Source: Hyphomicrobiaceae bacterium (GTDB lineage Bacteria; Pseudomonadota; Alphaproteobacteria; Rhizobiales; Hyphomicrobiaceae). Taken from it: a DNA stretch of 64,000 nucleotides. The notes under the pieces are model-generated. The model ran no database searches. It worked only from the letters and a program-made list of their open reading frames with translations, and was not told the DNA's origin. Positions 1 through 64,000 of the stretch are shown piece by piece (the first letter of the stretch is position 1; each line of letters begins with the position of its first letter). The stretch is taken from assembly GCA_022842785.1 (NCBI GenBank), contig JALHOW010000001.1:620001-684000 (forward strand). The letters run 5' to 3'. A program made the translations under genes and the position numbers.

Positions 1-1
1 T

Positions 2-1240
2 GTTCTCGCCGCGGCAGAGCGCTGGGGGGCGGGTGCAGAAGCGACCGCGTGGGGTAGTGGCGCAAGTCTTCCGGCGCCTTCCGCGGCATTTGCAAACGCC
101 TATCTGATCCACTGCCTCGAATACGACTGCATCCACGAACGCGCCGTGATGCACCCGATGGCAACGCTGCTCCCGGCGCTCCTCGCGTGGTGCGAGAGGG
201 CCGCTTGGAATGGCCGGCATATCGACGGTAAACGCTTTCTCAACGCGATCGTCGTCGGCGTGGATGTCTCCGGTCTACTTGGCTCGGCGGCGACGTCGGG
301 CCTTCGCTTCTTCCGTCCTGCCACGGCTGGCGGTTTCGGTGCGACAGCGGCGATCGCAAGTGCCGCCGGCCTGGACGAGGCCCAGGTGAGAAATGCGCTC
401 GCTGTCCATTGCGGACAAGTCTCCGGCACCATGCAAGCCCATGTCGAAGGCTCTCCCACGCTTGGGCTTCAGATCGGCTTCAATGCACGTGCCGCAGTCA
501 TGGCGCATGACCTCGTCGACGCGGGTTTAACTGGTCCTCGCGATTTCCTCAGCGGGTCATTCGGATATTTTGCCTTGTTCGAGAACGGGTCCTTCGATCC
601 CACCGTCATCGAGCGCGAACTCGGTCGAGTTCGGCAGATCACGCAGCTATCTCACAAGCCATTTCCAAGCGGCCGCTTGAGCCATGCGGGTGTCGACGGA
701 TTGCGTCAGCTCATGGCCAAACACGGCTTTCCGGCGGACGCCATCGCGGATGTCCAGGTCCAGGTGCCGCCACTCGTGATGCGGTTGATGGGGCGCCCGG
801 TCATCGAGAACCCGACATCCAACCACGCCAAGCTTTGCCTCCCGTTCGTCATGGGTACATTCTTGGCACGTGGCCGTGTCGACGTGCCGGACTTTGGCTC
901 GTCCAGAATGCTAAACGATCCGGCGGTGCACGCGTTCGCGTCGCGTATTCGCCTCGTGGCCGATGACAACAAGGACGAAAACGCTATCGCGCCGCAGCGC
1001 GTCGTCGTGAAGCTCACCAACGGCATCGAGCGCGCCATCACTATCCGTGCGATTTATGGGCATCCGGACGCCGCGCTGACCGAGGCAGAAAACCTGGATA
1101 AGTTCTCGCGTAATTGCGTCTTTGCCCAGCCGCCGCTCGCACCAGAATTGCGAGACCGGACAATTGACCTTGTCGCCAATTTGGAACAGGTGGAAGATGT
1201 CTCACAACTGTCCAGCTTGTTCGTACCGCCCCGTGGCTGA
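2..1240 (+). CDS. MmgE/PrpD family protein, 5' end outside window
   Basis: The reading frame is open from base 2 and contains NAYLIHCLEYDCIHER well before the first in-window ATG at 146, so the gene begins upstream of the window and only its last 412 or so codons are visible. MmgE/PrpD proteins share the 2-methylcitrate dehydratase fold, but many members act on other substrates or have none assigned. The segment from HPMATLLPALLAWCERAAW through the stop at 1240 follows the family pattern of an all-helical core followed by a smaller lid domain. A second, intact paralogue lies at 58108-59466. The gene is followed by a small barrel-fold protein and a TRAP transporter on the same strand, so it probably belongs to that catabolic cassette. 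The substrate is unknown. Confidence 0.85.
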   Translation, partial: VLAAAERWGAGAEATAWGSGASLPAPSAAFANAYLIHCLEYDCIHERAVMHPMATLLPALLAWCERAAWNGRHIDGKRFLNAIVVGVDVSGLLGSAATSGLRFFRPATAGGFGATAAIASAAGLDEAQVRNALAVHCGQVSGTMQAHVEGSPTLGLQIGFNARAAVMAHDLVDAGLTGPRDFLSGSFGYFALFENGSFDPTVIERELGRVRQITQLSHKPFPSGRLSHAGVDGLRQLMAKHGFPADAIADVQVQVPPLVMRLMGRPVIENPTSNHAKLCLPFVMGTFLARGRVDVPDFGSSRMLNDPAVHAFASRIRLVADDNKDENAIAPQRVVVKLTNGIERAITIRAIYGHPDAALTEAENLDKFSRNCVFAQPPLAPELRDRTIDLVANLEQVEDVSQLSSLFVPPRG

Positions 1241-1380
1241 CGCGTGGCTGCTCAACAGATTCAGCCGAGCTTCCAGAGCCGATTGAGCTGGATGCCCGCG
1301 CAAGGAATGTTATGAAACAACTTGAGATCGTGCCGGCGCCCCGATCGGCGCGCGTGTAGAAGAAAAGGAGGTGCTTTGAA

Positions 1381-2034
1381 ATGCCTTTGGCCGGAAAGGG
1401 AATGCTGGTTACCTGGATGGACGTCGATCCTGCCGAAGAGGCTGATTACAATCAGTGGTACGATCGCGAACATCTTGCGGAGCGCGTAGGCATCGATGGC
1501 TTCCTCGAAGCGCGCCGCTGGATCGCCGACAAGGCGCCGACCAAGTATTTCTGCACGTATTCGACCGACACCTTCGAAGCTCTGAGCAGCCCCGCCTATA
1601 AGAAGGTGCTCGCAAACCAGACTGATTGGTCAAGAAAACACATCTCGCGCTTCCGCAATCCAGGTCGCGTCGTCGGCCGCATCAGTCTCAGCCGTGGCGT
1701 TGGACGTGGCGGCGTTCTCGGCGTCGTGTGCTTGCGTCCAGACGCCGCTTCATACGATGCGACACGGGCCAAGCTGAATGACCTTCTCGATCCCGGCACA
1801 CTTGCTGGCATCATCTCAATGCACCTCATCGAGAGCGACGCGAAGCTCTCGCAGAATCTGACCAATCCTGATGCCCCCAATCCAGGTGCTGCAGACTGGT
1901 ACGTGCTCATCGATGGAACCGAGCTGTCCGCAGTGTCTGATCTCATCGCCACGCGCTTCAAGGGTCTCGACGTTCCTGTGATTTCGACGGCGACCTACCG
2001 GCTGATGTGGGATCTCGCGAGATCAGATCTTTGA
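1381..2034 (+). CDS. Dimeric alpha-beta barrel (EthD/DUF4286-like) protein
   Basis: This 217-residue soluble protein starts at an ATG preceded by a nearly perfect Shine-Dalgarno, AAGGAGGTG at 1365-1373. Two similar halves are suggested. The first has the signature MLVTWMDVDPAEEADYNQWY followed by an HLAERVGIDGF segment, and the second has the related DWYVLIDG near residue 175. The pattern of a W/Y-x-D strand, then NQWYD and EH, is typical of ferredoxin-like dimeric barrel proteins that often sit next to catabolic genes. No signal peptide is seen. It lies between a PrpD-like gene and a TRAP transporter, so a role in the breakdown of the imported compound is plausible. I cannot name a reaction. 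Confidence 0.65.
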   Translation: MPLAGKGMLVTWMDVDPAEEADYNQWYDREHLAERVGIDGFLEARRWIADKAPTKYFCTYSTDTFEALSSPAYKKVLANQTDWSRKHISRFRNPGRVVGRISLSRGVGRGGVLGVVCLRPDAASYDATRAKLNDLLDPGTLAGIISMHLIESDAKLSQNLTNPDAPNPGAADWYVLIDGTELSAVSDLIATRFKGLDVPVISTATYRLMWDLARSDL

Positions 2035-2090
2035 TCATAGCGCGCACGCTGTCGCGCCCGAAACTTCAACTCTCAACTTTAGAGGAAGCG

Positions 2091-3071
2091 ATGTCTCCCA
2101 AGCTCAAGTCCCTTCTCGTTCTCGGCGGCTTTACAGCAGCACTGTTTGCAAGCACGGCCGCACAGGCGCAGAAGTGGAACATGCCGGTCCGCTCCAATGA
2201 GCGGAATTACTTCACGCGCAACATCATCCAGTTCTCCGAAGACGTGAAAAAGAGAACTGACGGCAAGCTGGAGATCGTAGTTCACCCTGAGGACTCGCTG
2301 ACTAAGCAGCCCGAGGTGAAGCGTGCCGTGCAGACTGGTCAGGTGCAGATCGGTGAACTGCTCATGTCGATGCACTCGAATGAGAGCCCGATTTTCGGCG
2401 TTGACTCCATCCCCTTCCTGTCCACGAATGCCAAAGACAACCAGAAGCTCTTGAGCATCGTTCGCCCCTACATCGAGGCGCGTCTCAAGTCGCAGAACAT
2501 CCGCCTCCTGTTCGTCGTGCCGTGGCCGGCGAACTCGTTCTATTCCGGCAAAGAGATCGCCTCGACGAGCGACTTCAAGGGCGTCAAGTTCCGTGCCTTC
2601 AATCCGGTTACCGGCCGTCTCGCCGAACTCATGGGCGCTGTCCCCGTGACTGTACAGCAGGCCGAGGTCCCGCAGGCGTTCTCGACGGGTGTCATCCAGG
2701 CGATGATCACGTCGCCGGCAACGGGCGTCGATACGCAGGCCTGGGATTTCGTAAAGTACTTCTATGAAGTGAAGGCGATGTCGCCGTGGAACATCGTCAT
2801 CGTCAATGAGCGCTTCTTCGACCGGCTCGACAAGAAAGCGCAGGATGAGCTCCTCGCCGCCGCCAAGGCAGCGGAAGAGCGCGGTTGGCAGCTTGCGACG
2901 GACGAGACCGGCAAGCTCATCGACACGCTCAAGACAAAGGGCATGACTGTGCGCGAGCCGTCCGCTCCTCTGATGGGCGAGCTTAAGAAAATCGGCGACC
3001 AGCTCGTGCAGGAGTGGGTGAAGAGCGCCGGCGCCGACGGCGAGAAGATCATGAGCGCCTACTCCAAATAA
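2091..3071 (+). CDS. dctP: TRAP transporter substrate-binding protein (DctP family)
   Basis: The protein is a periplasmic solute receptor for a sodium- or proton-coupled TRAP importer, 326 residues long. The first 26 residues form a Sec signal peptide with a hydrophobic core and an AQA cleavage site before QKWNMPV. The mature part shows the DctP pattern: FSEDVKKRTDGKLEIVVHP early on, then DFKGVKFRAFNPVTGRLAELMGAVPVT around the ligand-binding arginine, and an AFSTGVIQA segment. The open frame extends to 2007, but ATG 2091 is preferred because it directly precedes the signal peptide and follows AGAGGAAG at 2081-2088. The genes for the two membrane subunits follow at once, with a 9-base gap to dctQ. 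The substrate is unknown; neighbouring amidase and hydrolase genes hint at an acid or amide. Confidence 0.9.
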   Translation: MSPKLKSLLVLGGFTAALFASTAAQAQKWNMPVRSNERNYFTRNIIQFSEDVKKRTDGKLEIVVHPEDSLTKQPEVKRAVQTGQVQIGELLMSMHSNESPIFGVDSIPFLSTNAKDNQKLLSIVRPYIEARLKSQNIRLLFVVPWPANSFYSGKEIASTSDFKGVKFRAFNPVTGRLAELMGAVPVTVQQAEVPQAFSTGVIQAMITSPATGVDTQAWDFVKYFYEVKAMSPWNIVIVNERFFDRLDKKAQDELLAAAKAAEERGWQLATDETGKLIDTLKTKGMTVREPSAPLMGELKKIGDQLVQEWVKSAGADGEKIMSAYSK

Positions 3072-3080
3072 GAGAAGACC

Positions 3081-3596
3081 ATGACGGCTTTTCTGAACAA
3101 GCTCTACGCGGCGGGGGCCATCCTCGCCGCGATCTGCATGATCCTGATCGCTGTGCTGACTTTGGTACAGATCCTTGGGCGGCTTTTCGGCGTCCAAGTG
3201 ATCGATGCCGGCGAGATTGCCGGATATGCCATGGCAGGGTCCATATTCCTGGCGCTGGCTCAGACGCTCCGCACCGGTGGGCACATCCGCGTCAATCTGC
3301 TGCTGACGCGCCTCAAGGGACGCACGCGACGAACATTTGAGTTCATCTGCTTGGCCGTCGCGCTTTGCCTCGCGGTGATGTTCGCAATCTTCTCCGTGAA
3401 GATGACAATGGACTCGTATGCGTTCAACGACGTCTCGACGGGGATGATGCCTGTTCCGCTTTGGATCCCTCAGCTGACGATGGCGTTCGGTTCGATCCTC
3501 TTCGCGATCGTCCTGATCCACGAGCTTGTCACCATGTTACGCGGCGAACAGCCGGGCTATCTCGCTGCAGAAAGCTCCGAAGGTTTCTCCGAATAG
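3081..3596 (+). CDS. dctQ: TRAP transporter small permease (DctQ family)
   Basis: This 171-residue membrane protein has the four hydrophobic helices expected of the small TRAP subunit: roughly residues 10-32, 45-65, 88-108 and 125-150. The conserved DctQ features are visible, including QILGRLFGVQVIDAGEIAGYAMAG in the first half and RTGGHIRVNLLLTRL in the loop. It partners with DctM to form the membrane complex that accepts substrate from DctP. The gene follows dctP by 9 bases and precedes dctM by 10 bases, so the three are surely co-transcribed. Confidence 0.88.
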   Translation: MTAFLNKLYAAGAILAAICMILIAVLTLVQILGRLFGVQVIDAGEIAGYAMAGSIFLALAQTLRTGGHIRVNLLLTRLKGRTRRTFEFICLAVALCLAVMFAIFSVKMTMDSYAFNDVSTGMMPVPLWIPQLTMAFGSILFAIVLIHELVTMLRGEQPGYLAAESSEGFSE

Positions 3597-3606
3597 GTTT
3601 GCTCGT

Positions 3607-4914
3607 ATGGATCCCCTTTACTACAGCCCCATCCTGATCGTCGCCTTGCTGCTTCTGCTCGGCGGCGGCATCTGGATCGCCATCTCCCTGATGGGCGTCG
3701 CCGTCATAGCCATCATGTTCTTTGCTGATGCCCCGCTGGATCTGGTGATGCCGTCTTCCATCTGGAGCTCAGTGAGCAGCTGGACGCTGACAGCGCTGCC
3801 ACTCTTCATCTGGATGGGTGAGATTCTCTTCCGCACGCGACTGGCCGATGACTTGTTCAACGGGCTCGCGCCCTGGGTGAACCGACTCCCTGGCCGCCTG
3901 CTGCATGTGAACGTCATTGGCTGCGGCATCTTCGCCGCGGTCAGCGGATCATCAGCAGCCACCGCGGCGACGGTCGGACAGATGTCGCTGCCGGAGCTGA
4001 AGCGGCGAGGCTATCCGGAATCCATCAGCATCGGTTCGCTCGCCGCCTCGGGCACGTTGGGACTTCTGATTCCACCATCGATCATCATGATCGTCTATGG
4101 CGTATCGGCAAACGTCTCGATCGCGCGTCTCTTCCTGGCGGGCATCCTTCCGGGGCTGCTCGTCATCGGGCTGTTCATGACCTACATCGCCGTATGGGCG
4201 CTGCTCAACAAGAGCAAAATGCCGCCCCCGGATGCAGGCTTGAGCTTCGTCGAGAAATTCAGCCGACTGCGTCTACTGCTACCGACCGTGTTGTTGATCA
4301 TGGCGGTGATCGGCTCGATCTATGGAGGTCTGGCGACCGCAACGGAAGCGGCAACGCTCGGTGTCGTCGGCTCTCTCGCCATTGCGATGTTCTCGGGGAG
4401 TTTGACCTGGGAGAATTTCAAGGCGAGCCTTTACGGCGCGACGCGTACCTCGTGCATGATTGGCTTCATCATTGCCGCAGCGGCCTTCCTGTCCGTGGTC
4501 ATGGGCTATGCCGGCATTCCCCGCGCGCTCGCCGCGTGGATCGGCACGATGAACCTGTCGGCCTATCAGCTGATCTTCGCCCTGACGATTTTGTATCTGA
4601 TCCTCGGCTGTTTCCTCGACGGCATCTCCATGGTCGTTCTGACCACGGCGATCATCATGCCGATGGTCGAGGCCGCACATATCGATCTGATCTGGTTCGG
4701 CATCTTCATTGTTCTGGTCGTCGAAATCGCGCAGCTGACCCCGCCAGTCGGATTCAACCTGTTCGTCGTCCAGGGATTGACGGGCCGCGACATCCTCTAT
4801 GTCGCGAAGTCCGTGTTGCCGTTCTTCATTCTGCTTTGCGTCGCGATTGTCATTATGACGATGTATCCCGAGATCGCGACTTGGCTGCCGACGACGATGT
4901 TCACCGCGCGCTGA
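3607..4914 (+). CDS. dctM: TRAP transporter large permease (DctM family)
   Basis: This 435-residue polytopic protein is the transport subunit of the TRAP system. It carries the DctM hallmarks: FIWMGEILFRTRLADDLF near the start, the AAVSGSSAATAATVG segment in the first inverted half, LIPPSIIMIVYGV, and in the second half LGCFLDGISMVVLTTAIIMP and LTPPVGFNLFVVQG. The frame is open back to 3526 inside dctQ, but ATG 3607 gives the normal N-terminus (MDPLYYSPILIVALLLLL). It is the last transporter subunit before the amidase at 4959. Confidence 0.9.
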   Translation: MDPLYYSPILIVALLLLLGGGIWIAISLMGVAVIAIMFFADAPLDLVMPSSIWSSVSSWTLTALPLFIWMGEILFRTRLADDLFNGLAPWVNRLPGRLLHVNVIGCGIFAAVSGSSAATAATVGQMSLPELKRRGYPESISIGSLAASGTLGLLIPPSIIMIVYGVSANVSIARLFLAGILPGLLVIGLFMTYIAVWALLNKSKMPPPDAGLSFVEKFSRLRLLLPTVLLIMAVIGSIYGGLATATEAATLGVVGSLAIAMFSGSLTWENFKASLYGATRTSCMIGFIIAAAAFLSVVMGYAGIPRALAAWIGTMNLSAYQLIFALTILYLILGCFLDGISMVVLTTAIIMPMVEAAHIDLIWFGIFIVLVVEIAQLTPPVGFNLFVVQGLTGRDILYVAKSVLPFFILLCVAIVIMTMYPEIATWLPTTMFTAR

Positions 4915-4958
4915 GCATCGGGCCGATCTTTGACTTTCGACAAGGTACAGAAGCCATC

Positions 4959-6353
4959 ATGTCCCGACACGACCTGACATCTCTCCCTGTCCACAAGCTC
5001 GCAACCGAAATCGCCGCAAGGCGCATTTCTCCGGTCGATGTAGTGGAAGCCTATCTTGCGCGCATCACGGCCAGAGAGTCGAAACTACAGGCCTTCGTCG
5101 AAGTCTACGCGGATGACGCGCGCCTAGCAGCGCGCGCCGCCGATGAGGCCATCCGTTCCGGCCATGCAGTAGGGCCGCTGCATGGCGTTCCCATCGGCGT
5201 GAAGGACTTGGTCGAAATCGAAGGTCGCGTGACGACCGGCGGCACGCAAGCATGGCGCACCCGTAAGTCCCAGCACACAGCGACCCTCGCGCAGCGCTTG
5301 CTCGCGCAAGGCATGATCGTGCTCGGGAAAACGCACACGGTCGAGTTCGCCATGGGCGGTTGGGGCACCAATACGCACCTTGGCACGCCATGGAACCCAT
5401 GGGACCTGAACCGGAAGCGCACGCCAGGCGGCTCGAGCAGCGGCTCCGGCGTTGCCGTTGCGTCGGGTCTCGCGCCTTGGGCGATCGGGACGGACACGGG
5501 CGGGTCGGTCCGCCTGCCCGCATCCTGGTGCGGCATCACCGGGCTCAAGACGACCATCGGACGCATCAGCACCTACGGCGTGCTGCCGCTCAGCCCAACA
5601 CTCGACACACCTGGCCCGATGGCGCGGAACGTCGAGGATGCGGCTCTGCTGTACACCGTCATGCACGGCGCGGATCCCCTCGACCCTCTTACGCTCGGCC
5701 TGCCGTACACCGATCCGATGCCGCATCTGAAGCGCGGCGTTCGCGGCTTGCGCCTCGCGCGTATGTCCGAAGGTGAGCGCAAATTCGCGTCGGCAGATGT
5801 GCTCGCCGCCTACGATGCAGCGCTCGTTGAGCTGGAGCGTCTCGGCGCCGAGATCGTGGACGCAAAGCTGCCGTTCGGATTTGCCGACGTGGCGGCGCTC
5901 AACATGCGCATTATGCAGGCCGAGAGCTACACCCTGCTGCATGAGCTGATCGACGACGAGAAATCACCGCTCGATCCGCATGTGCGGCCGCGTGTTGCCG
6001 CAGGGCGCAGCATCACGGCACAGGCCTACATCGAGGCTCTGTACCAGCGGCAAGCCATGAAGAAAGCATTCATGGCGGCGCTGGACGGCATCGATGCCCT
6101 GCTGACACCGACGACCATGACCACCGCCGTGCCGCTCGACGAGGTCGACCAGACAGGTGCGCCTGCGCACTACACGCGCTTTGGAAATTTCCTGGAGTTG
6201 TGCGGACTGGCTCTGCCGAACGGATTCGATGGCGGCGGTCTTCCGACGTCGCTCCAGATCGTCTGTCGCCCCTACGATGAAGCGACGGCGCTTCGCATCG
6301 GCTGGGCCTATCAGGACGCGACCGACTGGCATCTCCGCCGGCCTGCAGAATAG
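4959..6353 (+). CDS. Amidase signature family hydrolase
   Basis: Amidase-signature enzymes hydrolyse amide C-N bonds with a Ser-cisSer-Lys triad. All three are visible in this 464-residue protein: Lys82 in HGVPIGVKDLVE, the cis-serine in TPGGSSSGSG around residues 159-160, and the nucleophile Ser183 in DTGGSVRLPASWCG. The frame is open upstream to 4194 inside dctM, but ATG 4959 gives the usual family length and N-terminus (LTSLPVHKLATEIAARRISP). No signal peptide is seen, so it acts in the cytoplasm. It follows a TRAP transporter, which suggests it acts on the imported amide or a related compound. A second TRAP-amidase unit lies at 39444-44066. Annotation as GatA is unlikely because no gatB or gatC partner is present. 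Confidence 0.9.
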   Translation: MSRHDLTSLPVHKLATEIAARRISPVDVVEAYLARITARESKLQAFVEVYADDARLAARAADEAIRSGHAVGPLHGVPIGVKDLVEIEGRVTTGGTQAWRTRKSQHTATLAQRLLAQGMIVLGKTHTVEFAMGGWGTNTHLGTPWNPWDLNRKRTPGGSSSGSGVAVASGLAPWAIGTDTGGSVRLPASWCGITGLKTTIGRISTYGVLPLSPTLDTPGPMARNVEDAALLYTVMHGADPLDPLTLGLPYTDPMPHLKRGVRGLRLARMSEGERKFASADVLAAYDAALVELERLGAEIVDAKLPFGFADVAALNMRIMQAESYTLLHELIDDEKSPLDPHVRPRVAAGRSITAQAYIEALYQRQAMKKAFMAALDGIDALLTPTTMTTAVPLDEVDQTGAPAHYTRFGNFLELCGLALPNGFDGGGLPTSLQIVCRPYDEATALRIGWAYQDATDWHLRRPAE

Positions 6354-6373
6354 ATTACCGGAACGAAGCGATC

Positions 6374-7213
6374 ATGAATGCTCTGGAACAGTTCGTCGCC
6401 CTCGGCGAGCGGCGTTATCGCGTAGAACGGCCGTGGGGCAAGTTGCCGGCCTATCTCAGCTTCACCGGGATCGCTGACGTGACGGCATTGCCCTCAGGCA
6501 AGATAGCCGTTCTGCGACGCGCCGACCCTGCGGTTCTTGTCTTCGCCGCCGATGGACCGCTGGTGCACCGCTGGTCGATGCCGGACGTGGTCGCGGGGCA
6601 CTACATCCGCGCCTCGGCGAGCGGGAAAATTTTCCTGACCGACTTCGATGGGCATCGCATCTTCATTTTGGATGGCGACGGTCGTTGCGAGCAGATACTC
6701 GGCAAGCGCGACCAACCGAAATTCGGTGCGCCCTTCAGCCATCCGGCCGACGCCGTCGAAGCGCCGGACGGAGAGATCTTCGTGGCGGACGGATACGGGA
6801 ACTCCAACATACATCGTTTTGCACGCGATGGAACGCTGCTTGCCACCTGGGGCAAACCCGGCAAGGGGCGGCTCGAATTCAGCACGCCTCATGCGGTAGC
6901 CTTTGATCGTGCTGGCCGCCTGCTTGTTTGCGACCGCGAGAATAATAGGGTGCAGATCCTCGATCGCTCGGGGCAGTGGCTCGGCGAACTGGATGGGCTC
7001 TATAAACCCATGGCGGTCGAGCCAATGCCCGACGGCGGTGTCTTGGTCACCGATCATACGCCGCGGCTCTCCCTGTTTTCGGCTGACGGCAAGCTGGTCG
7101 GCCGATGCAGAACGTTCGGCACCGTGGGGCACGGTCTCGCACTCGCGCCGGACGGCTCTATTTTCGTCGCCGAGATGGGACCCGACATGCTGACCCGCCT
7201 TGCCCCCGTGTGA
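6374..7213 (+). CDS. NHL-repeat beta-propeller protein
   Basis: This 279-residue protein consists of repeated NHL/SMP-30-like blades. Examples are FSHPADAVEAPDGEIFVADGYG, FSTPHAVAFDRAGRLLVCDRENNRVQ and GHGLALAPDGSIFVAEMG, each with the strand pattern of a six-bladed propeller. NRVQILDRSGQWLG is a classic NHL blade end. There is no signal peptide. In bacteria such proteins include peptidyl-alpha-hydroxyglycine lyase-like and lactonase-like enzymes, but the sequence does not decide. It sits between the amidase and an alpha/beta hydrolase on one strand, 20 bases after the amidase, so a lactonase or lyase step in the same pathway is a reasonable guess. Confidence 0.75.
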   Translation: MNALEQFVALGERRYRVERPWGKLPAYLSFTGIADVTALPSGKIAVLRRADPAVLVFAADGPLVHRWSMPDVVAGHYIRASASGKIFLTDFDGHRIFILDGDGRCEQILGKRDQPKFGAPFSHPADAVEAPDGEIFVADGYGNSNIHRFARDGTLLATWGKPGKGRLEFSTPHAVAFDRAGRLLVCDRENNRVQILDRSGQWLGELDGLYKPMAVEPMPDGGVLVTDHTPRLSLFSADGKLVGRCRTFGTVGHGLALAPDGSIFVAEMGPDMLTRLAPV

Positions 7214-7266
7214 CCCTCGCCTGAGAGACGGACGCAAGCGGGCAACGAGATAATAGGAACAAAGCA

Positions 7267-8148
7267 ATGGCTTTCGTGACGACGACCGATGGCGTGAAGC
7301 TCAACGTCGAGGAAACGGGCGAGGGAACACCGCTCTTATTCGTCCACGAATTCGCAGGCGATCAGCGCAGCTGGGAAACCCAGGTGCGCCATTTTTCGCG
7401 GCGCTATCGCTGCATCACTTTCAACGCACGCGGCTACGCGCCCTCCGATGTGCCCCACGAGATCGAGAAATATTCGCAACGTCGCGCGGTCGACGACATT
7501 CGCGACGTTCTCGATGGCTTGAACATCGACAGCGCTCATGTCGTCGGCTTGTCGATGGGTGGCTTCTCCGCGTTGCACTTCGCGGCTGCTTACGCATCGC
7601 GCGTTAAGTCACTCGTTGTCGCAGGTGTTGGCTACGGCTCGGAAAAGCATCTGGAGAGCGTCTTCCGCGAGGCGGCGCAGCAAGCTGCCCGCCAGTTCGA
7701 GACGCTCGGTTGCGCAGAGTTCTCCCACATCTACTGCTCGGCGGCGGCTCGCATTCCGCTCCTGCTGAAGGACCCGCGTGGATGGGAGGAGTTCCGCCGC
7801 ATGATGGGCGAGCACGATTCCAAAGGCGCCGCGCTCACCATGCGCGGTGTGCAGGGTCAGCGTCCCTCGATCTATGATCTCGAGGAGCCGCTTAGTCGGC
7901 TCGATGTCCCCGTTCTCATTGTATCGGGCGACGAAGATGACCACTGTCTCCAACCGGCGCTTTTCATGAAGCGCACCATTCCAGCGAGTGGCTTGGCGAT
8001 CCTGCCGAAGACCGGTCACACACTCAATCTCGAGGAGCCGGCCATGTTCAATGCATTGGTGGCCGATTTTCTGGCTCAGGTCGAGCAAGCCGCTTGGCGC
8101 CCCCGGGATCCGCGATCGAACCCGGCAGAGATCGTGAAGACCAGCTGA
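7267..8148 (+). CDS. Alpha/beta hydrolase
   Basis: The 293-residue protein has the alpha/beta-hydrolase fold. The nucleophile elbow is GLSMGG with Ser96. The oxyanion region is LLFVHEFAGDQRSW. The acid is in VSGDEDDHC near residue 222-225, and the catalytic histidine is His251 in KTGHTLNLEEP. This arrangement matches carboxylesterase and enol-lactone hydrolase subfamilies; the exact substrate cannot be told. The gene is the last one of the left-hand catabolic cassette. It is separated from the NHL-repeat gene by about 50 bases and followed by a long stretch without clear genes. Confidence 0.85.
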   Translation: MAFVTTTDGVKLNVEETGEGTPLLFVHEFAGDQRSWETQVRHFSRRYRCITFNARGYAPSDVPHEIEKYSQRRAVDDIRDVLDGLNIDSAHVVGLSMGGFSALHFAAAYASRVKSLVVAGVGYGSEKHLESVFREAAQQAARQFETLGCAEFSHIYCSAAARIPLLLKDPRGWEEFRRMMGEHDSKGAALTMRGVQGQRPSIYDLEEPLSRLDVPVLIVSGDEDDHCLQPALFMKRTIPASGLAILPKTGHTLNLEEPAMFNALVADFLAQVEQAAWRPRDPRSNPAEIVKTS

Positions 8149-8819
8149 GCGACTTTAATTCTTCAAAGATGTGAGATTGAGTCACACCACGGCATTGCGT
8201 CGGGGAACCACGATGCGCTGAGCTTCGGTACGCGCTTCTGCCTCTTGGAGCGTTCGCAGCCGGCATCATCGCCGACGCCCACGCCATGGGCCGATTCGGC
8301 ATATCGCGACGTACCTTTCAACATGATCATCAAGGCGTGCTCGTAGCCACTATATTGGCAGGTCGAGATTGCAAAGTCCGGGACGGCTGTTCCTGAACGT
8401 CGCGTCAGAAGACAATGTCCGCTTGTCGTGTTGGTGCAGCCGCGGCTCGGAGATCATGGCAACCGCGACCGGATGATAAAGCGATGACCGCTTTCTCTGC
8501 AGAGCGTGGCCTGATGGCACAATCGCGCCATTCAAAGCACTGAGACAGCCAGAGATCTCGATCCGCGTCGTATGCCATACGACCCGGCAGAGTATCGAAC
8601 AGCTTCGCGACATCGTCGAGCGCCGAGCACGGCACCGAGATGGGCCATCGGCAGTGCGGGGCGCTGGAGTTTCCACAGCTGATTGCGCACGCGGTGATCT
8701 CCCGTGCATCCACGTGAAACCACTTGAAACATGTGTCCTTCTGCGTGCGTTCAAAGCACTCTCGACGCCTTCGCGCGCCTCCGCAATCTTCACTATGAGT
8801 CGAGTGAATGAGAGGAGCA
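8149..8819 (+). other. Stretch without a supportable gene
   Basis: About 670 bases lie between the alpha/beta hydrolase and a frameshifted membrane-protein relic. Short open frames exist on both strands, but none has a convincing start, ribosome-binding site or recognisable domain. Together with the relic that follows, the stretch looks like decayed sequence. I see no repeat or RNA gene in it. Confidence 0.5.
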
Positions 8820-9368
8820 TGAAGCTGACCTGGGGCGGGACATTGCTCGTTCTCGGCGCCTTTGCCGCGACGTTTGCGGTCGCGACGCCGTATCGGTACG
8901 GCGCATTGCTGGACCCGAGCGCGACCATGGCTGTCGGGGGATTGAAGCTAAACTTCCGGGAAGGGGCTGCAGTACTCACTGCTGCACGTGGCGAAGGTAT
9001 GCTTTGTGGCCGCTATCGTCCCGGCGTGGCGCAAGAGCGCCTGGGCCGGAGCCTTACTCTGCGGCCGGTGCGTTCCGCTTGTGATCCTCTCGACGTGGAG
9101 TTTGGTGGCGCTTCTCGCTCTGCAGCGGTCCGAACGCGCGACGGAAGTCCGCGCCGTCATCGAGCGCGCCGACGGACTGCGCACTGAGTTGGAGTCGATC
9201 GGCGCTCGATTGACGCTCGTGGGCTGGAAGCCGCTCGCGGCGGCTGAAGCCGAAAACACGGTCGAGCGCTATGATTGGAGATGGGATGCCACATCAGGTT
9301 GTGCGCCGCCGCTTTACGGTCCAGCGACTAACTCCGCAGCCCCCCAGAAATCGTTCATCACCAGGTGA
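8820..9368 (+). pseudogene. Frameshifted relic of a small membrane protein
   Basis: Two overlapping frames read as two halves of one protein. The first, from ATG 8820, encodes a membrane segment (LTWGGTLLVLGAFAATFAVA) followed by TPYRYGALLDPSATMAVGGL. The second, in another frame from about 8952, resumes with a second hydrophobic stretch (AGALLCGRCVPLVILSTWSL, then VALLALQ), a helical charged region (RATEVRAVIERADGLRTELES) and a late cysteine (SGC). This order, of membrane helices then a coiled-coil-like tail, resembles a family of hypothetical proteins I associate with rhizobial mobile regions. That link is from memory and weak. A frameshift near 8940-8950 is the simplest reading. Sequencing error cannot be excluded. 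Confidence 0.4.
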
Positions 9369-9545
9369 CTCGCGCATAAGGAGTTATGTGTAAATAACAC
9401 AACTATAAGTTGCTGTCGGACTCGAATCACGGCTAAATCCCACTCATCGCGCAAGGCTCTTGTGGTGCGTGCGGGGCAGGCCGTGGCGGGGCCTCGATTG
9501 GGCTGAGCGGGTTGGAGCCATCAGTTAACTGAGGGGAACTTGCCT

Positions 9546-10046
9546 ATGAAACGGAGCTTGAGGGCGGCAATCGCCGTTCTTGCCGCGACTGTCATTCCGA
9601 TCGGTGGTGCGTACGCGGCGCAGACAGTGCCCGAAAATCTCGGTGTCTCACTCGAGATCGTGGAGGCTTGCGAGGTCGGGACAATAGAGGCGATTGCGTT
9701 TGGCACCCAAGGCACTTTGGGAGCGGCGGTGGATGCGGAAGGATCAGTATCGGTCACCTGCCCAGAGGACACCGAATATTCCATCGCGTTGGATGCGGGG
9801 CAGGGGGATAGCGCGACCGTGACGGTCCGCAAGATGACCGGGCCAGCATCCGCCGCCATCAACTACACCCTCTATAGCGACGCCGGCCGCAACACTGTGT
9901 GGGGTGATGAAGAGGGGAACAATCGAGTCACCGAGACCGGCAGCGGAGCGGCGCAAGTCCATCCGATCTATGCCCGCGTACCGAGCCAGGCCACCCCCGC
10001 GGTGGGCCTGTACACCGATATCGTGACTGTGATCGTCCACTACTGA
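9546..10046 (+). CDS. Spore coat U domain pilin subunit (chaperone-usher)
   Basis: This 166-residue secreted protein is probably the major subunit of the pilus operon. A signal peptide (LRAAIAVLAATVIPIGGAYA) precedes one SCPU (spore coat U) domain. Typical features are the paired cysteines in VEACEVGTIEAIAFG and SVTCPEDTEYSIALDAG, then a RKMTGP segment, and the C-terminal strand GLYTDIVTVIVHY, which would be donated to the neighbouring subunit. ATG 9546 is preferred over the in-frame TTG at 9540 because it stands nine bases from GAGGGG at 9531-9536. It is the first of four pilus genes, followed by the chaperone after 25 bases. Confidence 0.85.
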   Translation: MKRSLRAAIAVLAATVIPIGGAYAAQTVPENLGVSLEIVEACEVGTIEAIAFGTQGTLGAAVDAEGSVSVTCPEDTEYSIALDAGQGDSATVTVRKMTGPASAAINYTLYSDAGRNTVWGDEEGNNRVTETGSGAAQVHPIYARVPSQATPAVGLYTDIVTVIVHY

Positions 10047-10071
10047 TTGCCGAGTTGCGGAGACGAGCAGG

Positions 10072-10785
10072 ATGCGTGCGATAACCGGGTGCTTGGCCTT
10101 GCTGCTCATGCTGCCAGCGGCGTCGGCGGACGCTACATCGCTGCGCGTGTCACCGGTAACGCTCGACCTCAGCAAGCCACGCAGCTCCGCCAATCTGACA
10201 CTACGGAACAACGCGAGCCAGCCCGTCAGTGTGCAGGTTCGCGTCTTCCGCTGGGTGCAGATTGACGGTGCTGACGCGTACGAGGCTACGACGGATGTCG
10301 TGGCCAGTCCGCCTGCGGTGCGCCTTGCGCCGCAGGTCGACTACACGATCCGCGTGGTACGGACGTCGAAGGCGCCTCTCACCAAGGAAGAGAGCTATCG
10401 TGTCATCATCGATGAGCTTCCCACGAGGCGCCTGCTGCGTTCGGGCACGGTCAACCTCGTGGTCCGCCACTCCATCCCCGTCTTCTTTCGCGACCCCCAA
10501 GGTGATCCGCCCAAGGTGACCTGGCGGCTTCAGCGCACCAGCGGCCAGCTCAAGCTCGTAGCAGAGAACACTGGCGGCACCCGGCTCAAACTCGCCGACC
10601 TCGCGCTGAACCAGGGGAGCGCACGGCTCTATGCCAGGCAAGGTCTGTTCGGCTATGTGCTCGCTGGCGCGAAAGCTGAATGGCCAGTCGATCTGCGTCA
10701 CCGCCCGATCGGCTCGACCGTCACGCTCAGCGCCAAGAGCCAGCTTGGCAGGTTCCATGAAAACGTGCTGCTCGTCGGTCGCTGA
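10072..10785 (+). CDS. Periplasmic fimbrial chaperone (PapD-like)
   Basis: Pilus chaperones complete the fold of subunits in the periplasm and hand them to the usher. This 237-residue protein has a signal peptide (ITGCLALLLMLPAASA) and the PapD N-terminal domain pattern: LRVSPVTLDLSKPRSSANLTLRNN, then VQVRVFRW, and the SYRVIIDELP segment near the end of domain 1. Domain 2 contains RHSIPVFFRDP and VAENTGGTRLKLADL. The end of the gene overlaps the start of the usher gene by 29 bases. It belongs to the archaic, Csu-like chaperone type to judge by its SCPU partners. Confidence 0.88.
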   Translation: MRAITGCLALLLMLPAASADATSLRVSPVTLDLSKPRSSANLTLRNNASQPVSVQVRVFRWVQIDGADAYEATTDVVASPPAVRLAPQVDYTIRVVRTSKAPLTKEESYRVIIDELPTRRLLRSGTVNLVVRHSIPVFFRDPQGDPPKVTWRLQRTSGQLKLVAENTGGTRLKLADLALNQGSARLYARQGLFGYVLAGAKAEWPVDLRHRPIGSTVTLSAKSQLGRFHENVLLVGR

Positions 10786-13177
10786 GCGACTGATCGTGGC
10801 CGTCATCGCTCTGATGGTCGCCGCTGAGACGTTGGCCGCGCAGCCGATGCGCACGATACCGCGCCCGACGCCGGCGCCGATTTTGACCGAAGGCCGCGCT
10901 CTCATTCTCGAAGTCATCATCAACGACTTCTCGACAGGCATGCTTGTGGAGTTTGCCGAGGATCCGGTGTTGGGCTTGACGACGACAGCAGAGGATCTGG
11001 CCGCCGCGGGTCTGAAGTCGGCAGAGGCGGCGCGAGGACGCGACGGCAGGTTCGCTCTCAGCCGACTTCCTGGCGTCTCGTATCAGCTCGATGAAATCAC
11101 GCAGAAACTCTATGTCCTCGCACCTGACGAGGCGAGGGTGCTCCGCAGGCTCGACGCGCGCCATCAAAGACAGAATGCGCATCCTGGTCCGCGTGCGGAC
11201 TACGGCGCCGTGCTGAACTACTCGCTGTTCGGCGCAACAGGCGCGCTCAGCGACATGGACTTCGGCCGCCTGGATACTTTCTCCGGCTCGTTCGATCTGC
11301 GCACCTTCGGGCCGTACGGAACAATCAGTCATTCCTTCGTCGCCGGGCGTTCGTCCCATGACTGGATGGATGATGTGGTGCGGCTGAGAACGGCATGGGC
11401 TTATTCCGATCCGCTCAGGATGATCACGTACAGGGCCGGCGACCTGATCAGCGGTGGGCTGTCCTGGACCAGGCCCGTCAATCTCGGCGGCGTGCAGGTG
11501 CAGCGAAACTTCGATCTCCGGGGCGATCTCGTGACGAAGCCGCTTCCTTCGTTCGCAGGGTCGGCAGCGGTGCCGTCGACGCTCGAAGTCTATGCGCAGA
11601 ACACGCGTGTGTGGTCGTCGAAGATTGCACCGGGGCCATTCGAGGCCATCAACTTGCCTGTCATCGGTGTGTCAGGCGACGCGCAGGTCGTGCTTCGGGA
11701 CAGCCAGGGGCGCGAGACCGTCGTCTCGCTCCCATTCTACAACGCCGATATCCTGCTGCGGGAGGGGCTGCTCGATTTCTCCTTCGAAGCCGGCTTCCCG
11801 AGGCGCAGCATCGGTGTCCTCTCCGACGACTACGACGACGATCCGTTCGCGATCCTGAGTGCCCGCTACGGCTTCTCGAACAGGCTCACTCTCGAGGGCC
11901 ACATCGAGGCGGGACCCGAGCTCGTCAACGGCGGCATGGGCGCGGCGTTCCTGTTGGGGCGGTACGGCACCATGTCGCTTTCGGGATCGGGAAGCACGCA
12001 CGGAGATCGCACAGGCGCACAGGCCGGCGCGGCCGTGACACTGCGCTGGGGCAACTGGTCTCTTTACGGGCGGACGCAACGCACCTTCGGTGACTACGAC
12101 GACGTAGCCAGTGTCTCGGCACGGAAGGCTTGGGAAGGCCAATACGGCGACATCGTGCGCACAAGTGTTCCCCGGGCCATCGATCAGCTCTCACTCGGCA
12201 TCCCGGTACCACTCGAGCGCGCTCACCTCCGCGCGGCATACACGCGCGTTGCTCGCGACCATGAGGACGACAGCGAGATCCTGAGCCTCAACTACAGCCA
12301 GGAAATCTGGCGACGCACGTCGTTCCGCGCCTCGGTCTTCCATAACTTGAGAGGCGAGCAGAACACCTCATTCTATGCGGGGCTGTCGATCGCGCTGGAC
12401 AATGGCATATCGGCCTCCGCCGGATACGACCATCGCAGCGACGGCTCACGCGTCACGCTGGATGCGGCCAAGTCGGAAAAGCCGGATGTCGGAAGCTATG
12501 GCTGGCGCGCACGTGTCCTCGAAGGTGACGATCCCATACGCTCGCTATCGGGTTCGTATCGCTCGTCCGTCGGTCGCTGGGAAGCAACCGTCACGCAATA
12601 CGGCGACGACTTCCGCGGTACTGCCTCCGCTGACGGCGCGCTTCTGTATGCGGGTGGCGGATTGTTCGCGACGCCGCGAATCCACGATGCCTTTGCGGTC
12701 GTGGATGTCGGCGCGCCAGACGTTGAAGTCCGCTACCAGAATAGGCCCGTCGGCGTGACCGACCGATGGGGCCGTGTGGTGGTGCCCAACCTGCGCGCCT
12801 ACCAGTCGAACACGATTTCGATCGACCCGGCCAATCTGCCCGTCGATGCCGACATCCCGACAACCAGGGAAGTGATCGTGCCGGCAGGTGGAGCCGGCGT
12901 GGTCGTGAACTTCGGTGTAACGCAGGACGTTCAGGCCGCACTTGTCGGCTTCGTCGACGCCAATGGCGCGCCCATTAAGGCTGGGGCGACTGTCCGTCTC
13001 GAGGGCGTGACCGACGAGTTCATCGTCGGATATGACGGCGAGGCCTTTGTGCGCCATCTCGCTGCGCGCAACGTCGCGACGATCGAGCATCCAAGCGGAA
13101 CGACGTGCCGGGCCGAGTTCGGCTACGAAGCCAACCGCGGGATGCAAGTCAGGATCGATCAGGTGATTTGCCAATGA
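10757..13177 (+). CDS. Outer-membrane fimbrial usher
   Basis: This 806-residue protein is the outer-membrane pore that assembles the pilus. It has a signal peptide (ERLIVAVIALMVAAETLAA), an N-terminal chaperone-binding region (ALILEVIINDFSTGMLVEFAEDP), a large beta-barrel with the usher pattern YRAGDLISGGLSWTRPVNLG and GVQVQRNFDLRGDLVTKPLP, a plug domain (STLEVYAQNTRVWSSKIAPG and VVLRDSQGRE), and a C-terminal domain with NRPVGVTDRWGRVVVPNLRAY. ATG 10757 is chosen from a longer open frame starting at 10631, because it directly precedes the signal peptide. An in-frame GTG at 10796 is possible. It overlaps the chaperone gene and its stop overlaps the next gene start (ATGA). Confidence 0.92.
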   Translation: MKTCCSSVAERLIVAVIALMVAAETLAAQPMRTIPRPTPAPILTEGRALILEVIINDFSTGMLVEFAEDPVLGLTTTAEDLAAAGLKSAEAARGRDGRFALSRLPGVSYQLDEITQKLYVLAPDEARVLRRLDARHQRQNAHPGPRADYGAVLNYSLFGATGALSDMDFGRLDTFSGSFDLRTFGPYGTISHSFVAGRSSHDWMDDVVRLRTAWAYSDPLRMITYRAGDLISGGLSWTRPVNLGGVQVQRNFDLRGDLVTKPLPSFAGSAAVPSTLEVYAQNTRVWSSKIAPGPFEAINLPVIGVSGDAQVVLRDSQGRETVVSLPFYNADILLREGLLDFSFEAGFPRRSIGVLSDDYDDDPFAILSARYGFSNRLTLEGHIEAGPELVNGGMGAAFLLGRYGTMSLSGSGSTHGDRTGAQAGAAVTLRWGNWSLYGRTQRTFGDYDDVASVSARKAWEGQYGDIVRTSVPRAIDQLSLGIPVPLERAHLRAAYTRVARDHEDDSEILSLNYSQEIWRRTSFRASVFHNLRGEQNTSFYAGLSIALDNGISASAGYDHRSDGSRVTLDAAKSEKPDVGSYGWRARVLEGDDPIRSLSGSYRSSVGRWEATVTQYGDDFRGTASADGALLYAGGGLFATPRIHDAFAVVDVGAPDVEVRYQNRPVGVTDRWGRVVVPNLRAYQSNTISIDPANLPVDADIPTTREVIVPAGGAGVVVNFGVTQDVQAALVGFVDANGAPIKAGATVRLEGVTDEFIVGYDGEAFVRHLAARNVATIEHPSGTTCRAEFGYEANRGMQVRIDQVICQ

Positions 13178-14133
13178 ACGCAACGCGGCGTACCGCAATC
13201 GCAGTGCTGGCCATGATGTTCGCCGCGTTCGCCCCGGAGCGCTCGTGGGCGGTGGCATGCGGCTTCACCATCACCGACATGAGCTTCGGCTCGCAAGTGG
13301 ATACCCTGTCCGGGAGCGCCATCGATACGACGGCGACGCTTCAATACAATTGCAGCGGTGGCACCCCGTCGGCGCGGGTGCTCATTTGCGCAGGTCTTGG
13401 CGATGGAAGTGTCGCATCCTCCGGCTCTATGCGCCGAATGATCGGAGGTGGCGACAGCTACCTGTTCTATCAAATGTACCAGAACCCGGAGCGCACGAGC
13501 ATTTGGGGAAGTATCGGATCGGCCAATCCGCCGCCGCCTATCGCGATCGATCTCGATGGCAATGGTGCGGCTGCAGGCGCTCCGACCATCTATGGCCGCA
13601 TTTCCAGCGGTCAGGCATCAGCCAGGCCAACGACCTATGGATCGAGCTTCGCGGGCAGCGACGTCGACATTCGCTATCGTGAAACAGGCGACGGCGATTG
13701 CTCTACAGACCTCGGAACCTCTGGTGGTGCAGTCAGCTTCTCTGTCGATGCCACCGTCACGCCGATGTGTAAGGTGAGTACGGAAGCGGTGAACTTTGGA
13801 ACTCAGGGCCACCTGCAGAGCAACGTTGATGCCACGGGCGCGGTGCTCGTCACCTGCACACCCGAGACGGGCTATAGCATCAGGCTCGACGGCGGCGAAG
13901 ACGCTGCTGCTCCCACAGCGCGTAAGATGTCCAGAGGGAGCGACAAGATCGTCTATGGCCTCTATCGGAACGGTGAGCGCGACCTGCCTTGGAGCGATAC
14001 CGAGGGCACGACCGTTGCGGGAACCGGAACGGGAAGCGCGCAATTTCACACGGTTTTCGGACGCGTGGGTCCGCAATCGACCCCGCCAGCCGGCACCTAC
14101 ACGGACACCGTCATCGTGGTCGTCGACTACTGA
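13174..14133 (+). CDS. Tandem spore coat U domain protein, probable pilus tip adhesin
   Basis: This 319-residue secreted protein has two SCPU domains. The first begins at CGFTITDMSFGSQVDTLSGS right after the signal peptide and the second at CKVSTEAVNFGTQGHLQSNV. The second half closely resembles the small subunit at 9546, with RKMSRGSDKIVYGLYRNGER and the terminal strand TYTDTVIVVVDY. In Csu-like pili the two-domain subunit (CsuE-like) caps the tip and binds surfaces, and by position and domain count this gene fits that role. ATG 13174 overlaps the usher stop (ATGA), so translation is coupled. It is the last gene of the operon. Confidence 0.85.
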   Translation: MNATRRTAIAVLAMMFAAFAPERSWAVACGFTITDMSFGSQVDTLSGSAIDTTATLQYNCSGGTPSARVLICAGLGDGSVASSGSMRRMIGGGDSYLFYQMYQNPERTSIWGSIGSANPPPPIAIDLDGNGAAAGAPTIYGRISSGQASARPTTYGSSFAGSDVDIRYRETGDGDCSTDLGTSGGAVSFSVDATVTPMCKVSTEAVNFGTQGHLQSNVDATGAVLVTCTPETGYSIRLDGGEDAAAPTARKMSRGSDKIVYGLYRNGERDLPWSDTEGTTVAGTGTGSAQFHTVFGRVGPQSTPPAGTYTDTVIVVVDY

Positions 14134-14185
14134 AGCTAGTGCGCCAATCGCATCGAACGCTCGCCATCTGCAGCGGACAGGCGCT

Positions 14186-14962
14186 TCACACCTCGATGTA
14201 TCGAGGGCTGCAGACTGTGCGTCCATCCGCCAGTTGCTCGATGGTCACGTCAACACCATAGACATCACGCAGCCGCTCTGGCGTGAGGACTTCGGCGGGC
14301 CGGCCTGCTGCAATGACCGCCCCTTCCTGCATCAAGGCGACGCGCGTGGCGACCGCGAAGGCATGATCCGGATCGTGGGTCGACAGCAGAATGCCGATGC
14401 CACGATCTGCAAGCTGCCGGATCTTCTGTAACACCACAACCTGATTGCCGAAGTCGAGGCTTGCGGTCGGCTCGTCCATGATGATCAGCGGGGCCGCTTG
14501 AGCGATGGCACGTGCGACTATGACGAGCTGGCGCTGGCCTCCGGAGAGGCGCGTGACGTCGCGCGTGGTGAGCGCGCCGATGCCGAGATCGTCGAGCGCT
14601 TGCTGCGCGATTCTTCGGTCCTCGGCTGAGGGCCCGGAGAACAGGCTGCCGTGCGCAGTACGCCCCATCACCACGATATCGATCGCGCTGTAGGGAAAGA
14701 TGCCCGCTTGTGCTTGCGGCACGTAGGCAACGCGTCGAGCGATCTCGGTGCGCGGCAGATGCGCGAGATCATCGCCTTCGAGCGAGATGCGGCCACCCTG
14801 CGGTGCCAACAGCCCGAGCAATGTCTTGAAGAGGGTAGTCTTGCCGCAGCCATTCGGACCGAGAAGGCACATCACCTCGCCCGGCGCAATCGACAGCGAC
14901 ACGCCCGAGCCCACAGGGTGCTCGGGATAGCCGTATGCCAGATCATCTGCCTCGAGGCGCAT
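14186..14962 (-). CDS. ABC importer ATPase, FecCD/BtuCD type; predicted molybdate/tungstate
   Basis: The 258-residue ATPase drives the importer encoded just upstream. Walker A is GPNGCGKTT (about residues 35-43), the signature is LSGGQRQLVIVARA, and Walker B is LIIMDEPTASLD. It matches the FecE/BtuD/FhuC class that works with FecCD permeases. The start at 14962 is chosen because ATG there overlaps the permease stop (TGATG). The class is usually annotated as iron-siderophore or cobalamin uptake. Here a molbindin gene heads the operon and a ModE-box-like sequence precedes it, so molybdate or tungstate is the better guess, as in the Haemophilus influenzae MolBCA importer, which has this architecture. 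The gene is convergent with the pilus operon. Confidence 0.88.
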   Translation of the reverse strand: MRLEADDLAYGYPEHPVGSGVSLSIAPGEVMCLLGPNGCGKTTLFKTLLGLLAPQGGRISLEGDDLAHLPRTEIARRVAYVPQAQAGIFPYSAIDIVVMGRTAHGSLFSGPSAEDRRIAQQALDDLGIGALTTRDVTRLSGGQRQLVIVARAIAQAAPLIIMDEPTASLDFGNQVVVLQKIRQLADRGIGILLSTHDPDHAFAVATRVALMQEGAVIAAGRPAEVLTPERLRDVYGVDVTIEQLADGRTVCSPRYIEV

Positions 14963-16011
14963 CAGGACCACCCGTGCCGGCCGCGCCACAGCAGCCACAG
15001 GAAGAACGGGGCGCCGACAACAGCCGTGAGGATGCCGATTGGCACCTCGATACGGGCGATGGATCGCGCGAGCGTATCGACGAGCACCAGATAAGCTGCG
15101 CCCATGAGCATCGAGGCGGGGAGTAGCCGCTCGAAGTTGGGGCCAACCATCATGCGCGCAATGTGCGGCACCACAAGGCCGACCCAGCCGATGACGCCCG
15201 AGATGGCGACGACACTCGCCGTGATCAAAGTCGCTGCGGCGATGACGACGTTGCGCACCCGCCCCGCCTCGACGCCGAGCGACTTCGCCTCCTCGTCGCC
15301 GAGCGAGAGCACATTGATGCGCCAGCGCAGGAGAATGAGCGGTGCGAGGCCGACGAGTACGATCGGCAGCGCGCTCGCAATCTCGCCGCCACGCGTGCTG
15401 GCGAGACTGCCGAGGAGCCAGAACGTGATCGCCGGGAGCTGGTCATAGGGATCGGCGAGGATCTTCAAAAGTGAGATGCCAGCGCCGGCAAGCGCGCCGA
15501 CAACCACGCCGCCGAGCACCAGGACGAGGGTCGGATCTCGCCCGCGCACGGCACTTGCCACGGCGTAAACAAGCGTAACAGTCGCAAGGCCGCCGACGAA
15601 GGCAAGGCCTTGAATCGCGGCGAGCGGCAGCGACAGAAAGATGCCCACCACCGCTCCGAAGCCCGCGCCGGCAGATACGCCGAGAATGTCCGGAGAAACG
15701 AGCGGATTGCGGAACAGGCCCTGGTAGACGGCGCCTGCACCGGCGAGCGCCGCGCCCACTATGACACCCGCAAGCACGCGAGGACCGCGAATATTCAGCA
15801 GCACGCGCTCCTCGGCGGATTGCGCCGCCTCTCCCGCCCACAAGCGGGCAACTGCGCTGAGTGCACCATCGAGTGTCACGGGGTATGCACCGATCGTCAG
15901 GGCGACGAATATCGATGCCAGCAATATGACGGCCAAGACAGGCACGACGAGCGATACGCCGCGGCGTTCCGTCAACGTGTCGCGTTCGCCGGTGGCTTGC
16001 CGTCCGCCCAT
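14962..16011 (-). CDS. FecCD-family ABC permease; predicted molybdate/tungstate
   Basis: The 349-residue protein has about ten membrane helices, as expected of the BtuC/FecCD family. Diagnostic segments are RGPRVLAGVIVGAALAGAGA, then VYQGLFRNPLVSPDILGVSA, and near the C-terminus ISGVIGWVGLVVPHIARMMVG and GILTAVVGAPFFLWLLWR. Two copies would form the translocation pore with the ATPase encoded next. The start overlaps the end of the binding-protein gene by 40 bases and the stop overlaps the ATPase start. The substrate is inferred from the operon context only. Confidence 0.88.
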   Translation of the reverse strand: MGGRQATGERDTLTERRGVSLVVPVLAVILLASIFVALTIGAYPVTLDGALSAVARLWAGEAAQSAEERVLLNIRGPRVLAGVIVGAALAGAGAVYQGLFRNPLVSPDILGVSAGAGFGAVVGIFLSLPLAAIQGLAFVGGLATVTLVYAVASAVRGRDPTLVLVLGGVVVGALAGAGISLLKILADPYDQLPAITFWLLGSLASTRGGEIASALPIVLVGLAPLILLRWRINVLSLGDEEAKSLGVEAGRVRNVVIAAATLITASVVAISGVIGWVGLVVPHIARMMVGPNFERLLPASMLMGAAYLVLVDTLARSIARIEVPIGILTAVVGAPFFLWLLWRGRHGWS

Positions 16012-17036
16012 GCGATCAAGGTCTCGAGGTCAGAATTGCTCAGTTCGACATGATAGAAGAGCTTGTAGAAGTTGCGCGTCTCCTCGCGGATGTCGAACGG
16101 AAAGCGCTCACCGTGCAGCAGATTTGCGAGCCATGCGAGGCCGATCAGCCGATTGACGGATGGCGGCCCGTCGATCCAGCCGAATGGCGCCGTGGGGGCG
16201 AGATACACGCGCTTGCCTGTCACAGCCGGCACCGATTGCCAGATGCTGTCCGGCCGCTGCGTCACCTTCTCGAAGAAACCGCGCTCCCACGTCACGATCA
16301 CCTCGGGCTTCCACAACAGGATCTGTTCTGGCGAGACATTGACGATGCCGCGCCGCGCGTCATCAGCGACGGCGACATTGCGACCACCGGCACGCTCGAT
16401 GATCTCCGTATTGATGGAGCCGCGAAGACCGGTCTCCAGACCTTCCGGACCTCGCGCAAGATAGACGCGCGGCCGGCTTTCCTCCGGGCTGGCCGCGACC
16501 AATGTATCCACCCGGCGCAGCAGATCCTCGGCATACTTTGCCAGCCGATCGGCCCGCTCGCTGACACCGAGAATGGAGCCAAGCAGCCTCAGCGATGCCG
16601 CCGTCGCTTCGAAGCGGCCGTCGATGAGCACGTAAGGAATGCCGGTGCGGCTCTGCACGGAGTCGGCAAGTGATGCAAAAGTTGGGCGCACGGAGCCGAA
16701 GTCAACGACGAGATCCGGATTGGCTTTGACCACGACTTCGACGTTCGCCGTATCGCCGCGCCCGGTGAGCCGACCAAGTTCCGGCAACGCGTGCGTAGAG
16801 GGGGCGAGGTAGGGAAGCTCTTCCTTGCGCGGCGCGCGCTGCCATCCAACCATCGCCTCGGGAGTAAGACTATAGACAACTGCGGACGCGGGAGGACCTG
16901 CTGCCATCACTCTGGAGATGCGGTCCGGCACAGTGACTGTGCGCCCCGCCGAGTCGGTCACCGTGCGCGCGGCAACGGGCTCCATCAGCGCAACAGCGAG
17001 CGCGAATGACACGATGCAGCGATAGAGCGCGATCAT
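15972..17036 (-). CDS. ABC importer periplasmic binding protein (PF01497-like); predicted molybdate/tungstate
   Basis: This 354-residue secreted protein starts at ATG 17036, directly before a signal peptide ([19 protein letters not shown]). The mature part has the class III binding-protein pattern: [40 protein letters not shown], then [12 protein letters not shown] and a long helical linker around [20 protein letters not shown]. This family binds siderophores, cobalamin, heme or, in MolA-type members, molybdate and tungstate. The residues that contact ligand cannot be read off without alignment. Its ATG overlaps the stop of the TrmO-like gene (ATGA). Confidence 0.85.
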
Positions 17037-17554
17037 TGCGCGTCTCCCACCTGGTCGTCGCCCGGTTGGCGCGGTGCGATGGGCGTGAAAAGCGTGCGGT
17101 CGGGCTTGATGTCGATCAGCGGCGTACCGTCGAGGCAATCGAGGCCGCGGACATGCAGAATGGGACCATCGACATCTATGAGTTGCACGATGTGCGTGCC
17201 GATAGGATTTGGCCGCACCGGCGTGCGTAGGCTGAATGTACCTCGAGCATTGCCGTCATTGCGCGGGCTCTGACGGACGAGGTCGCGACGAGACTCGTGC
17301 AGCCAGTACAGAACTTCCAAGCGCTCGAACTCGGCGATGCCATCCAGCGCCGCGATCCAAGGCTCGAAGACCTCGATGCGGCACAATGGACCGTCGAGCC
17401 GTCCCTGACGCGGACACTTCAAGCGGTCGCTCCACGGCGTTCGGCACCGACCGATGAAATAAATCCCTGCATCGACGTCCAATGGAGGCGTCACCGCCTG
17501 TTCAGCTTCGCGGATCTCGTTGAGGCGCACCATGATGGCTGCGCCCTTAGTCAT
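17033..17554 (-). CDS. trmO: TrmO/TsaA-family protein (putative SAM-dependent methyltransferase)
   Basis: The 173-residue protein matches the TsaA/YaeB/TrmO family. The hallmark segments are [40 protein letters not shown] and [12 protein letters not shown]. coli TrmO methylates t6A37 of threonine tRNA with S-adenosylmethionine. In this genome the gene is locked inside an apparent metal-uptake operon: it overlaps mop by eight bases and the binding protein by four. That placement makes a tRNA role uncertain and a metal-related one possible. An internal ATG at 17533 is an alternative start. Confidence 0.8.
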
Positions 17555-17756
17555 CTATCGCGATCATGACGTCGGAGGCTTTCACAACTGCGAACGCCTC
17601 CTTTCCAACTGCGAGTCCCAATTCGTCGACAGCCTCGTTGGTGATGGAGGCGGTCACGACCGTCCCGCCGATATCCAGCCGCACGTGGGCTGTGGTAGCC
17701 CCCTTCTTGACTTCGACGATCCGGCCTTTGAGCCGGTTGCGCGCGCTGATCTTCAT
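17547..17756 (-). CDS. mop: Molbindin, single Mop (molybdate-binding) domain protein
   Basis: This is a 69-residue protein with one complete Mop/TOBE domain: [20 protein letters not shown] at the start, then [16 protein letters not shown], then [20 protein letters not shown]. Molbindins assemble into hexamers that store molybdate or tungstate in the cytoplasm. The open frame extends to 17951, but ATG 17756 gives exactly the family N-terminus. It is the first gene of a five-gene unit (mop, trmO-like, binding protein, permease, ATPase) and starts 46 bases downstream of a ModE-box-like sequence. The Mop gene is the main reason to call the importer a molybdate system. Confidence 0.9.
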
Positions 17757-17802
17757 GGAATCCTCCAATGCTCGACGAAGGACGCTCAATCGAGCAGACT
17801 TG

Positions 17803-17830
17803 AACGCTATATGCAATCTAATACAACGAT
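17803..17830 (-). promoter_or_regulatory. Predicted ModE operator (Mo-box) upstream of mop
   Basis: Reading the plus strand, AACGCTATATG, six bases, AATACAACGAT. The published consensus as I remember it is ATCGCTATATA, six bases, TATATAACGAT. Each half matches at 9 of 11 positions and the spacer length is exact. It lies 46 bases before the mop start, where a repressor would block transcription of the whole uptake operon when molybdenum is sufficient. No modE gene is in the window. Confidence 0.75.
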
Positions 17831-17947
17831 CAGCTTGGTCGAGCGGGACTGTGCTCATCCCATGGCACACACATGGGGCACAGCGGGGAGCGCTCGCGAT
17901 CATGGCTCGCACCTGATTTCGAGCACGCCCGCACGGATCTCTGCCGG

Positions 17948-19195
17948 TCAAATAGGTGCGACGGGTTCCTGGAGCGGCTTTGTGACAGCCATGCGATCCA
18001 GCGCCGCGAGAAACGAGCTGATACCGCTGCTACGGAGTGGGACGAATGGCTTGGCAGCATTGCGGCACAACCGCTTCACGGCAAGCGCGGCCTCGTGGCT
18101 CACGCAGTCGACTGGGAACACGACGGCATCCGCACGACTGATCAAGCCAGCGAGAAGCCCGTGGCGATCGTCGATGCCACCATCATGGAACAACATGGCG
18201 ATGCCCCTGGGCGCGGCGAGGGTCTTGAGACTGCTCTGCTGCTGAGGGCGCCCGCCGACGTAAAGGACGGCGACACTATCGAGGCGGTTAGTGGCGGCGA
18301 ACTCATGCGCGCCATCTGGAGTGGTGACGAGGCTCGCCTCGAGGGCTTCCAATTCCCCTTGCAGCAACTGCTCGCGCGCTTCCGCTGCTGCGCGGGCCTC
18401 GCCATCTTTCCGCGCATCCTCGACAAGGCGCGCCCAGCGCGCCTCGAGAGCAGTCCGCCGGCGCGTCTCGGCGCCTAGACGGAGTTCGAGATCGGCTACG
18501 AGGGCTTTGACCGTGGCCAGCTCGGATGGCGCCGATATGGCGTCACTGTCGACCACTTGTTCTGAAATGCGACGTGCTAGGAGTTGGTTCAGTTCACGAA
18601 TGGTGGCGTCCCTGCGTGATATGCCTTCGCGGAGATGTGCTTCCTGACGTTGCAGCTTTTCTTGAAGTCTGCCGTTCTCGGCCTCCAACTCGGTGAGCCG
18701 CCGGATGTCGACGCGATTGGCAGCGCCAACGAGATGCGAGAGCATGTGTACTTCGCCGAACATCCGGCGGACGAGTTCGTCCGACGCCTCGGGGTGTGTC
18801 AGGGCAGCCCAGTAGGCGCCCGGTATATCGCCGCGCGCCCGAGCGTCGTTCCAGAGACCGCCGAGATCAGCGGCATTCTTGGCTTTGCCAAACTGGTTGA
18901 TGGCCTGGCGATGACATCTGTCGAGCGCCTTATTCAGGAGCTTCCCGGCGACATCCGTCTGCCCGGCTACCGTGACACCCTTGCCGTGCAGTTCGTGATC
19001 GCAGACGCTGTCGGTAACGAAACCTGATTTTGCCAGGATGTGCCGAAGCTCGACCGTCGAGAGGCAGGTGCCAATGATCGAGCAATGGAGATAGCGTGAG
19101 AGTTCCCAGATCTTCGCTCGGCGCGGGACATGACGTGGGCCGTCCTTCGGCCGCTCCACCAGGACGAGTGGCGCAGACGTCAGCGGCAGGGGCAT
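17948..19195 (-). CDS. DUF2325 domain protein with central coiled coil
   Basis: The 415-residue protein has three parts. The N-terminal third has KIWELSRYLHCSIIGTCLS and a cysteine-histidine pair in SVCDHELHGKG. The middle third is a long charged coiled coil (ELEAENGRLQEKLQRQEAHL onward). The C-terminal DUF2325 domain starts at DSVAVLYVGGRPQQQ and includes HDGGIDDRHGLLAGLISRAD, VVFPVDCVSHEAALAVKRLC and FVPLRSSGISSFLAAL. DUF2325 has no established function that I know of. ATG 19195 is chosen; an in-frame TTG at 19255 would lengthen it by 20 residues, but the putative operator begins only 12 bases upstream of it. The gene has its own Mo-box-like element, so a molybdenum-related role is inferred. 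Confidence 0.8.
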   Translation of the reverse strand: MPLPLTSAPLVLVERPKDGPRHVPRRAKIWELSRYLHCSIIGTCLSTVELRHILAKSGFVTDSVCDHELHGKGVTVAGQTDVAGKLLNKALDRCHRQAINQFGKAKNAADLGGLWNDARARGDIPGAYWAALTHPEASDELVRRMFGEVHMLSHLVGAANRVDIRRLTELEAENGRLQEKLQRQEAHLREGISRRDATIRELNQLLARRISEQVVDSDAISAPSELATVKALVADLELRLGAETRRRTALEARWARLVEDARKDGEARAAAEAREQLLQGELEALEASLVTTPDGAHEFAATNRLDSVAVLYVGGRPQQQSSLKTLAAPRGIAMLFHDGGIDDRHGLLAGLISRADAVVFPVDCVSHEAALAVKRLCRNAAKPFVPLRSSGISSFLAALDRMAVTKPLQEPVAPI

Positions 19196-19266
19196 CGCCG
19201 ACGAGCGGCCGCTGAAGCGCGATCCTAGAACGGTTTTAGAGACATCAATCTTCAACGCCTGCTTCT

Positions 19267-19294
19267 CACGCTATATCCAATAGGATATAACGAA
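19267..19294 (-). promoter_or_regulatory. Predicted ModE operator (Mo-box) upstream of DUF2325 gene
   Basis: The plus strand reads CACGCTATATC, six bases, GATATAACGAA. The inner palindrome CGCTATAT, eight bases, ATATAACG differs from perfect symmetry at one position, and spacing equals that of the box at 17803. It lies 71 bases before ATG 19195 of the DUF2325 gene and about 210 bases before the divergent aldehyde dehydrogenase, so it could also affect that gene. Confidence 0.75.
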
Positions 19295-19507
19295 GGTGCC
19301 AGAACAGGCGCTGCCTGACAAGAGCGAAGATAGCGGCGGGGGTTCATGCCGGACCCGGAAGTGGTCCGGAAGTGGTATGACGAGTAACGCAATGAAATGG
19401 CCGCGACTTGGGTAGCGACGTCGGTATGCCGTGCCTGCCCGCGAGCGCAACAGCAGCCAAGGGATAGGGCGGCGCAGAAGGCGGCCTCTCCAATGAAGGA
19501 ACGAAAA

Positions 19508-20938
19508 ATGTCTCAGTATCCGGAGCTCAAACTCTACATCGGCGGCGAGTGGCGCAGCCGCGCAGGCCAGCCAGTGCTCAATCCCGCCGACGAGAGCGTG
19601 CTCGGCACTGTCCCGCACGCCACAACCGCGGATCTCGACGATGCGCTTGCCGCTGCAGAGAAGGGCTTCAAGATCTGGTCGCGCACGTCGCCCTCGGCGC
19701 GGGCCGAGCTCATCTACAAGGCGACTGCGCTGATCCGCCAGCGCGCCGAGGAGATGGCGGTTGCGATGACGCTCGAGCAGGGCAAGCCGATCGCCCAGGC
19801 GCGCCTCGAAATCGTTCGAGCAGCAGAGATCATTGAGTGGGACGCGCAGGAAGGTCGCCGCGTCTACGGCCGCATCATCCCAAGCGAGCCGGGCATGCGC
19901 CACTCGGTGCTGCGCCAGCCCATTGGTGTTGTCGCCGCCTTCTCTCCATGGAACTTCCCCTTCAGCTCACCGGCACGCAAGGTGGGTGGTGCGCTTGGTG
20001 CGGGTTGTTCGATCATCCTGAAGGCGTCAGAAGAGACGCCGGCTGGTGCCTTCCAACTCGTCAAGGCATTCGCGGATGCCGGCCTTCCTGCCGGCGTGCT
20101 CAATCTCGTGTTCGGTAAGCCGTCGGAGATCTCCGAATATTTGATCCCGCAGCCGTCAGTGAGGCTCATCACGTTCACTGGCTCCGTCCCGGTCGGCAAG
20201 CATCTCTCCGCGATGTGCGGCGCCCATATGAAGCCGGCAATCATGGAACTCGGCGGCCACTCGCCCGTCATCGTGTGCGACGACATCGATCCCGCCAAGG
20301 CCGGCGCGGCCTCGGCCATCGGGAAGTCGCGTAATGCCGGTCAGGTTTGCGTGTCGCCGACGCGCTTCTTCGTCGAAGAGAAGATCTACGACAAGTTCAC
20401 CGCAGCATTCACAGAGAAGGCTGCATCCCTCAAGGTCGGCAATGGCCTCGAACCATCGGTGCAGCTCGGCCCGCTCGCCAATGACCGGCGGATAGCCGCG
20501 ATGGAGATGTTCGTCGCCGACGCCAAAGCCAAGGGCGCGCGGATCACGACCGGTGGTGCGCGCATCGGTAACAATGGCTACTTCTTCCCGCTGACTGTCA
20601 TCGCCGATGTTCCGGATGACGCGCGCGCCATGCGCGAAGAGCCGTTCGGACCGCTGGCGCTGGTAAGCCGGGTCAAGAATCTCGACGAGGCTATCGAGAA
20701 GGCCAACTCCGTGCCCTACGGGCTCGCTGGCTACGCCTTCACCAACTCGGCGTCGAACGCCGAGCGGCTATCGCAGGAAATCGAGGTCGGCAACCTGTCG
20801 ATCAATCACTTCGTCGCATCGAGCGCCGAGACGCCATTCGGTGGCGTCAAGGACAGCGGTATCGGCCGCGAGGGCGGTGTCGAAGGGCTGCAGGGTTACA
20901 CGGTCGTGAAGAACGTCTCGCATCTCGCCACGCCATGA
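19508..20938 (+). CDS. NAD(P)-dependent aldehyde dehydrogenase, succinate-semialdehyde-like
   Basis: The 476-residue enzyme oxidises an aldehyde to an acid. The catalytic cysteine is Cys281 in GQVCVSPTRF and the general base Glu247 is in MELGGHSP. Cofactor-binding features include FSPWNFPFSSPARKVGGALG and FTGSVPVGKHL. EQGKPIAQA and the SSAETPFGGVKDSGIGREGG end are typical of the succinate-semialdehyde/glutarate-semialdehyde dehydrogenase group. ATG 19508 is preferred over 19397 and 19493 because GAAGGA at 19495-19500 is spaced well for it. It is a single-gene unit divergent from the DUF2325 gene and followed by a strong hairpin. Confidence 0.9.
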   Translation: MSQYPELKLYIGGEWRSRAGQPVLNPADESVLGTVPHATTADLDDALAAAEKGFKIWSRTSPSARAELIYKATALIRQRAEEMAVAMTLEQGKPIAQARLEIVRAAEIIEWDAQEGRRVYGRIIPSEPGMRHSVLRQPIGVVAAFSPWNFPFSSPARKVGGALGAGCSIILKASEETPAGAFQLVKAFADAGLPAGVLNLVFGKPSEISEYLIPQPSVRLITFTGSVPVGKHLSAMCGAHMKPAIMELGGHSPVIVCDDIDPAKAGAASAIGKSRNAGQVCVSPTRFFVEEKIYDKFTAAFTEKAASLKVGNGLEPSVQLGPLANDRRIAAMEMFVADAKAKGARITTGGARIGNNGYFFPLTVIADVPDDARAMREEPFGPLALVSRVKNLDEAIEKANSVPYGLAGYAFTNSASNAERLSQEIEVGNLSINHFVASSAETPFGGVKDSGIGREGGVEGLQGYTVVKNVSHLATP

Positions 20939-21320
20939 CGGCCACGTTCGCATGGGCTTCGGATGCCCATGCGAACCGATAGTGTGGCGTAGCGGACACC
21001 GGCTGCCACCTGCGGGATAGTGCTGACCCTCGGGCGGATCCGAGGGTGAACTATTGCGGTTGTTCGCCCGGGAATTATTAGGCAATAACAATCACATAGG
21101 TGTGCCTATATTCGGCCTGTCCGGTGGGCCAGATTACGATCGAGGCGTCGAATGCCTTCGTTGCGGGTGAACTAACCTACATTCCAGGCGCGCCAACGTG
21201 CCCGCTGGCGGTGACGCCCAAAACCGGCTACGCACCCGGAAACACGAGACCATTGGCGACGTACGCCCGCAGCTCCATTTGGGGCCGGCGCGCCGCCTAT
21301 ATTTGAAAAGCTACCCAATC
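20939..21320 (+). other. Intergenic stretch between aldehyde dehydrogenase and helicase
   Basis: About 380 bases contain a perfect 11-base-pair hairpin just after the aldehyde dehydrogenase and then no supportable gene. A short open frame at 21100-21306 has no recognisable domain or good ribosome-binding site. The segment before 21321 probably holds the helicase promoter and a long leader, as is common for cold-inducible DEAD-box genes, but I see no specific element. Confidence 0.5.
20947..20975 (+). terminator. Hairpin after aldehyde dehydrogenase gene
   Basis: TTCGCATGGGC and GCCCATGCGAA form a perfect 11-base-pair stem around a 7-base loop, starting 8 bases after the stop codon. No T-run follows, so it may slow decay or aid termination rather than be a classical intrinsic terminator. 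Confidence 0.55.
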
Positions 21321-23348
21321 ATGACCTTCCCGTCAGTCCATCCAGCGCTCGGGCGCGCACTTGTCGCGCGTGGCTATACGGTCCCGACCTCCGTGCAGCT
21401 CGCTGTCCTCGAGTCCAACACGGCGGGGCGTGATTTGCTCGTCTCGGCTCAGACCGGCTCTGGGAAAACGGTGGCCTTTGGACTTGCCATAGCCCCGACG
21501 CTGCTCGGAGAAGAGCAACGTCTCGCGCAGGCCGCCGAGCCGCTGGCCCTGGTTATCGCCCCCACGCGTGAGCTTGCCATGCAAGTGCAGCGCGAGCTCG
21601 ACTGGCTCTATGCCGACACAGGCGCGCGCATCATTACGTGCGTCGGCGGCATGGACGCGCGCGCGGAAGCGCGCCAGCTCAGCAATGGTGCTCATATCGT
21701 GGTCGGTACGCCCGGACGCTTGCGTGACCACTTGGAACGGCACCGTCTTGACCTGACCAAGCTCGCTGCCGTTGTGCTCGACGAGGCGGACGAGATGCTC
21801 GATCTCGGTTTCCGCGAGGATCTGGAATTCATCCTCGACGCAACGCCTGCAAGCCGCCAGACACTTATGTTTTCGGCCACCATGCCGCGCGACATCGAAA
21901 CGATGGCCAGGCGCTACCAGCGCGACGCCGTTCGCATCGAGACCGTGAGGCGTAACGAGCAGCACGCCGACATCGACTATCGTGCAATTCGCGTTGTGCC
22001 GAGCGACACCGAGAATGCTGTCGTCAATGTGCTCCGGCTGCATGAGGCAAGCGCCGCGATCGTGTTCTGCTCGACGCGGGAAGCCGTGAAGCGGACGCAT
22101 GCGCGTCTGGTGGAGCGCGGTTTCTCCGCCGTTGCCCTTTCAGGAGAGTTGACCCAGCTCGAGCGGACGCACGCGCTGCAGGCTCTGCGTGATGGCCGCG
22201 CTCGTGTTCTCGTGGCGACGGATGTGGCGGCGCGCGGATTGGATTTGCCGGCTCTCGCGCTCGTTATTCACGCCGATCTCCCTAATGATGCCGAGACGCT
22301 TCTTCATCGCTCAGGCCGCACGGGCCGGGCCGGCAACAAGGGCTTGTGTGTGATGATCGTGCCGTTCAACCGCCGGCGCAAAGCGGATGCGCTGCTGGCT
22401 GGTGCGAAGCTCAAGGTCACGTGGGGGCCGGCACCTACGCCAGAGGAAATCCGCGCACGTGATCAGGAGCGGTTTCTGGCCAGCTCGATTTTCACTGATG
22501 CCGCGACCGAAGACGACATGAAGCTTGCGCAAGTGTTGCAGGGCGGGCGCACGGCAGACGAGATTGCACTTGCCCTGGTCCGCTTGCACCGTGCTCAGCT
22601 GCCCGCACCGGAAGATCTGGCCGAGGATACCGGCCCGCCGCCGCGGCACAGTGATCGTGTGCGGGCACCGCGGGAGCGGTTCGAGCGTCGTCAAGATCGC
22701 ACTCATGCCTCAAAAGATTGGGCGCCAAAGGATCGGGCTCCGCACGATCGCGACGAGCGCGCGAGCGGGCGCGATAGCCGCCCTCAGCGTCCAGCGCGGG
22801 ACCTTGGCCGCGAGATGGTTTGGTTCCGGGTTGATATCGGACGTGAGCGCAACGCCGATCCCCGATGGCTGCTGCCGCTCCTATGCCGGGCCGGCGATGT
22901 GACGAAGGCCGAGATCGGCGCCATCAAGATTTTCGATCGCGACACGCGCTTTCAGATCGCTGCGGAGTTCGCCGACAAGTTCGCGGACGCCGCGCGTTCG
23001 ATGAAGCCCAACGAGGGGCGGATCTCGCGGATCGGCGCATCCATGGGAGACGATGCTGGTGCGCGGGGCAAGCCGTCGCACGCAGGCCGGCCACGGAACA
23101 ACGACGAGGCAAAAGCCGAAACCTCGCCCGATCCTGAAACGATTCCCCGCGCGAAGACGCCCTGGCGGGATCGGAACAATGGGAAAGCCGACGGTCGTCC
23201 CCATCGTAAGGGTGACTCGCCGAGATCCCATGCCAACGGCGCCAAGCCATACGCAGGTTCGTCGAAGTCACATGGCGCGCAAGATCCCGCAGCCAAATTT
23301 GCTCATAAGAAGAAGCCAAAGAAGCACCGGGCCCCTCCGCAGAGCTAA
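21321..23348 (+). CDS. DEAD-box ATP-dependent RNA helicase with DbpA-type RNA-binding domain
   Basis: The 675-residue protein unwinds RNA. All helicase motifs are present: Q-motif region YTVPTSVQLAVLES, motif I AQTGSGKT, Ia PTRELAMQV, TPGRLRDH, motif II DEAD in VVLDEADEMLDLG, motif III SAT, and motif VI HRSGRTGRAG. A charged, arginine-rich linker of about 90 residues follows, then a DbpA/CsdA-type RNA-binding domain (MVWFRVDIGRERNADPRWLL, and AEIGAIKIFDRDTRFQIA), then a long basic, disordered tail ending in KKKPKKHRAPP. ATG 21321 is chosen from a longer frame because it starts the canonical N-terminus. Likely roles are ribosome assembly or cold adaptation. Confidence 0.92.
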   Translation: MTFPSVHPALGRALVARGYTVPTSVQLAVLESNTAGRDLLVSAQTGSGKTVAFGLAIAPTLLGEEQRLAQAAEPLALVIAPTRELAMQVQRELDWLYADTGARIITCVGGMDARAEARQLSNGAHIVVGTPGRLRDHLERHRLDLTKLAAVVLDEADEMLDLGFREDLEFILDATPASRQTLMFSATMPRDIETMARRYQRDAVRIETVRRNEQHADIDYRAIRVVPSDTENAVVNVLRLHEASAAIVFCSTREAVKRTHARLVERGFSAVALSGELTQLERTHALQALRDGRARVLVATDVAARGLDLPALALVIHADLPNDAETLLHRSGRTGRAGNKGLCVMIVPFNRRRKADALLAGAKLKVTWGPAPTPEEIRARDQERFLASSIFTDAATEDDMKLAQVLQGGRTADEIALALVRLHRAQLPAPEDLAEDTGPPPRHSDRVRAPRERFERRQDRTHASKDWAPKDRAPHDRDERASGRDSRPQRPARDLGREMVWFRVDIGRERNADPRWLLPLLCRAGDVTKAEIGAIKIFDRDTRFQIAAEFADKFADAARSMKPNEGRISRIGASMGDDAGARGKPSHAGRPRNNDEAKAETSPDPETIPRAKTPWRDRNNGKADGRPHRKGDSPRSHANGAKPYAGSSKSHGAQDPAAKFAHKKKPKKHRAPPQS

Positions 23349-23586
23349 GTAACGTCTGTCAGATCTGAACGCCTATGACGCGATGCGGATTGGTGGGTTG
23401 GTGGTTACAGACCACCGCGCTCGCCCAACGGCGCGGAATTATAGCAGAATTTCAATGCCTTTCCGGACGGCATGAAATCTGCGGCGTGGCATGGCGCGGC
23501 TTCGCAGCGCGCCTCGCCGCCCGTCTCATACGTGAGGCGCTGCACCGCCCAGGTCTTCAATCAAGCACCAGGGAAAGGAGCTCTCC

Positions 23587-24270
23587 ATGTCGATCTCAGC
23601 CAAGATCCGCTCTCCCTACGTGAATGTTCTGGCTGCTCTGGTCATGAGTCTCGGAGCGGCTGCTCCGGCATCTCCGAGTTTTGCACGTGGCGGAGGTGGC
23701 GGACACGCCGCGCCATTCCATGCTGCTCCGTCGGTCATGCCGCAGTTTGGCAGCCACGCGGAAATGCCCGTGCACGGCGGGGCTGCCACACAGTTGAGCA
23801 GCCCGCGCGCTGATGAGAGTGCGGCTCGCTCGCACGAGCCTCACCACGATCATCACATGCCGCCCCCATCGAAGGGGAACCCGCCCCCCACAACCACGAC
23901 GGTCGATACGCCGCTCGATCCATTGAGCAGTCTACCACCCACGACGAACGCGGCTGCCCCAGACACGATCCCGCCGCCGGCATCGACGAGTACGACCGCC
24001 AGTACAGCTCCCCGACAATCGGATACGCTCAACACGCCCACCGCCACGGGTGGCACGCTCGTCGCGGATCCCAATACTGGCGGTGGTGGCGATACGCTTG
24101 CCGCGTGCATGTCGTTCTGGAAGGCGGACTCGCACATGACCACGGTTGAGTGGCACGACACCTGCGTCCGCACGCTCAACGGCCTGGATGCCGGAGGTGG
24201 CGTAACCGATAACCTCGCCCCTACGCACCCCGTGCATCATGCAGTTACGGCTCGTCACAGCACGAACTGA
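23587..24270 (+). CDS. Secreted Pro/Thr-rich hypothetical protein
   Basis: This 227-residue protein has a signal peptide (NVLAALVMSLGAAAPASPSF) followed by a glycine-histidine-rich stretch and a long low-complexity region rich in proline, threonine and alanine. Near residue 175 there is a compact conserved-looking motif, ACMSFWKADSHMTTVEWHDT followed by a second cysteine, that recurs in my memory of small exported rhizobial proteins. Paired cysteines there could form a disulfide. A good ribosome-binding site, AAGGAGCTC, stands before ATG 23587. The function is unknown. It is convergent with the RND operon. Confidence 0.7.
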   Translation: MSISAKIRSPYVNVLAALVMSLGAAAPASPSFARGGGGGHAAPFHAAPSVMPQFGSHAEMPVHGGAATQLSSPRADESAARSHEPHHDHHMPPPSKGNPPPTTTTVDTPLDPLSSLPPTTNAAAPDTIPPPASTSTTASTAPRQSDTLNTPTATGGTLVADPNTGGGGDTLAACMSFWKADSHMTTVEWHDTCVRTLNGLDAGGGVTDNLAPTHPVHHAVTARHSTN

Positions 24271-24331
24271 GAAGCATTTGTCGCTCCGGATGGCGGCTCG
24301 ACGCGCGGGCAGAAACCTGCGCGCCGGGCCG

Positions 24332-24643
24332 TCATGGCTTCAGAGCGGAGCAATTGCGATAGCCGGCCTCAAGGCAGCCCTCGACGCGCAAGCTCGTGCG
24401 CAGGTGCATGACGAGCCATCCACCAACAAGCAAGAGGACAATCAAAACCACCGCTGCGGCGAGGTTCTGCCGCATACGCGTGCGGTCTTCCTCGATGATG
24501 GCATTCCGCGCATTCGAGGCGGCGTCGATGTTTCCTGGAGCCGAAGGCGTGGATCTTCGTTTGAAGGGGATGATATGCACACCCGTAGCATCCTCCCCGA
24601 CGCGCTGCTCGCGATCATCCTTCTGAGAGTGCCGTCGTCGCAT
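24332..24643 (-). CDS. Small single-pass membrane protein at end of RND operon
   Basis: This 103-residue protein has a basic N-terminal half, one membrane helix (AAAVVLIVLLLVGGWLVM) and a short tail with two cysteines, VEGCLEAGYRNC. Its start lies 14 bases downstream of the RND pump stop on the same strand, so it is probably co-translated with the efflux genes. The tail CLEAGYRNC resembles small membrane proteins of unknown function in related bacteria. It may be an accessory to the pump. Confidence 0.65.
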   Translation of the reverse strand: MRRRHSQKDDREQRVGEDATGVHIIPFKRRSTPSAPGNIDAASNARNAIIEEDRTRMRQNLAAAVVLIVLLLVGGWLVMHLRTSLRVEGCLEAGYRNCSALKP

Positions 24644-24657
24644 GGTGTTGCCGTGGC

Positions 24658-27600
24658 TCAGTGAACGCGCGCTGAATGCCGGACAGCATCGCTATGATCG
24701 TTTGCGGTTGCCGCTTCCGATCCGCCGCCGCCGAGATAACTGCTTAGGCGGTCGAGGTATATGTAGATGACGGGTGTCGTGAAGAGCGTCAGCGCCTGGC
24801 TTACGATGAGCCCGCCGACCATCGCATAGCCGAGCGGCTGGCGGATCTCTGCGCCGGTTCCAGCGCCAAGCATGAGCGGGATGGCGCCGAGGAGCGCCGC
24901 CATGGTTGTCATCATGATGGGCCTGAAGCGAAGCAAGGCGGCGCGGCGGATCGCCTCCTCCGGCTTCAGATGCTCTTCCCGTTCGGCACTGATGGCGAAA
25001 TCGACCATCATGATACCGTTCTTCTTCACGATGCCGATGAGCAGGATAATGCCGATCATCGCGACGAGACTGAAGTCGAAACCAAACAGCATCAACGTGG
25101 CGATCGCTCCAGCTCCCGCTGACGGCAGCGTCGAAAGGATCGTGAGTGGATGAATGTAGCTCTCATAGAGAATGCCGAGCACCAAATACACGACGAAGAG
25201 CGCGGCGGCGATCAGCATGGGCACGGTCTTCAGTGAATCTTGCAGCGCCTGCGCATTGCCCTGGAAAGTGCCGATGAGCGTCGCCGGCATCTGCATCTCA
25301 CGAACGGCATTCTGGATGGACTCCGTCGCAGTCCCAAGCGAAGCGCCCCGCGCGAGATTGAAGCTTATGGTGACCGCAGGAAACTGCCCTTGATGGCTGA
25401 TCGACAGAGGTTTCGTGAGCAGCGTTGTCCAGCTTGCGAAGGCTGACATCGGGACTTGAGCACCCGTCGTCGGGGATTTGACGTAGATCTTGTCCAGACT
25501 GTCCACGCGCCCCTGGAGATCCGGCAGGATCTCCAGCACGACGTGATAGCTGTTCTGCTGTGTGAAGTACTGCGCGACCTGACGCTGTCCGAAGGCATCA
25601 TAGAGCGTGTCATCGATCAGTTGCGGAGTGATCCCATATCGGGAGGCCTGGGCGCGATCGATAGCGATCGTGAGCGCCGTCCCCGACATTTGCTGATCAG
25701 TCGCCACATCACGCAAGCCCGGGATGGACTGCAGCTTCTGAAGTACGCGCGGCGCCCAGGTATTCAGTTCATCGAGATCAGAGTCCTGCAGCGTGTACTG
25801 AAATTGCGTGCGCGAGGCGCGTCCGCCGATGTTGACGTCCTGCGCAGCCTGCAGGAAGAGGCGCGCCCCTTCGACCTTGTCCAGCTGCGGCCGAAGACGC
25901 GAGATAACCTCGGCGGCTGATGCATCACGTTCGTCCTTCGGTTTGAGGGTGATGAAGAACCGCCCGTTGTTCGCTGCCGACGTGCCGCCGCCCGAGCCAA
26001 CGGACATGGCGTAGGAGGCAACGGCGGGATCCGCACCGACGATCTTGCCGAGCGCCTCCTGTCGTCGCATCATCTCGGCAAAGGAGACGTCCTGCCCGGC
26101 CTCGGAAACGCCGGTGATAAAGCCCGTGTCCTGCTGCGGGAAGAAGCCCTTGGGAATGATGGCGAAGAGGTATCCCGTAGTGAGCAGCGTCATTAGAAAC
26201 ACGCACAGGGTCATGAACCTGTGCCGGAGGACGCCGTCCAATGCACGCTCGTAGGCGTGCAGCATCCCATCGAACATGCGCTCCGTCGCCGCGTAGAAGC
26301 GCCCGTGCCTCGCGTCCGCTTCGCGTTTCAGAAAGCGCGAGGCCATCATCGGCGTCAGCGTGAGCGCCACGAACGCCGACACCGCAATGCACATGCTGAC
26401 GGTCACGGCGAACTCGCGGAAGAGCCGACCTATGATGCCACCGAGAAGAAGGAGCGGAATGAATACAGCGATCAGCGAGAGGCTGATGGAAATGATCGTG
26501 AAGCCGATCTCGCCTGCTCCTTTGAAGGCAGCCTCCCGAGGTCCCATGCCATCCTCGATATGACGCACGATGTTCTCGAGCATGACGATGGCGTCATCGA
26601 CGACGAAGCCCACCGAGATCGTCAGCGCCATCAGAGAAATGTTGTCGAGGCTATAGCCGACGACATACATGAGCCCCGCTGTGCCGAGGAGTGAGAGCGG
26701 AACAGTCACGCTTGGAATGACTGTCGCCCAGAATGTCCTCAGGAAGAGGAATATCACGCCGACGACGCAGCCGATGGTCAGGAGCAGCGTGAGCTGTACG
26801 TCATTGACGGACGCACGGATCGTCTGCGTGCGGTCGCTCAGGAGATCGACATGAACCGAGCTCGGGATCGCGTTTCTCAACCTTGGCAGTTCGGTCTTTA
26901 TGCGATCGACCGTATCGATGACGTTAGCGCCCGGCTGCTTGAAGACGATGAGAAACACGCCGCGCTTGCCGGAAGCCCACGCGGCTTTCGTCGTGTCTTC
27001 AGGGCCAGGGACAGCCTGACCGATATCGCGGATACGCAGCGGCGCGCCGTTGCGGTACGCAATGATCACGTCGTTCCAGTCGTTGGCGGTGGTCAGCTGG
27101 TCATTGGCATAGATGGTGAAGCTGCGTGGATCACCGTTGATGTTGCCTTTCGGTGCGTTGACGGTCGTCACTTCGATCTGCGCGCGCACGTCTTCGAGTG
27201 AGAGGCTCTTGGCGACGAGCTTGGCCGGATCGATCTGAATGCGAATGGAGGGCTTCTGTTCGCCGCCGATCGTGACGAGGCCGACGCCAGGGAGCTGGCT
27301 GATCTGCTGTGCGAGCTTGATGTCCGCATTGTCGTCGAGATCGGTGAGCGGCAGAACGTCCGATGTTACCGATATGATGAGGATGGGAGAGTCCGCTGGA
27401 TTGACTTTGCGATAGGTCGGCGGTGAGGGCAGATTGCGCGGCAATTGCCCCGAGGCTGCGTTGATGGCCGCCTGGATGTCGTTAGCTGCGCCGTCAATAT
27501 TGCGATCGAGATCGAACTGCACGACGATCGTGGTCGCGCCGAGCCCCGATGTCGACGTCGTCTGCGCCACACCCGGGATCTGCGCGAATTGCCGTTCAAG

Positions 27601-27804
27601 CGGCTGTGCCACCGATGACGCCATCGTCTCGGGGCTGGCACCCGGGAGCTGCGCGCTGACCTGGATGGTGGGGAAATCGACTTTCGGGAGCGGGGCAACC
27701 GGCAGGTTGGGATAGGCCATGAGGCCGATGAACAGCAATCCTACCATGAGAAGCGAAGTCGCGACCGGATATCGAATGAAAATCGCGGAGATGTTGAGTT
27801 TCAT
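24658..27804 (-). CDS. RND efflux pump inner-membrane subunit (MdtBC/AcrB-like)
   Basis: At 1048 residues this is a full-length hydrophobe/amphiphile efflux-1 pump. The start is typical (ISAIFIRYPVATSLLMVGLL), the proton-relay aspartates Asp403-Asp404 stand in VGFVVDDAIVMLENIVRHIE, and the porter segment PGASPETMASSVAQPLERQF is present. The second half shows the matching repeat with GIVKKNGIMMVDFAI and a large periplasmic domain containing PKGFFPQQDTGFI. It follows the adaptor gene with a 4-base overlap. No outer-membrane channel gene is nearby, so it must use one encoded elsewhere. It most resembles the MdtB/MdtC branch, although a single pump gene is present here. Confidence 0.92.
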   Translation of the reverse strand: MKLNISAIFIRYPVATSLLMVGLLFIGLMAYPNLPVAPLPKVDFPTIQVSAQLPGASPETMASSVAQPLERQFAQIPGVAQTTSTSGLGATTIVVQFDLDRNIDGAANDIQAAINAASGQLPRNLPSPPTYRKVNPADSPILIISVTSDVLPLTDLDDNADIKLAQQISQLPGVGLVTIGGEQKPSIRIQIDPAKLVAKSLSLEDVRAQIEVTTVNAPKGNINGDPRSFTIYANDQLTTANDWNDVIIAYRNGAPLRIRDIGQAVPGPEDTTKAAWASGKRGVFLIVFKQPGANVIDTVDRIKTELPRLRNAIPSSVHVDLLSDRTQTIRASVNDVQLTLLLTIGCVVGVIFLFLRTFWATVIPSVTVPLSLLGTAGLMYVVGYSLDNISLMALTISVGFVVDDAIVMLENIVRHIEDGMGPREAAFKGAGEIGFTIISISLSLIAVFIPLLLLGGIIGRLFREFAVTVSMCIAVSAFVALTLTPMMASRFLKREADARHGRFYAATERMFDGMLHAYERALDGVLRHRFMTLCVFLMTLLTTGYLFAIIPKGFFPQQDTGFITGVSEAGQDVSFAEMMRRQEALGKIVGADPAVASYAMSVGSGGGTSAANNGRFFITLKPKDERDASAAEVISRLRPQLDKVEGARLFLQAAQDVNIGGRASRTQFQYTLQDSDLDELNTWAPRVLQKLQSIPGLRDVATDQQMSGTALTIAIDRAQASRYGITPQLIDDTLYDAFGQRQVAQYFTQQNSYHVVLEILPDLQGRVDSLDKIYVKSPTTGAQVPMSAFASWTTLLTKPLSISHQGQFPAVTISFNLARGASLGTATESIQNAVREMQMPATLIGTFQGNAQALQDSLKTVPMLIAAALFVVYLVLGILYESYIHPLTILSTLPSAGAGAIATLMLFGFDFSLVAMIGIILLIGIVKKNGIMMVDFAISAEREEHLKPEEAIRRAALLRFRPIMMTTMAALLGAIPLMLGAGTGAEIRQPLGYAMVGGLIVSQALTLFTTPVIYIYLDRLSSYLGGGGSEAATANDHSDAVRHSARVH

Positions 27805-29105
27805 GGCGCACCCGATGGGTTGTCGCCCGCCGTTGTTCCGTCGTTGCTCACCACTTGGATTGGCTTACCGGGCTGCACTCTGTAGTGCCCCGAAGTAATG
27901 ATCCGCTCGCCGGGCACGAGGCCGCTCTCGATGACGACCCATCCATCCTGAATGGGACCGACCTTGGTGTCGCGAAGCTCGGCCATGCCATCCTTGCCGA
28001 CGATGAAGGCGAACAGACCATTCGGTCCGCGCTGCACGGCTGTATCGGGCACGGCAACGGCATCCCGGATCGTCGACACCCGCAAGCGTGTTGTCACGGA
28101 TTGTCCCGGCCATAGTGCCTGCTCTGCATTGGGGAAGCTCGCCTTGAGGCGGATGGTCCCGCTTGCGGTATCGACCTGGTTGTCGATCAGCGACAGCGTG
28201 CCTTCCGCAAGCGTTCGTTTGCCGTCGGAGCTGAGTGCAGTCACAGCGAGCGGCCCCGACTGGAGACCGGTGCTGATTGCCGGAAGCTCGTCCTCGGGTG
28301 CGGTGAAGATCACGGAGATGGGCGTGATCTGGGCAATGCTCAGAATGCCGGTCTGATCGTTCGCGTGCACGATATTGCCGGCATCGACGAGACGAAATCC
28401 TGCCCTGCCGGTCAGAGGCGCCCGGATCGTGGTGTAGGCGAGCTGCACCTTGGCGCTCTCGATGGCCGCGTTGTCGGCCTGGATCTGCGCGCTGAACTGC
28501 GCGACCGCAGCCGTGCGTTGATCCAGAAGCTGCTGCGTCGCGTCGCCTGCCTTGGCGAGTGATGATGTCCGAACGAGATCCTGCCGAGCGTTGGTCAGCG
28601 AGGCCTGATCCTGCGCGAGTTTTGCAATAGCTTGGTCGAGGGCTGCTTGATAGGGCGCCGCATCGATTTGCACGAGCAGATCGCCCTCGCGAACGATCTG
28701 CCCCTCCTCGAAGCCGATCTTGGTGATCTGGCCATCGACGCGCGATTTGACTGAAACTGCGTTGGTTGCCTGCGCCGTGCCGAGACCATCGATGAACACC
28801 GGAACGTCGCGCTTTTCGACGATCGCCACGTGCACGGGCGGCGCAGTTACGGTCGCCCCCTGACGCATTGCTTCGCGCGTTCGGTTCCCCGCCGCGCCCA
28901 GATAGAGCCCAGCAGCGATAGCGCCGGCCAGAACAAGAGCTGCCGCCAGTGGCCAATGCCGCGCGACGTGTCGGGCGGGCCTCTGTCCGGGTTCTCCAGC
29001 CTGCTTCTGCACGACGCTATCCTTTGCGAAGGGCCCGCAGGCCGTGCTGGGTGGCGCACGCGCCTGTCCGAGAGAACGCGCGCGCCACTGCTGTTTCCGC
29101 ATCAT
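27801..29105 (-). CDS. RND periplasmic adaptor (MdtA/HlyD family)
   Basis: The 434-residue adaptor links the RND pump to the outer membrane. One N-terminal membrane anchor (LAAALVLAGAIAAGLYLGAA) is followed by the beta-barrel/lipoyl pattern VFIDGLGTAQATNAVSVKSR, DGQITKIGFEEGQIVREGDL, a helical hairpin rich in alanine and glutamine, AYTTIRAPLTGRAGFRLVDA and a C-terminal barrel. The open frame runs to 29366 inside the protease gene. The start is set at ATG 29105, which overlaps the protease stop; an adjacent ATG at 29102 is equally possible. Confidence 0.9.
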   Translation of the reverse strand: MMRKQQWRARSLGQARAPPSTACGPFAKDSVVQKQAGEPGQRPARHVARHWPLAAALVLAGAIAAGLYLGAAGNRTREAMRQGATVTAPPVHVAIVEKRDVPVFIDGLGTAQATNAVSVKSRVDGQITKIGFEEGQIVREGDLLVQIDAAPYQAALDQAIAKLAQDQASLTNARQDLVRTSSLAKAGDATQQLLDQRTAAVAQFSAQIQADNAAIESAKVQLAYTTIRAPLTGRAGFRLVDAGNIVHANDQTGILSIAQITPISVIFTAPEDELPAISTGLQSGPLAVTALSSDGKRTLAEGTLSLIDNQVDTASGTIRLKASFPNAEQALWPGQSVTTRLRVSTIRDAVAVPDTAVQRGPNGLFAFIVGKDGMAELRDTKVGPIQDGWVVIESGLVPGERIITSGHYRVQPGKPIQVVSNDGTTAGDNPSGAP

Positions 29106-30601
29106 GCGAGCGGCAATGCCACGAAATGTGTGTCCGTGGAGGCCGCTGATCCGATGCGCAGGAGGACGGCGCGCTGGCCATTCTTCGTGGCTCCATCGAG
29201 CGCGGCGAGAAACTCCTGAGGCGTCGAGACGCGCTTTCCGCCGACCTCGAGAATGAGGTCCCCTCTCCGGATGCCTTTCTCTGCAGCCTTGCCCTGGGGA
29301 TCGACATTCATGACCACCACGCCTTGCGTGCCAGCGCCCTGCACGCCGGCGGCTGGTGCCAGCCACAAACCGAGTTCGCCCTGGGCCTGCTTCTGCTGAT
29401 CAAGGCCTGCCGTCGCTTCGTTCGGCAGCGCGGCCACGCCTATTCGGAGCGCCTGCTCGTGCCCATTGCGCCAGACCTGCAGCGAGATGGCCTGGCCTGG
29501 ATCGACAGCCGCGACCCTGCGTGCGAGATCGCGCGCATCCGCGATCGCATTCCCATCCATCGACAGAACGACGTCGCTCGGCTTGAGACCGGCCTTGGCA
29601 GCCGGAGCACCTGCCTGCACCTGATCGATGAGGGCGCCTTTTGCCTGTTTGAGATTGAGACTGTCCGCGATGTCCTGGGTGACAGGCTGAACGGCTACGC
29701 CAATCCAGCCGCGGGTGACCGCGCCTTTGGCTTCGAGCTGAGCCGCGACGGTCTTCGCCGTGCTCGCCGGAATGTCGAACGCTATGCCGATCGATCCGCC
29801 CGACGGCGAGAAAATCGCTGTGTTCACGCCGACAACCTGCCCTTGGAGATTGAACGTCGGGCCGCCGGAATTGCCCTTGTTTACGGGCGCGTCGATCTGC
29901 AGGAAGTCATCATAGGGCCCCGAGCCGATGTCACGCCCATGTGCGGAAACGATACCGGCCGTCACGGTGCCGCCGAGGCCGAAGGGATTGCCGACCGCGA
30001 GAACCCAGTCGCCGATGCGCGGTGGCTTATCGGCGAACGCGACGAAGGGGAAATCGGTTCTGCTCTCCACCTTGAGCACGGCGAGATCGGTCTTGGCGTC
30101 CGTTCCGATCACCTTTGCCGGATAGCTCTGGCCTTCGCTCGTCTTGATGTTCACTGTCTTGGCATGATCGACGACGTGGTTGTTCGTCAGAATGTAGCCG
30201 CTGGACGAGATGAAGAAGCCGGAGCCTTGGGCCTGCACGATCTGGGGCTTCATGCCGAAGCCCGGCTGTCCGAACTGTCGGAAGAAGAACTCGAAGGGCG
30301 AACTTGGCGGATTGGCGTTCTCCTGGCTCGGATCACCAAGCGTCGCGATTTCGGCCGGTTGTTCGGCCGTGATGTAGACCGAGACCACGGCGGGCGACAC
30401 GGCTTGCGCAAGATCGGCAAAGCTCGGCATCTGCACAGGTTGGCTCGCGGCCGACAAAGCCGCAGGGCTGGTGCTCGATCTTGGCTCTGCGGCGCGGACG
30501 ATACCGGCGACCGTTACAATCGCCGCAAGCCCCGCCATCCCGGCCGCCCGCCAATTTGCAATTCGCGGGGCGCGCGCACGTGTCTCGACCTGCTCTGTCA
30601 T
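29102..30601 (-). CDS. degP: HtrA/DegP-type periplasmic serine protease
   Basis: The 499-residue Do-like protease degrades or refolds damaged envelope proteins. The catalytic triad is visible: His142 in LTNNHVVDHAKTV, Asp172 in DAKTDLAVLKV and Ser245 in NKGNSGGPTFN. Two PDZ domains follow, one around GWIGVAVQPVTQDIADSLNL and one around GVVVMNVDPQGKAAEKGIRR. The N-terminus has a membrane anchor or uncleaved signal (GMAGLAAIVTVAGIVRAA). It lies between an HdeD-like gene and the RND genes, all on the minus strand, which fits an envelope-stress operon. Confidence 0.93.
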   Translation of the reverse strand: MTEQVETRARAPRIANWRAAGMAGLAAIVTVAGIVRAAEPRSSTSPAALSAASQPVQMPSFADLAQAVSPAVVSVYITAEQPAEIATLGDPSQENANPPSSPFEFFFRQFGQPGFGMKPQIVQAQGSGFFISSSGYILTNNHVVDHAKTVNIKTSEGQSYPAKVIGTDAKTDLAVLKVESRTDFPFVAFADKPPRIGDWVLAVGNPFGLGGTVTAGIVSAHGRDIGSGPYDDFLQIDAPVNKGNSGGPTFNLQGQVVGVNTAIFSPSGGSIGIAFDIPASTAKTVAAQLEAKGAVTRGWIGVAVQPVTQDIADSLNLKQAKGALIDQVQAGAPAAKAGLKPSDVVLSMDGNAIADARDLARRVAAVDPGQAISLQVWRNGHEQALRIGVAALPNEATAGLDQQKQAQGELGLWLAPAAGVQGAGTQGVVVMNVDPQGKAAEKGIRRGDLILEVGGKRVSTPQEFLAALDGATKNGQRAVLLRIGSAASTDTHFVALPLA

Positions 30602-30645
30602 GACATCTCTCCTTCACTTTGCTTACTGGCACACTGCATTTTGGT

Positions 30646-31305
30646 TCAGGCTGAATGTCTGGTGCGGTGCGCACCCATGGCCGCGAGAATGAGTGCAATG
30701 CCCGCGACGACCAGATTGATTCCGACGTAGAGCCCCAAGACGAGGGGCGCATCGTTGGGCCACCCCTCAATGACAAGCCCCGCGATCAGGAAGTCGACGG
30801 CAGCAGCCAATGCGATCCAGAACCACAGCTTGGTCGCTCGGCGCATGGCGCTCGCGACGAACAAGCTGGTCAGGCCGTGCGCGCACAGGTAGAGGGCGAG
30901 CGCGATGGTCAGCCAGAGAGCCCCGCCAACGGGGAAAATGACGAGCAGCGCTCCGAGAACCACAGTGATCGCGGCGAGGAGCATGGAACCCCAATATCCC
31001 GGGCCTCCCTGCGCGCTGAAGATCGACGCAAAGCGAAAGAGACCGGCAATCAGAAGCAGCCAGCCGGTCATCAGGCTCACGGCGAGAGACGCGAACTTTG
31101 GGAGCAGCGTCGCGACAATGCCGAGAACGATGAGCCCGCAGCCCTCGAGAATGACCAGCTTCCAGAACTCTTCGGATGCAGCGATCGGGCTGTAGCCGTC
31201 CGCGTGCTCGCTGAACACGGCGTCTGCGCGAGCGGGATCTGGGCCATCATTCGCTCCGGCCTGACGTGATGGGATTGTGCTGTGGGCATTGCCGGGTTCG
31301 GGCAT
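30646..31305 (-). CDS. HdeD-like (DUF308) membrane protein
   Basis: The 219-residue protein has six predicted helices in pairs, such as ILEGCGLIVLGIVATLLPKF, LMTGWLLLIAGLFRFASIFS, SMLLAAITVVLGALLVIFPV and LGLYVGINLVVAGIALILAA. This layout matches the HdeD family, whose E. coli member helps at high cell density under acid stress. The open frame starts at 31356, but ATG 31305 is chosen because GGAGG stands eight bases before it. A sigma-54 promoter match at 31366-31383 precedes it. It is probably the first gene of the HdeD-protease-efflux operon. Confidence 0.8.
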   Translation of the reverse strand: MPEPGNAHSTIPSRQAGANDGPDPARADAVFSEHADGYSPIAASEEFWKLVILEGCGLIVLGIVATLLPKFASLAVSLMTGWLLLIAGLFRFASIFSAQGGPGYWGSMLLAAITVVLGALLVIFPVGGALWLTIALALYLCAHGLTSLFVASAMRRATKLWFWIALAAAVDFLIAGLVIEGWPNDAPLVLGLYVGINLVVAGIALILAAMGAHRTRHSA

Positions 31306-31365
31306 GGTGCAGGCCTCCATGGCAGCCGCAGTCGCCCTGTGCGCATCATGCGGCATCGACCCTGG

Positions 31366-31383
31366 AGCATCCGCCGTGCCAGT
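31366..31383 (-). promoter_or_regulatory. Predicted sigma-54 promoter of the HdeD-HtrA-RND operon
   Basis: On the minus strand the sequence reads TGGCACGGCGGATGCT. The consensus is TGGCACG, four bases, TTGCW; there is one mismatch (ATGCT for TTGCT) and the GG-to-GC distance is exactly ten bases. The predicted start lies about 50 bases before the HdeD-like ATG. The adjacent NtrC-type regulator gene supports the call. Confidence 0.7.
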
Positions 31384-31434
31384 TGGCTATCGCCCTGTCC
31401 TGTCGAGTGAATCCCATGTGTGCGCGTGGCTCGA

Positions 31435-31450
31435 TGGTGGATTGCCACCA
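31435..31450. promoter_or_regulatory. Short inverted repeat upstream of sigma-54 promoter
   Basis: TGGTGG and CCACCA flank four bases, about 60 bases upstream of the predicted -24 element. It could be an activator site for the NtrC-type regulator or a weak hairpin after that regulator gene. It shares GATGGTGG with the palindrome at 34438. Confidence 0.35.
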
Positions 31451-31499
31451 CAGCGGCGATCTGCGGCTGGTTCATTGGCCCCGTGATCGCGGGAAGGGC

Positions 31500-32894
31500 T
31501 CAGTTCTTGCCGAGCGCGTACTTTTGAATGCGATAACGAAGCGTTTCGCGGGTCGTGCCGAGTGCGCGCGCCGTAGCCATGACGTTGTAGCCGTGGCGCT
31601 CCAGTGCCGTCTTGATGATGTGCCGATCCATGTCCTCAAGGGCCATGGAGCCGTCGAGTGGCAGGTGAATCCAGTCTCCCTCCGGCATTGCGGTTCGTGT
31701 GCGTGAAGCCCCCGCTTCCGACGAAGGCCCGAGCTGCAGCCATTCCTCCGGAAACGTCTCTCCATCAGAAAGCAGGATGCACCGCTCGATCACGTTGCGC
31801 AGCTGGCGCACGTTACCCGGCCAATCATATGCCTCGAGGCGCACCATGATGTCCGGCGGCACGACCCGCACGCGCTTCTTCGCCTTGGTATTGAACTCGG
31901 CGAGCAGGACCTCCACCAGATCTTCGATGTCCTGCGGACGCTCGCGCAGCGCCGGTAATGTGAGCTCGAACACGCTGAGACGATGATAGAGGTCGGCGCG
32001 AAACCGACCATCACTCACGGCCTTGGCCAGATCCGTGTTGCTCGCAGCAAATACCTGTATATCAGCGGTGATCTCGCGCTCTCCGCCGAGGCGCCTCATC
32101 TTGCGCCCCTCGATCGCAGTTAGAAGTTTGGCCTGCAGGCCCGCGCCCATCTCGCTGATCTCGTCGAGAAAAAGCGACCCACCGTCGGCCTGCTCCATCA
32201 GCCCTCGATGGGGAGCTTTGGCACCGGTGAAGGCGCCCTGTTCATGACCGAAGAGTTCGGACTCGAGCAGGTCCTTGGGAAGAGCAGCGCAATTCACTTC
32301 CACAAAGGGACCGTCCGAACGCTGGCCCGAGTAGTGAAGTATGCGCGCGACAAGTCCCTTACCGGTGCCGGTCTCGCCCGCGATCATGATGCTCGACAAT
32401 GGCAGATCGCAGAGGCGGCTCAGGAGTTCGCGCACGCGTTGCGCAGCAGGGCTCTGGCCGACGAAAGCCTGCGGCGAGAAGCGCTGTCGCTCACTGGAAG
32501 CCTGCTCTTTCAGTCGCCGCTGTGCCCGCGCACTGCGCGCCGCACCCGCGATGACCAGGTCGAGATTTTTGAAATCAGCCGGCTTCTGCAGAAAGTCGAC
32601 GGCACGAAGCCTCTGTGCGCGCTCCGCGTCCGCGGGCTCGCCATAGCCAGTGAGGAATACCCATTCGCCCATCTCGCCGAGGCCTCTGGCCTTTTCGAGG
32701 AGATCGAGCCCGTTACCGTCGGGCAGGTTCATGTCCGAGAGCACGACGAGGGGTGTGATACGCGATCGCAGAACGAGGTGCTCGGCCTCACGCAGCGTCG
32801 GGGCGAGCACGACATGCCATCCCGAGCGCTGGTAGTGTCGCTTGACCTCGTTACCGAAGAGCGCCTCGTCCTCGATGATCAGCAGCGTGTCCAT
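31500..32894 (-). CDS. NtrC-family sigma-54-dependent response regulator
   Basis: The 464-residue regulator has three parts. The receiver domain (residues 1-118) carries Asp9 and phosphoacceptor Asp54 in LSDMNLPDG. The AAA+ domain (about 145-380) has Walker A GETGTGKG and the sigma-54-contacting GAFTGA at about 220-225. The C-terminal Fis-type helix-turn-helix includes MATARALGTTRETLRYRIQK. It therefore activates sigma-54 promoters when phosphorylated by the kinase encoded just upstream; the kinase stop and this ATG overlap (TGATG at 32894). Three good sigma-54 promoter matches nearby are the likely targets. It resembles the ZraR and DctD groups. Confidence 0.92.
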   Translation of the reverse strand: MDTLLIIEDEALFGNEVKRHYQRSGWHVVLAPTLREAEHLVLRSRITPLVVLSDMNLPDGNGLDLLEKARGLGEMGEWVFLTGYGEPADAERAQRLRAVDFLQKPADFKNLDLVIAGAARSARAQRRLKEQASSERQRFSPQAFVGQSPAAQRVRELLSRLCDLPLSSIMIAGETGTGKGLVARILHYSGQRSDGPFVEVNCAALPKDLLESELFGHEQGAFTGAKAPHRGLMEQADGGSLFLDEISEMGAGLQAKLLTAIEGRKMRRLGGEREITADIQVFAASNTDLAKAVSDGRFRADLYHRLSVFELTLPALRERPQDIEDLVEVLLAEFNTKAKKRVRVVPPDIMVRLEAYDWPGNVRQLRNVIERCILLSDGETFPEEWLQLGPSSEAGASRTRTAMPEGDWIHLPLDGSMALEDMDRHIIKTALERHGYNVMATARALGTTRETLRYRIQKYALGKN

Positions 32895-34405
32895 CACTGC
32901 ATTCCGCAATTGTCGATGACGATCGTTACCCTTGCGCCGTGCGGATCGCGGTTCGCGATCTCGATCCTGCCGCCCATGGCCTGCGCCATGCGCTGCACGG
33001 TGGAGAGACCCAAGCCCGAACCGCCATCCCGGCGCGAAACGAAGGGACGAATACCGCGTTCGAGTAGTTCTTTGGGAAAGCCTGGGCCGTCGTCGGAAAC
33101 AGAGATCCCGAGCATCTGGTTCTCGAGTGTGAGGCTCACAGTTACGTTACCGGATGCGCCGCCGATCGCCTGGCAAGCATTCAGGACGAGATTCAGCAGC
33201 ATCTGGCGAACACCGTCGCATTGAAGCTTGGCCTGTGCGCCATCCGGTGCTCCATTGATCAACGTTATGCGTTCGGGAATCTGATAGCGGACGAGAGCCA
33301 GCAGCTCGCCGATGAGCGTCCGCAGGTCAACGTCCTTGAGCGGCTCCTCATGCTTGCGCGGCCTGAGCAACAGCTGGTCCAGCAGACGGGCCATGCGATC
33401 GACCTCTGCACCGATCAATGCCAGCCGCTCTTTCTGATCGGTGTCGGCGCTATCGTGCGAGAGATTGGCGATCGCGAGCTTGATACCTGCGAGCGGGTTG
33501 CGCAGTTCATGCGCGACACGCGCTGACATTTCGCCGAGGGCGGACAAGCGGTCGGCTTCGGCAAGCTCCGCGCGCTGGCGGACGAGTGTCTGGGCCGCGG
33601 CTTCGACTTGCGACTGAAGCTGCTCCTGGTAGCGCTTGTTCGTCTGCAGAGCGGCGGTGAGACGCTCCACGAGGCGATTGTATCCCTCCATGATTGGTCG
33701 AATGGGCGTGGCGACATCGCCTGTTGGAACCGGGCGATGATGCTCTTCCCCGATCAGGTTCAAAAGGCCACTCAGGTCGCGCAGTGGCCGCGTGATCTGA
33801 TCCCGCAGAATGCGAAGCACGAGTAGCGCCGTGCATGGCAGAACGAGGAGAGCCACAGCCGCGAGCACCATTTCCGACCGCGCATTGCGCCGTATGCGAC
33901 TGAGCTCGCTTCGCCGCGCCTGCCGCTCTCGATCGAGCACCTCCCCAACGTGCGTGCGCGCAGCCTCGATGGACTTCTCGCTTCGCGGAGAGGCCTCGAG
34001 AGCGTTCACCGCTTCAGTAAGACGATCCACGCTTGCCCGGTCTGAAAACGCATGGGCATTGAGCAACTGCCCCAGCTGGGTTTTCAAAGGCGCGAGCATC
34101 TCCGGTGCGGGGGCTTGGCCGGCGTCCAGCACCAAGAGTGTACCGATCCGGCGCTCGATCTGCTGAAGCTGCTCCTGCTGCTCGAGGTGGGAATAGAAGG
34201 GCTCCAGCCGCTGCAACCCACGCCACGAGACGGTAAACAACAGACCGAGTGCAACAAGGAGCGCTAGCCCGCCGAAGGCCGCCAGCAGGTGAAGGGGGCC
34301 GGAGAGCACATCATCGAGTACGGATCGCTGGGCTGAAGCGGCTCCGGCCTCGGTCTTGGTCTGCTCGGCCTTGGGACTCGCCGCAGCTGTAAGGTCACGG
34401 CTCAT
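32894..34405 (-). CDS. Sensor histidine kinase, partner of NtrC-type regulator
   Basis: The 503-residue kinase has two membrane helices (about residues 37-59 and 178-198) enclosing a mostly helical periplasmic sensor of about 115 residues. A HAMP linker follows (LRDQITRPLRDLSGL), then the phosphoacceptor His299 in GEMSARVAHELRNPLAG, then the ATPase domain with NLVLNACQA, DDGPGFPKELL and GGSGLGLSTVQRM. The sensor shows no PAS or Cache features and may sense envelope state directly. ATG 34405 is preferred over 34465 because AGGAGG stands six bases before it. It is co-transcribed with the regulator. Confidence 0.9.
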   Translation of the reverse strand: MSRDLTAAASPKAEQTKTEAGAASAQRSVLDDVLSGPLHLLAAFGGLALLVALGLLFTVSWRGLQRLEPFYSHLEQQEQLQQIERRIGTLLVLDAGQAPAPEMLAPLKTQLGQLLNAHAFSDRASVDRLTEAVNALEASPRSEKSIEAARTHVGEVLDRERQARRSELSRIRRNARSEMVLAAVALLVLPCTALLVLRILRDQITRPLRDLSGLLNLIGEEHHRPVPTGDVATPIRPIMEGYNRLVERLTAALQTNKRYQEQLQSQVEAAAQTLVRQRAELAEADRLSALGEMSARVAHELRNPLAGIKLAIANLSHDSADTDQKERLALIGAEVDRMARLLDQLLLRPRKHEEPLKDVDLRTLIGELLALVRYQIPERITLINGAPDGAQAKLQCDGVRQMLLNLVLNACQAIGGASGNVTVSLTLENQMLGISVSDDGPGFPKELLERGIRPFVSRRDGGSGLGLSTVQRMAQAMGGRIEIANRDPHGARVTIVIDNCGMQ

Positions 34406-34437
34406 GGCGCCCTCCTGCAGGTGGTCCTCGCCCATCA

Positions 34438-34453
34438 CACCATCCGGATGGTG
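34438..34453. promoter_or_regulatory. Perfect 16-base palindrome between kinase and secreted-protein genes
   Basis: CACCATCCGGATGGTG is a perfect palindrome located about 78 bases upstream of the -24 element of the predicted sigma-54 promoter at 34523, a usual place for an NtrC-type activator site. It is also 33 bases before the divergent kinase start, so it could serve autoregulation. Confidence 0.45.
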
Positions 34454-34522
34454 GTTGAAGGGCACCGTCTCGGCGCCACGTCGCCGAGCGTTTCTCTACG
34501 TTTGTCATGTGATTAGCGCACA

Positions 34523-34538
34523 TGGCACAAGGGCTGCT
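34523..34538 (+). promoter_or_regulatory. Predicted sigma-54 promoter of secreted protein gene 34620
   Basis: TGGCACAAGGGCTGCT has a complete -24 TGGCAC box, one mismatch in the -12 box (CTGCT) and the exact ten-base GG-to-GC spacing. The start of transcription would be about 70 bases before the ATG at 34620. Confidence 0.6.
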
Positions 34539-34619
34539 CATGGTCGCTCAGGCACGGACTGTCCGTGTCGTCTCTTGATCAGGTGGTTTCAATCCACCGA
34601 TCGCGCAAGGAGTCGGACC

Positions 34620-35039
34620 ATGTTCAAATGCGGGAACTCAGTTGCAGCTTTCGCCTTGGCGGCGGCTATCGGCGCCGTCTCGGCGGGAGGGGCTTCGGCC
34701 CAGGCACCGTCCCTCGACGTCGCCAATCAAAAGCTGACGCGCAATACCGTCAGGATCGCCGACGTGAACCTGCCGCAGAATGGCTTCGTAGTTATCCGCG
34801 CCAGTGATGCGAACGGTAGGATCACGGACAACGTCGTCGGCTTCAGAGCTCTCGGACCCGGCGACCACAAGAACGTCAAAGTGCGGCTGACCGGAACGCA
34901 CAAGACCGGCGAAACGCTGTGGGCCGTCGCTCAGCAGAACAATGGCAGCCACCCGGGTGCCAAACGCGACAAGAGCAATATCGGTCCCCCGTTCCTTCAG
35001 GACGGCAAGATGATCAACAAGTCCTTCAGCACGATGTGA
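34620..35039 (+). CDS. Secreted DUF7282-like hypothetical protein
   Basis: This 139-residue protein has a signal peptide (SVAAFALAAAIGAVSAGGAS) and one beta-rich domain: SLDVANQKLTRNTVRIADVN, then GFVVIRASDANGRITDNVVG, then KVRLTGTHKTGETLWAVAQQ and a GPPFLQDGKMI end. The pattern recalls DUF7282-type domains, whose role is unknown. ATG 34620 is preceded by AAGGAG at 34606-34611. A sigma-54 promoter match and a palindrome precede it, and the gene is divergent from the kinase, so it is probably part of the kinase-regulator regulon. Confidence 0.7.
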   Translation: MFKCGNSVAAFALAAAIGAVSAGGASAQAPSLDVANQKLTRNTVRIADVNLPQNGFVVIRASDANGRITDNVVGFRALGPGDHKNVKVRLTGTHKTGETLWAVAQQNNGSHPGAKRDKSNIGPPFLQDGKMINKSFSTM

Positions 35040-35062
35040 TCCGACCCATCAGCGGTCATGCT

Positions 35063-35092
35063 GTCGGCTGCGGCCCCATCGCTGCAGCCGAC
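35063..35092 (+). terminator. Hairpin after secreted protein gene
   Basis: GTCGGCTGC and GCAGCCGAC form a perfect 9-base-pair stem with a 12-base loop, 24 bases after the stop at 35039. No clear T-run follows; it is probably a terminator or stabilising hairpin before the transporter gene. Confidence 0.45.
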
Positions 35093-35150
35093 CTGCAATC
35101 CTTTGAGAATTGGCGAGCCTGAGGAGCAACATGGAATAAGGAACAGTGTC

Positions 35151-36485
35151 ATGGCCGCGACCGACGTTTCAGACTTCGGCCTTACGGATGAAGAGCACCG
35201 CAAACAACTGAGGCGCGCTGTCATCGCCAGTACCGTCGGAACTACCATCGAGTGGTACGATTTCTTCCTGTACAGCACAGTGACCGGGCTGGTCTTCGCC
35301 AAGCTCTTCTTTCCTCACTCCGATCCTCTGGTCGGTACGCTCGAGGCCTTTGCGATCTATGCCGTCGGCTTTGCGGCTCGTCCTGTCGGCGCAGCCATAT
35401 TCGGACACTACGGTGATCGCATTGGCCGCAAGGCTACGCTCATCGCAACGCTGCTTCTGATGGGAATCGCGACCTTCGCTGTCGCGCTCGTTCCGACCTA
35501 TGAGACGGCCGGGATCTGGGGGGCCGTTCTCCTCACGGTGCTGCGGTTCGTGCAGGGTATTGGTGTGGGCGGTGAATGGGGCGGCTCCGTGCTCATGTCC
35601 ATGGAGTGGGCGCAAACAAACGACCATCGCGGGTTCATTACATCATGGCCGCAATTCGGCGTACCGTGTGGTCTGCTGCTCGCAAACCTCGCCGTGTTGG
35701 CATTCAGCCAGATGTCCGGCGATGAGTTCCTTTCCTGGGGATGGCGCATCCCCTTCGCTCTCAGCATTCTGCTCGTCGGTGTCGGCCTCTATATTCGTCT
35801 CGGCATTCTGGAGACGCCGATCTTCAGGCGCATCATCGAAGAGCGAAAGATCGAACGGACGCCCATCCTCGAGGTGATCCGGCGCCAGCCCAGGGAGATC
35901 ATTCTCAGCGCCCTTCTGCGCATGGCAGAGCAGGCGCCCTTCTATATCTTCACGGCATTCATCTTCGCCTACGGCACGGCGACGCTCGATGTATCGCGCG
36001 ATTTCCTGCTGCTCGCTGTCATGCTCGCAGCGTGCCTATCCTTCATATCCATCCCCTACTTCGGCCATCTCTCCGATCGCATCGGGCGGACCAACATGTA
36101 CCTGATTGGCGTGTTCGTCACAGGCGCGTTCGGCTTCGTCTATTTTGCGATGCTCAATACCGGATCGCCGGCGCTGATCTTGCTCGCGATCGTCCTCTCC
36201 CTTGTTCCGCACGACATGATGTACGGACCGCAGGCAGCACTCATCGCCGAGTCCTTCACAGGCCCCTTGCGCTATAGCGGTGCCTCGCTCGGCTATCAGC
36301 TTGCATCCGTCATCGCGGGCGGTCCAGCGCCGCTCATCGCGACATGGCTTTATGGTCGTCATCACTCTGGCTATGCAATCGCCAGCTACATTCTCCTATG
36401 CGCAATCGTGAGCGCGGCGGCCACGGCACTCATGCCCGATTACACAGGCAAAGATATCAATGCGATCGGCAGGGAACATGCGTGA
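35151..36485 (+). CDS. MHS-family MFS transporter
   Basis: The 444-residue protein has twelve predicted membrane helices and the metabolite:H+ symporter signatures GTTIEWYDFFLY, the loop GHYGDRIGRKATL and GEWGGSVLMSMEWAQ. MHS members import compounds such as alpha-ketoglutarate, proline-betaine, citrate or shikimate; the substrate cannot be told from sequence alone. ATG 35151 is chosen over the longer frame from 35058 because the family N-terminus begins there and GAGGAGCAAC lies upstream. It follows the secreted DUF7282-like gene by about 110 bases. Confidence 0.88.
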   Translation: MAATDVSDFGLTDEEHRKQLRRAVIASTVGTTIEWYDFFLYSTVTGLVFAKLFFPHSDPLVGTLEAFAIYAVGFAARPVGAAIFGHYGDRIGRKATLIATLLLMGIATFAVALVPTYETAGIWGAVLLTVLRFVQGIGVGGEWGGSVLMSMEWAQTNDHRGFITSWPQFGVPCGLLLANLAVLAFSQMSGDEFLSWGWRIPFALSILLVGVGLYIRLGILETPIFRRIIEERKIERTPILEVIRRQPREIILSALLRMAEQAPFYIFTAFIFAYGTATLDVSRDFLLLAVMLAACLSFISIPYFGHLSDRIGRTNMYLIGVFVTGAFGFVYFAMLNTGSPALILLAIVLSLVPHDMMYGPQAALIAESFTGPLRYSGASLGYQLASVIAGGPAPLIATWLYGRHHSGYAIASYILLCAIVSAAATALMPDYTGKDINAIGREHA

Positions 36486-36542
36486 GACAGACGCGCGGCG
36501 CTCAGCGATCGACGAGATCAATGGCGCGTGATGCTCATGTGC

Positions 36543-36558
36543 AGGCACGGAAGTTGCA
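36543..36558 (+). promoter_or_regulatory. Predicted sigma-54 promoter of Gly-rich protein gene 36693
   Basis: AGGCACGGAAGTTGCA has a perfect -12 box (TTGCA), a single first-base mismatch in the -24 box and the exact ten-base spacing between GG and GC. It is the best of the three sigma-54 matches near the NtrC-type regulator. The leader to ATG 36693 would be about 120 bases. Confidence 0.65.
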
Positions 36559-36692
36559 ACAGTCGAGGAACACTAGAGTGAAACAGAGCTGATGCCGCAT
36601 CGAGTTCGTCCAGCGCGCAAAGCTTCACGAACAACGGCTCCTTCTCGAGCCCATCGGCGCGGCGAGCTCCCTAGCTGGTGAGGAGAGCTGAC

Positions 36693-37103
36693 ATGTTGAA
36701 CCGTCTCTCAATCGTGTGTGTGGCATCGCTCATGTCCGTCGGTGGAACAACGGCTATGGCGGCGCCCTCACTTAGTATGTCGGGTGCGCCTGCTTTGGAC
36801 ACCCTGATCACCAACGTTCGCGCTGGTGGTGGTGGCGGCGGTGGTGGCGGCGCCCATATGGGTGGCGGTGGTGGTGGTGGTCCGCATATGGGCAGTGGCG
36901 GTGGCCCACACATGAGCGGTGGCCAGCGCACGGGCGGCGGGCCTCGGATGGCTGCCGGCGCTCATCACCGCGGTGCCATGCACGACGGCGGGCACCGCCA
37001 TGGACGCTGGGTCGGCGGCCTCTTCATCTGGGGTTATGATCCCGGCTGGTCGGACTGCTACTACAGCAACCGCTACAATGGCTGGGTATGCCCAGACTGG
37101 TGA
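36693..37103 (+). CDS. Secreted Gly/His/Met-rich hypothetical protein
   Basis: This 136-residue protein has a signal peptide (IVCVASLMSVGGTTAMAAPS), then a low-complexity middle of glycine runs broken by AHMG, PHMG and PHMS repeats, then a C-terminal part with GWSDCYYSNRYNGWVCPDW holding two cysteines. The histidine-methionine spacing could bind copper or another metal; this is a guess. ATG 36693 follows AGGAGA at 36681-36686. A sigma-54 promoter match upstream links it to the NtrC-type regulator. Confidence 0.65.
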   Translation: MLNRLSIVCVASLMSVGGTTAMAAPSLSMSGAPALDTLITNVRAGGGGGGGGGAHMGGGGGGGPHMGSGGGPHMSGGQRTGGGPRMAAGAHHRGAMHDGGHRHGRWVGGLFIWGYDPGWSDCYYSNRYNGWVCPDW

Positions 37104-37154
37104 GGGTGACCGCTCGATATCGCAAGAACCGTAGTCCATCCAAGCTGAATGCGT

Positions 37155-37213
37155 GCGTACGATCATACCCGATGAACAGGTCGCCCAGCGGCTGGCTCGC
37201 GATGATCGTACGC
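37155..37213. repeat. Perfect 12-base inverted repeat with 35-base spacer
   Basis: GCGTACGATCAT at 37155-37166 is repeated in inverted orientation as ATGATCGTACGC at 37202-37213. It lies between the convergent Gly-rich protein gene and the LuxR-type regulator gene. No T-run follows the arms. It could be a bidirectional terminator, a small RNA stem or a protein site. Confidence 0.6.
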
Positions 37214-37345
37214 TTGCACCCTTGCGGCAGCCCTTCCGACACCGGCGCTTCGTACGAATGTTCGAGGCGTGCGTAAATAAATGGCGACGGATGCGAGTTG
37301 GGGCGCCCACCAGGGTGTGGGAGCGACATGGCGGAACGAGCGGAA

Positions 37346-38509
37346 CTAGTAAGTGGGCTCGCCGTCCTGGTCGCTGGTTGAGGCTGCCGGCACAAGCAAA
37401 CCGGAAATGATCCCAACGAGCTCGGCCTGGCGATGGACTCCCGCCTTCTCGAAGATATGGCTGAGATGCGTGCGCACGGTCGACAGCGACACGCCAAGCC
37501 GTGCTGCGACGGCTTCGCGCCCACCACCCTTGATGATCTCGAGCGCGACGTCGGCCTCGGCATTCGTCAGGCCGAGATGCCGGCGCAGTTTGTGTTTGCG
37601 CGTGCTGCGCTCGGCTTCGGGATCGGTCACGATCAAGATGGCGCCGGCGCGTGCGGTGCCGAGCCATGCCATTTCCGAGCTGTAGGTTTGAGAGCGTGCC
37701 GGCGCAACGTGAATGCTCAAGGGGCTTCGACCGTTGTTGCGAGGGACGTCGATCGAACCGCTGCCGGCGCGTGTATCCGTCAGGCATCGAGCGAGCAGCT
37801 TCTGTAGTTTTCGTGCGCTCCCCGTGTGTCTGGTTGTGATCCGCCCGGCCTCGGTCGTGATCCCGTCCCCACGCGCGAGCAGGGTCTCGGCTGCGTGGTT
37901 GGCAAATACGATCGCACCCGCAGCATCAACCAGGATGACGCCCGTATGCAGCCGATCGAGAACGACGCTTGCGCCCATGGAGCGCAAATTCGCACTGGCG
38001 AGGCGTTCACTGGTCCGGAAGGCCGTCGTCAAATGCGGAATGAGCAGCTGCAACTTGGCGATCTCTCCGTCGTCGAAATCAGCGGAGCCGAGGTTGCGTG
38101 CAGCGATGAAGTATATGGCCTGCCTCGGCGAGGACGGCAGCAGGGCCATTGCCGCGTAGAATGTTCCAAGAGGGCGAACCGCTTCGTTGTAGAACGCCGA
38201 GCGCGCGAAATCATCATCCGAGGCCCAGTTCGAGCTGCGATCCGCGACGCCCGTGGGAAGCGAGCGTATCCAGTCCGGCATTACGCCCGTGCTCAATGAG
38301 ACCATCAGGTTGGCAGCAGACTCCGCCGGTATGCCGTGGTGCCTCAGCGGCAGCAGGGGACCGGGTGCTGTCGTGTCTCTGCAGTAGAAAAGGAGTTGAT
38401 CGCTTCGGAACTCGGCTCCGAGCTCGCTGAGTGCGCCGTGCCAGTCATCAGGCTCCAGGGCAGCATCATGGATGCGTTGGACTAATCTCGAGAAGCTGTC
38501 TGCATCCAT
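37346..38509 (-). CDS. LuxR-family transcriptional regulator with PAS-like domain
   Basis: The 387-residue protein ends in a LuxR-type helix-turn-helix (LGLTNAEADVALEIIKGGGR, then EAVAARLGVSLSTVRTHLSH, then IFEKAGVHRQAEL). The N-terminal part has a sensor region of about 190 residues and a PAS-like segment, DRLHTGVILVDAAGAIVFAN. It has no receiver aspartate pattern, so it is an orphan regulator that senses a ligand directly. It is divergent from a small secreted-protein gene, a likely target. Confidence 0.85.
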   Translation of the reverse strand: MDADSFSRLVQRIHDAALEPDDWHGALSELGAEFRSDQLLFYCRDTTAPGPLLPLRHHGIPAESAANLMVSLSTGVMPDWIRSLPTGVADRSSNWASDDDFARSAFYNEAVRPLGTFYAAMALLPSSPRQAIYFIAARNLGSADFDDGEIAKLQLLIPHLTTAFRTSERLASANLRSMGASVVLDRLHTGVILVDAAGAIVFANHAAETLLARGDGITTEAGRITTRHTGSARKLQKLLARCLTDTRAGSGSIDVPRNNGRSPLSIHVAPARSQTYSSEMAWLGTARAGAILIVTDPEAERSTRKHKLRRHLGLTNAEADVALEIIKGGGREAVAARLGVSLSTVRTHLSHIFEKAGVHRQAELVGIISGLLVPAASTSDQDGEPTY

Positions 38510-38658
38510 CTGGGCCTCGGGGCCTAATCAGCGCGGGCGAGGGAAGAATCCGATCGACCGTATCGGACGAACGACCGATGCGCCAAGGTGCAATTTCATG
38601 CAGTGTCCGCCACGGCTGTCGTTCCGCAGCCGGAGGCCGGTTCCTCGGCCAGCGCTCA

Positions 38659-39030
38659 ATGCTGCAGGGTCTCGAGATGATGCTTGGGTTCAATCGAGGG
38701 GCGCGCGCCCTTGTCGCGATCGGTGTCTGGGCGGCGGCGGTCGCTCTTCAGCCAGGCGCGGCCGCGGCGCAGTCATTCATGCAGTCGGCCAAATGCGGCG
38801 TGCCCTATGACAAGTGGAATGTGCCGGGTGCCCCGGTCAGCACGCTCGCGACTGTCGGTATGGCGCATGAAACGTTTGCGGCGCGGGATTGTCTCGCGAA
38901 CAACAATACTGCCCGCGCGTGCGAGCACTACCGTAGCATTCTAGGCGCCTTCGATCGCATGGGGAGTAGTGCTCCGAATGACGTGCGACCGGATATCGAG
39001 GGGCTTATGAAGCAGGCCGGCTGCAAATGA
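38659..39030 (+). CDS. Small secreted hypothetical protein
   Basis: This 123-residue protein has a hydrophobic export signal (ARALVAIGVWAAAVALQPGA) ending in an AAAQ cleavage site, then a mature part with cysteines in SAKCGVPYDKWN, AARDCLANNNTARACEHYR and a final QAGCK, enough for two disulfides. ATG 38659 is a guess; ATG 38677 is also possible, and neither has a strong ribosome-binding site. It is divergent from the LuxR-type regulator. I do not recognise the family. Confidence 0.55.
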   Translation: MLQGLEMMLGFNRGARALVAIGVWAAAVALQPGAAAAQSFMQSAKCGVPYDKWNVPGAPVSTLATVGMAHETFAARDCLANNNTARACEHYRSILGAFDRMGSSAPNDVRPDIEGLMKQAGCK

Positions 39031-39443
39031 TCTGGATCGTTCGACGGTGCACGCTGGCTATGCGCTCGATATTGGCGTGAGCTAAGCGGAACTCAAGTAA
39101 GTCATTCATTTCACAACTGTCACCGCAGGCTTTGCGCGCGCGATCGCAGAATCGCAGTCGCGGGCGGAGCTGTTTGCCGAGGCAGGCGTGCTGGAACTTC
39201 TGTCTACTGCAATGCGAGCGCGAAAGCTCTGATCGACGAGAGACGGCGGGCGCGCCCTCGGCATCTATTTGAACTCGCTACCTATTCAGTCGGTGGCGGG
39301 ACAGGTCACGTTCTTCGGAGTTGATGAAGCGCTTACCCCCGGAGGTGAGACCCCAAGGTATTGCATGTGGCATACCAGCCGTGCCATCCTTTCTGCCAAT
39401 AACGAGTGTCGGCAAAGACCGACCAATTCAGGAGGAAGGCCCA
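39031..39443 (+). other. Intergenic stretch before second TRAP cassette
   Basis: About 410 bases hold no intact gene. A short open stretch ending at 39232 (reading ...RAELFAEAGVLELLSTAMRA) looks like the tail of a lost gene. TGGCA, nine bases, TGCCA at 39368-39386 is a possible operator just upstream of the TRAP receptor gene. Confidence 0.4.
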
Positions 39444-40574
39444 ATGTCAAAATCATCCGATCCCGTGAACCGTCGCCGATTTCTCAAAGGCGGTGCGCTG
39501 GCTGCAGCCGCTGCAGCCGGCACTGTTGCCATGCCGAATGTCTCCCGCGCTCAGACCGTAACCCTGAAGATGCAGGGTTCGTGGGGCGCCAAGGACGTCT
39601 TCAACGAGATGGCAATGGACTACGTCGACCGCGTCAACAAGATGGGCGGCGGTCGCCTGAAGATCGACTATCTCGTCGGCGGTGCCGTTGTGCATCCCTT
39701 CCAGGTGTTCGACGCTGTGCACGGCGGCCAGCTCGACGCCGCGCATACGGTGCCGGTGTACTGGTACGGCAAGCACAAGGCCGCGTCGCTGTTCGGCACC
39801 GGTCCCGTGTTCGGCTTCAACGCCAACGAGGGTCTGGGCTGGATTCACAACGGCGGCGGCAAGGAGCTGTATGAAGAGCTCCAGACGCAGATCATGAAGG
39901 TCGACATCAAGAGCTTCTTCGTGATGCCGATGCCGACGCAGCCGCTCGGCTGGTTCAAGAAGCCCATCACGTCGGCAGATCAGCTCAAGGGCCTCAAGTA
40001 CCGCACCGTCGGCCTTGCGGCGGACCTGTTCCAGGCCATGGGCGCTTCGGTTGCCCAGCTTCCTGGCGGCGAAATCGTGCCGGCCATGGAGCGCGGCGTC
40101 ATCGATGGCTTCGAGTTCAACAACCCGACCTCGGACCGCCGCTTCGGTGCTCAGGACGTCGCCAAGAACTACATGCTGGGTAGCCACCATCAGGCGACCG
40201 AGTATTTCGAGATCATGTTCAAACGTTCGAAGTTCACCTCATTGCCGGCGGAGAACCAGGCGCTCCTGCAGTTCGCGGCTGAGGCCGTCTCCTCCGCCAA
40301 CGAGTGGAAGGCGATGGACTACTACTCCAAGGACCTGCAGGAGCTGATCAGCAAGGACAAGGTCAACGTCGTGCGCACGCCGCAGGCCGTATTCGACGCC
40401 CAGATCAAGGCTTGGGACGGTCTGATCGAAGGCCTCGCGAAAGATCCTTACATGAAGAAGGTGATGGACTCGCAGAAGGAATGGGTCCGCCGCGTCGTGT
40501 ACTACAACATGCTCAACGCCACCGACTACAAGGGCGCCTTCAATCATCACTTCCCGGGCGTGCTGAAAATCTAA
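39444..40574 (+). CDS. dctP: TRAP transporter substrate-binding protein with Tat signal (TakP-like)
   Basis: The 376-residue receptor begins with a twin-arginine signal, NRRRFLKGGALAAAAAAG, and a SRAQ cleavage region, so it is exported folded. The mature protein has the larger DctP subtype pattern: DVFNEMAMDYVDRVNKMGGG, LDAAHTVPVYWYGKHKAASL, GLKYRTVGLAADLFQAMGAS and GVIDGFEFNNPTSDRRFG. This subtype includes alpha-keto-acid receptors such as TakP. AGGAGG at 39430-39435 fixes the start. A strong hairpin with a T-run separates it from the permease genes, which should make receptor mRNA more abundant. Confidence 0.9.
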   Translation: MSKSSDPVNRRRFLKGGALAAAAAAGTVAMPNVSRAQTVTLKMQGSWGAKDVFNEMAMDYVDRVNKMGGGRLKIDYLVGGAVVHPFQVFDAVHGGQLDAAHTVPVYWYGKHKAASLFGTGPVFGFNANEGLGWIHNGGGKELYEELQTQIMKVDIKSFFVMPMPTQPLGWFKKPITSADQLKGLKYRTVGLAADLFQAMGASVAQLPGGEIVPAMERGVIDGFEFNNPTSDRRFGAQDVAKNYMLGSHHQATEYFEIMFKRSKFTSLPAENQALLQFAAEAVSSANEWKAMDYYSKDLQELISKDKVNVVRTPQAVFDAQIKAWDGLIEGLAKDPYMKKVMDSQKEWVRRVVYYNMLNATDYKGAFNHHFPGVLKI

Positions 40575-40605
40575 ACTGGTTACGGCATTCGATGCCATGA
40601 CGAAG

Positions 40606-40641
40606 TATCGGGCGGCGTAGAGTTGCGCCGCCCGATATTTT
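40606..40641 (+). terminator. Intrinsic-terminator-like hairpin between TRAP receptor and permeases
   Basis: TATCGGGCGGCG and CGCCGCCCGATA form a perfect 12-base-pair stem with an 8-base loop followed by TTTT. It stands 31 bases after the receptor stop and before the dctQ start at 40686. Partial termination here would raise receptor over permease expression. Confidence 0.8.
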
Positions 40642-40685
40642 GACGACAGCACTCTGGGCGGCGCCCGCCGCGGATCGGTGCAAAA

Positions 40686-41288
40686 ATGAAAAACTTCCTC
40701 TTCTTCATCGACTCGCTCAGCACTTGGACGGGTAAGGCCTTCGCTTGGCTCATCATGGTCCTCACGCTCGGCGTGAGCTACGAGGTTCTCGTGCGATATG
40801 CGTTTCGCGCGCCGACCACCTGGGCCTTCGACTTCAGCTACATCAACTACGGTGCACTGTTCCTCATGGCTGGCGCCTATACGCTTTCGCGCGGCGGCCA
40901 CGTTCGCGCCGATGTCGTGTACCGCTTCTTCAAGCCGCGGACACAGGCGAGCATCGACCTCGTCCTGTACATCATCTTCTTCCTGCCGGCCGTCGCAGCG
41001 CTCATCTACTCCGGCTGGCACTACGCAGCCTTTTCCATTCGCTTCAAGGAAGTCAGCATCTTCAGCCCGGCCGGCATTCCGATCTTTCCGCTGAAAGCCT
41101 TGATCCCGATCACCGGCGTTCTGCTCCTGCTACAGGGCATTGCCGAGATCATCCGGTGCATCATCTGCATCCGTGAGGAGAGCTGGCCGCAGCGACTTCA
41201 CGATGTCGAAGAGACGGAGAGCATCGTCATCCGCGAGCGTTTGGAGCAACAGGAGCCGACGCTCCAAAATCCGTCCAAGGGGGGCTAA
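40686..41288 (+). CDS. dctQ: TRAP transporter small permease (DctQ family)
   Basis: This 200-residue protein has four membrane helices: about residues 16-36, 52-70, 91-115 and 130-158. Small-subunit features include MVLTLGVSYEVLVRYAFRAP, then TTWAFDFSYINYGALFLMAG, and YTLSRGGHVRADVVYRFF. The extended, acidic C-terminal tail (DVEETESIVIRERLEQQEP) fits the larger TakQ-like subtype. The large subunit follows after two bases. Confidence 0.88.
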   Translation: MKNFLFFIDSLSTWTGKAFAWLIMVLTLGVSYEVLVRYAFRAPTTWAFDFSYINYGALFLMAGAYTLSRGGHVRADVVYRFFKPRTQASIDLVLYIIFFLPAVAALIYSGWHYAAFSIRFKEVSIFSPAGIPIFPLKALIPITGVLLLLQGIAEIIRCIICIREESWPQRLHDVEETESIVIRERLEQQEPTLQNPSKGG

Positions 41289-41290
41289 GC

Positions 41291-42640
41291 ATGTCCGACC
41301 CGGCAGTTGGCATGCTGATGTTGGGATTGTTCATCTTCATCATCATGCTGGGTTTTCCGATCGCCTTCACGCTCATCGCCATGGGCGTCGGCTTCGGCTA
41401 CTACGCGTACTTTGTCGCCGGCCAGGCCTTCTTCGAGAACAGGGTATTCACGCTCCTCGTTCAGAAGACCTTCGAGGTGACATCGAACGATACGCTCATT
41501 GCGGTGCCCCTATTCCTGTTCATGGGCTACCTCATAGAACGCGCGAATATTCTGGACCGCCTCTTCCACGCGCTGCAGCTCTCCTTGTCGCGCGTCCCTG
41601 GCGCCCTCGCAGTCGCAACGATGATCACCTGCGCGATGTTCGCGACGGCGACGGGCATCGTCGGCGCGGTGGTGACGCTCATGGGCTTGCTGGCGTTACC
41701 CGCCATGCTGCGTGCCGGTTACGACATCAAGCTCTCGACGGGTGTGGTCTGCGCCGGCGGTTGCCTCGGCATTCTCATTCCGCCGAGCATTCTTCTCATC
41801 GTCTATGCGGCGACGGCCGGCGTGTCCGCAGTGAAGCTCTATGCAGCGGCTTTCTTCCCGGGCTTCCTGCTCGCGGCACTGTACGTCGTCTACATCATCG
41901 TCCGAGCCATCATTAACCCCGCCCTGGCCCCGAAACTCCCGAAGGAGCAGACGGACGTTCCGACGATTCAAGTGCTGAAGGCTCTGGCGACGTCGTTCCT
42001 GCCGCTGGCCATCCTTATTTTCTGCGTGCTTGGTGCCATTCTGTTCGGACTGGCGACGCCATCCGAAGCAGCGGCGGCGGGCGCGCTCGCAAGCCTTGTT
42101 CTGGCGGCGGCCTATCGGGCGCTGAACTACGAGATGCTCAAGGAGTCCGTCTATCTGACGGCGCGCGCCTCCGCGATGGTCTGCTATCTGTTCATCGGAT
42201 CGTGGACATTCGCGTCGGTATTCGCGATTCTGGGTGGCCAACAGGTCGTTGAAGACTTCATTCTTGGCCTTAACCTATCGCCGATCCAGTTCCTCCTGCT
42301 CACGCAGGCGATCATCTTCCTGCTGGGATGGCCGCTGGAATGGACTGAGATCATCGTTATCTTCGTTCCGATCTTCCTGCCGCTTCTCGACAATTTCGGC
42401 ATCGACCCGATCTTTTTCGGCATCCTGGTAGCCCTGAACACGCAGACAGCCTTCAATACGCCACCGGTCGCCATGGCAGCTTTCTATTTGAAGGGCGTAG
42501 CACCACCGCAGGTCGAACTTTCGCATATCTTCCGGGGTGCACTGCCGTTTGTCGGACTGGTGTTCCTGACGATGTTCCTGGTCTACGTTTTCCCTGGTAT
42601 TGCCCTGTGGTTGCCCGACTACCTCTACACGGCACGATAA
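41291..42640 (+). CDS. dctM: TRAP transporter large permease (DctM family)
   Basis: The 449-residue protein forms the transport channel with DctQ. Visible hallmarks are PLFLFMGYLIERANILDRLF, MFATATGIVGAVVTLMGLLA, GCLGILIPPSILLIVYAATA and, in the second half, LGWPLEWTEIIVIFVPIFLP and NTQTAFNTPPVAMAAFYLKG. The PLEWTEI segment is typical of the mannitol/alpha-keto-acid-like branch. It is followed by an amidase gene, as in the first TRAP cassette. Confidence 0.9.
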   Translation: MSDPAVGMLMLGLFIFIIMLGFPIAFTLIAMGVGFGYYAYFVAGQAFFENRVFTLLVQKTFEVTSNDTLIAVPLFLFMGYLIERANILDRLFHALQLSLSRVPGALAVATMITCAMFATATGIVGAVVTLMGLLALPAMLRAGYDIKLSTGVVCAGGCLGILIPPSILLIVYAATAGVSAVKLYAAAFFPGFLLAALYVVYIIVRAIINPALAPKLPKEQTDVPTIQVLKALATSFLPLAILIFCVLGAILFGLATPSEAAAAGALASLVLAAAYRALNYEMLKESVYLTARASAMVCYLFIGSWTFASVFAILGGQQVVEDFILGLNLSPIQFLLLTQAIIFLLGWPLEWTEIIVIFVPIFLPLLDNFGIDPIFFGILVALNTQTAFNTPPVAMAAFYLKGVAPPQVELSHIFRGALPFVGLVFLTMFLVYVFPGIALWLPDYLYTAR

Positions 42641-42651
42641 GGAGCAGCTCG

Positions 42652-42672
42652 ATGGCAGTGCTTCAGGGATGA
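42652..42672 (+). other. Six-codon upstream ORF with strong ribosome-binding site before amidase
   Basis: ATG 42652 follows AAGGAG and encodes only MAVLQG before a TGA that overlaps the amidase ATG (ATGA at 42669-42672). The amidase start itself has no good ribosome-binding site, so it may rely on re-initiation after this tiny frame. A recent frameshift is the alternative. Confidence 0.45.
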
Positions 42673-44066
42673 CGCGCTTGGCGGATCTCGGTTTGACAGA
42701 CGCGGCGGTGGCGGTCCGGGAAGGGCGCGTCACCGCCGTCGAGCTGACCGCAGATTGCCTGCGTCGCGTGCAGGAGGTTGACGAGGGTATTCAGGCGTGG
42801 GCTTTCCTCGACTCCGAGCACGCGCTTCGTCAGGCGCAGGCTGCCGATCATCATCGCATGGCAGGTGGCCCGCTCGGTCCCCTCCACGGCGTGCCGATCG
42901 GCATCAAGGACATATTCGACACGTCCGACTATCCAACCGAGTTCGGATCGGCGCTCTGGCGAGGCCGCACGCCTCGGCAGGACGCCGTTGCGGTCGCGCG
43001 CTTGCGCGCTGCAGGCGCGGTCATCCTTGGGAAGACGGTGACGACCGAGTACGCCTACTTCCATCCGGGCAAGACGCGAAACCCTCATGACCCCGCGCGT
43101 ACGCCCGGCGGATCCTCGAGCGGGTCGGCGGCCGCGGTCGCTGCCGGTATGGTGCCCGCAGCAATCGGCTCTCAAACGAACGGCTCAGTTATCCGGCCCG
43201 CGTCCTTCTGCGGGGTGGTCGGTTTCAAGCCGACGCACGGGCTCATACCGCGCACGGGGGCGATGCTGCTCTCGCGTGCGCTCGATCATGTGGGCGTTTT
43301 CGCCCGCTCCGTTGCCGACGCGGCACTCATGGCGGATGTCCTCGCCGGCTACGACGCAGAGGATCCGGATACACGTCCCGTGACAACCGGCTATCTCGCC
43401 CCTGCTGCTGCCAGCGAACCGCCGCTGCCGCCGCGCTTCGCTTTCGTCAAGGGACCCGCGTGGAAAGCTGCGGACCCATATCTCGATGAAGCCTTTGCCG
43501 AGCTTGTCGCGGCTCTCGGCGACAACGTGAGCATGGTCGATATCGGTGCCTCGTTCGATCGCGGCATCGACTTCCACGGCACGATCATGGCGGCCGACAT
43601 GGCCCACAATTTCCGCCACGATGCTGCCAGGGGTGGCGACGCGCTGAGTGTTCAGCTCCGTGAGCTCCTTGCGCGGGGCCAGAAGATAAGCGCGTTCGAT
43701 TATCTCGAAGCAGTATCGGCAGCCGAGAGTTTCAATCGGCTTCTCGATGAAGTCTTCAACGAGTACGACGCCATTCTTACATCCTCGTCTCCGGGCGAAG
43801 CGCCGATCGGCACCGCGACGGGCAATCCGATCTTCTGCTCTCTTTGGACGTATCTCGGCACACCGGCCGTCTCGCTGCCGCTGCTCATCGGGCCTAATGG
43901 ACTGCCGGTTGGCGTGCAGCTCATCGGGCGTCGCGGCAATGACGCCCGTCTCCTGCGAACGGCCCGCTGGCTTTCTCGGCACGTTGCCGATGGTGGCCGA
44001 AGCAGGAAGTCATCCTCGAAATCAAAAAGCTCCGGCCGACGGACCGGCCAAGGGAGGTCCAAGTGA
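42669..44066 (+). CDS. Amidase signature family hydrolase
   Basis: The 465-residue amidase shows the Ser-cisSer-Lys triad: Lys80 in HGVPIGIKDIFD, the cis-serine in RTPGGSSSGSAA around 149-150, and nucleophile Ser173 in SQTNGSVIRPASFCG. It differs from the amidase at 4959 in the nucleophile segment (SQTNGS against TDTGGS), so the two probably act on different substrates. The frame extends to 42600, but ATG 42669 gives the family N-terminus (LADLGLTDAAVAVREGRVTA). It is coupled to a small membrane protein that overlaps its stop (GTGA). Confidence 0.9.
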   Translation: MTRLADLGLTDAAVAVREGRVTAVELTADCLRRVQEVDEGIQAWAFLDSEHALRQAQAADHHRMAGGPLGPLHGVPIGIKDIFDTSDYPTEFGSALWRGRTPRQDAVAVARLRAAGAVILGKTVTTEYAYFHPGKTRNPHDPARTPGGSSSGSAAAVAAGMVPAAIGSQTNGSVIRPASFCGVVGFKPTHGLIPRTGAMLLSRALDHVGVFARSVADAALMADVLAGYDAEDPDTRPVTTGYLAPAAASEPPLPPRFAFVKGPAWKAADPYLDEAFAELVAALGDNVSMVDIGASFDRGIDFHGTIMAADMAHNFRHDAARGGDALSVQLRELLARGQKISAFDYLEAVSAAESFNRLLDEVFNEYDAILTSSSPGEAPIGTATGNPIFCSLWTYLGTPAVSLPLLIGPNGLPVGVQLIGRRGNDARLLRTARWLSRHVADGGRSRKSSSKSKSSGRRTGQGRSK

Positions 44067-44230
44067 CGAACTTCATCACAGGCATCATCGGGATCGTGTT
44101 GGTCGTCGGCTTTCTGGGGTTCATGCTGGTGTGGGTGCCGGCGCCCCCGCTGATCATTATTGTGATCTTTGTCATGGGCCTGCTCATCGTCGACTTCATA
44201 AAGTCATTGCGCTCAGGCAACGGCCGCTGA
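44063..44230 (+). CDS. Small two-helix membrane protein coupled to amidase
   Basis: This 55-residue protein starts at a GTG that overlaps the amidase stop (GTGA) and has AGGGAGG five bases before it. It is almost wholly hydrophobic, with two helices split by a WVPAPP turn: TGIIGIVLVVGFLGFMLVW and LIIIVIFVMGLLIVDFI. A short basic tail (KSLRSGNGR) follows. I do not recognise a family. Coupling suggests it is made with the amidase and could tether it or aid transport. Confidence 0.6.
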   Translation: MTNFITGIIGIVLVVGFLGFMLVWVPAPPLIIIVIFVMGLLIVDFIKSLRSGNGR

Positions 44231-44311
44231 GGGAGACGCTCCCTCTGGAAGTCGGAACGGGGCGGGGGCGTTACTCGGGCCGAGAGTTCGGCTGGCACCT
44301 CGCCCAGTCGC

Positions 44312-45508
44312 CTAGTTGAACGCGCTGTAGAGCTCGTCAAGTGCGTGGACCAGGTCCGCCATCTGGACGTCGGAGTGCGCGGGGCTCGGCGTGAGGCGCA
44401 TGCGCTCCGTACCTTTCGAGACAGTGGGGTAGTTGATCGGCTGCACGTAGATCCCATGCTGGCTAAGGAGGCTGTCCGTTACCGCCTTGCAGCGAATGGG
44501 ACAGCCGACCATCACAGGGACGATGTGACTGGGATTGTCCATGACGGGCAAGCTCTTCGCCTTCAGTAGCCTCTTGAGCGTGCGGGCGCGCTCCTGATGC
44601 CGGGCGCGCTCGATCGTGCTGGTCTTCAAGTGGCGGATGGAAGCCAATGCGCCGGCCGCGATCGCTGGTGCGAGGGACGTCGTGAAGATGAACCCCGGCG
44701 CAAATGAACGGATTGCGTCACAAAGATCGCGCGAGCCGGCGATGTAGCCCCCCATGACACCAAAGCCCTTGGCGAGCGTGCCATTGATGATGTCGACGCG
44801 ATCCAACACGCCGTCACGCTCGGCAATGCCACCGCCGCGGGGACCGTACATGCCGACCGCGTGCACCTCATCGAGATAGGTGAGTGCACCGTACTTGTCG
44901 GCGAGATCGCAGATCGCCGCGATCGGCGCTATGTGACCGTCCATGGAGTAGACGCTCTCGAATGCGATGATCTTGGGCGTGCTCTTCGGGCACTTCCTGA
45001 GCTTGGCTTCGAGATCGTCGATGTCGTTGTGGCGGAATATGTGCTTCTCGCACATGCCGTGGCGGATGCCTTCGATCATCGACGCGTGGTTCTTCTCGTC
45101 CGAGAAGACGACCGTGCCGTGCACGAGCTTGATGAGGGTTGAAAGCGTCGCATCATTGGCGACATAGGCTGACGTGAAGAGAAGTGCGGCCTCCTTGCCG
45201 TGCAGGTCCGCGAGCTCGCTCTCGAGTTCGACGTGATAGTGCGTCGTGCCGGAGATGTTTCGCGTGCCGCCCGAGCCCGCACCCACCGCGTCGATCGCCT
45301 CATGCATAGCCGCCAGGACCGCCGGGTGCTGGCCCATGCCGAGGTAATCGTTGGAGCACCACACGGTAATTTCGCGCGCGCCGCTCGTTGCGAGATGATC
45401 GGCAACGGGAAAGTTCCCGCGACGGCGCTTCAGGTCGGCAAACACGCGATAGCGCCCTTCCCGATGAAGGACCTCGATCTGCTGCTGGAAGACATGCTCA
45501 AAGTTCAT
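44312..45508 (-). CDS. hemA: 5-aminolevulinate synthase
   Basis: The enzyme condenses glycine and succinyl-CoA to 5-aminolevulinate, the first step of heme synthesis by the C4 route used in alphaproteobacteria. At 398 residues it has full length. The PLP lysine is Lys247 in [13 protein letters not shown], the ring-nitrogen aspartate Asp213 is in [13 protein letters not shown], and [20 protein letters not shown] is the substrate region. ATG 45508 follows GGAGAG by six bases. It lies 32 bases after a CcmI-like gene in a probable operon with a pentaheme cytochrome and a beta-barrel. A gene copy tied to that operon would supply extra heme. Confidence 0.95.
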
Positions 45509-45540
45509 ATCGCTCTCCTGCGCGCTCGGCGTCGCGGCCG

Positions 45541-46341
45541 TCACTCGACTTTGAGGCCGAGTTCATTGGCCGCGGCCGTGATCTTCCCGGATGCCGCCGC
45601 ATCGTCCTTGAAGACGTCGAGCGCTTTGCGCAGGGCTGTAGCCGCGACATCCTTCTCACCAAGCACGACGCGAGAGCGCATGAGCCTGGTCCAACCGTCG
45701 GGATCGCGCGGAGAGTTCTCGAGGCGAGCGGCCAGACCATCGACCATCGATCGTATGGCTGTCTCACGATCCTGCGGAGGCATAGCCTGGTAGGCGGCAA
45801 CCTGCTCGGCGCTTGGTTCGCCGGGCGCCTTGTGGGGAGCTGCAGATTGCATGGGCGGAGCCGCAGTTGCGGTCTCGCTTTCGGCGGCCTTGGTCTTGGC
45901 CTCGTCGTATTCGAGCTTGAGCTCGAAGGAGTTGGGATCGAGCTCTACGGCCTTCGCATAGGCAGCCGTAGCCTCTTTGTAGCGGCCGATGTGATAGTAG
46001 GACCACCCGAGGGTCCGCCAACCTTTGCCGTCTTCGGGTGCGCTCTTGAGCCGATCCGCAAGCCGATCGGCCATCGTGTTCACATCCGGAAGAAGTTTGG
46101 CGCCCGGCGGCGGCGCCGTCGTATGGTCGGCACCATTGGACTGCGCATAGTCCTTCAGGCGCGCGAGCGTGGCGTCACTGGATCCGGAGCGCGACGTGGC
46201 CGTCACGGCAGTCGACCCTTTCAGATAGGACGCTGCCGCACCCAGACCTGCCGCGAGCAGACACACGGCAGCTGCTACGATCAGTATTCCGGCGCCACCT
46301 CGCAGGCCGCGTTCTTTCTCCGATGCAATCTGGCTGCTCAT
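45541..46341 (-). CDS. Membrane-anchored TPR protein, CcmI/CycH-like
   Basis: The 266-residue protein has one membrane anchor ([23 protein letters not shown]), then periplasmic TPR repeats: [20 protein letters not shown] with [15 protein letters not shown], then a linker, then [37 protein letters not shown] closely resembles the heme-ligation chaperone CcmI, which holds apocytochrome c for heme attachment, but the double N-terminal helix of CcmI is absent. Its place between a multiheme-cytochrome unit and hemA supports a maturation role. ATG 46341 is preferred because AGGAC stands seven bases before it. Confidence 0.75.
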
Positions 46342-46393
46342 GATATGTCCTCGCATAGTTTACTGTCAGGCCTGGGCCGACATCCGCAATCCA

Positions 46394-48022
46394 TCAGAAC
46401 TTCCTGCGAAGTTCCGTGCGGACGCCGAAGTTGTCCTCTCTGCCCTCGATGAACTGGTAGGTCGCATCCGCGCGCAGGATCCAGGAATGGTTGAGCGCGA
46501 TCTGATAGCGCACACCGAGGCCGTACTGCGCTTCCTGGACGCTCGTGTCGGAGTTGCCGAAGGGCTGCACCATGGCCGCCTCGAATACGAGCTGCTGGTC
46601 CAGGTTGAAGAGATACTGCAGGCCGATCGCACCGCCCCACGCATCCGCAGCCGTGTCATTGAGCTTGGGAAAGCCCGTCAGCGCGTCGGTCTCGAAGTTG
46701 ATACCGACGTTCTTCAAGATACCGGCATTGAACCCGTCGACGAGTGGCTGCGGATTTCCGACGCCAACGAAGAAGTTCGCATACGGGATCAGCGTGCTCG
46801 GCAAGCGCGTGATCAGGCTGTTCTCCGAGATGATGGCAAAGCCGTCATCGTTCGCGCCATTGCCGAAGTTCGCGAAGACACGCGTCGAGTTCGATATGGT
46901 GTTGGCGTAGCGCCGCGAGTAGGCGGCGGTCACGAAGTTCGTGTACTGGCCCTCCAGCTCTCTCGTGCCTTCCAGGAGGCCGTACCCGGCTTCGATGTAT
47001 CCGCTGAAGGCATCGATGAACGTGGTGATGCCGTAGATGTTGGCGTGGCGCTTGTTCACGCCGAGGATGCCGGGATTGTCGACATTATCGAAACCGGCGA
47101 ACAGCGTGATGTCGAAGTTGGCAAGCCCGAGCGCCGCGGAGTTCTTCGCAGGGATACTCACCGCGCCGCCGAGAATTGCGTCGTTCGCCCAGATGCCATT
47201 CTGGAGGAACAGCGGGAACAGGCCGAACGTGAAGGGCAGGTCGAACCCGGCCTGCTTGCCGGATAGGCCGGAATAGATGGACCCGAGATCGCCCTCGAAG
47301 AAGAGCGTTTGCGGGTTGAGGTCGAACTCGCCGGTGAGCCTGCCATCGCCGTCGCCGCCCGAGAATTCATAGCGGGTGAAGCGATTGTTCCGCTGAAGCG
47401 GCGTGAAGAAGGCGTGTATGCGTTCGGTGCCGGTGATCTTGAAATCGACGTCGACGTTCACGCGTGTCGCGATCTGACCGACATCCCTGCCGTTGTTTCT
47501 GTTGAAGGCGACAGCTGTTCGCCAGTCGCCGTACACTGCAAGACCCGGCACCAACGGATTCAAAGCACCGAGAATGGTGCTGCTCTCTTCGTACGCGCCG
47601 GACGTGTATTGCGGGCGACCAAGCTCGAATATCGGGCGCGGGGTTTCGACATCGACCTTCGCGCCGTAGATGTCGACGTTCGACTTCGGGTCGTACTTTC
47701 CTTCGTACTGCGGGTCGGAGCGGAATAGGTCGTCGGTGGAGTCTTTGCCGCTGCCCTTGCGTACTTCGGTGACTTTTTCGCCGTCAGCAGACTTCTTCTT
47801 GGCGGCCGCACCTACGTACCGCGGCTCCTGGTACTCGGAGGGAAACAAGGACGATCCGCCGGGCCAGAGTGTGCTCAACCAGCTCTCCGATTGCCCCTGG
47901 CTGCCTTGCGCTGCGGCGGGCGCGGCACTCGCAACTGACATCACAAAAAATGCGCCGGCGATCAGCGCGATGGTAGCGGTCGTTCTTCTGGCGCGGCATA
48001 GAAAGCTGCCAATACAAGTCAT
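46394..48022 (-). CDS. Outer-membrane beta-barrel protein linked to multiheme cytochrome
   Basis: This 542-residue protein has a signal peptide (TTATIALIAGAFFVMSVASA, cleavage near APAAAQ), a charged N-terminal region and then alternating strands ending in LRADATYQFIEG and a C-terminal phenylalanine, as in outer-membrane proteins. Strand-like segments include TRVNVDVDFKITGTERIHAF, GLANFDITLFAGFDNVDNPG and IGLQYLFNLDQQLVFEAAMV. No family name comes to mind. The gene follows the pentaheme cytochrome by 100 bases on the same strand. A conduit role, as in porin-cytochrome complexes, is possible but unproven; it lacks the N-terminal CXXC motif I associate with MtrB. Confidence 0.7.
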   Translation of the reverse strand: MTCIGSFLCRARRTTATIALIAGAFFVMSVASAAPAAAQGSQGQSESWLSTLWPGGSSLFPSEYQEPRYVGAAAKKKSADGEKVTEVRKGSGKDSTDDLFRSDPQYEGKYDPKSNVDIYGAKVDVETPRPIFELGRPQYTSGAYEESSTILGALNPLVPGLAVYGDWRTAVAFNRNNGRDVGQIATRVNVDVDFKITGTERIHAFFTPLQRNNRFTRYEFSGGDGDGRLTGEFDLNPQTLFFEGDLGSIYSGLSGKQAGFDLPFTFGLFPLFLQNGIWANDAILGGAVSIPAKNSAALGLANFDITLFAGFDNVDNPGILGVNKRHANIYGITTFIDAFSGYIEAGYGLLEGTRELEGQYTNFVTAAYSRRYANTISNSTRVFANFGNGANDDGFAIISENSLITRLPSTLIPYANFFVGVGNPQPLVDGFNAGILKNVGINFETDALTGFPKLNDTAADAWGGAIGLQYLFNLDQQLVFEAAMVQPFGNSDTSVQEAQYGLGVRYQIALNHSWILRADATYQFIEGREDNFGVRTELRRKF

Positions 48023-48122
48023 TTCAAATTCCAATGTCGTGAGGCTGATGTGCGGGGTGAGGTGGGGCCCGCTTGCTCGCACCCAGTGCGGGCCCCAATC
48101 CGTAACCCTCGGCGATCCGGAA

Positions 48123-50123
48123 CTAGCGCTTGATTTCGAGCTGCGCCGTTGAAGCTTTGAAGCTCAACATTCGCTCGTTCATGCGCCGTTCCATTTCCTT
48201 CGTCGCGCCAACGAAGCGCATGAAGTAGATCGGCTCAGCTCGGCTTCGCAATCTGAAGGCGAGGCGATAGTTGCCCGGCTTCTTGATGAGGTTGCCTGGC
48301 ACGCGGTACTTCGCGAGCCTTTCGCCCAAAGGCGGCAACGAGTGGTTCTCCATGCGCACCAGTGGCGGATGGTTGAGAACCTTGGTCGGAACCTGCGGCG
48401 GGCGCAGATGCGGCAGCGGGTCAACGTCGAAGTTCACCGGCAGGTACATCTCGCGGTCCGTGCCCTTGACGTTGGTGGTCAAGAACTTCGTCTGGAAGTT
48501 CACGAGCTGCTGGTCGGTCTTGATGCGACCGGCGGCTACATCCAGGCTGTGCAGATCGGCGACGTCGCCGTTGCTGTCGACATAGCCGGACTCCCAGATG
48601 TTCTGTCCGTCAGGATCGACGAGCGCGACGTTCACCCAGAGCTGGGGCTGCGCACCGAGCGATCCAGAAGGAAGATTGTGCCCCGAATTGAGGTTCTTGA
48701 TCTTGTAGGAGAACGCCAGTTCCCTGCCGATCCTCGGCTCGCTCTCGAAGTAAGGGCCGCCGACCTCAGCGCCGTTCTCCATGACCTGCCGCCTGACTTC
48801 GTCGCGCTCGTCAAGCTTGCGGATGTTCTCCTCGATGATTTGTCGTGCATCCTCGCGGTCGAGCCCATCGGCCCAGCGCTTCGGAAACGTCACCTTGATC
48901 TTGTTGGACGCAACCTTGTCCTCGAACTCGGCAGTGCCCCATCCGGCGCGCCAGTCGAACTCGAGCCAATCCTTCATGGTGAAGGCCTGGGCCTTCGTGT
49001 TGTGCGGGAACACGCCCGGATGTGCGATCGAGTAGCCTGGGCCGATGAAGCGATGATTGGAGTGCTTGCGTCCCGGATTGATCTCCTTGCCGCCGACGAT
49101 GGCCGAGGGTGCTGTCGCATAGCCCTCGGGCTTTCCGGGCACCTTGCCCATGTGGCAGTCCTGACAGGTGACGCCTTCTTTCCTTGCCGGGCTGTCGCGA
49201 TACTGATCCCATACGATCTCGAGCTTGATGCCGAGATTGACGGCGACCTGGTGACAGCTGACGCAGAACTCCGACTTGCCAAGCTGCGGGTTCGTCATCA
49301 TGCCGTTGTGAATGCTCGTGCCGCGCCCGTCCTTGCTGGTCTTGACGGAGTAGGTTTCTTTGTTCGCGAGAATGTCCTTGATGACACTCTTCTCGCCAGT
49401 GCCATAGACCGGATCGAAGATCTTGCCCGGCTCGACGCGACGCTCGCCGTCCACCTTGCCGTACTGCTCGCTGACGCGGTGGCAGGTGATGCAGGTCACG
49501 CCCTCGCGGGAAATCGCGGCGCGCTGCCAAAGCGGTGTGTCGCGCTTCTCTCCGAGCTGCGTTCCGACCTGCGCATGACAGCGCACGCAGAAGGTACCGA
49601 CCGTGCCTTGTGTCAGCTCCGTAAACTTCTGCTCGAAGGCGTGAAACATCGGCGAGATAGAAGAGTAGGCGTGCTGCGACGACGCCCACTCTTCATAAAT
49701 CTCCTTATGACATTCGCCGCACTGCGCGGCCGTCGGAAAGAGGGACAGGGTCTCCTCGTCAATCACGGGAATTGGAGAGGCTTGGTCCTTGGAAGCCTTC
49801 GCGATGGCCCCGAAGATCGACATCTGCCCTTTGCCGTACGAGCCCGCACCGGCCGATACGTTCTGCCCCCCGGCAGGCGCACCGCCCTTGGCTCTCTTCT
49901 GCTCGTCTTCCTTGATGAGGGCATCGAGCTTGGACTTGGCATCGGGTTGCCCGGCCTGGACAAGCATAAGTCGTTGCTCGGGCTGCACGCTCTCAGTTTG
50001 CACGGCCTCGCCGGACTCCGCGACGGCCTTCTGGCTGAGGAACGCTGTTTGGCTCAGGATTGCGCCTGCAAACGCGCATGAAAGCATCGATGCGCCGGAT
50101 AATACCGTCAACGCGGTACGCAT
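48123..50123 (-). CDS. Pentaheme cytochrome c (c554-type domains)
   Basis: The 666-residue protein has a signal peptide (ALTVLSGASMLSCAFAGAIL) and five CXXCH heme sites: about residues 135 (CGECH), 179 (CVRCH), 211 (CITCH), 287 (CVSCH) and 320 (CQDCH). The order and spacing resemble cytochrome c554-type domains. A 330-residue C-terminal part without heme sites follows; it contains LNSGHNLPSGSLGAQPQLWV and NVALVDPDGQNIWESGY and looks beta-rich. ATG 50123 is preferred over 50153 because GGGGGA stands about eight bases before it. It heads the minus-strand operon and is divergent from the reductase-tetraheme-decaheme unit. Confidence 0.88.
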   Translation of the reverse strand: MRTALTVLSGASMLSCAFAGAILSQTAFLSQKAVAESGEAVQTESVQPEQRLMLVQAGQPDAKSKLDALIKEDEQKRAKGGAPAGGQNVSAGAGSYGKGQMSIFGAIAKASKDQASPIPVIDEETLSLFPTAAQCGECHKEIYEEWASSQHAYSSISPMFHAFEQKFTELTQGTVGTFCVRCHAQVGTQLGEKRDTPLWQRAAISREGVTCITCHRVSEQYGKVDGERRVEPGKIFDPVYGTGEKSVIKDILANKETYSVKTSKDGRGTSIHNGMMTNPQLGKSEFCVSCHQVAVNLGIKLEIVWDQYRDSPARKEGVTCQDCHMGKVPGKPEGYATAPSAIVGGKEINPGRKHSNHRFIGPGYSIAHPGVFPHNTKAQAFTMKDWLEFDWRAGWGTAEFEDKVASNKIKVTFPKRWADGLDREDARQIIEENIRKLDERDEVRRQVMENGAEVGGPYFESEPRIGRELAFSYKIKNLNSGHNLPSGSLGAQPQLWVNVALVDPDGQNIWESGYVDSNGDVADLHSLDVAAGRIKTDQQLVNFQTKFLTTNVKGTDREMYLPVNFDVDPLPHLRPPQVPTKVLNHPPLVRMENHSLPPLGERLAKYRVPGNLIKKPGNYRLAFRLRSRAEPIYFMRFVGATKEMERRMNERMLSFKASTAQLEIKR

Positions 50124-50838
50124 TACTCTATTCCCCCGTAGATCTATCCTCATTCCCCCTAGATTTCAGGGCGGCATCCCGATTTATATTTATTGGCGTA
50201 GCGGCGGTATTCGGCCGCCATGCGGGATTGCCAAACTGAAGATGAAAGAGGCTAGTAATAGAAAGGGGCGCGAAGGGGTCGCATCCAAAGCCAAATCATG
50301 GCAAGAATCAGCAAAACTTGCGTCAAATGCTCGATGCGAGTTTTCACGAAGCCGCGAAATATTGAAATAATCACCTGACTAATAAATCAAATTTGCTATA
50401 GTCATTTATGAGAGTAAAAGCATTACAGATTATGTCAACGCGCTCACGCGTTGCCGGATATGCTTCTAACTATCCGACAAGATGCCGCTTTTTCAGGCGT
50501 CTTATGCCGGCCTGCGGCCTTGCGATGCCCCGACGTGTCAGGCGCTAATTCGCCAGCGAGACGCTATTCAATTTCGCCCGAAAAGTGTCGACTGCTCGCC
50601 ATCTGTAATCATCAAACGGTCATTGTCTGAACACGATGGGGGGATGGATTAATGGCGAAAGTCGAGGGCGATTGGATCTCATTCGATATGGCTGAATAGC
50701 GATCCCATCTCCATCCGCGATGTCGCGGATATTCAGCTCCAAAATGTTTGGCTAGCTGAGTAACCCAGGAATCGCAGTGACGGCGGTGTTTTGGCGCCAG
50801 CCGTAAGGTTAGTAATCGAGTCCTTCCGGGAACGGCCC
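50124..50838. other. Divergent intergenic region between cytochrome operons
   Basis: About 715 bases separate the two divergent multiheme operons. The middle, near 50360-50440, is clearly richer in A and T than the surroundings. No gene is convincing; a 46-codon frame from ATG 50408 has no recognisable content. The region must hold both promoters and probably a shared regulatory site. I could not find a clean FNR or sigma-54 match in it. Confidence 0.6.
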
Positions 50839-51954
50839 ATGTCTGGAAACTGCGAGATCACGGTCAACGGCACCACCTTCAGGGCGCGCCGCGGCGAGAT
50901 CCTGTTGGATGCCGCGCTCAACAATGGCGTCGACCTTCCCTACGATTGTCGATCCGGCCATTGCGGCACGTGCTGCGTGCGGCTGGTTTCGGGCGAAGTA
51001 CACGGCGGCGAAGGCGCCGAACCCGGCGTCGTCCACGCCTGTCAGTGCCGTGTCGTTGGCGATGCCATACTGGAGAAGGAGCAATCAGGCGTTCGCAGTG
51101 TCGAAGGCGTGCTCAGTTCGCTGCGACCACTCTCGTCCGATGTGATCGAAGTGGGCATCCGGACAGACCGCGCGTTACCCTATCTGGCAGGTCAATATGC
51201 GCAGGTGCGGTTCAGGGGTTATCCGAGCAGGCCCTTCAGCATCACGCACCCACTGCACGCAAACCCCGACAGCCAATCCGTCTGGTTCCATGTGCGGCGC
51301 ATGAAAGGCGGGCGCGTCACGTCCGCACTCGGCAGGCGCATCAAGCCAGGCCATCGTGTGAAGCTGATCGGTCCTTATGGCTCCGCGCATTTCCGGCCGA
51401 ACCTTGAAGGCCGGCTGATGCTCATCGCCACCAACACGGGGTTCGCGCCGATATGGTCGATCGCCGTCGCGGCACTGCGTGAGAATCCGGAGCGGATGAT
51501 GATGATCATCGCCGGCGGCCGCACGCTCGAGTCACTTTATATGGTGCCGGCTCTCGCGCGATTGGCCCGCTTTCCGAACGTCCTTATCGTGCCTGTTTGC
51601 AGCACGCCGCAGAACGTGACGGATGCGGTGAAGCTTGGCCGGCCAACCGACTACTTGCCGCACCTGCTGCCGAGCGACGTGCTCTTCGTTTGCGGCGCGC
51701 CGGGGATGGTTGATGCAATCAAATCGGTCGCAGGTCGTGCCCGTGCGGTCTGCTATGCGGATCCGTTCCTGCCGAGCACCGACGACACGATCGAGGAAGG
51801 CGTACTGACACGTGCCATGGGGTGGCTTTCCGTGCCCTCCATTCGGCAGATCGGCCAACTCTCTATCGATCGCTCACAAGATCGGCAGGAGCCGCCGATG
51901 CGCACGCCCAGGATGGACGCTGAAGCAAGGGTGAGAAGTCATTTTCGTTCGTAA
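50839..51954 (+). CDS. 2Fe-2S ferredoxin-type flavoprotein reductase
   Basis: This 371-residue cytoplasmic protein fuses two units. The N-terminal plant-type ferredoxin domain has the four ligands in [11 protein letters not shown] and HACQC. The ferredoxin-NADP reductase-like part has the FAD motif RPFSIT in [13 protein letters not shown] and the NAD(P) motif [12 protein letters not shown], with a C-terminal [10 protein letters not shown]. Such proteins pass electrons from NAD(P)H to oxygenases or redox partners. No oxygenase gene is near; instead two multiheme cytochromes and a membrane protein follow on the same strand. ATG 50839 is chosen over 50791; its ribosome-binding site is weak. The likely partner is the membrane protein at 53085. 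Confidence 0.88.
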
Positions 51955-51961
51955 GGGGTAC

Positions 51962-53008
51962 ATGTTTCGGTCGATCGTGTTCAAGGCCGGGGTCTTTCCC
52001 CGGTCTTTGCTGGTTTGCCTCTGCAGTTTGCTGACGATCCTCGCCTTCGCGTCGGGCAGAACGATTGCGTCCGATGCGGCGAAGATCGTCGGCCCGAACG
52101 CCTGCGCCGAATGTCACAAGCAGGAGGCGGAGGCCTGGAAGGGCTCGCACCATTTCAAAACATTTCGCGAGATGCCACGCCGCAAGGAAGCCAATCAAAT
52201 AGCGGAAAAGATGGGTGTCCAGCGCATCAGATCGGAGGGTATCTGCCTCGGCTGCCACTACACGGTGCAGCAGAAGGACAACAGCAAACAGCCCGTTGCC
52301 GGGATCTCCTGCGAGTCATGCCATAGCGCCGGCGAGGATTGGATCAAGGTCCACAGCCAGTTCAGCGGCAAGACCGAGAAGACAGAGACGAAGGCAGAGA
52401 AAGATGCGCGTTTGAAGCTCGCCTCGTCCAAGGGGATGATCAGACCATCCGCTATCTATCAAATGACCAAGAACTGCTACAGCTGCCACGTCGTGCCGCA
52501 AGAGGATCTTGTGAACAAAGGCGGGCATCCCGCGGGCAGTGCGTTCGAGATGGTGTCCTGGTCGCAGGGCGAAGTGCGGCACAACACCTGGCACTCCAAG
52601 GGCAAGGAGAATGTCCAGGCCAATGCGTCGCGCAAACGGATGCTCTATCTTGTTGGTCTCGGCGTCGAACTCGAGACGGCCCTCCGCGCTATCGGAAAGT
52701 CAACAGTCAGACGCACCTATGCGTTCGCCATGGCCAAGCGCGCCGACAACGCGCGCAAGCAGCTCGCCGCTGCAGCGAAGGCGGTGCCGAGCGTTCCCGA
52801 GATCGCGAAGCTCGTCGAGTTCGGGCACTCGGCCGGGTTGAAGCTGAACAATGAGCGCTATCTGGCTGCTGCTGCCGATGGCATTGCAAAGACGTTGGCG
52901 AGCATTTCCGAGAAGTACGACGGCAGTACCATGGCTGGGCTCGACAGCCTCATACCCGGATCGGACAAGTTCAAAGGCAAGGCACAACCACCCGGTACAT
53001 CGAATTGA
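51962..53008 (+). CDS. Tetraheme cytochrome c, c554-like
   Basis: The 348-residue protein has a signal peptide (LLVCLCSLLTILAFASG) and four CXXCH sites: Cys48 (CAECH), Cys95 (CLGCH), Cys117 (CESCH) and Cys172 (CYSCH). Four hemes with this layout, including ACAECHKQEAEAWKGSHHFK, fit cytochrome c554, known as an electron carrier after hydroxylamine oxidoreductase in ammonia oxidisers. No such oxidoreductase is in the window. The C-terminal half is helical and has no heme site. The gene starts 7 bases after the reductase gene, so the two are co-transcribed. Confidence 0.9.
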   Translation: MFRSIVFKAGVFPRSLLVCLCSLLTILAFASGRTIASDAAKIVGPNACAECHKQEAEAWKGSHHFKTFREMPRRKEANQIAEKMGVQRIRSEGICLGCHYTVQQKDNSKQPVAGISCESCHSAGEDWIKVHSQFSGKTEKTETKAEKDARLKLASSKGMIRPSAIYQMTKNCYSCHVVPQEDLVNKGGHPAGSAFEMVSWSQGEVRHNTWHSKGKENVQANASRKRMLYLVGLGVELETALRAIGKSTVRRTYAFAMAKRADNARKQLAAAAKAVPSVPEIAKLVEFGHSAGLKLNNERYLAAAADGIAKTLASISEKYDGSTMAGLDSLIPGSDKFKGKAQPPGTSN

Positions 53009-53084
53009 TGCGGGACGCCGAGCCGTGCCTCGAGTTTACTGATGAGGAGAGTGGCACCACGATGGGTGTTCTCGGGGGATCGCC

Positions 53085-53957
53085 ATGAGATCCGCGGCGC
53101 GGCGTGCGTCTGACGGTTCAATCGGCATCCGTACAGCCCAGGGTCTGATAATCGCGCTGATTTCCGGCGGATTGTTCTGGCTCGTCTGGATCTATGGCAA
53201 CGGGCTCCGCGATCCGCGCTATCTCGACGGTTGGATACTGGCGAGTGGCATGGGGCTGCAGATCTATTTTCACGTTGCCATCAAGCGCGGCAGCCTGTCC
53301 CCAAGCGCGGCCACACGCTGGCGAAAGATCCACCTGTTCGTCGGCTATCTGTTGATTGCCGCGTTCCTCTCGCATTGCGAGTTCTCGCTGCCGGATACGG
53401 GTTTCGAGTGGGCGCTGTGGTCTGGCTTCGTGCTCGTAACACTGAGCGGCATTCTCGGGACTTACCTTGCGTGGGCGCTCAAGGCGCGGCACGGGCTCGA
53501 CGAGAGCGTGGGGCTGGATCGCATACCGGCACGCCGTGCGGAACTCGCCGAAGAGGTTCATGCCATTGTCGCCGATAGCGATCCGGCGCCGACGTTGTTT
53601 GCCTTGCCTGCACCGCCCCATGATGCCTGGATCATGGATCTCTATTCGATGCACTTGGAGACCTACTTCGAAGGGCCGCGGAATCTCATGGCCCATCTCA
53701 TCGGTTCCAAGCGCCCACTCAAGCGCCTGACCGACGAGATCGAGAGCCTGTCCCGCTACGTCGATCCGCAAAGCCAGGAGAAGCTTGCGGCCATCAAGAA
53801 CCTGGTAGTCGAAAAGGATCGGCTCGACTTCGCACGCATCTATCTCGGACTGTCGAAAGGCTGGCTGTTCGTGCACGTGCCCGTCACTTACGGCCTGATC
53901 GTGCTGACAGTGCTGCACATCCTCGTCGTGTATGCTTTTTCGTCGGGGCCACTGTGA
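53085..53957 (+). CDS. Membrane protein with intramembrane histidines, possible cytochrome b
   Basis: The 290-residue protein has five predicted helices: about residues 19-38, 47-66, 82-99, 109-130 and 260-284. Histidines lie in or beside helices at His63, His83, His97, His264 and His278, a pattern that could ligate one or two b-type hemes. A soluble loop of about 125 residues separates helices 4 and 5. I could not assign it to a named family. It sits between the tetraheme and decaheme genes, and its stop overlaps the decaheme start (TGATG). A quinol- or NADH-linked link between cytoplasm and periplasm is the obvious hypothesis. Confidence 0.7.
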   Translation: MRSAARRASDGSIGIRTAQGLIIALISGGLFWLVWIYGNGLRDPRYLDGWILASGMGLQIYFHVAIKRGSLSPSAATRWRKIHLFVGYLLIAAFLSHCEFSLPDTGFEWALWSGFVLVTLSGILGTYLAWALKARHGLDESVGLDRIPARRAELAEEVHAIVADSDPAPTLFALPAPPHDAWIMDLYSMHLETYFEGPRNLMAHLIGSKRPLKRLTDEIESLSRYVDPQSQEKLAAIKNLVVEKDRLDFARIYLGLSKGWLFVHVPVTYGLIVLTVLHILVVYAFSSGPL

Positions 53958-56176
53958 TGTGGTGGCGAGGAGGGAGCCGTGCAGTTCGCAGGCCGCCGGC
54001 CGAGAAGCCCGCGCGTCCGAACCTGTTGCGCGACCGCATTGCCGCTCTTGCGGCAATCGTGACGGCCGTCTGCGTCGCTGCAGTGTTCCTCCTCGCCAAG
54101 GACACACAGTTCCTCATGCCGGGCCCGCTCATCAGCGCGCACAGTGCGATCGAGAATTGCAGCACGTGCCATACCGGGAGCGGGAGCAGCGGGAACCTCA
54201 GTTGGACGCAGGGTCTTGTCCCCCGTGATCCGCACGCTGACAGCAAGGCCTGTCTCACCTGCCACAAAATGCCGGACACGGCCTTCAATGCGCATGGAGC
54301 TTCCGTCGATGCGCTGAAGCGGAGCACGGAGCGGCTGATCAAGACTGCAGCGACCATGGACGCGCCGCTATCGGCGCGCGTCCAGGGCAGTGCCTTTCCG
54401 ACGGACGGTATGACGGAGCAAGGCCTATCTTGCGCGACCTGCCATCAGGAACATCAGGGTGCCAAGTTCAATCTGAGTAAGATCTCGAATGAGCAATGCC
54501 GCTCCTGCCATGTCGTCAAATTCGACAGCTTCGACGGCCAGCATCCGAAGTTCGAGAGCTATCCCTTCAAGCATCGCACGCCGATCATCTACGATCACGC
54601 GGGACACTTCGGTAAGCACTTCCCGGAAGTGTCAAAGAAGGATCCGGCAAAGCGTATTCCCGAGACCTGCGCGAGCTGTCACAACAGTCGCGATGACAAG
54701 CGCCTCATGTCCGTGGCGCCATTCGAGCAGACCTGTTCGAGCTGCCATCTCGATCAGATCACGGGTAAGGATCGCGTGAGTGGTCCGAAAGGCATCGCCT
54801 TCCTGACATTACCCGGCCTCGACCTGCCAACGCTGAAGAAGAAGAACGCTGCGATCGGCGAATGGCCCGACGCGTCCGAAGCCGCGCTCGCGCCCTTCAT
54901 GAAGGTGATGATCAGCCGGACCGATCAGGGGCGTGCTTTGATCAAGACCGTGGAAGGTCTGAACCTTCAGGATCTGTCAAAGGCGAACGATCGCCAGATC
55001 AGAGCAGTCACGAGCCTCGTTTGGGAAATCAAGGGGCTCTTCTACGCGCTGATCAAGGGAAAGGCTTCCGATGTACTTGCCGACCTCGGCATGGGTGGAG
55101 GGGCGAAGCTGAGTGCCGGTCTCGTCGCCGATCTTACCGCGAGCATGCCGCGCGATGTCGTCGTCGCCGCACAACAGCAATGGCTGCCCAATCTCGGCGC
55201 GGAAATGGCCAATCGCCCGGAACAGCGCAAAGTGCAAGGCCAGGAAAAGCGGCAGGAGCCGACGCAGCAGGAGCCGGGCGGTTGGATCACGACCACGACG
55301 GAGTCGAGATCGACGGTCGATAGCGATACGGCGACCATACCCGAGCCGTTCCGGATCGCTCAGGCCGATGCGCCGGCACCTCGGGCAAAGGCGGCGGACC
55401 AGACGGACGATCTACTCAATCCGACGGAGGATGAGCTGAAAGGAATTGCCGGCCCCACCAAGGAAGCTCTGTCGAAAGGTGGAAGAGCTGGTGGCAAACC
55501 TGACGCCGCTCCATCTGCCGACGCGAGTCCGCCTGCGGCTGCTGCGCCCGCGGCGCCAGAATCTGCAGCAGCAGCGCCGCAGCGCGGCGCGGCACCCGTG
55601 ATCAGTATCGAAAGCGGCGTGGATCCAGAGAGCTGGGCCGAGTATGGCGGCTGGTACCATCAGGATCACGCGATCTTCTATCGTCCTGCGGGCCACAAGG
55701 ATAAGTTCATCCACACATGGCTCTTCCTGACGGGCCCGCAGGCGCCGAAGGGGCAGAAGACTCCCGCGGCAGCGGTCTTCGACTATCTCACGAGCAAGGA
55801 CGCGCAAGGCTCATGCACGAAGTGCCACAGCGTGGATGATTTGCAGGGCAAAGGGCGCGTGGTGAATTTCTCGCCGCCCAAGGTCGAGAGCAGGCAGGGG
55901 CGCTTCACACAGTTCGTCCACGAGCCGCATTTCGGCATCATGGAGAACCGTGGTTGCTTGACGTGCCATAGCCTCGAGAAGGAACGCCCCTATCTGAAAA
56001 GCTACGAGCAGGGCAATCCGAAGAGCTTCGCGTCAAACTTCGGCGGCGTGAAGAAGGAGCTCTGCCAGTCCTGCCACACGAGCAACATGGCGCGGCAAGA
56101 CTGCCTGACGTGCCACAAGTATCATGTGAATGGCGTGCTCACGCCCATCATCAACACGAAGATCCCAACGGAATAG
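53957..56176 (+). CDS. Membrane-anchored decaheme cytochrome c
   Basis: The 739-residue protein has one N-terminal anchor (ALAAIVTAVCVAAVFLLA) and ten CXXCH sites. Six lie in the first third at about residues 68, 99, 159, 181, 238 and 260 (CSTCH, CLTCH, CATCH, CRSCH, CASCH, CSSCH). Four lie at the end at about 620, 667, 703 and 716 (CTKCH, CLTCH, CQSCH, CLTCH). The middle 350 residues carry no heme and include a proline- and alanine-rich disordered stretch (about 500-560), so two heme modules are joined by a flexible linker. ATG 53957 overlaps the previous stop; GTG 53954 is an alternative. It ends the plus-strand operon. Confidence 0.9.
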   Translation: MWWRGGSRAVRRPPAEKPARPNLLRDRIAALAAIVTAVCVAAVFLLAKDTQFLMPGPLISAHSAIENCSTCHTGSGSSGNLSWTQGLVPRDPHADSKACLTCHKMPDTAFNAHGASVDALKRSTERLIKTAATMDAPLSARVQGSAFPTDGMTEQGLSCATCHQEHQGAKFNLSKISNEQCRSCHVVKFDSFDGQHPKFESYPFKHRTPIIYDHAGHFGKHFPEVSKKDPAKRIPETCASCHNSRDDKRLMSVAPFEQTCSSCHLDQITGKDRVSGPKGIAFLTLPGLDLPTLKKKNAAIGEWPDASEAALAPFMKVMISRTDQGRALIKTVEGLNLQDLSKANDRQIRAVTSLVWEIKGLFYALIKGKASDVLADLGMGGGAKLSAGLVADLTASMPRDVVVAAQQQWLPNLGAEMANRPEQRKVQGQEKRQEPTQQEPGGWITTTTESRSTVDSDTATIPEPFRIAQADAPAPRAKAADQTDDLLNPTEDELKGIAGPTKEALSKGGRAGGKPDAAPSADASPPAAAAPAAPESAAAAPQRGAAPVISIESGVDPESWAEYGGWYHQDHAIFYRPAGHKDKFIHTWLFLTGPQAPKGQKTPAAAVFDYLTSKDAQGSCTKCHSVDDLQGKGRVVNFSPPKVESRQGRFTQFVHEPHFGIMENRGCLTCHSLEKERPYLKSYEQGNPKSFASNFGGVKKELCQSCHTSNMARQDCLTCHKYHVNGVLTPIINTKIPTE

Positions 56177-56224
56177 TCGTTGAGTGATGAGCTGAGCGCA
56201 CTTGCCGGTGGAGCGGGCTGCGTC

Positions 56225-56758
56225 TCAGTTCGTGCCATCGAGGACGGGATGCGCGCCACGCAGCGCTGCATTCTCGGCACGGATGCGAACGGCCAGAACC
56301 GCTGCATTCGCCAGCGAGAATATCAAGGCAAAGGCGACAAGCCCGAACGCCATGGGCAGAACGAAAATCTCGGCTGCGACGACGGCATAATTCGGATGCG
56401 AGAGAAAGCGATATGGGCCGCTGCGGATCGGCGGAGCCTCAGGCAATACGATGACGCGTGTCGTCCATCGCGCACCGAGCGTGAGGAGAACCCAACCTCG
56501 CGTGGCTTGCAAGAGCAGGAATACGGCGAGCCAGCCGTAGTGCGGATGTATGCCGTGTGCCAGGAGCCACAGTCCGGCCAGCCACGCCGTGTGCAGAGCG
56601 ACGATCAACGGGTAGTGCGATGCCCCGTGCTCGACGCCACCAATCTCCTTGAGACGTGACTCGTTGAAGCGGGCATAAACGAGTTCTGCGAGCCGTTGCG
56701 CCGTTACGAGAGCGAGCACAGCGATGGCGAGCGCATCGAGATGAAGCCAGTCGGGCAT
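56225..56758 (-). CDS. Isoprenylcysteine carboxyl methyltransferase-like membrane methyltransferase
   Basis: This 177-residue protein has four to five membrane helices and the ICMT-family core GPYRFLSHPNYAVVAAEIFV. Such enzymes methylate small lipophilic substrates; next to type III polyketide synthases they methylate alkylpyrone or alkylresorcinol products, as the YpbQ/BpsB protein does in Bacillus. Here its ATG overlaps the stop of a type III polyketide synthase (TGATG at 56758), which supports that role. It is convergent with the decaheme gene. Confidence 0.85.
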   Translation of the reverse strand: MPDWLHLDALAIAVLALVTAQRLAELVYARFNESRLKEIGGVEHGASHYPLIVALHTAWLAGLWLLAHGIHPHYGWLAVFLLLQATRGWVLLTLGARWTTRVIVLPEAPPIRSGPYRFLSHPNYAVVAAEIFVLPMAFGLVAFALIFSLANAAVLAVRIRAENAALRGAHPVLDGTN

Positions 56759-57816
56759 CAAGCTGGAACTCCCTCGAGCGTCACCGTGCTCAGCGTGAAG
56801 CCGGGGCCGAATGCCATGAGCATCGAGCGTGAAGGCAGGCCTGCCGCCAATGCGCGCTCCAGTACGAAGAGTGCGGTGGGCGCGGACATATTTCCGAAGT
56901 GTGCCAGCACTGCGCGCTCATGGTCGAGTGAGCCGGCCTTCAATGACAGCCCGCTTTCGATCGCTTCAATGATCTTGGCGCCGCCGGGATGGCAGATGAA
57001 GCGGTCGATGCTGTCGCGCGAGAGACCTTGGCGCTGAAGGATGTGCCCGACTGCGGGACGCAAATGCTCCAGGGCGAACGGTGGGATCGAGCGATCAAAA
57101 ATGACGCCAAAGCCTTGCTGATCGACATCCCAACCCATGATGTTGAGCGTATCGGGCCAGGTGTACTCGTCTGCAGCCGTAATCCGCGCGCAGCCGCGCG
57201 CATCCGTTCGGATGACGGCCGCCGCGGCGCCGTCACCGAACAGCGCAAGTGCCACGATGTTGGCTTTGGTCAGCTTGTCGAGCCTGATTGCGAGCGAGCA
57301 CAACTCGACTGCGACCACCAGGACGTTGCTGCCAGGGCGTGCTTCGGCGAGACGCGCGCCGATTGAAAGGCCGGTAACGCCGCCGGCACAGCCTAAGCCG
57401 AAGACGGGTACACGCGCGATGTCAGGTCGCAGTTTCAATGCTGCGGCCGCGCGCGTTTCCAAGCTCGGCGTTGCGATGCCGGTCGAGGATACGGTGACCA
57501 CGCAATCGACATCCGCGCCTGAGAGGCCGGCTCTTGCGAGCGCTCGATGTGATGCAGCGACGAACAGTTGTGTGGCTTCGGAAAGGTACACTTCGGTGCG
57601 TTCGGGCCAGGACCGATCCTGCTCGTACCACTCACCGGGACGCACGGCATGGCGACGTGCGATGCCGGCATTCTCGAATACGGGCGCAAGGCGCTCGAAC
57701 TCCGGCATGCGAAGGCCGAACATGCGCCGTGTGCGTTCCGCGACCTCATCCTGGGTAGCGATGTACTCGGGTACGGCAGTGGCGATCGAACACAACCGCG
57801 CTTTGGATCCAGGCAA
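56758..57816 (-). CDS. Type III polyketide synthase (chalcone/stilbene synthase family)
   Basis: The enzyme extends an acyl-CoA starter with malonyl-CoA and cyclises the product to an alkylpyrone or alkylresorcinol. The Cys-His-Asn triad is visible: Cys143 in GLGCAGGVTG, His274 in ICHPGGAK and Asn307 in FGNMSAPTALF, counted from the start chosen here. That start is TTG 57816, which has GGGAG eight bases upstream and gives the family N-terminus (KARLCSIATAVPEYIATQDE); an ATG at 57915 would add 33 unlikely residues. The methyltransferase follows with overlapping stop and start. The product is probably a membrane lipid or quinone-like compound. Confidence 0.9.
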   Translation of the reverse strand: MPGSKARLCSIATAVPEYIATQDEVAERTRRMFGLRMPEFERLAPVFENAGIARRHAVRPGEWYEQDRSWPERTEVYLSEATQLFVAASHRALARAGLSGADVDCVVTVSSTGIATPSLETRAAAALKLRPDIARVPVFGLGCAGGVTGLSIGARLAEARPGSNVLVVAVELCSLAIRLDKLTKANIVALALFGDGAAAAVIRTDARGCARITAADEYTWPDTLNIMGWDVDQQGFGVIFDRSIPPFALEHLRPAVGHILQRQGLSRDSIDRFICHPGGAKIIEAIESGLSLKAGSLDHERAVLAHFGNMSAPTALFVLERALAAGLPSRSMLMAFGPGFTLSTVTLEGVPA

Positions 57817-58107
57817 TGCTGAAACTCCCAGAACGACGCCCGCAAGAAAGCCGCCAATATTGCGGCTCCAGGTATGTGAAGCCACGCAACCGCGACGAAA
57901 TGATGGAGCAGGCAAGCGTTTTCGAGGCAGCGCTCGGCGAAGGTCATCGACCGCTGCGCGAGCCCACTAAGTCATCAATCGCGGCAATGCAGTGTGGCGG
58001 CGCCGACGGCCGCGCGCACATCGGTATTAACCCCGGAACTGAGATAAGAGAGGTCGATATCGGCGCCTATATCGTCCGTTCAATTGACCTGTGGTTGCGG
58101 CCAGCGC

Positions 58108-59466
58108 TCACGTATGGCGCGGCACGGTCAGGCCGAGCAGCGACGCTGCATCGTCGGACCGATCAAGATCCCAGAGAGCATCCACGATCGGCTGCACATC
58201 GTGAGCGGCGTCCCAGCCGCGGGCGAGCGTGCGCAATTTGTCCTCGATATCACGATCGCTCAAGGGTTGCGCCAGGCTACCGCGCGCTGCACTGACGGTA
58301 CGCTCGAACTCGGCACCATCCTCCGTGATGATGCGCACGGAGGCAGCTTCTACGGCGATCGTCTCATCCTGCTCGAGCTGCACTTTTGCGCGCAAGGCCA
58401 TTACCGAGGGGGCGCGGACGCAGGCGTCAGTGTATTGAGCGAGGCCCGCTTCATCGAACAGAAGGGCCGCGGCCACGCTGTGCTGCACGCTGACCTGCGC
58501 TTCGCGACCTGTCGTTACGTGCGGGCGATCCGTACGCGCCGCGAGCAGCGGATGCCCGCGAACGATGATCTGCTGAATAGAGACAGGTGCGATTGCGTGC
58601 TCCTGGCTCAGCATCAGCGCGGCATCGATTACTGGATGTACGACGATACCGGCCGGATAGGGCTTGTACGTGTTCTGCATAAGCTGCCAGCTCTCACCCA
58701 GCCCCTGCGTAAGCGCAGACCAGTCGATGGCCGACGGCGCAAGAGCATTGAGATAGCCCTGGCGGCCCTCGAGTGGCGTGGGCGGACCTCTGTAGCCACG
58801 TTCTGCGAGCAGCGCCGACCACAAGCCATTACGAGCGGCATTGCCGACGCTGAGGCTTTTCGATGGGGTGCCGAGACACTCCACGAGCCCGCCTGTCTGG
58901 GTGGCGGCGGCGCCGATCGCCCACACCAGGCGCTGGGCGTCGAGCCCGAGGAGCTTGCCTGCAGCCACTGCCGCACCGAGGCAGCCGCAAGTCGATGTAA
59001 TGTGCCAGCCGCGCCCATAGTGCTCGGGTGAAATCGCATTGCCCACGCGGCATTCGACCTCGACGCCCAAGGCGAATGCGAGGAGCAGATCGCGCCCCGA
59101 GCTGCGCCGCATCTCCGCGAGGGCGAAGAGCGCCGGTGCGATGGGAGCTGTGGGATGGATGACGGTACGCAGATGCGTGTCATCGAAGTCGAAGACATTG
59201 CCGCTCGCTGCATTGAGAAAGGCTGCGCTCAGCGCATCCACGCGTTCGTTTCTGCCGATCACGGTCGCCTGCCCGGCTCGCGTGAAAGACGAGAGCGACT
59301 GGAGCGCGATCTCCACGGCGTCCTCGCGGCATCCCGCGAGCGCCGTAGCGATGAAGTTGAGGATGGAGCGCTTGGCCTCGTGCTGTGCCTTGGGCGGGAG
59401 ATTATCCCACTGCGTGCGCGAAACGAACTCGGCGAGTGTGGCTGTGACGTCTGTCGGGCGGGTCAT
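58108..59466 (-). CDS. MmgE/PrpD family protein
   Basis: This complete 452-residue member of the MmgE/PrpD family has the typical start (LAEFVSRTQWDNLPPKAQHE), the FDFDDTHLRTVIHPTAPIAP active-site-like segment and GRGWHITSTCGCLGAAVAAG. Related enzymes dehydrate 2-methylcitrate, but many members have other or unknown substrates. It is divergent from a NitT/TauT-type ABC importer and may act on the compound that importer brings in. It differs clearly from the partial paralogue at the left window edge. Confidence 0.88.
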   Translation of the reverse strand: MTRPTDVTATLAEFVSRTQWDNLPPKAQHEAKRSILNFIATALAGCREDAVEIALQSLSSFTRAGQATVIGRNERVDALSAAFLNAASGNVFDFDDTHLRTVIHPTAPIAPALFALAEMRRSSGRDLLLAFALGVEVECRVGNAISPEHYGRGWHITSTCGCLGAAVAAGKLLGLDAQRLVWAIGAAATQTGGLVECLGTPSKSLSVGNAARNGLWSALLAERGYRGPPTPLEGRQGYLNALAPSAIDWSALTQGLGESWQLMQNTYKPYPAGIVVHPVIDAALMLSQEHAIAPVSIQQIIVRGHPLLAARTDRPHVTTGREAQVSVQHSVAAALLFDEAGLAQYTDACVRAPSVMALRAKVQLEQDETIAVEAASVRIITEDGAEFERTVSAARGSLAQPLSDRDIEDKLRTLARGWDAAHDVQPIVDALWDLDRSDDAASLLGLTVPRHT

Positions 59467-59672
59467 GCTTGTGCTGGGGTTCGAGGCGCTGATCTAGGCG
59501 GACGCACCGCGCAAACTATCCGGCGCCCGCATGGGGCTATATCAGCATTGTATTCGGTCGATGTATGCATAATTGCGGGTACCGCGGCGTGTCCAGACCG
59601 TGCCATATACCAAGCAACCTGCATGGATCGACGTAAGCAGGCTCGAAACAACTAATTTCAGGGAGTGAAACG

Positions 59673-60680
59673 ATGAAGCGCTTTTTCGGCTTATTCCTTG
59701 CGGCTGCGCTCGCCGCTGTGCCCATCGCGGCCCAGGCGGAGGTGAAGGAGCTGCGCATTCCGCTCGGCGCTGGTGGCTTCGGATTTCTGCCACTGCATAT
59801 GATGAAAGAGCACAAGCTCATCGAGAAGCACTCGGCTGCGGCCGGCGTGCCGGTGACGGTGAACTGGGCCAACATCGGCGGTCCCTCGGTCATGAACGAG
59901 GCACTGCTCTCAGGTTCGGCGGATTTCATTTCGGCAGGACCGCCGGCATTTCTCACGCTCTGGGACCGCACGCGCGGCACACCTGTCCAGGTGAAAGCGG
60001 CAGCCGGCATGAGCTCCATGCCGATGTACCTCAATACGAGTGCTGATCATTTGAAGGCGCTCGACGATATCAAGCCGGACGACAAGATCGCGGTCACGGC
60101 CGTGAAGGTCTCGATCCCGTCGATCATCATGCAGATGCACGCGCTGCAGAAGTACGGCAAGGACGAGGTGTTCCGCTTCGATCGCAATACCGTTTCCATG
60201 ACCCATCCGGATGGTGTCGTCGCCATGCTGACGGGCAACAAGCAGATCACGGCGCACTACACATCGCCGCCGTTCCATCATCGCGAGATCAAGGAAAAGA
60301 ACATCCGCACCATTCAGACGACGAGCGACGTCATGGGTGGTTCGACGACCTTCACGATGATCTCCACCACGGAGCGCTTCCAGAAGGCCAATCCGAAGGT
60401 GTTCGGCGCTTTCCTCGCGGCGCTTCAGGAGTCGCATAAGATGATTGCGGCCGACAAGAAGGGCGCTGCGGCGGTTTTGCTTGCATCAATGGGCGGCAAG
60501 GGCTGGGAGCTCGACGAGCTGGTCGCCATTCTCGAAGACAAGGACATGAAGTACACGACCTCACCCGAGAATCTCATGAAGTACGCCGAGTTCATGCACG
60601 GCATCGGTACGCTGAAGAACAAGCCGGGCTCCTGGAAGGAGATGTTCTTCGAGGAGATGCACGGCCAGAACGGCAGCTGA
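59673..60680 (+). CDS. NitT/TauT-type ABC substrate-binding protein
   Basis: The 335-residue periplasmic receptor has a signal peptide (FFGLFLAAALAAVPIAAQA) and the NMT1/SsuA-like pattern: GGFGFLPLHMMKEHKLIEKH, NEALLSGSADFISAGPPAFL and then KVSIPSIIMQMHALQKYG. This family binds sulfonates, nitrate, thiamine precursors or aromatic acids; the ligand is not evident. ATG 59673 follows CAGGGAG. A GC-rich hairpin lies between it and the ATPase gene. Confidence 0.9.
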   Translation: MKRFFGLFLAAALAAVPIAAQAEVKELRIPLGAGGFGFLPLHMMKEHKLIEKHSAAAGVPVTVNWANIGGPSVMNEALLSGSADFISAGPPAFLTLWDRTRGTPVQVKAAAGMSSMPMYLNTSADHLKALDDIKPDDKIAVTAVKVSIPSIIMQMHALQKYGKDEVFRFDRNTVSMTHPDGVVAMLTGNKQITAHYTSPPFHHREIKEKNIRTIQTTSDVMGGSTTFTMISTTERFQKANPKVFGAFLAALQESHKMIAADKKGAAAVLLASMGGKGWELDELVAILEDKDMKYTTSPENLMKYAEFMHGIGTLKNKPGSWKEMFFEEMHGQNGS

Positions 60681-60711
60681 GCGGGAAACGCACACGCGCG
60701 TTACAGCACCA

Positions 60712-60735
60712 GGGGCGGGCGCATGAGCCCGCCCC
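60712..60735 (+). terminator. GC-rich hairpin between ABC receptor and ATPase genes
   Basis: GGGGCGGGC and GCCCGCCCC form a perfect 9-base-pair stem with a 6-base loop (GCATGA), 31 bases after the receptor stop. No T-run follows, so it probably protects or partly ends the receptor mRNA, raising its level over the membrane subunits. Confidence 0.6.
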
Positions 60736-60759
60736 CGCAGTTCTGACTGGACCGGATTG

Positions 60760-61554
60760 ATGCACGACAAACCCGATAGTGATCTTCTCCTCGCGGTCGA
60801 AGGCGTGACGCTGCAGTATCGCACGCGCGACCATCTGGTGACCGCGACCTACCGCGTGAGCTTCAATGTTCATCGCTCCGATCGCTTTGTGATCGTCGGC
60901 CCCTCCGGTTGCGGGAAGTCGACGCTGCTCAAGGCAGTCGGCGGCTATATCCGCCCTGTCGAGGGCGAGATCCGCCTCAACGGCGCGCGCATTTCAAAGC
61001 CGGGCCCGGACCGCGTCTTGGTATTCCAGGAATTCGACCAGCTCCTGCCCTGGAAGACGGTGAAACAGAACATCACGTTCGCGCTCTTGGCGAGCGGGCG
61101 CATGGGGCGGCGCGAGGCCGAGGATCGCGCCATGCACTACATCGACAAGGTGAATCTCTCAGGCTTCGCCGATAGCTTCCCGCACACGCTCTCCGGTGGC
61201 ATGAAGCAGCGTGTCGCCATCGCCCGCGGCATGGCCATGGAGCCGGACATTCTGCTGATGGACGAGCCGTTTGCAGCGCTCGACGCCCTCACGCGCGGCA
61301 AGATGCAGGAAGAGCTGCTGCAGCTTTGGGATGACACGAAATTCACAGTGCTTTTCGTCACGCATTCCATTCCGGAAGCGGTCCGCGTCGGCAGCCGCAT
61401 TCTTCTGCTGAGTGCACATCCGGGTCAGGTCAAGGCCGAGATGAACAGCTCGGGCGCGGATGCACGCGACCGGAATGGGCGGCCGCTTGCCGAGCAGATC
61501 GAGGATCTCCTGTTCGACAAGCCGGCTGCTGAGAGGATTGCCACTCATGTCTGA
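60760..61554 (+). CDS. NitT/TauT-type ABC ATPase
   Basis: The 264-residue ATPase has Walker A GPSGCGKST (about residues 47-55), signature LSGGMKQRVAIARG and Walker B ILLMDEPFAALD. It belongs to the SsuB/TauB/NrtD group and drives the importer with the receptor and permease beside it. ATG 60760 is chosen over an in-frame TTG at 60757. Its end overlaps the permease start by eight bases. Confidence 0.9.
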   Translation: MHDKPDSDLLLAVEGVTLQYRTRDHLVTATYRVSFNVHRSDRFVIVGPSGCGKSTLLKAVGGYIRPVEGEIRLNGARISKPGPDRVLVFQEFDQLLPWKTVKQNITFALLASGRMGRREAEDRAMHYIDKVNLSGFADSFPHTLSGGMKQRVAIARGMAMEPDILLMDEPFAALDALTRGKMQEELLQLWDDTKFTVLFVTHSIPEAVRVGSRILLLSAHPGQVKAEMNSSGADARDRNGRPLAEQIEDLLFDKPAAERIATHV

Positions 61555-62434
61555 TGTGTCGTCCGTTGTGCCGCGCGCCGCGCTTCCGCGGCCGGAGATC
61601 TTCAATACGGTGTCGACGTCGGGGCTCGGCGTCGTGGAGCAGCCGCTCGGATTGTGGGAGCGCCTCCTTGGTCTCGCAGTCGTCCGCAAGACGTTCCTGC
61701 TCGTGCTCATTGCACTCGTCTGGGAGCTCTACGGGCGCTGGCTCGGGAATTCCCTTCTCTTTCCGACCTTCGGCGAGACCGCTTCTGCCTTCCTGACGGG
61801 CCTCGTCTCCGGCGAACTCGTGCGATCAGCATGGTTCAGCATCAAGCTGCTGCTTCAGGGGTACGTGATCGGCCTCTTGCTTGCGGCGGCCTTCACGGCG
61901 CTCGCGAGCGCGACGCGTATCGGCGCCGATCTTCTCGAGACGCTCACCTCAATGTTCAACCCGCTGCCGTCGATCGCGCTGTTGCCGCTAGCCATGATCT
62001 GGTTCGGCCTCGGCAATCCGAGCATCATCTTCGTGCTGGTACATGCCGTGCTGTGGTCGGTGGCGCTCAATACGCACGGCGGTTTCCGCGCGGTGAGCCC
62101 GACGTGGCGCATGGTCGGGCAGAACTATGGCCTCAGCAAAGTCGGCTATGTCGTTCGAATTCTCATTCCCGGCGCCTTCCCGAGCATTCTGACCGGCCTC
62201 AAGATTGGCTGGGCGTTCGCTTGGCGCACGCTCATTGCGGCGGAACTCGTGTTCGGCGCCAGCGGCGGCGACGGCGGCCTCGGCTGGTACATCTTCCAGC
62301 ACAAGAACCAGCTCGACATCCCGAGCGTGTTTGCGGGCCTGTTGACCGTGATCATCTTCGGTCTGGTGGTCGAGAATGTCGTGTTCCGCATGATCGAGCG
62401 CAGCACCGTGCAGCGCTGGGGTATGCAGACGTAG
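61547..62434 (+). CDS. NitT/TauT-type ABC permease
   Basis: The 295-residue protein has an N-terminal cytoplasmic tail of about 45 residues and six membrane helices. The ATPase-contact EAA-like loop is ELVFGASGGDGGLGWYI, and FNPLPSIALLPLAMIWFGLG is the SsuC/TauC core. ATG 61547 is chosen inside a longer frame because it begins the usual N-terminus and is translationally coupled to the ATPase gene. The gene ends 21 bases from the convergent kinase gene. Confidence 0.9.
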   Translation: MSDVSSVVPRAALPRPEIFNTVSTSGLGVVEQPLGLWERLLGLAVVRKTFLLVLIALVWELYGRWLGNSLLFPTFGETASAFLTGLVSGELVRSAWFSIKLLLQGYVIGLLLAAAFTALASATRIGADLLETLTSMFNPLPSIALLPLAMIWFGLGNPSIIFVLVHAVLWSVALNTHGGFRAVSPTWRMVGQNYGLSKVGYVVRILIPGAFPSILTGLKIGWAFAWRTLIAAELVFGASGGDGGLGWYIFQHKNQLDIPSVFAGLLTVIIFGLVVENVVFRMIERSTVQRWGMQT

Positions 62435-62455
62435 ACCGATCGAAGCTGGCGACGG

Positions 62456-64000
62456 TCAGGGCCCTTCGAGTGGAAACGCGAGCGTCGCCTTCACGCCGTC
62501 CTGCGCGTACGCGACGTTGGCGGTGCCACCGAGTTGCGACGCACTGGCCGCAATGAGGCGACTGCCGAACCCTTTGCGCGCGGGCTCGCCGACAGGAGGG
62601 CCGCCGGTCTCGGACCAGTGCAGGCTGATCGACCCACCCTCTTTGATCCACGCGATAGCGACTTTTCCGGATGTCGTGCTCAACGCGCCGTACTTTGCAG
62701 CATTCGTCGCAAGCTCGTGCAGTACGAGCGCCAGGGTGACCGCGCCATTGGGCCTGATCACGATGGATGGCCCCTGGACCGCCACCTGGCCTTTGAAATT
62801 CTCGAAGGGGGAGAGCGCCACCGCGACGAGATCCGCAAGATCGACGCCTTGCCACAGGGCGGTCGTCAGCAGCGAATGGGCGCGCGCCAATGCATCGAGA
62901 CGGCCGACGAAGGCGCTGTTGAAGGCCTTCGGCTCGTTCGTCTGCCGAAGTGTCTGGGACGCAATGGATTGCACGATCGCGAGCGTATTCTTCACGCGAT
63001 GATTGAGTTCGTCGATGAAGAGGTTCTTCTGTCGTTCGGTCTGCTTGCGCTCGGTGATGTCGACAAACACACCGACGCATCCGCGCACGCTGCCATTGCC
63101 AGCGAAGAGGGGCGACACGGACTCGTGCAGCGTCATGGTCCGCCCGTCGGTGAACACGACCTCCATCTCCTCACCGTGGATCGGCGTGCCGAGCCGCGCG
63201 CACCGCTGCATGGGCAGCTCGTGGCTCGCGAACTCCTGACCGCCGGAATACACCTTGAATGGCAAAGCGCCGGCATTGCGGCCGGTCTTGGAGACATTGC
63301 TGCCTTCGGGTAGAGCGAGCATGCTCGCGCCGGTTTTGTTGCTCAGGATCTCGGTGCATTCGCGGTCGCGCGCGATGAACACGCCGACTGGAAGGGCGTC
63401 GAGCAAAGCCTCCTGCTCTTCGAGCCGGTTCTTCAGATCTTCGTTGAGAACGGCGATCCTGGTCTCGGCCGCGTGGTGGTCTGTGACATCGATGGCCACT
63501 CCGCCCGTCAGAACGCCATCGGGATCGGGAATGGCAAATTTGCTGACGATCGAGTGGTGCAGCAACCCATCCGACTGCCATAGCGCCTCGACGACACGCG
63601 CGCCGCCGGCGTCCTTGTGCGCCCGCGCGTCGTTCTCGCGGAACTGCTGAGCTGTCTCGCGCGGGAAGATGTCATCGTCCGTGCGGCCGATGAGCTGCTC
63701 CTGCGATGAGCCGAAAGCGCGGAACGCCGCTTCGTTCGCGAAAATGTAGCGACCTGCGTCGTCCTTGATCCAGGCGAGACCCGGCAGATGGTGCATGAAG
63801 CGAGCAAACCGCTCCTCGCTCCGGCGCAGGGCCTGATTGGCGCGCGCCTCCTCCGTCATGTCGATATTCACGCCAATGAGACCGAGGAAATCGCCTGATG
63901 GCGCATAGTGTGCCTGGGCATCGGTCCTGATGAAGCGATATTCGCCCCGATGATCGCGCAGGCGCATTTGGATCGTGAGGCCGGATCTGCTGGCCAGCGC
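62456..64000 (-). CDS. PAS-domain HWE-type sensor histidine kinase, 5' end outside window
   Basis: The frame is open to the window edge and reads sensibly through it (GLTIQMRLRDHRGEYRF), so the start lies beyond base 64000. At least three PAS-like units are visible, for example GEYRFIRTDAQAHYAPSGDF, PGLAWIKDDAGRYIFANEAA and ALPVGVFIARDRECTEILSN. The kinase core is HWE/HisKA_2 type: phosphoacceptor His in DELNHRVKNTLAIVQSIASQ, LHELATNAAKYGAL and the SLHWSETGGP motif. No membrane helix is seen in this part, so it is probably soluble. Such kinases often feed the general stress response (PhyR-NepR) or light responses in alphaproteobacteria. Confidence 0.9.
   Translation of the reverse strand, partial: ALASRSGLTIQMRLRDHRGEYRFIRTDAQAHYAPSGDFLGLIGVNIDMTEEARANQALRRSEERFARFMHHLPGLAWIKDDAGRYIFANEAAFRAFGSSQEQLIGRTDDDIFPRETAQQFRENDARAHKDAGGARVVEALWQSDGLLHHSIVSKFAIPDPDGVLTGGVAIDVTDHHAAETRIAVLNEDLKNRLEEQEALLDALPVGVFIARDRECTEILSNKTGASMLALPEGSNVSKTGRNAGALPFKVYSGGQEFASHELPMQRCARLGTPIHGEEMEVVFTDGRTMTLHESVSPLFAGNGSVRGCVGVFVDITERKQTERQKNLFIDELNHRVKNTLAIVQSIASQTLRQTNEPKAFNSAFVGRLDALARAHSLLTTALWQGVDLADLVAVALSPFENFKGQVAVQGPSIVIRPNGAVTLALVLHELATNAAKYGALSTTSGKVAIAWIKEGGSISLHWSETGGPPVGEPARKGFGSRLIAASASQLGGTANVAYAQDGVKATLAFPLEGP

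Follow-up and report, generated by a model that had tools for sequence, protein, structure and literature searches.

The divergent multiheme-cytochrome locus in the window (the whole analysed stretch of 64,000 nucleotides from a Hyphomicrobiaceae bacterium) belongs to subgroup I of the putative PCC4 family, and its six core genes could encode an envelope-spanning electron relay (FNR to MEM to DHC10 to THC4 to MHC5, with motif docking), a reading that we put at close to an even chance. The initial annotation had stated that the combination matched no known system, but PCC4 subgroup I, as given in the excerpts of He et al. 2017 (PMC5566968) used here, is the same set; it is described there in Hyphomicrobium as putative, those excerpts giving it no tested role, and our literature search found no tested PCC4 member.

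Gene content and conservation of the locus

All eight ORFs were recovered at the coordinates listed in Table 1, in two divergent operons with tight spacing (ALAS and TPR overlap by 4 bases, as do MEM and DHC10, and 7 bases separate FNR from THC4). This bears out the initial parts list and its tight overlaps (5+4+10 CXXCH sites, reductase, membrane protein with histidines, barrel and heme-supply gene), while the initial count of seven genes is corrected to eight, six being the conserved core and ALAS and TPR accessory.

Table 1. Features of the PCC4 locus, in window positions.
Feature	Position	Strand	Evidence
ALAS: 5-aminolevulinate synthase, second genome copy, accessory	44312..45544	-	TIGR01821, 666 bits
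TPR: protein with CcmH/CycH-type TPR domain (cytochrome c biogenesis), accessory	45541..46356	-	PF23914, E 2.2e-20
OMB: outer-membrane beta-barrel, ~18 strands in model, disordered N-terminal tail	46394..48082	-	structure model
DDLF in OMB tail, weak candidate docking site	47723..47734	-	tail pLDDT < 50
MHC5: pentaheme cytochrome, Ig-like C-terminal domain	48123..50153	-	5 CXXCH
24-base conserved motif upstream of FNR operon	50610..50633	+	de novo motif search
FNR: 2Fe-2S + FAD + NAD reductase	50791..51954	+	Fer2, FAD_binding_6, NAD_binding_1
THC4: tetraheme c554-like cytochrome, strongly basic	51962..53008	+	PF13435; 4 CXXCH; 1bvb, E 9.7e-9
MEM: inner-membrane protein, likely two b hemes	53085..53957	+	His83-X13-His97, His264-X13-His278
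DHC10: decaheme cytochrome anchored in the membrane by its N-terminus, hexaheme and tetraheme modules joined by an acidic linker	53954..56176	+	10 CXXCH
DDLL motif in DHC10 linker (QTDDLLNPTEDEL)	55406..55417	+	motif kept across subgroup I decaheme proteins

Related loci were sorted under our own subgroup labels, subgroup I comprising L032-L065 without L061 (33 loci) and subgroup II comprising L061 and L066-L101 (37 loci, including the short or doubtful rows L078, L080, L084 and L097-L101). Of the 33 subgroup I loci, 29 had all six core genes together, and the remaining four lie on contigs of 4.9-12.5 kb; such clustering is the contrary of genomes in which the genes never cluster, the outcome that had been named as speaking against a functional set. 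The cluster also occurs in the named strains H. facile DSM 1565 (L035) and H. zavarzinii ATCC 27496 (L049). Across samples of the order, MHC5 tracked DHC10, occurring in 17 of 18 DHC10-bearing genomes and in 0 of 279 others, and the single DHC10-bearing genome without it (G057) is 83% complete. Nine genomes had no MHC5/OMB pair at the fetched DHC10 locus, and in these both genes sit elsewhere in the assembly. Subgroup I is a mosaic. Within the stretches fetched (flanks of at most 10 kb), TPR was found in 25 of the 33 subgroup I relatives, on either side of the core, and ALAS in five. Subgroup II adds a cyclic-nucleotide-binding/4Fe-4S protein, and the domain order of FNR differs between the subgroups; the two FNR types are perhaps not orthologous, so that the entry of NAD(P)H electrons may have been added locally.

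Multiheme cytochromes and docking-like motifs

The 19 CXXCH sites first reported in MHC5 (5), THC4 (4) and DHC10 (10) were confirmed by count and by shuffling (1000 shuffles per protein), which gave means of 0.002-0.023 sites and never more than one. Pfam assigned Cytochrome_C554 to MHC5 and THC4 and Cytochrome_C7 to DHC10. Histidines outside CXXCH were compared in sequences with the full heme number only, and which of them ligates which heme was left unassigned: MHC5 has five that are invariant and two kept in 43 of 44 sequences, THC4 has four invariant in 60 sequences, and DHC10 has nine invariant, one at 57/58 and one at 52/58, ten of these conserved histidines being split 6+4 by module. 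Because these conserved histidines at least equal the heme number in each protein, the three cytochromes appear to be wires rather than enzymes, and judging by sequence all of their hemes can be bis-His coordinated. A catalytic heme was also considered and is disfavoured on the same count.

THC4 carries a net charge of +16 (pI 9.5), and its residues 42-176 match the c554 structure 1bvb. DHC10 has a transmembrane segment at residues 24-42 and a linker of 165 residues with a net charge of -10, and it gave no match in a PDB sequence search (E up to 0.1). In the MHC5 model the heme region was of low confidence (mean pLDDT 64.1) and Foldseek returned no match at E ≤ 0.001; VIA-align and a sequence profile both matched 5ze8, and the predicted fold resembles this penta-heme Thermochromatium cytochrome c552.

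A DDLL-type motif was present in all 32 testable subgroup I decaheme proteins, window included, and 34 such motifs were seen in DHC10 against 6.2 in shuffled sequences (maximum 13). Several subgroup II genomes also have the motif in the MHC5 tail. No excess was detected in the subgroup I MHC5 tail (1 seen, 0.7 expected) or in THC4, FNR, MEM, cNMP-FeS and TPR, and six of 16 subgroup II loci had the motif in neither DHC10 nor MHC5. DLF occurred in 15 of 28 subgroup I OMB barrels; a whole-OMB excess of DDLL-like motifs (57 seen, 35 shuffled) was left uncounted, since the DNFG at the C-terminus of the barrel accounts for most of these motifs. The motif may be a docking-like signal, perhaps explaining how PCC4 proteins cooperate, with the charge and repeat correlations drawn from related sequences.

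Reductase and membrane protein

FNR possessed intact FAD, NAD and 2Fe-2S domains, and 29 sequences keep both the FAD motif (RxxS) and CRaGHCGtCC; no membrane anchor was seen in FNR, and its true start may be internal. The four histidines of MEM, arranged as two HX13H pairs, were kept in all 59 sequences, window included. The SGXXG and two WX3HX13H motifs are all found in the window protein, and every motif as written in 47 of the 59. MEM likely carries two b hemes. It had been annotated with five helices and intramembrane histidines, of which the histidines hold and the helix count is corrected by a plain hydropathy scan to four clear helices; five is the count published for the family, according to the excerpts of He et al. 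2017 (PMC5566968), where the HX13H pairs are the pattern of ferric reductase/NOX domains and MEM is likened to quinone-active cytochromes b. Searches with MEM yielded only a sub-threshold cytochrome b561 match in Pfam, no match to pfam01794 (FRD) at E 0.1 and no match in a PDB sequence search (E up to 1).

Outer-membrane barrel

The OMB model contained 19 strand elements and an N-terminal tail with pLDDT < 50, and its best structural matches were channels of OprD/AlgE/MOMP size (Foldseek, VIA-align). The prediction for OMB is a channel of ~18 strands, OprD/AlgE in size, and not an Mtr sheath with 26. Counting peaks of hydrophobicity alternation yielded 23, some doubled or in the tail, and the model was preferred. 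Neither Pfam (no match at E 0.1, PF11854 included) nor a PDB profile search (E up to 1) returned a match, MtrB was absent among the 50 Foldseek and VIA-align matches listed, and a genome-wide search for the MtrB/PioB family (PF11854) was empty at E 0.01. The initially proposed resemblance to porin-cytochrome systems is retained, but that to an Mtr-like sheath is weakened: with ~18 modelled strands against 26 in MtrB, whose opening is ~30 Å in the excerpts of PMC7198977, and with MtrB missing among the matches listed, such a sheath is disfavoured, though not disproved.

Accessory genes, regulation and genome context

ALAS scored 666 bits against a cut-off of 338.6, and another full copy lies at G000:C5:149895-151097. 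The 24-base motif has its sole copy in the genome at this locus (≤ 3 mismatches) and, having no second genomic site, offers no clue to a regulon. At ≤ 5 mismatches it was found in 17 of 27 divergent intergenic regions (ten without it, four planctomycete regions of 31 being left out) and in 1 of 81 simulated by a first-order Markov model; it also precedes FNR in L041, whose MHC5 is located elsewhere. Boxes for Fnr, Irr, RirA, Crp, sigma54, Mur, EcfG and others gave scattered matches in the 31 divergent intergenic regions, none common to most. No RuBisCO large subunit was found in this 99% complete genome, so Calvin-cycle growth on Fe(II) is unlikely here. Its absence is compatible with mixotrophic metal oxidation or other carbon fixation.

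Proposed electron path and alternatives

From these parts we infer a direction, carrier order, docking mode and substrate for the relay. Cytosolic NAD(P)H would reduce FNR (FAD, 2Fe-2S), which would pass electrons to the two b hemes of MEM, from the cytosolic to the periplasmic face, and on to the hexaheme module of membrane-anchored DHC10. They would then reach its tetraheme module, held on the flexible acidic linker, and move through basic THC4 to MHC5 at the outer membrane, where MHC5 would give electrons to, or take them from, a metal complex or small soluble partner that arrives next to or via the ~18-strand OMB channel. The DDLL-type motifs in the DHC10 linker (and in the MHC5 tail of several subgroup II genomes) would be docking sites, with THC4 a candidate receptor on charge; ALAS would supply heme and the TPR protein would assist cytochrome assembly. 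That NAD(P)H electrons could reach the cytochromes via the membrane protein, as suggested at the outset, is consistent with the conserved parts. The direction of electron flow is left unfixed by sequence, and exchange between MEM and quinone is possible following the excerpts of He et al. 2017 (PMC5566968).

The chain could also run inwards, as in the model put forward in those excerpts, from a donor outside the cell, such as Fe(II) or Mn(II), through the porin-cytochrome complex and MEM to quinone, with FNR (our addition) serving reverse NAD(P)+ reduction. This is a published proposal (He et al. 2017, PMC5566968), in whose excerpts PCC4 is first found in iron oxidisers and water-filter genomes and MEM resembles quinone-active cytochromes b, and an all-bis-His wire suits both directions. 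We nevertheless consider it rather unlikely, as the genome has neither a RuBisCO large subunit nor the MtrB/PioB family, a barrel modelled at ~18 strands makes no MtrAB-like sheath, and the relatives include genera not known as metal oxidisers.

Less probable again is a non-respiratory system in which NAD(P)H would keep periplasmic or outer-membrane targets reduced (metal-complex uptake, redox damage repair) and OMB would import substrate. MsrQ-type reductases are a parallel to MEM with a flavin reductase. The pair also parallels FRE/NOX-type systems (excerpts of PMC5566968), and the modelled OMB fold is like the substrate channels OprD/AlgE, but 19 hemes and a membrane-to-outer-membrane chain seem too much, the cluster has no dedicated terminal enzyme, and no iron-responsive box was found in the divergent intergenic regions. 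It is very improbable that THC4 acts as the c554 of a pathway for nitrogen compounds resembling HAO-c554: THC4 does match 1bvb, but its score for NCBIfam CycA (cytochrome c554) is 54 bits where the cut-off is 400, no HAO is among the eight proteins of the cluster, and four conserved distal His candidates would leave THC4 no open heme. Cytochrome c554 has an open heme.

The envelope-spanning relay may be extended to PCC4 as a whole, although we regard this extension as rather unlikely. PCC4 would be a tethered, motif-docked relay in which DHC10 moves its tetraheme module over the periplasm on the disordered acidic linker, and the DDLL/DDFG motifs of this linker, with counterparts in the MHC5 tail of several genomes, recruit a common basic carrier. 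The parts at the cytosolic end and at the outer membrane would be interchangeable cassettes. In subgroup II the 4Fe-4S protein that binds cyclic nucleotides would gate NAD(P)H entry, with a cyclase encoded nearby serving it in some genomes, and Hyphomicrobium would hold an ungated, rewired form. If the docking reading is true, it explains how a tethered cytochrome could bridge the periplasm, and electron export in subgroup II would be under direct cyclic-nucleotide control. As PCC4 is a widespread porin-cytochrome-like cluster present in named Hyphomicrobium strains, its function can be settled experimentally.

Comparison with known systems

Nitrosomonas cytochrome c554 (1bvb) shares the matched region with THC4, which falls far under the family cut-off, is basic and can have all hemes six-coordinate. 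MHC5 has 17% identity to Thermochromatium tepidum cytochrome c552 (5ze8) and differs from it in having a disordered N-terminal tail and an adjoining barrel gene. FRD/NOX-type transmembrane reductases share with MEM and FNR two HX13H heme-b pairs plus a FAD/NAD reductase, an analogy and not membership as MEM does not match pfam01794. MtrAB/MtoAB/PioAB likewise place an outer-membrane barrel beside a multiheme cytochrome with a bis-His heme wire (inferred here), whereas this locus has no PF11854, a modelled ~18 strands against 26 (excerpts of PMC7198977), a pentaheme instead of a decaheme beside the barrel, and an NAD(P)H-type reductase.

PCC4 subgroup II (Roseibium, Rhodospirillales, Nitrospinota, Verrucomicrobiota and Planctomycetota loci) has the same six families, though some loci are without all six. 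It differs in its cNMP-binding and 4Fe-4S protein and mostly Cys-rich DHC10 N-terminus, both absent at this locus, and in an FNR whose domains come in the reverse order and whose N-terminus bears a hydrophobic stretch. With PCC4 subgroup I, as far as the excerpts of He et al. 2017 (PMC5566968) describe it, core gene content is identical: a porin-like barrel, 4/5/10-heme cytochromes, and MEM with SGXXG and two WX3HX13H. Also shared are the redox gene before the tetraheme gene, its domain order, the divergent order, the absence of a Fer4 gene and a Hyphomicrobium-type host; the ALAS and TPR neighbours are noted here. What the present analysis adds to that description is the predicted barrel size, the putative bis-His wires, the DDLL motifs and the mosaic origin.

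Gene content of the locus and its surroundings

The genome holding the window is 4.98 Mb long and 99% complete, and the window corresponds to bases 620001-684000 of its contig 1. The eight open reading frames placed by the initial annotation were recovered at the same positions, as were the 5, 4 and 10 CXXCH sites of the three cytochromes, whereas no shuffled version (1000 per protein) contained more than one. Within the six-gene core, the pentaheme (MHC5) and tetraheme (THC4) cytochromes were assigned to the C554 type, the decaheme cytochrome (DHC10) to the C7 type, the reductase (FNR) to Fer2-FAD-NAD, and MEM to membrane proteins, while the outer-membrane protein (OMB) was a barrel without family classification. 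Accessory genes encoded an ALA synthase, one of two copies in the genome, and a TPR protein of CcmH/CycH type. Genome-wide (E 0.01), Cytochrome_C554 gave two matches only, both in the cluster, DHC10 was the sole Cytochrome_C7 match, and no MtrB/PioB was found. The closest relatives of the locus belonged to Hyphomicrobium and other Hyphomicrobiaceae records.

The type III polyketide synthase-like gene adjoining the cluster recurred nearby in four relatives (L036, L040, L041, L051). Eleven subgroup I loci (L034, L035, L037, L038, L042, L053-L055, L057, L058, L063) carried a YceI-group gene beside the barrel gene or just past the cluster, the YceI assignment being confirmed for L034. At the MHC5 N-terminus, a Cys lay in a lipobox-like setting within the hydrophobic stretch of the signal peptide (MLSC in the window, LLAC in some relatives), and MHC5 is possibly a lipoprotein.

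Coordinates of features in the window and in one related locus
Feature	Source	Position	Remark
Two divergent operons	Window	44312-56176	Locus under study
MHC5	Window	48123-50153	Pentaheme cytochrome
Conserved 24-base motif CATCAAANNGYCATTGTCTGAMCA	Window	50610-50633	Upstream of the FNR operon
Type III polyketide synthase-like and ICMT-like genes	Window	56225-57915	Adjoin the cluster; named from reading of the sequence
Cyclic-nucleotide/4Fe-4S protein (cNMP-FeS)	L072	7196-8902	Example from subgroup II

Conservation and history of the gene set

One scan of GTDB genomes yielded 70 related loci, 33 of which we classed as subgroup I of PCC4, a putative porin-cytochrome cluster. DHC10 and MEM were present in all 33, FNR and THC4 in 32, MHC5 in 31 and OMB in 29; all six core genes occurred in 29, and the remaining four loci were contigs of 4.9-12.5 kb. 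Across 297 genomes of the order, with the same sample size and genome handles for both searches, DHC10 (E 1e-10) was found in 18; MHC5 (E 1e-40) was confined to 17 of them. MEM occurred in 45 of 103 Hyphomicrobiaceae genomes, and the system is thus patchy in the family.

Among 20 genomes reached through the loci, 13 had OMB, accompanied in every case by MHC5 (E 1e-133 or better). Nine of the 13 (G388-G395, G397) had the OMB/MHC5 pair elsewhere in the assembly and not in the fetched DHC10 locus, a count that includes several MAGs whose contigs may just be broken, G397 with MHC5 in two pieces, and the weak DHC10 loci L083 and L084. The other seven, which include loci with a doubtful DHC10 (L097-L100), had no MHC5 (five genomes) or a weak match (two; E 9.6e-12 and 1.1e-8).

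No second copy of the 24-base motif was present in the genome when up to 3 mismatches were allowed. It lay upstream of FNR in L041 as well, a locus whose FNR and MHC5 genes stand apart. We take its TTGTC-T-GACCA core to resemble a GntR/FadR-type operator.

The MHC5 tree, of 44 rows, separated subgroup I and the Opitutae loci L071 and L075 from all others (100/100, with a long-branch warning); L093, too long for the alignment and left out, was also near subgroup I (MHC5 52%, OMB 40%). The DHC10 tree, built on the first module of 24 rows, placed subgroup I with the alphaproteobacterial L066 and L072 (99/98) and left L071, L075 and L093 outside. Given this disagreement on the partners of subgroup I, the history of the outer pair seems to differ from that of the inner module.

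The cNMP-FeS protein, the cyclase-like gene and the Cys-rich end

Most subgroup II loci (L066-L096) encoded a protein fusing cyclic-nucleotide-binding domains and 4Fe-4S clusters, and both domains and motifs were found in the L066 protein. The consensus of 26 aligned sequences was FGE-x-aAl-x-R-x-pR-x-at, the strict pattern fitting 17. The Fer4 protein was already noted by He et al. (2017; PMC5566968), whose main text contains none of the terms "cyclic nucleotide", "cNMP" or "adenylate cyclase". A CHASE2-cyclase-like gene was present in 10 loci, all with the cNMP-FeS protein; both cyclase domains were confirmed in L072 alone, where the gene lies some 5 kb away, and the other nine were assigned by similarity, six of them adjoining FNR.

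In L066, L067, L072 and others, a Cys-rich stretch of the type WVCGxxxxGxPCxxGPxxxGxC, without Pfam match in L072, preceded the membrane anchor at the DHC10 N-terminus. It was found only alongside the cNMP-FeS gene: over 66 loci (without L043, L061, L078 and L080, whose sequences are incomplete, and L101, which has no DHC10), 27 had both, 35 neither, four the protein alone and none the Cys-rich end alone. Because L066 and L072 have both, subgroup I probably lost them, depending on the root.

Candidate heme ligands and the linker motif

Only sequences with a complete set of heme sites entered the cytochrome alignments. Non-CXXCH His that never or almost never vary numbered seven in MHC5 (44 sequences, five invariant), four in THC4 (60 sequences) and ten in DHC10 (58 sequences, nine invariant), another being kept in 52 of 58; six of the ten lie in the first DHC10 module and four in the second, equal to the heme count of each. 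By our inference, bis-His coordination is possible for each of the 19 hemes, and the three cytochromes would be wires, not enzymes. MEM kept four His in 59 of 59 sequences.

A long segment joins the two DHC10 heme modules, its last part having a median of 225 residues and a net charge of -14 (40 loci). In subgroup I, a DDLL-type motif was present in 32 of 32 testable proteins (from 34 loci including the window, less L043 and L063, whose DHC10 reads are broken), mostly inside Q[ST]D[DE]LLxPTExEL; the remainder of the linker was unalignable as judged by eye. Subgroup I MHC5 tails held one motif among 31.

Several copies of the motif occur in some subgroup II DHC10 proteins, and within one genome the MHC5 tail can contain it as well (DHC10/MHC5 copies: L067 8/9, L068 11/13, L071 4/2, L075 2/2, L074 1/1), with D-D-F-G replacing it in both proteins of L090 (7/3) and L091 (3/3). 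Tails had 38 DDLL motifs versus 3.3 when shuffled (maximum 9; 500 shuffles) and linkers 32 versus 7.9 (maximum 18); the DFG form also exceeded shuffles (6 versus 0.6 and 19 versus 2.6). Copy numbers in the two proteins correlated over 16 loci (Spearman 0.76 for DDLL, 0.75 for DFG, uncorrected for kinship). Exceptions were L072, with nine DDLL in MHC5 and none by pattern in DHC10, and L066 and L070, with a single one in MHC5 and likewise none in DHC10. Neither form occurred in either protein of six of the 16 loci (L077, L085, L087, L088, L089, L093). Wherever the linker had a net charge of -6 or below, THC4 was basic; in L085, L087, L088 and L089, with short and near-neutral linkers, it was acidic. 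This tracking of linker charge makes THC4 at most a candidate receptor of the linker motif.

Proposed electron path and relation to PCC4

We favour an outward path in which NAD(P)H would reduce FNR, and electrons might then pass through MEM, DHC10, THC4 and MHC5 to an outside partner, each transfer being presumed. FNR, with intact NAD and FAD domains, stands first in its operon, the heme-b pattern of MEM is NOX/FRE-like, and no RuBisCO large subunit was found in the genome (E 0.01), all of which argue for outward flow. The opposite direction, proposed by He et al. for PCC4, would carry electrons of an outside donor to quinone (PMC5566968); we give it a lower but appreciable probability here.

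PCC4, described as putative, comprises a porin and three cytochromes with 4, 5 and 10 hemes, in Hyphomicrobium and others (PMC5566968), and is named once in a 2026 metagenome paper (PMC13264449). No experimental test of PCC4 was found in the literature searched, which covers a minority of subscription journals, so that a printed test may have escaped. As He et al. describe it, the PCC4 membrane protein has five helices, SGXXG and two WX3HX13H motifs, and subgroup I has the divergent gene order without the Fer4 gene (PMC5566968). Apart from the helix count, which is four in MEM by plain scan, the window shows these features of PCC4 subgroup I.
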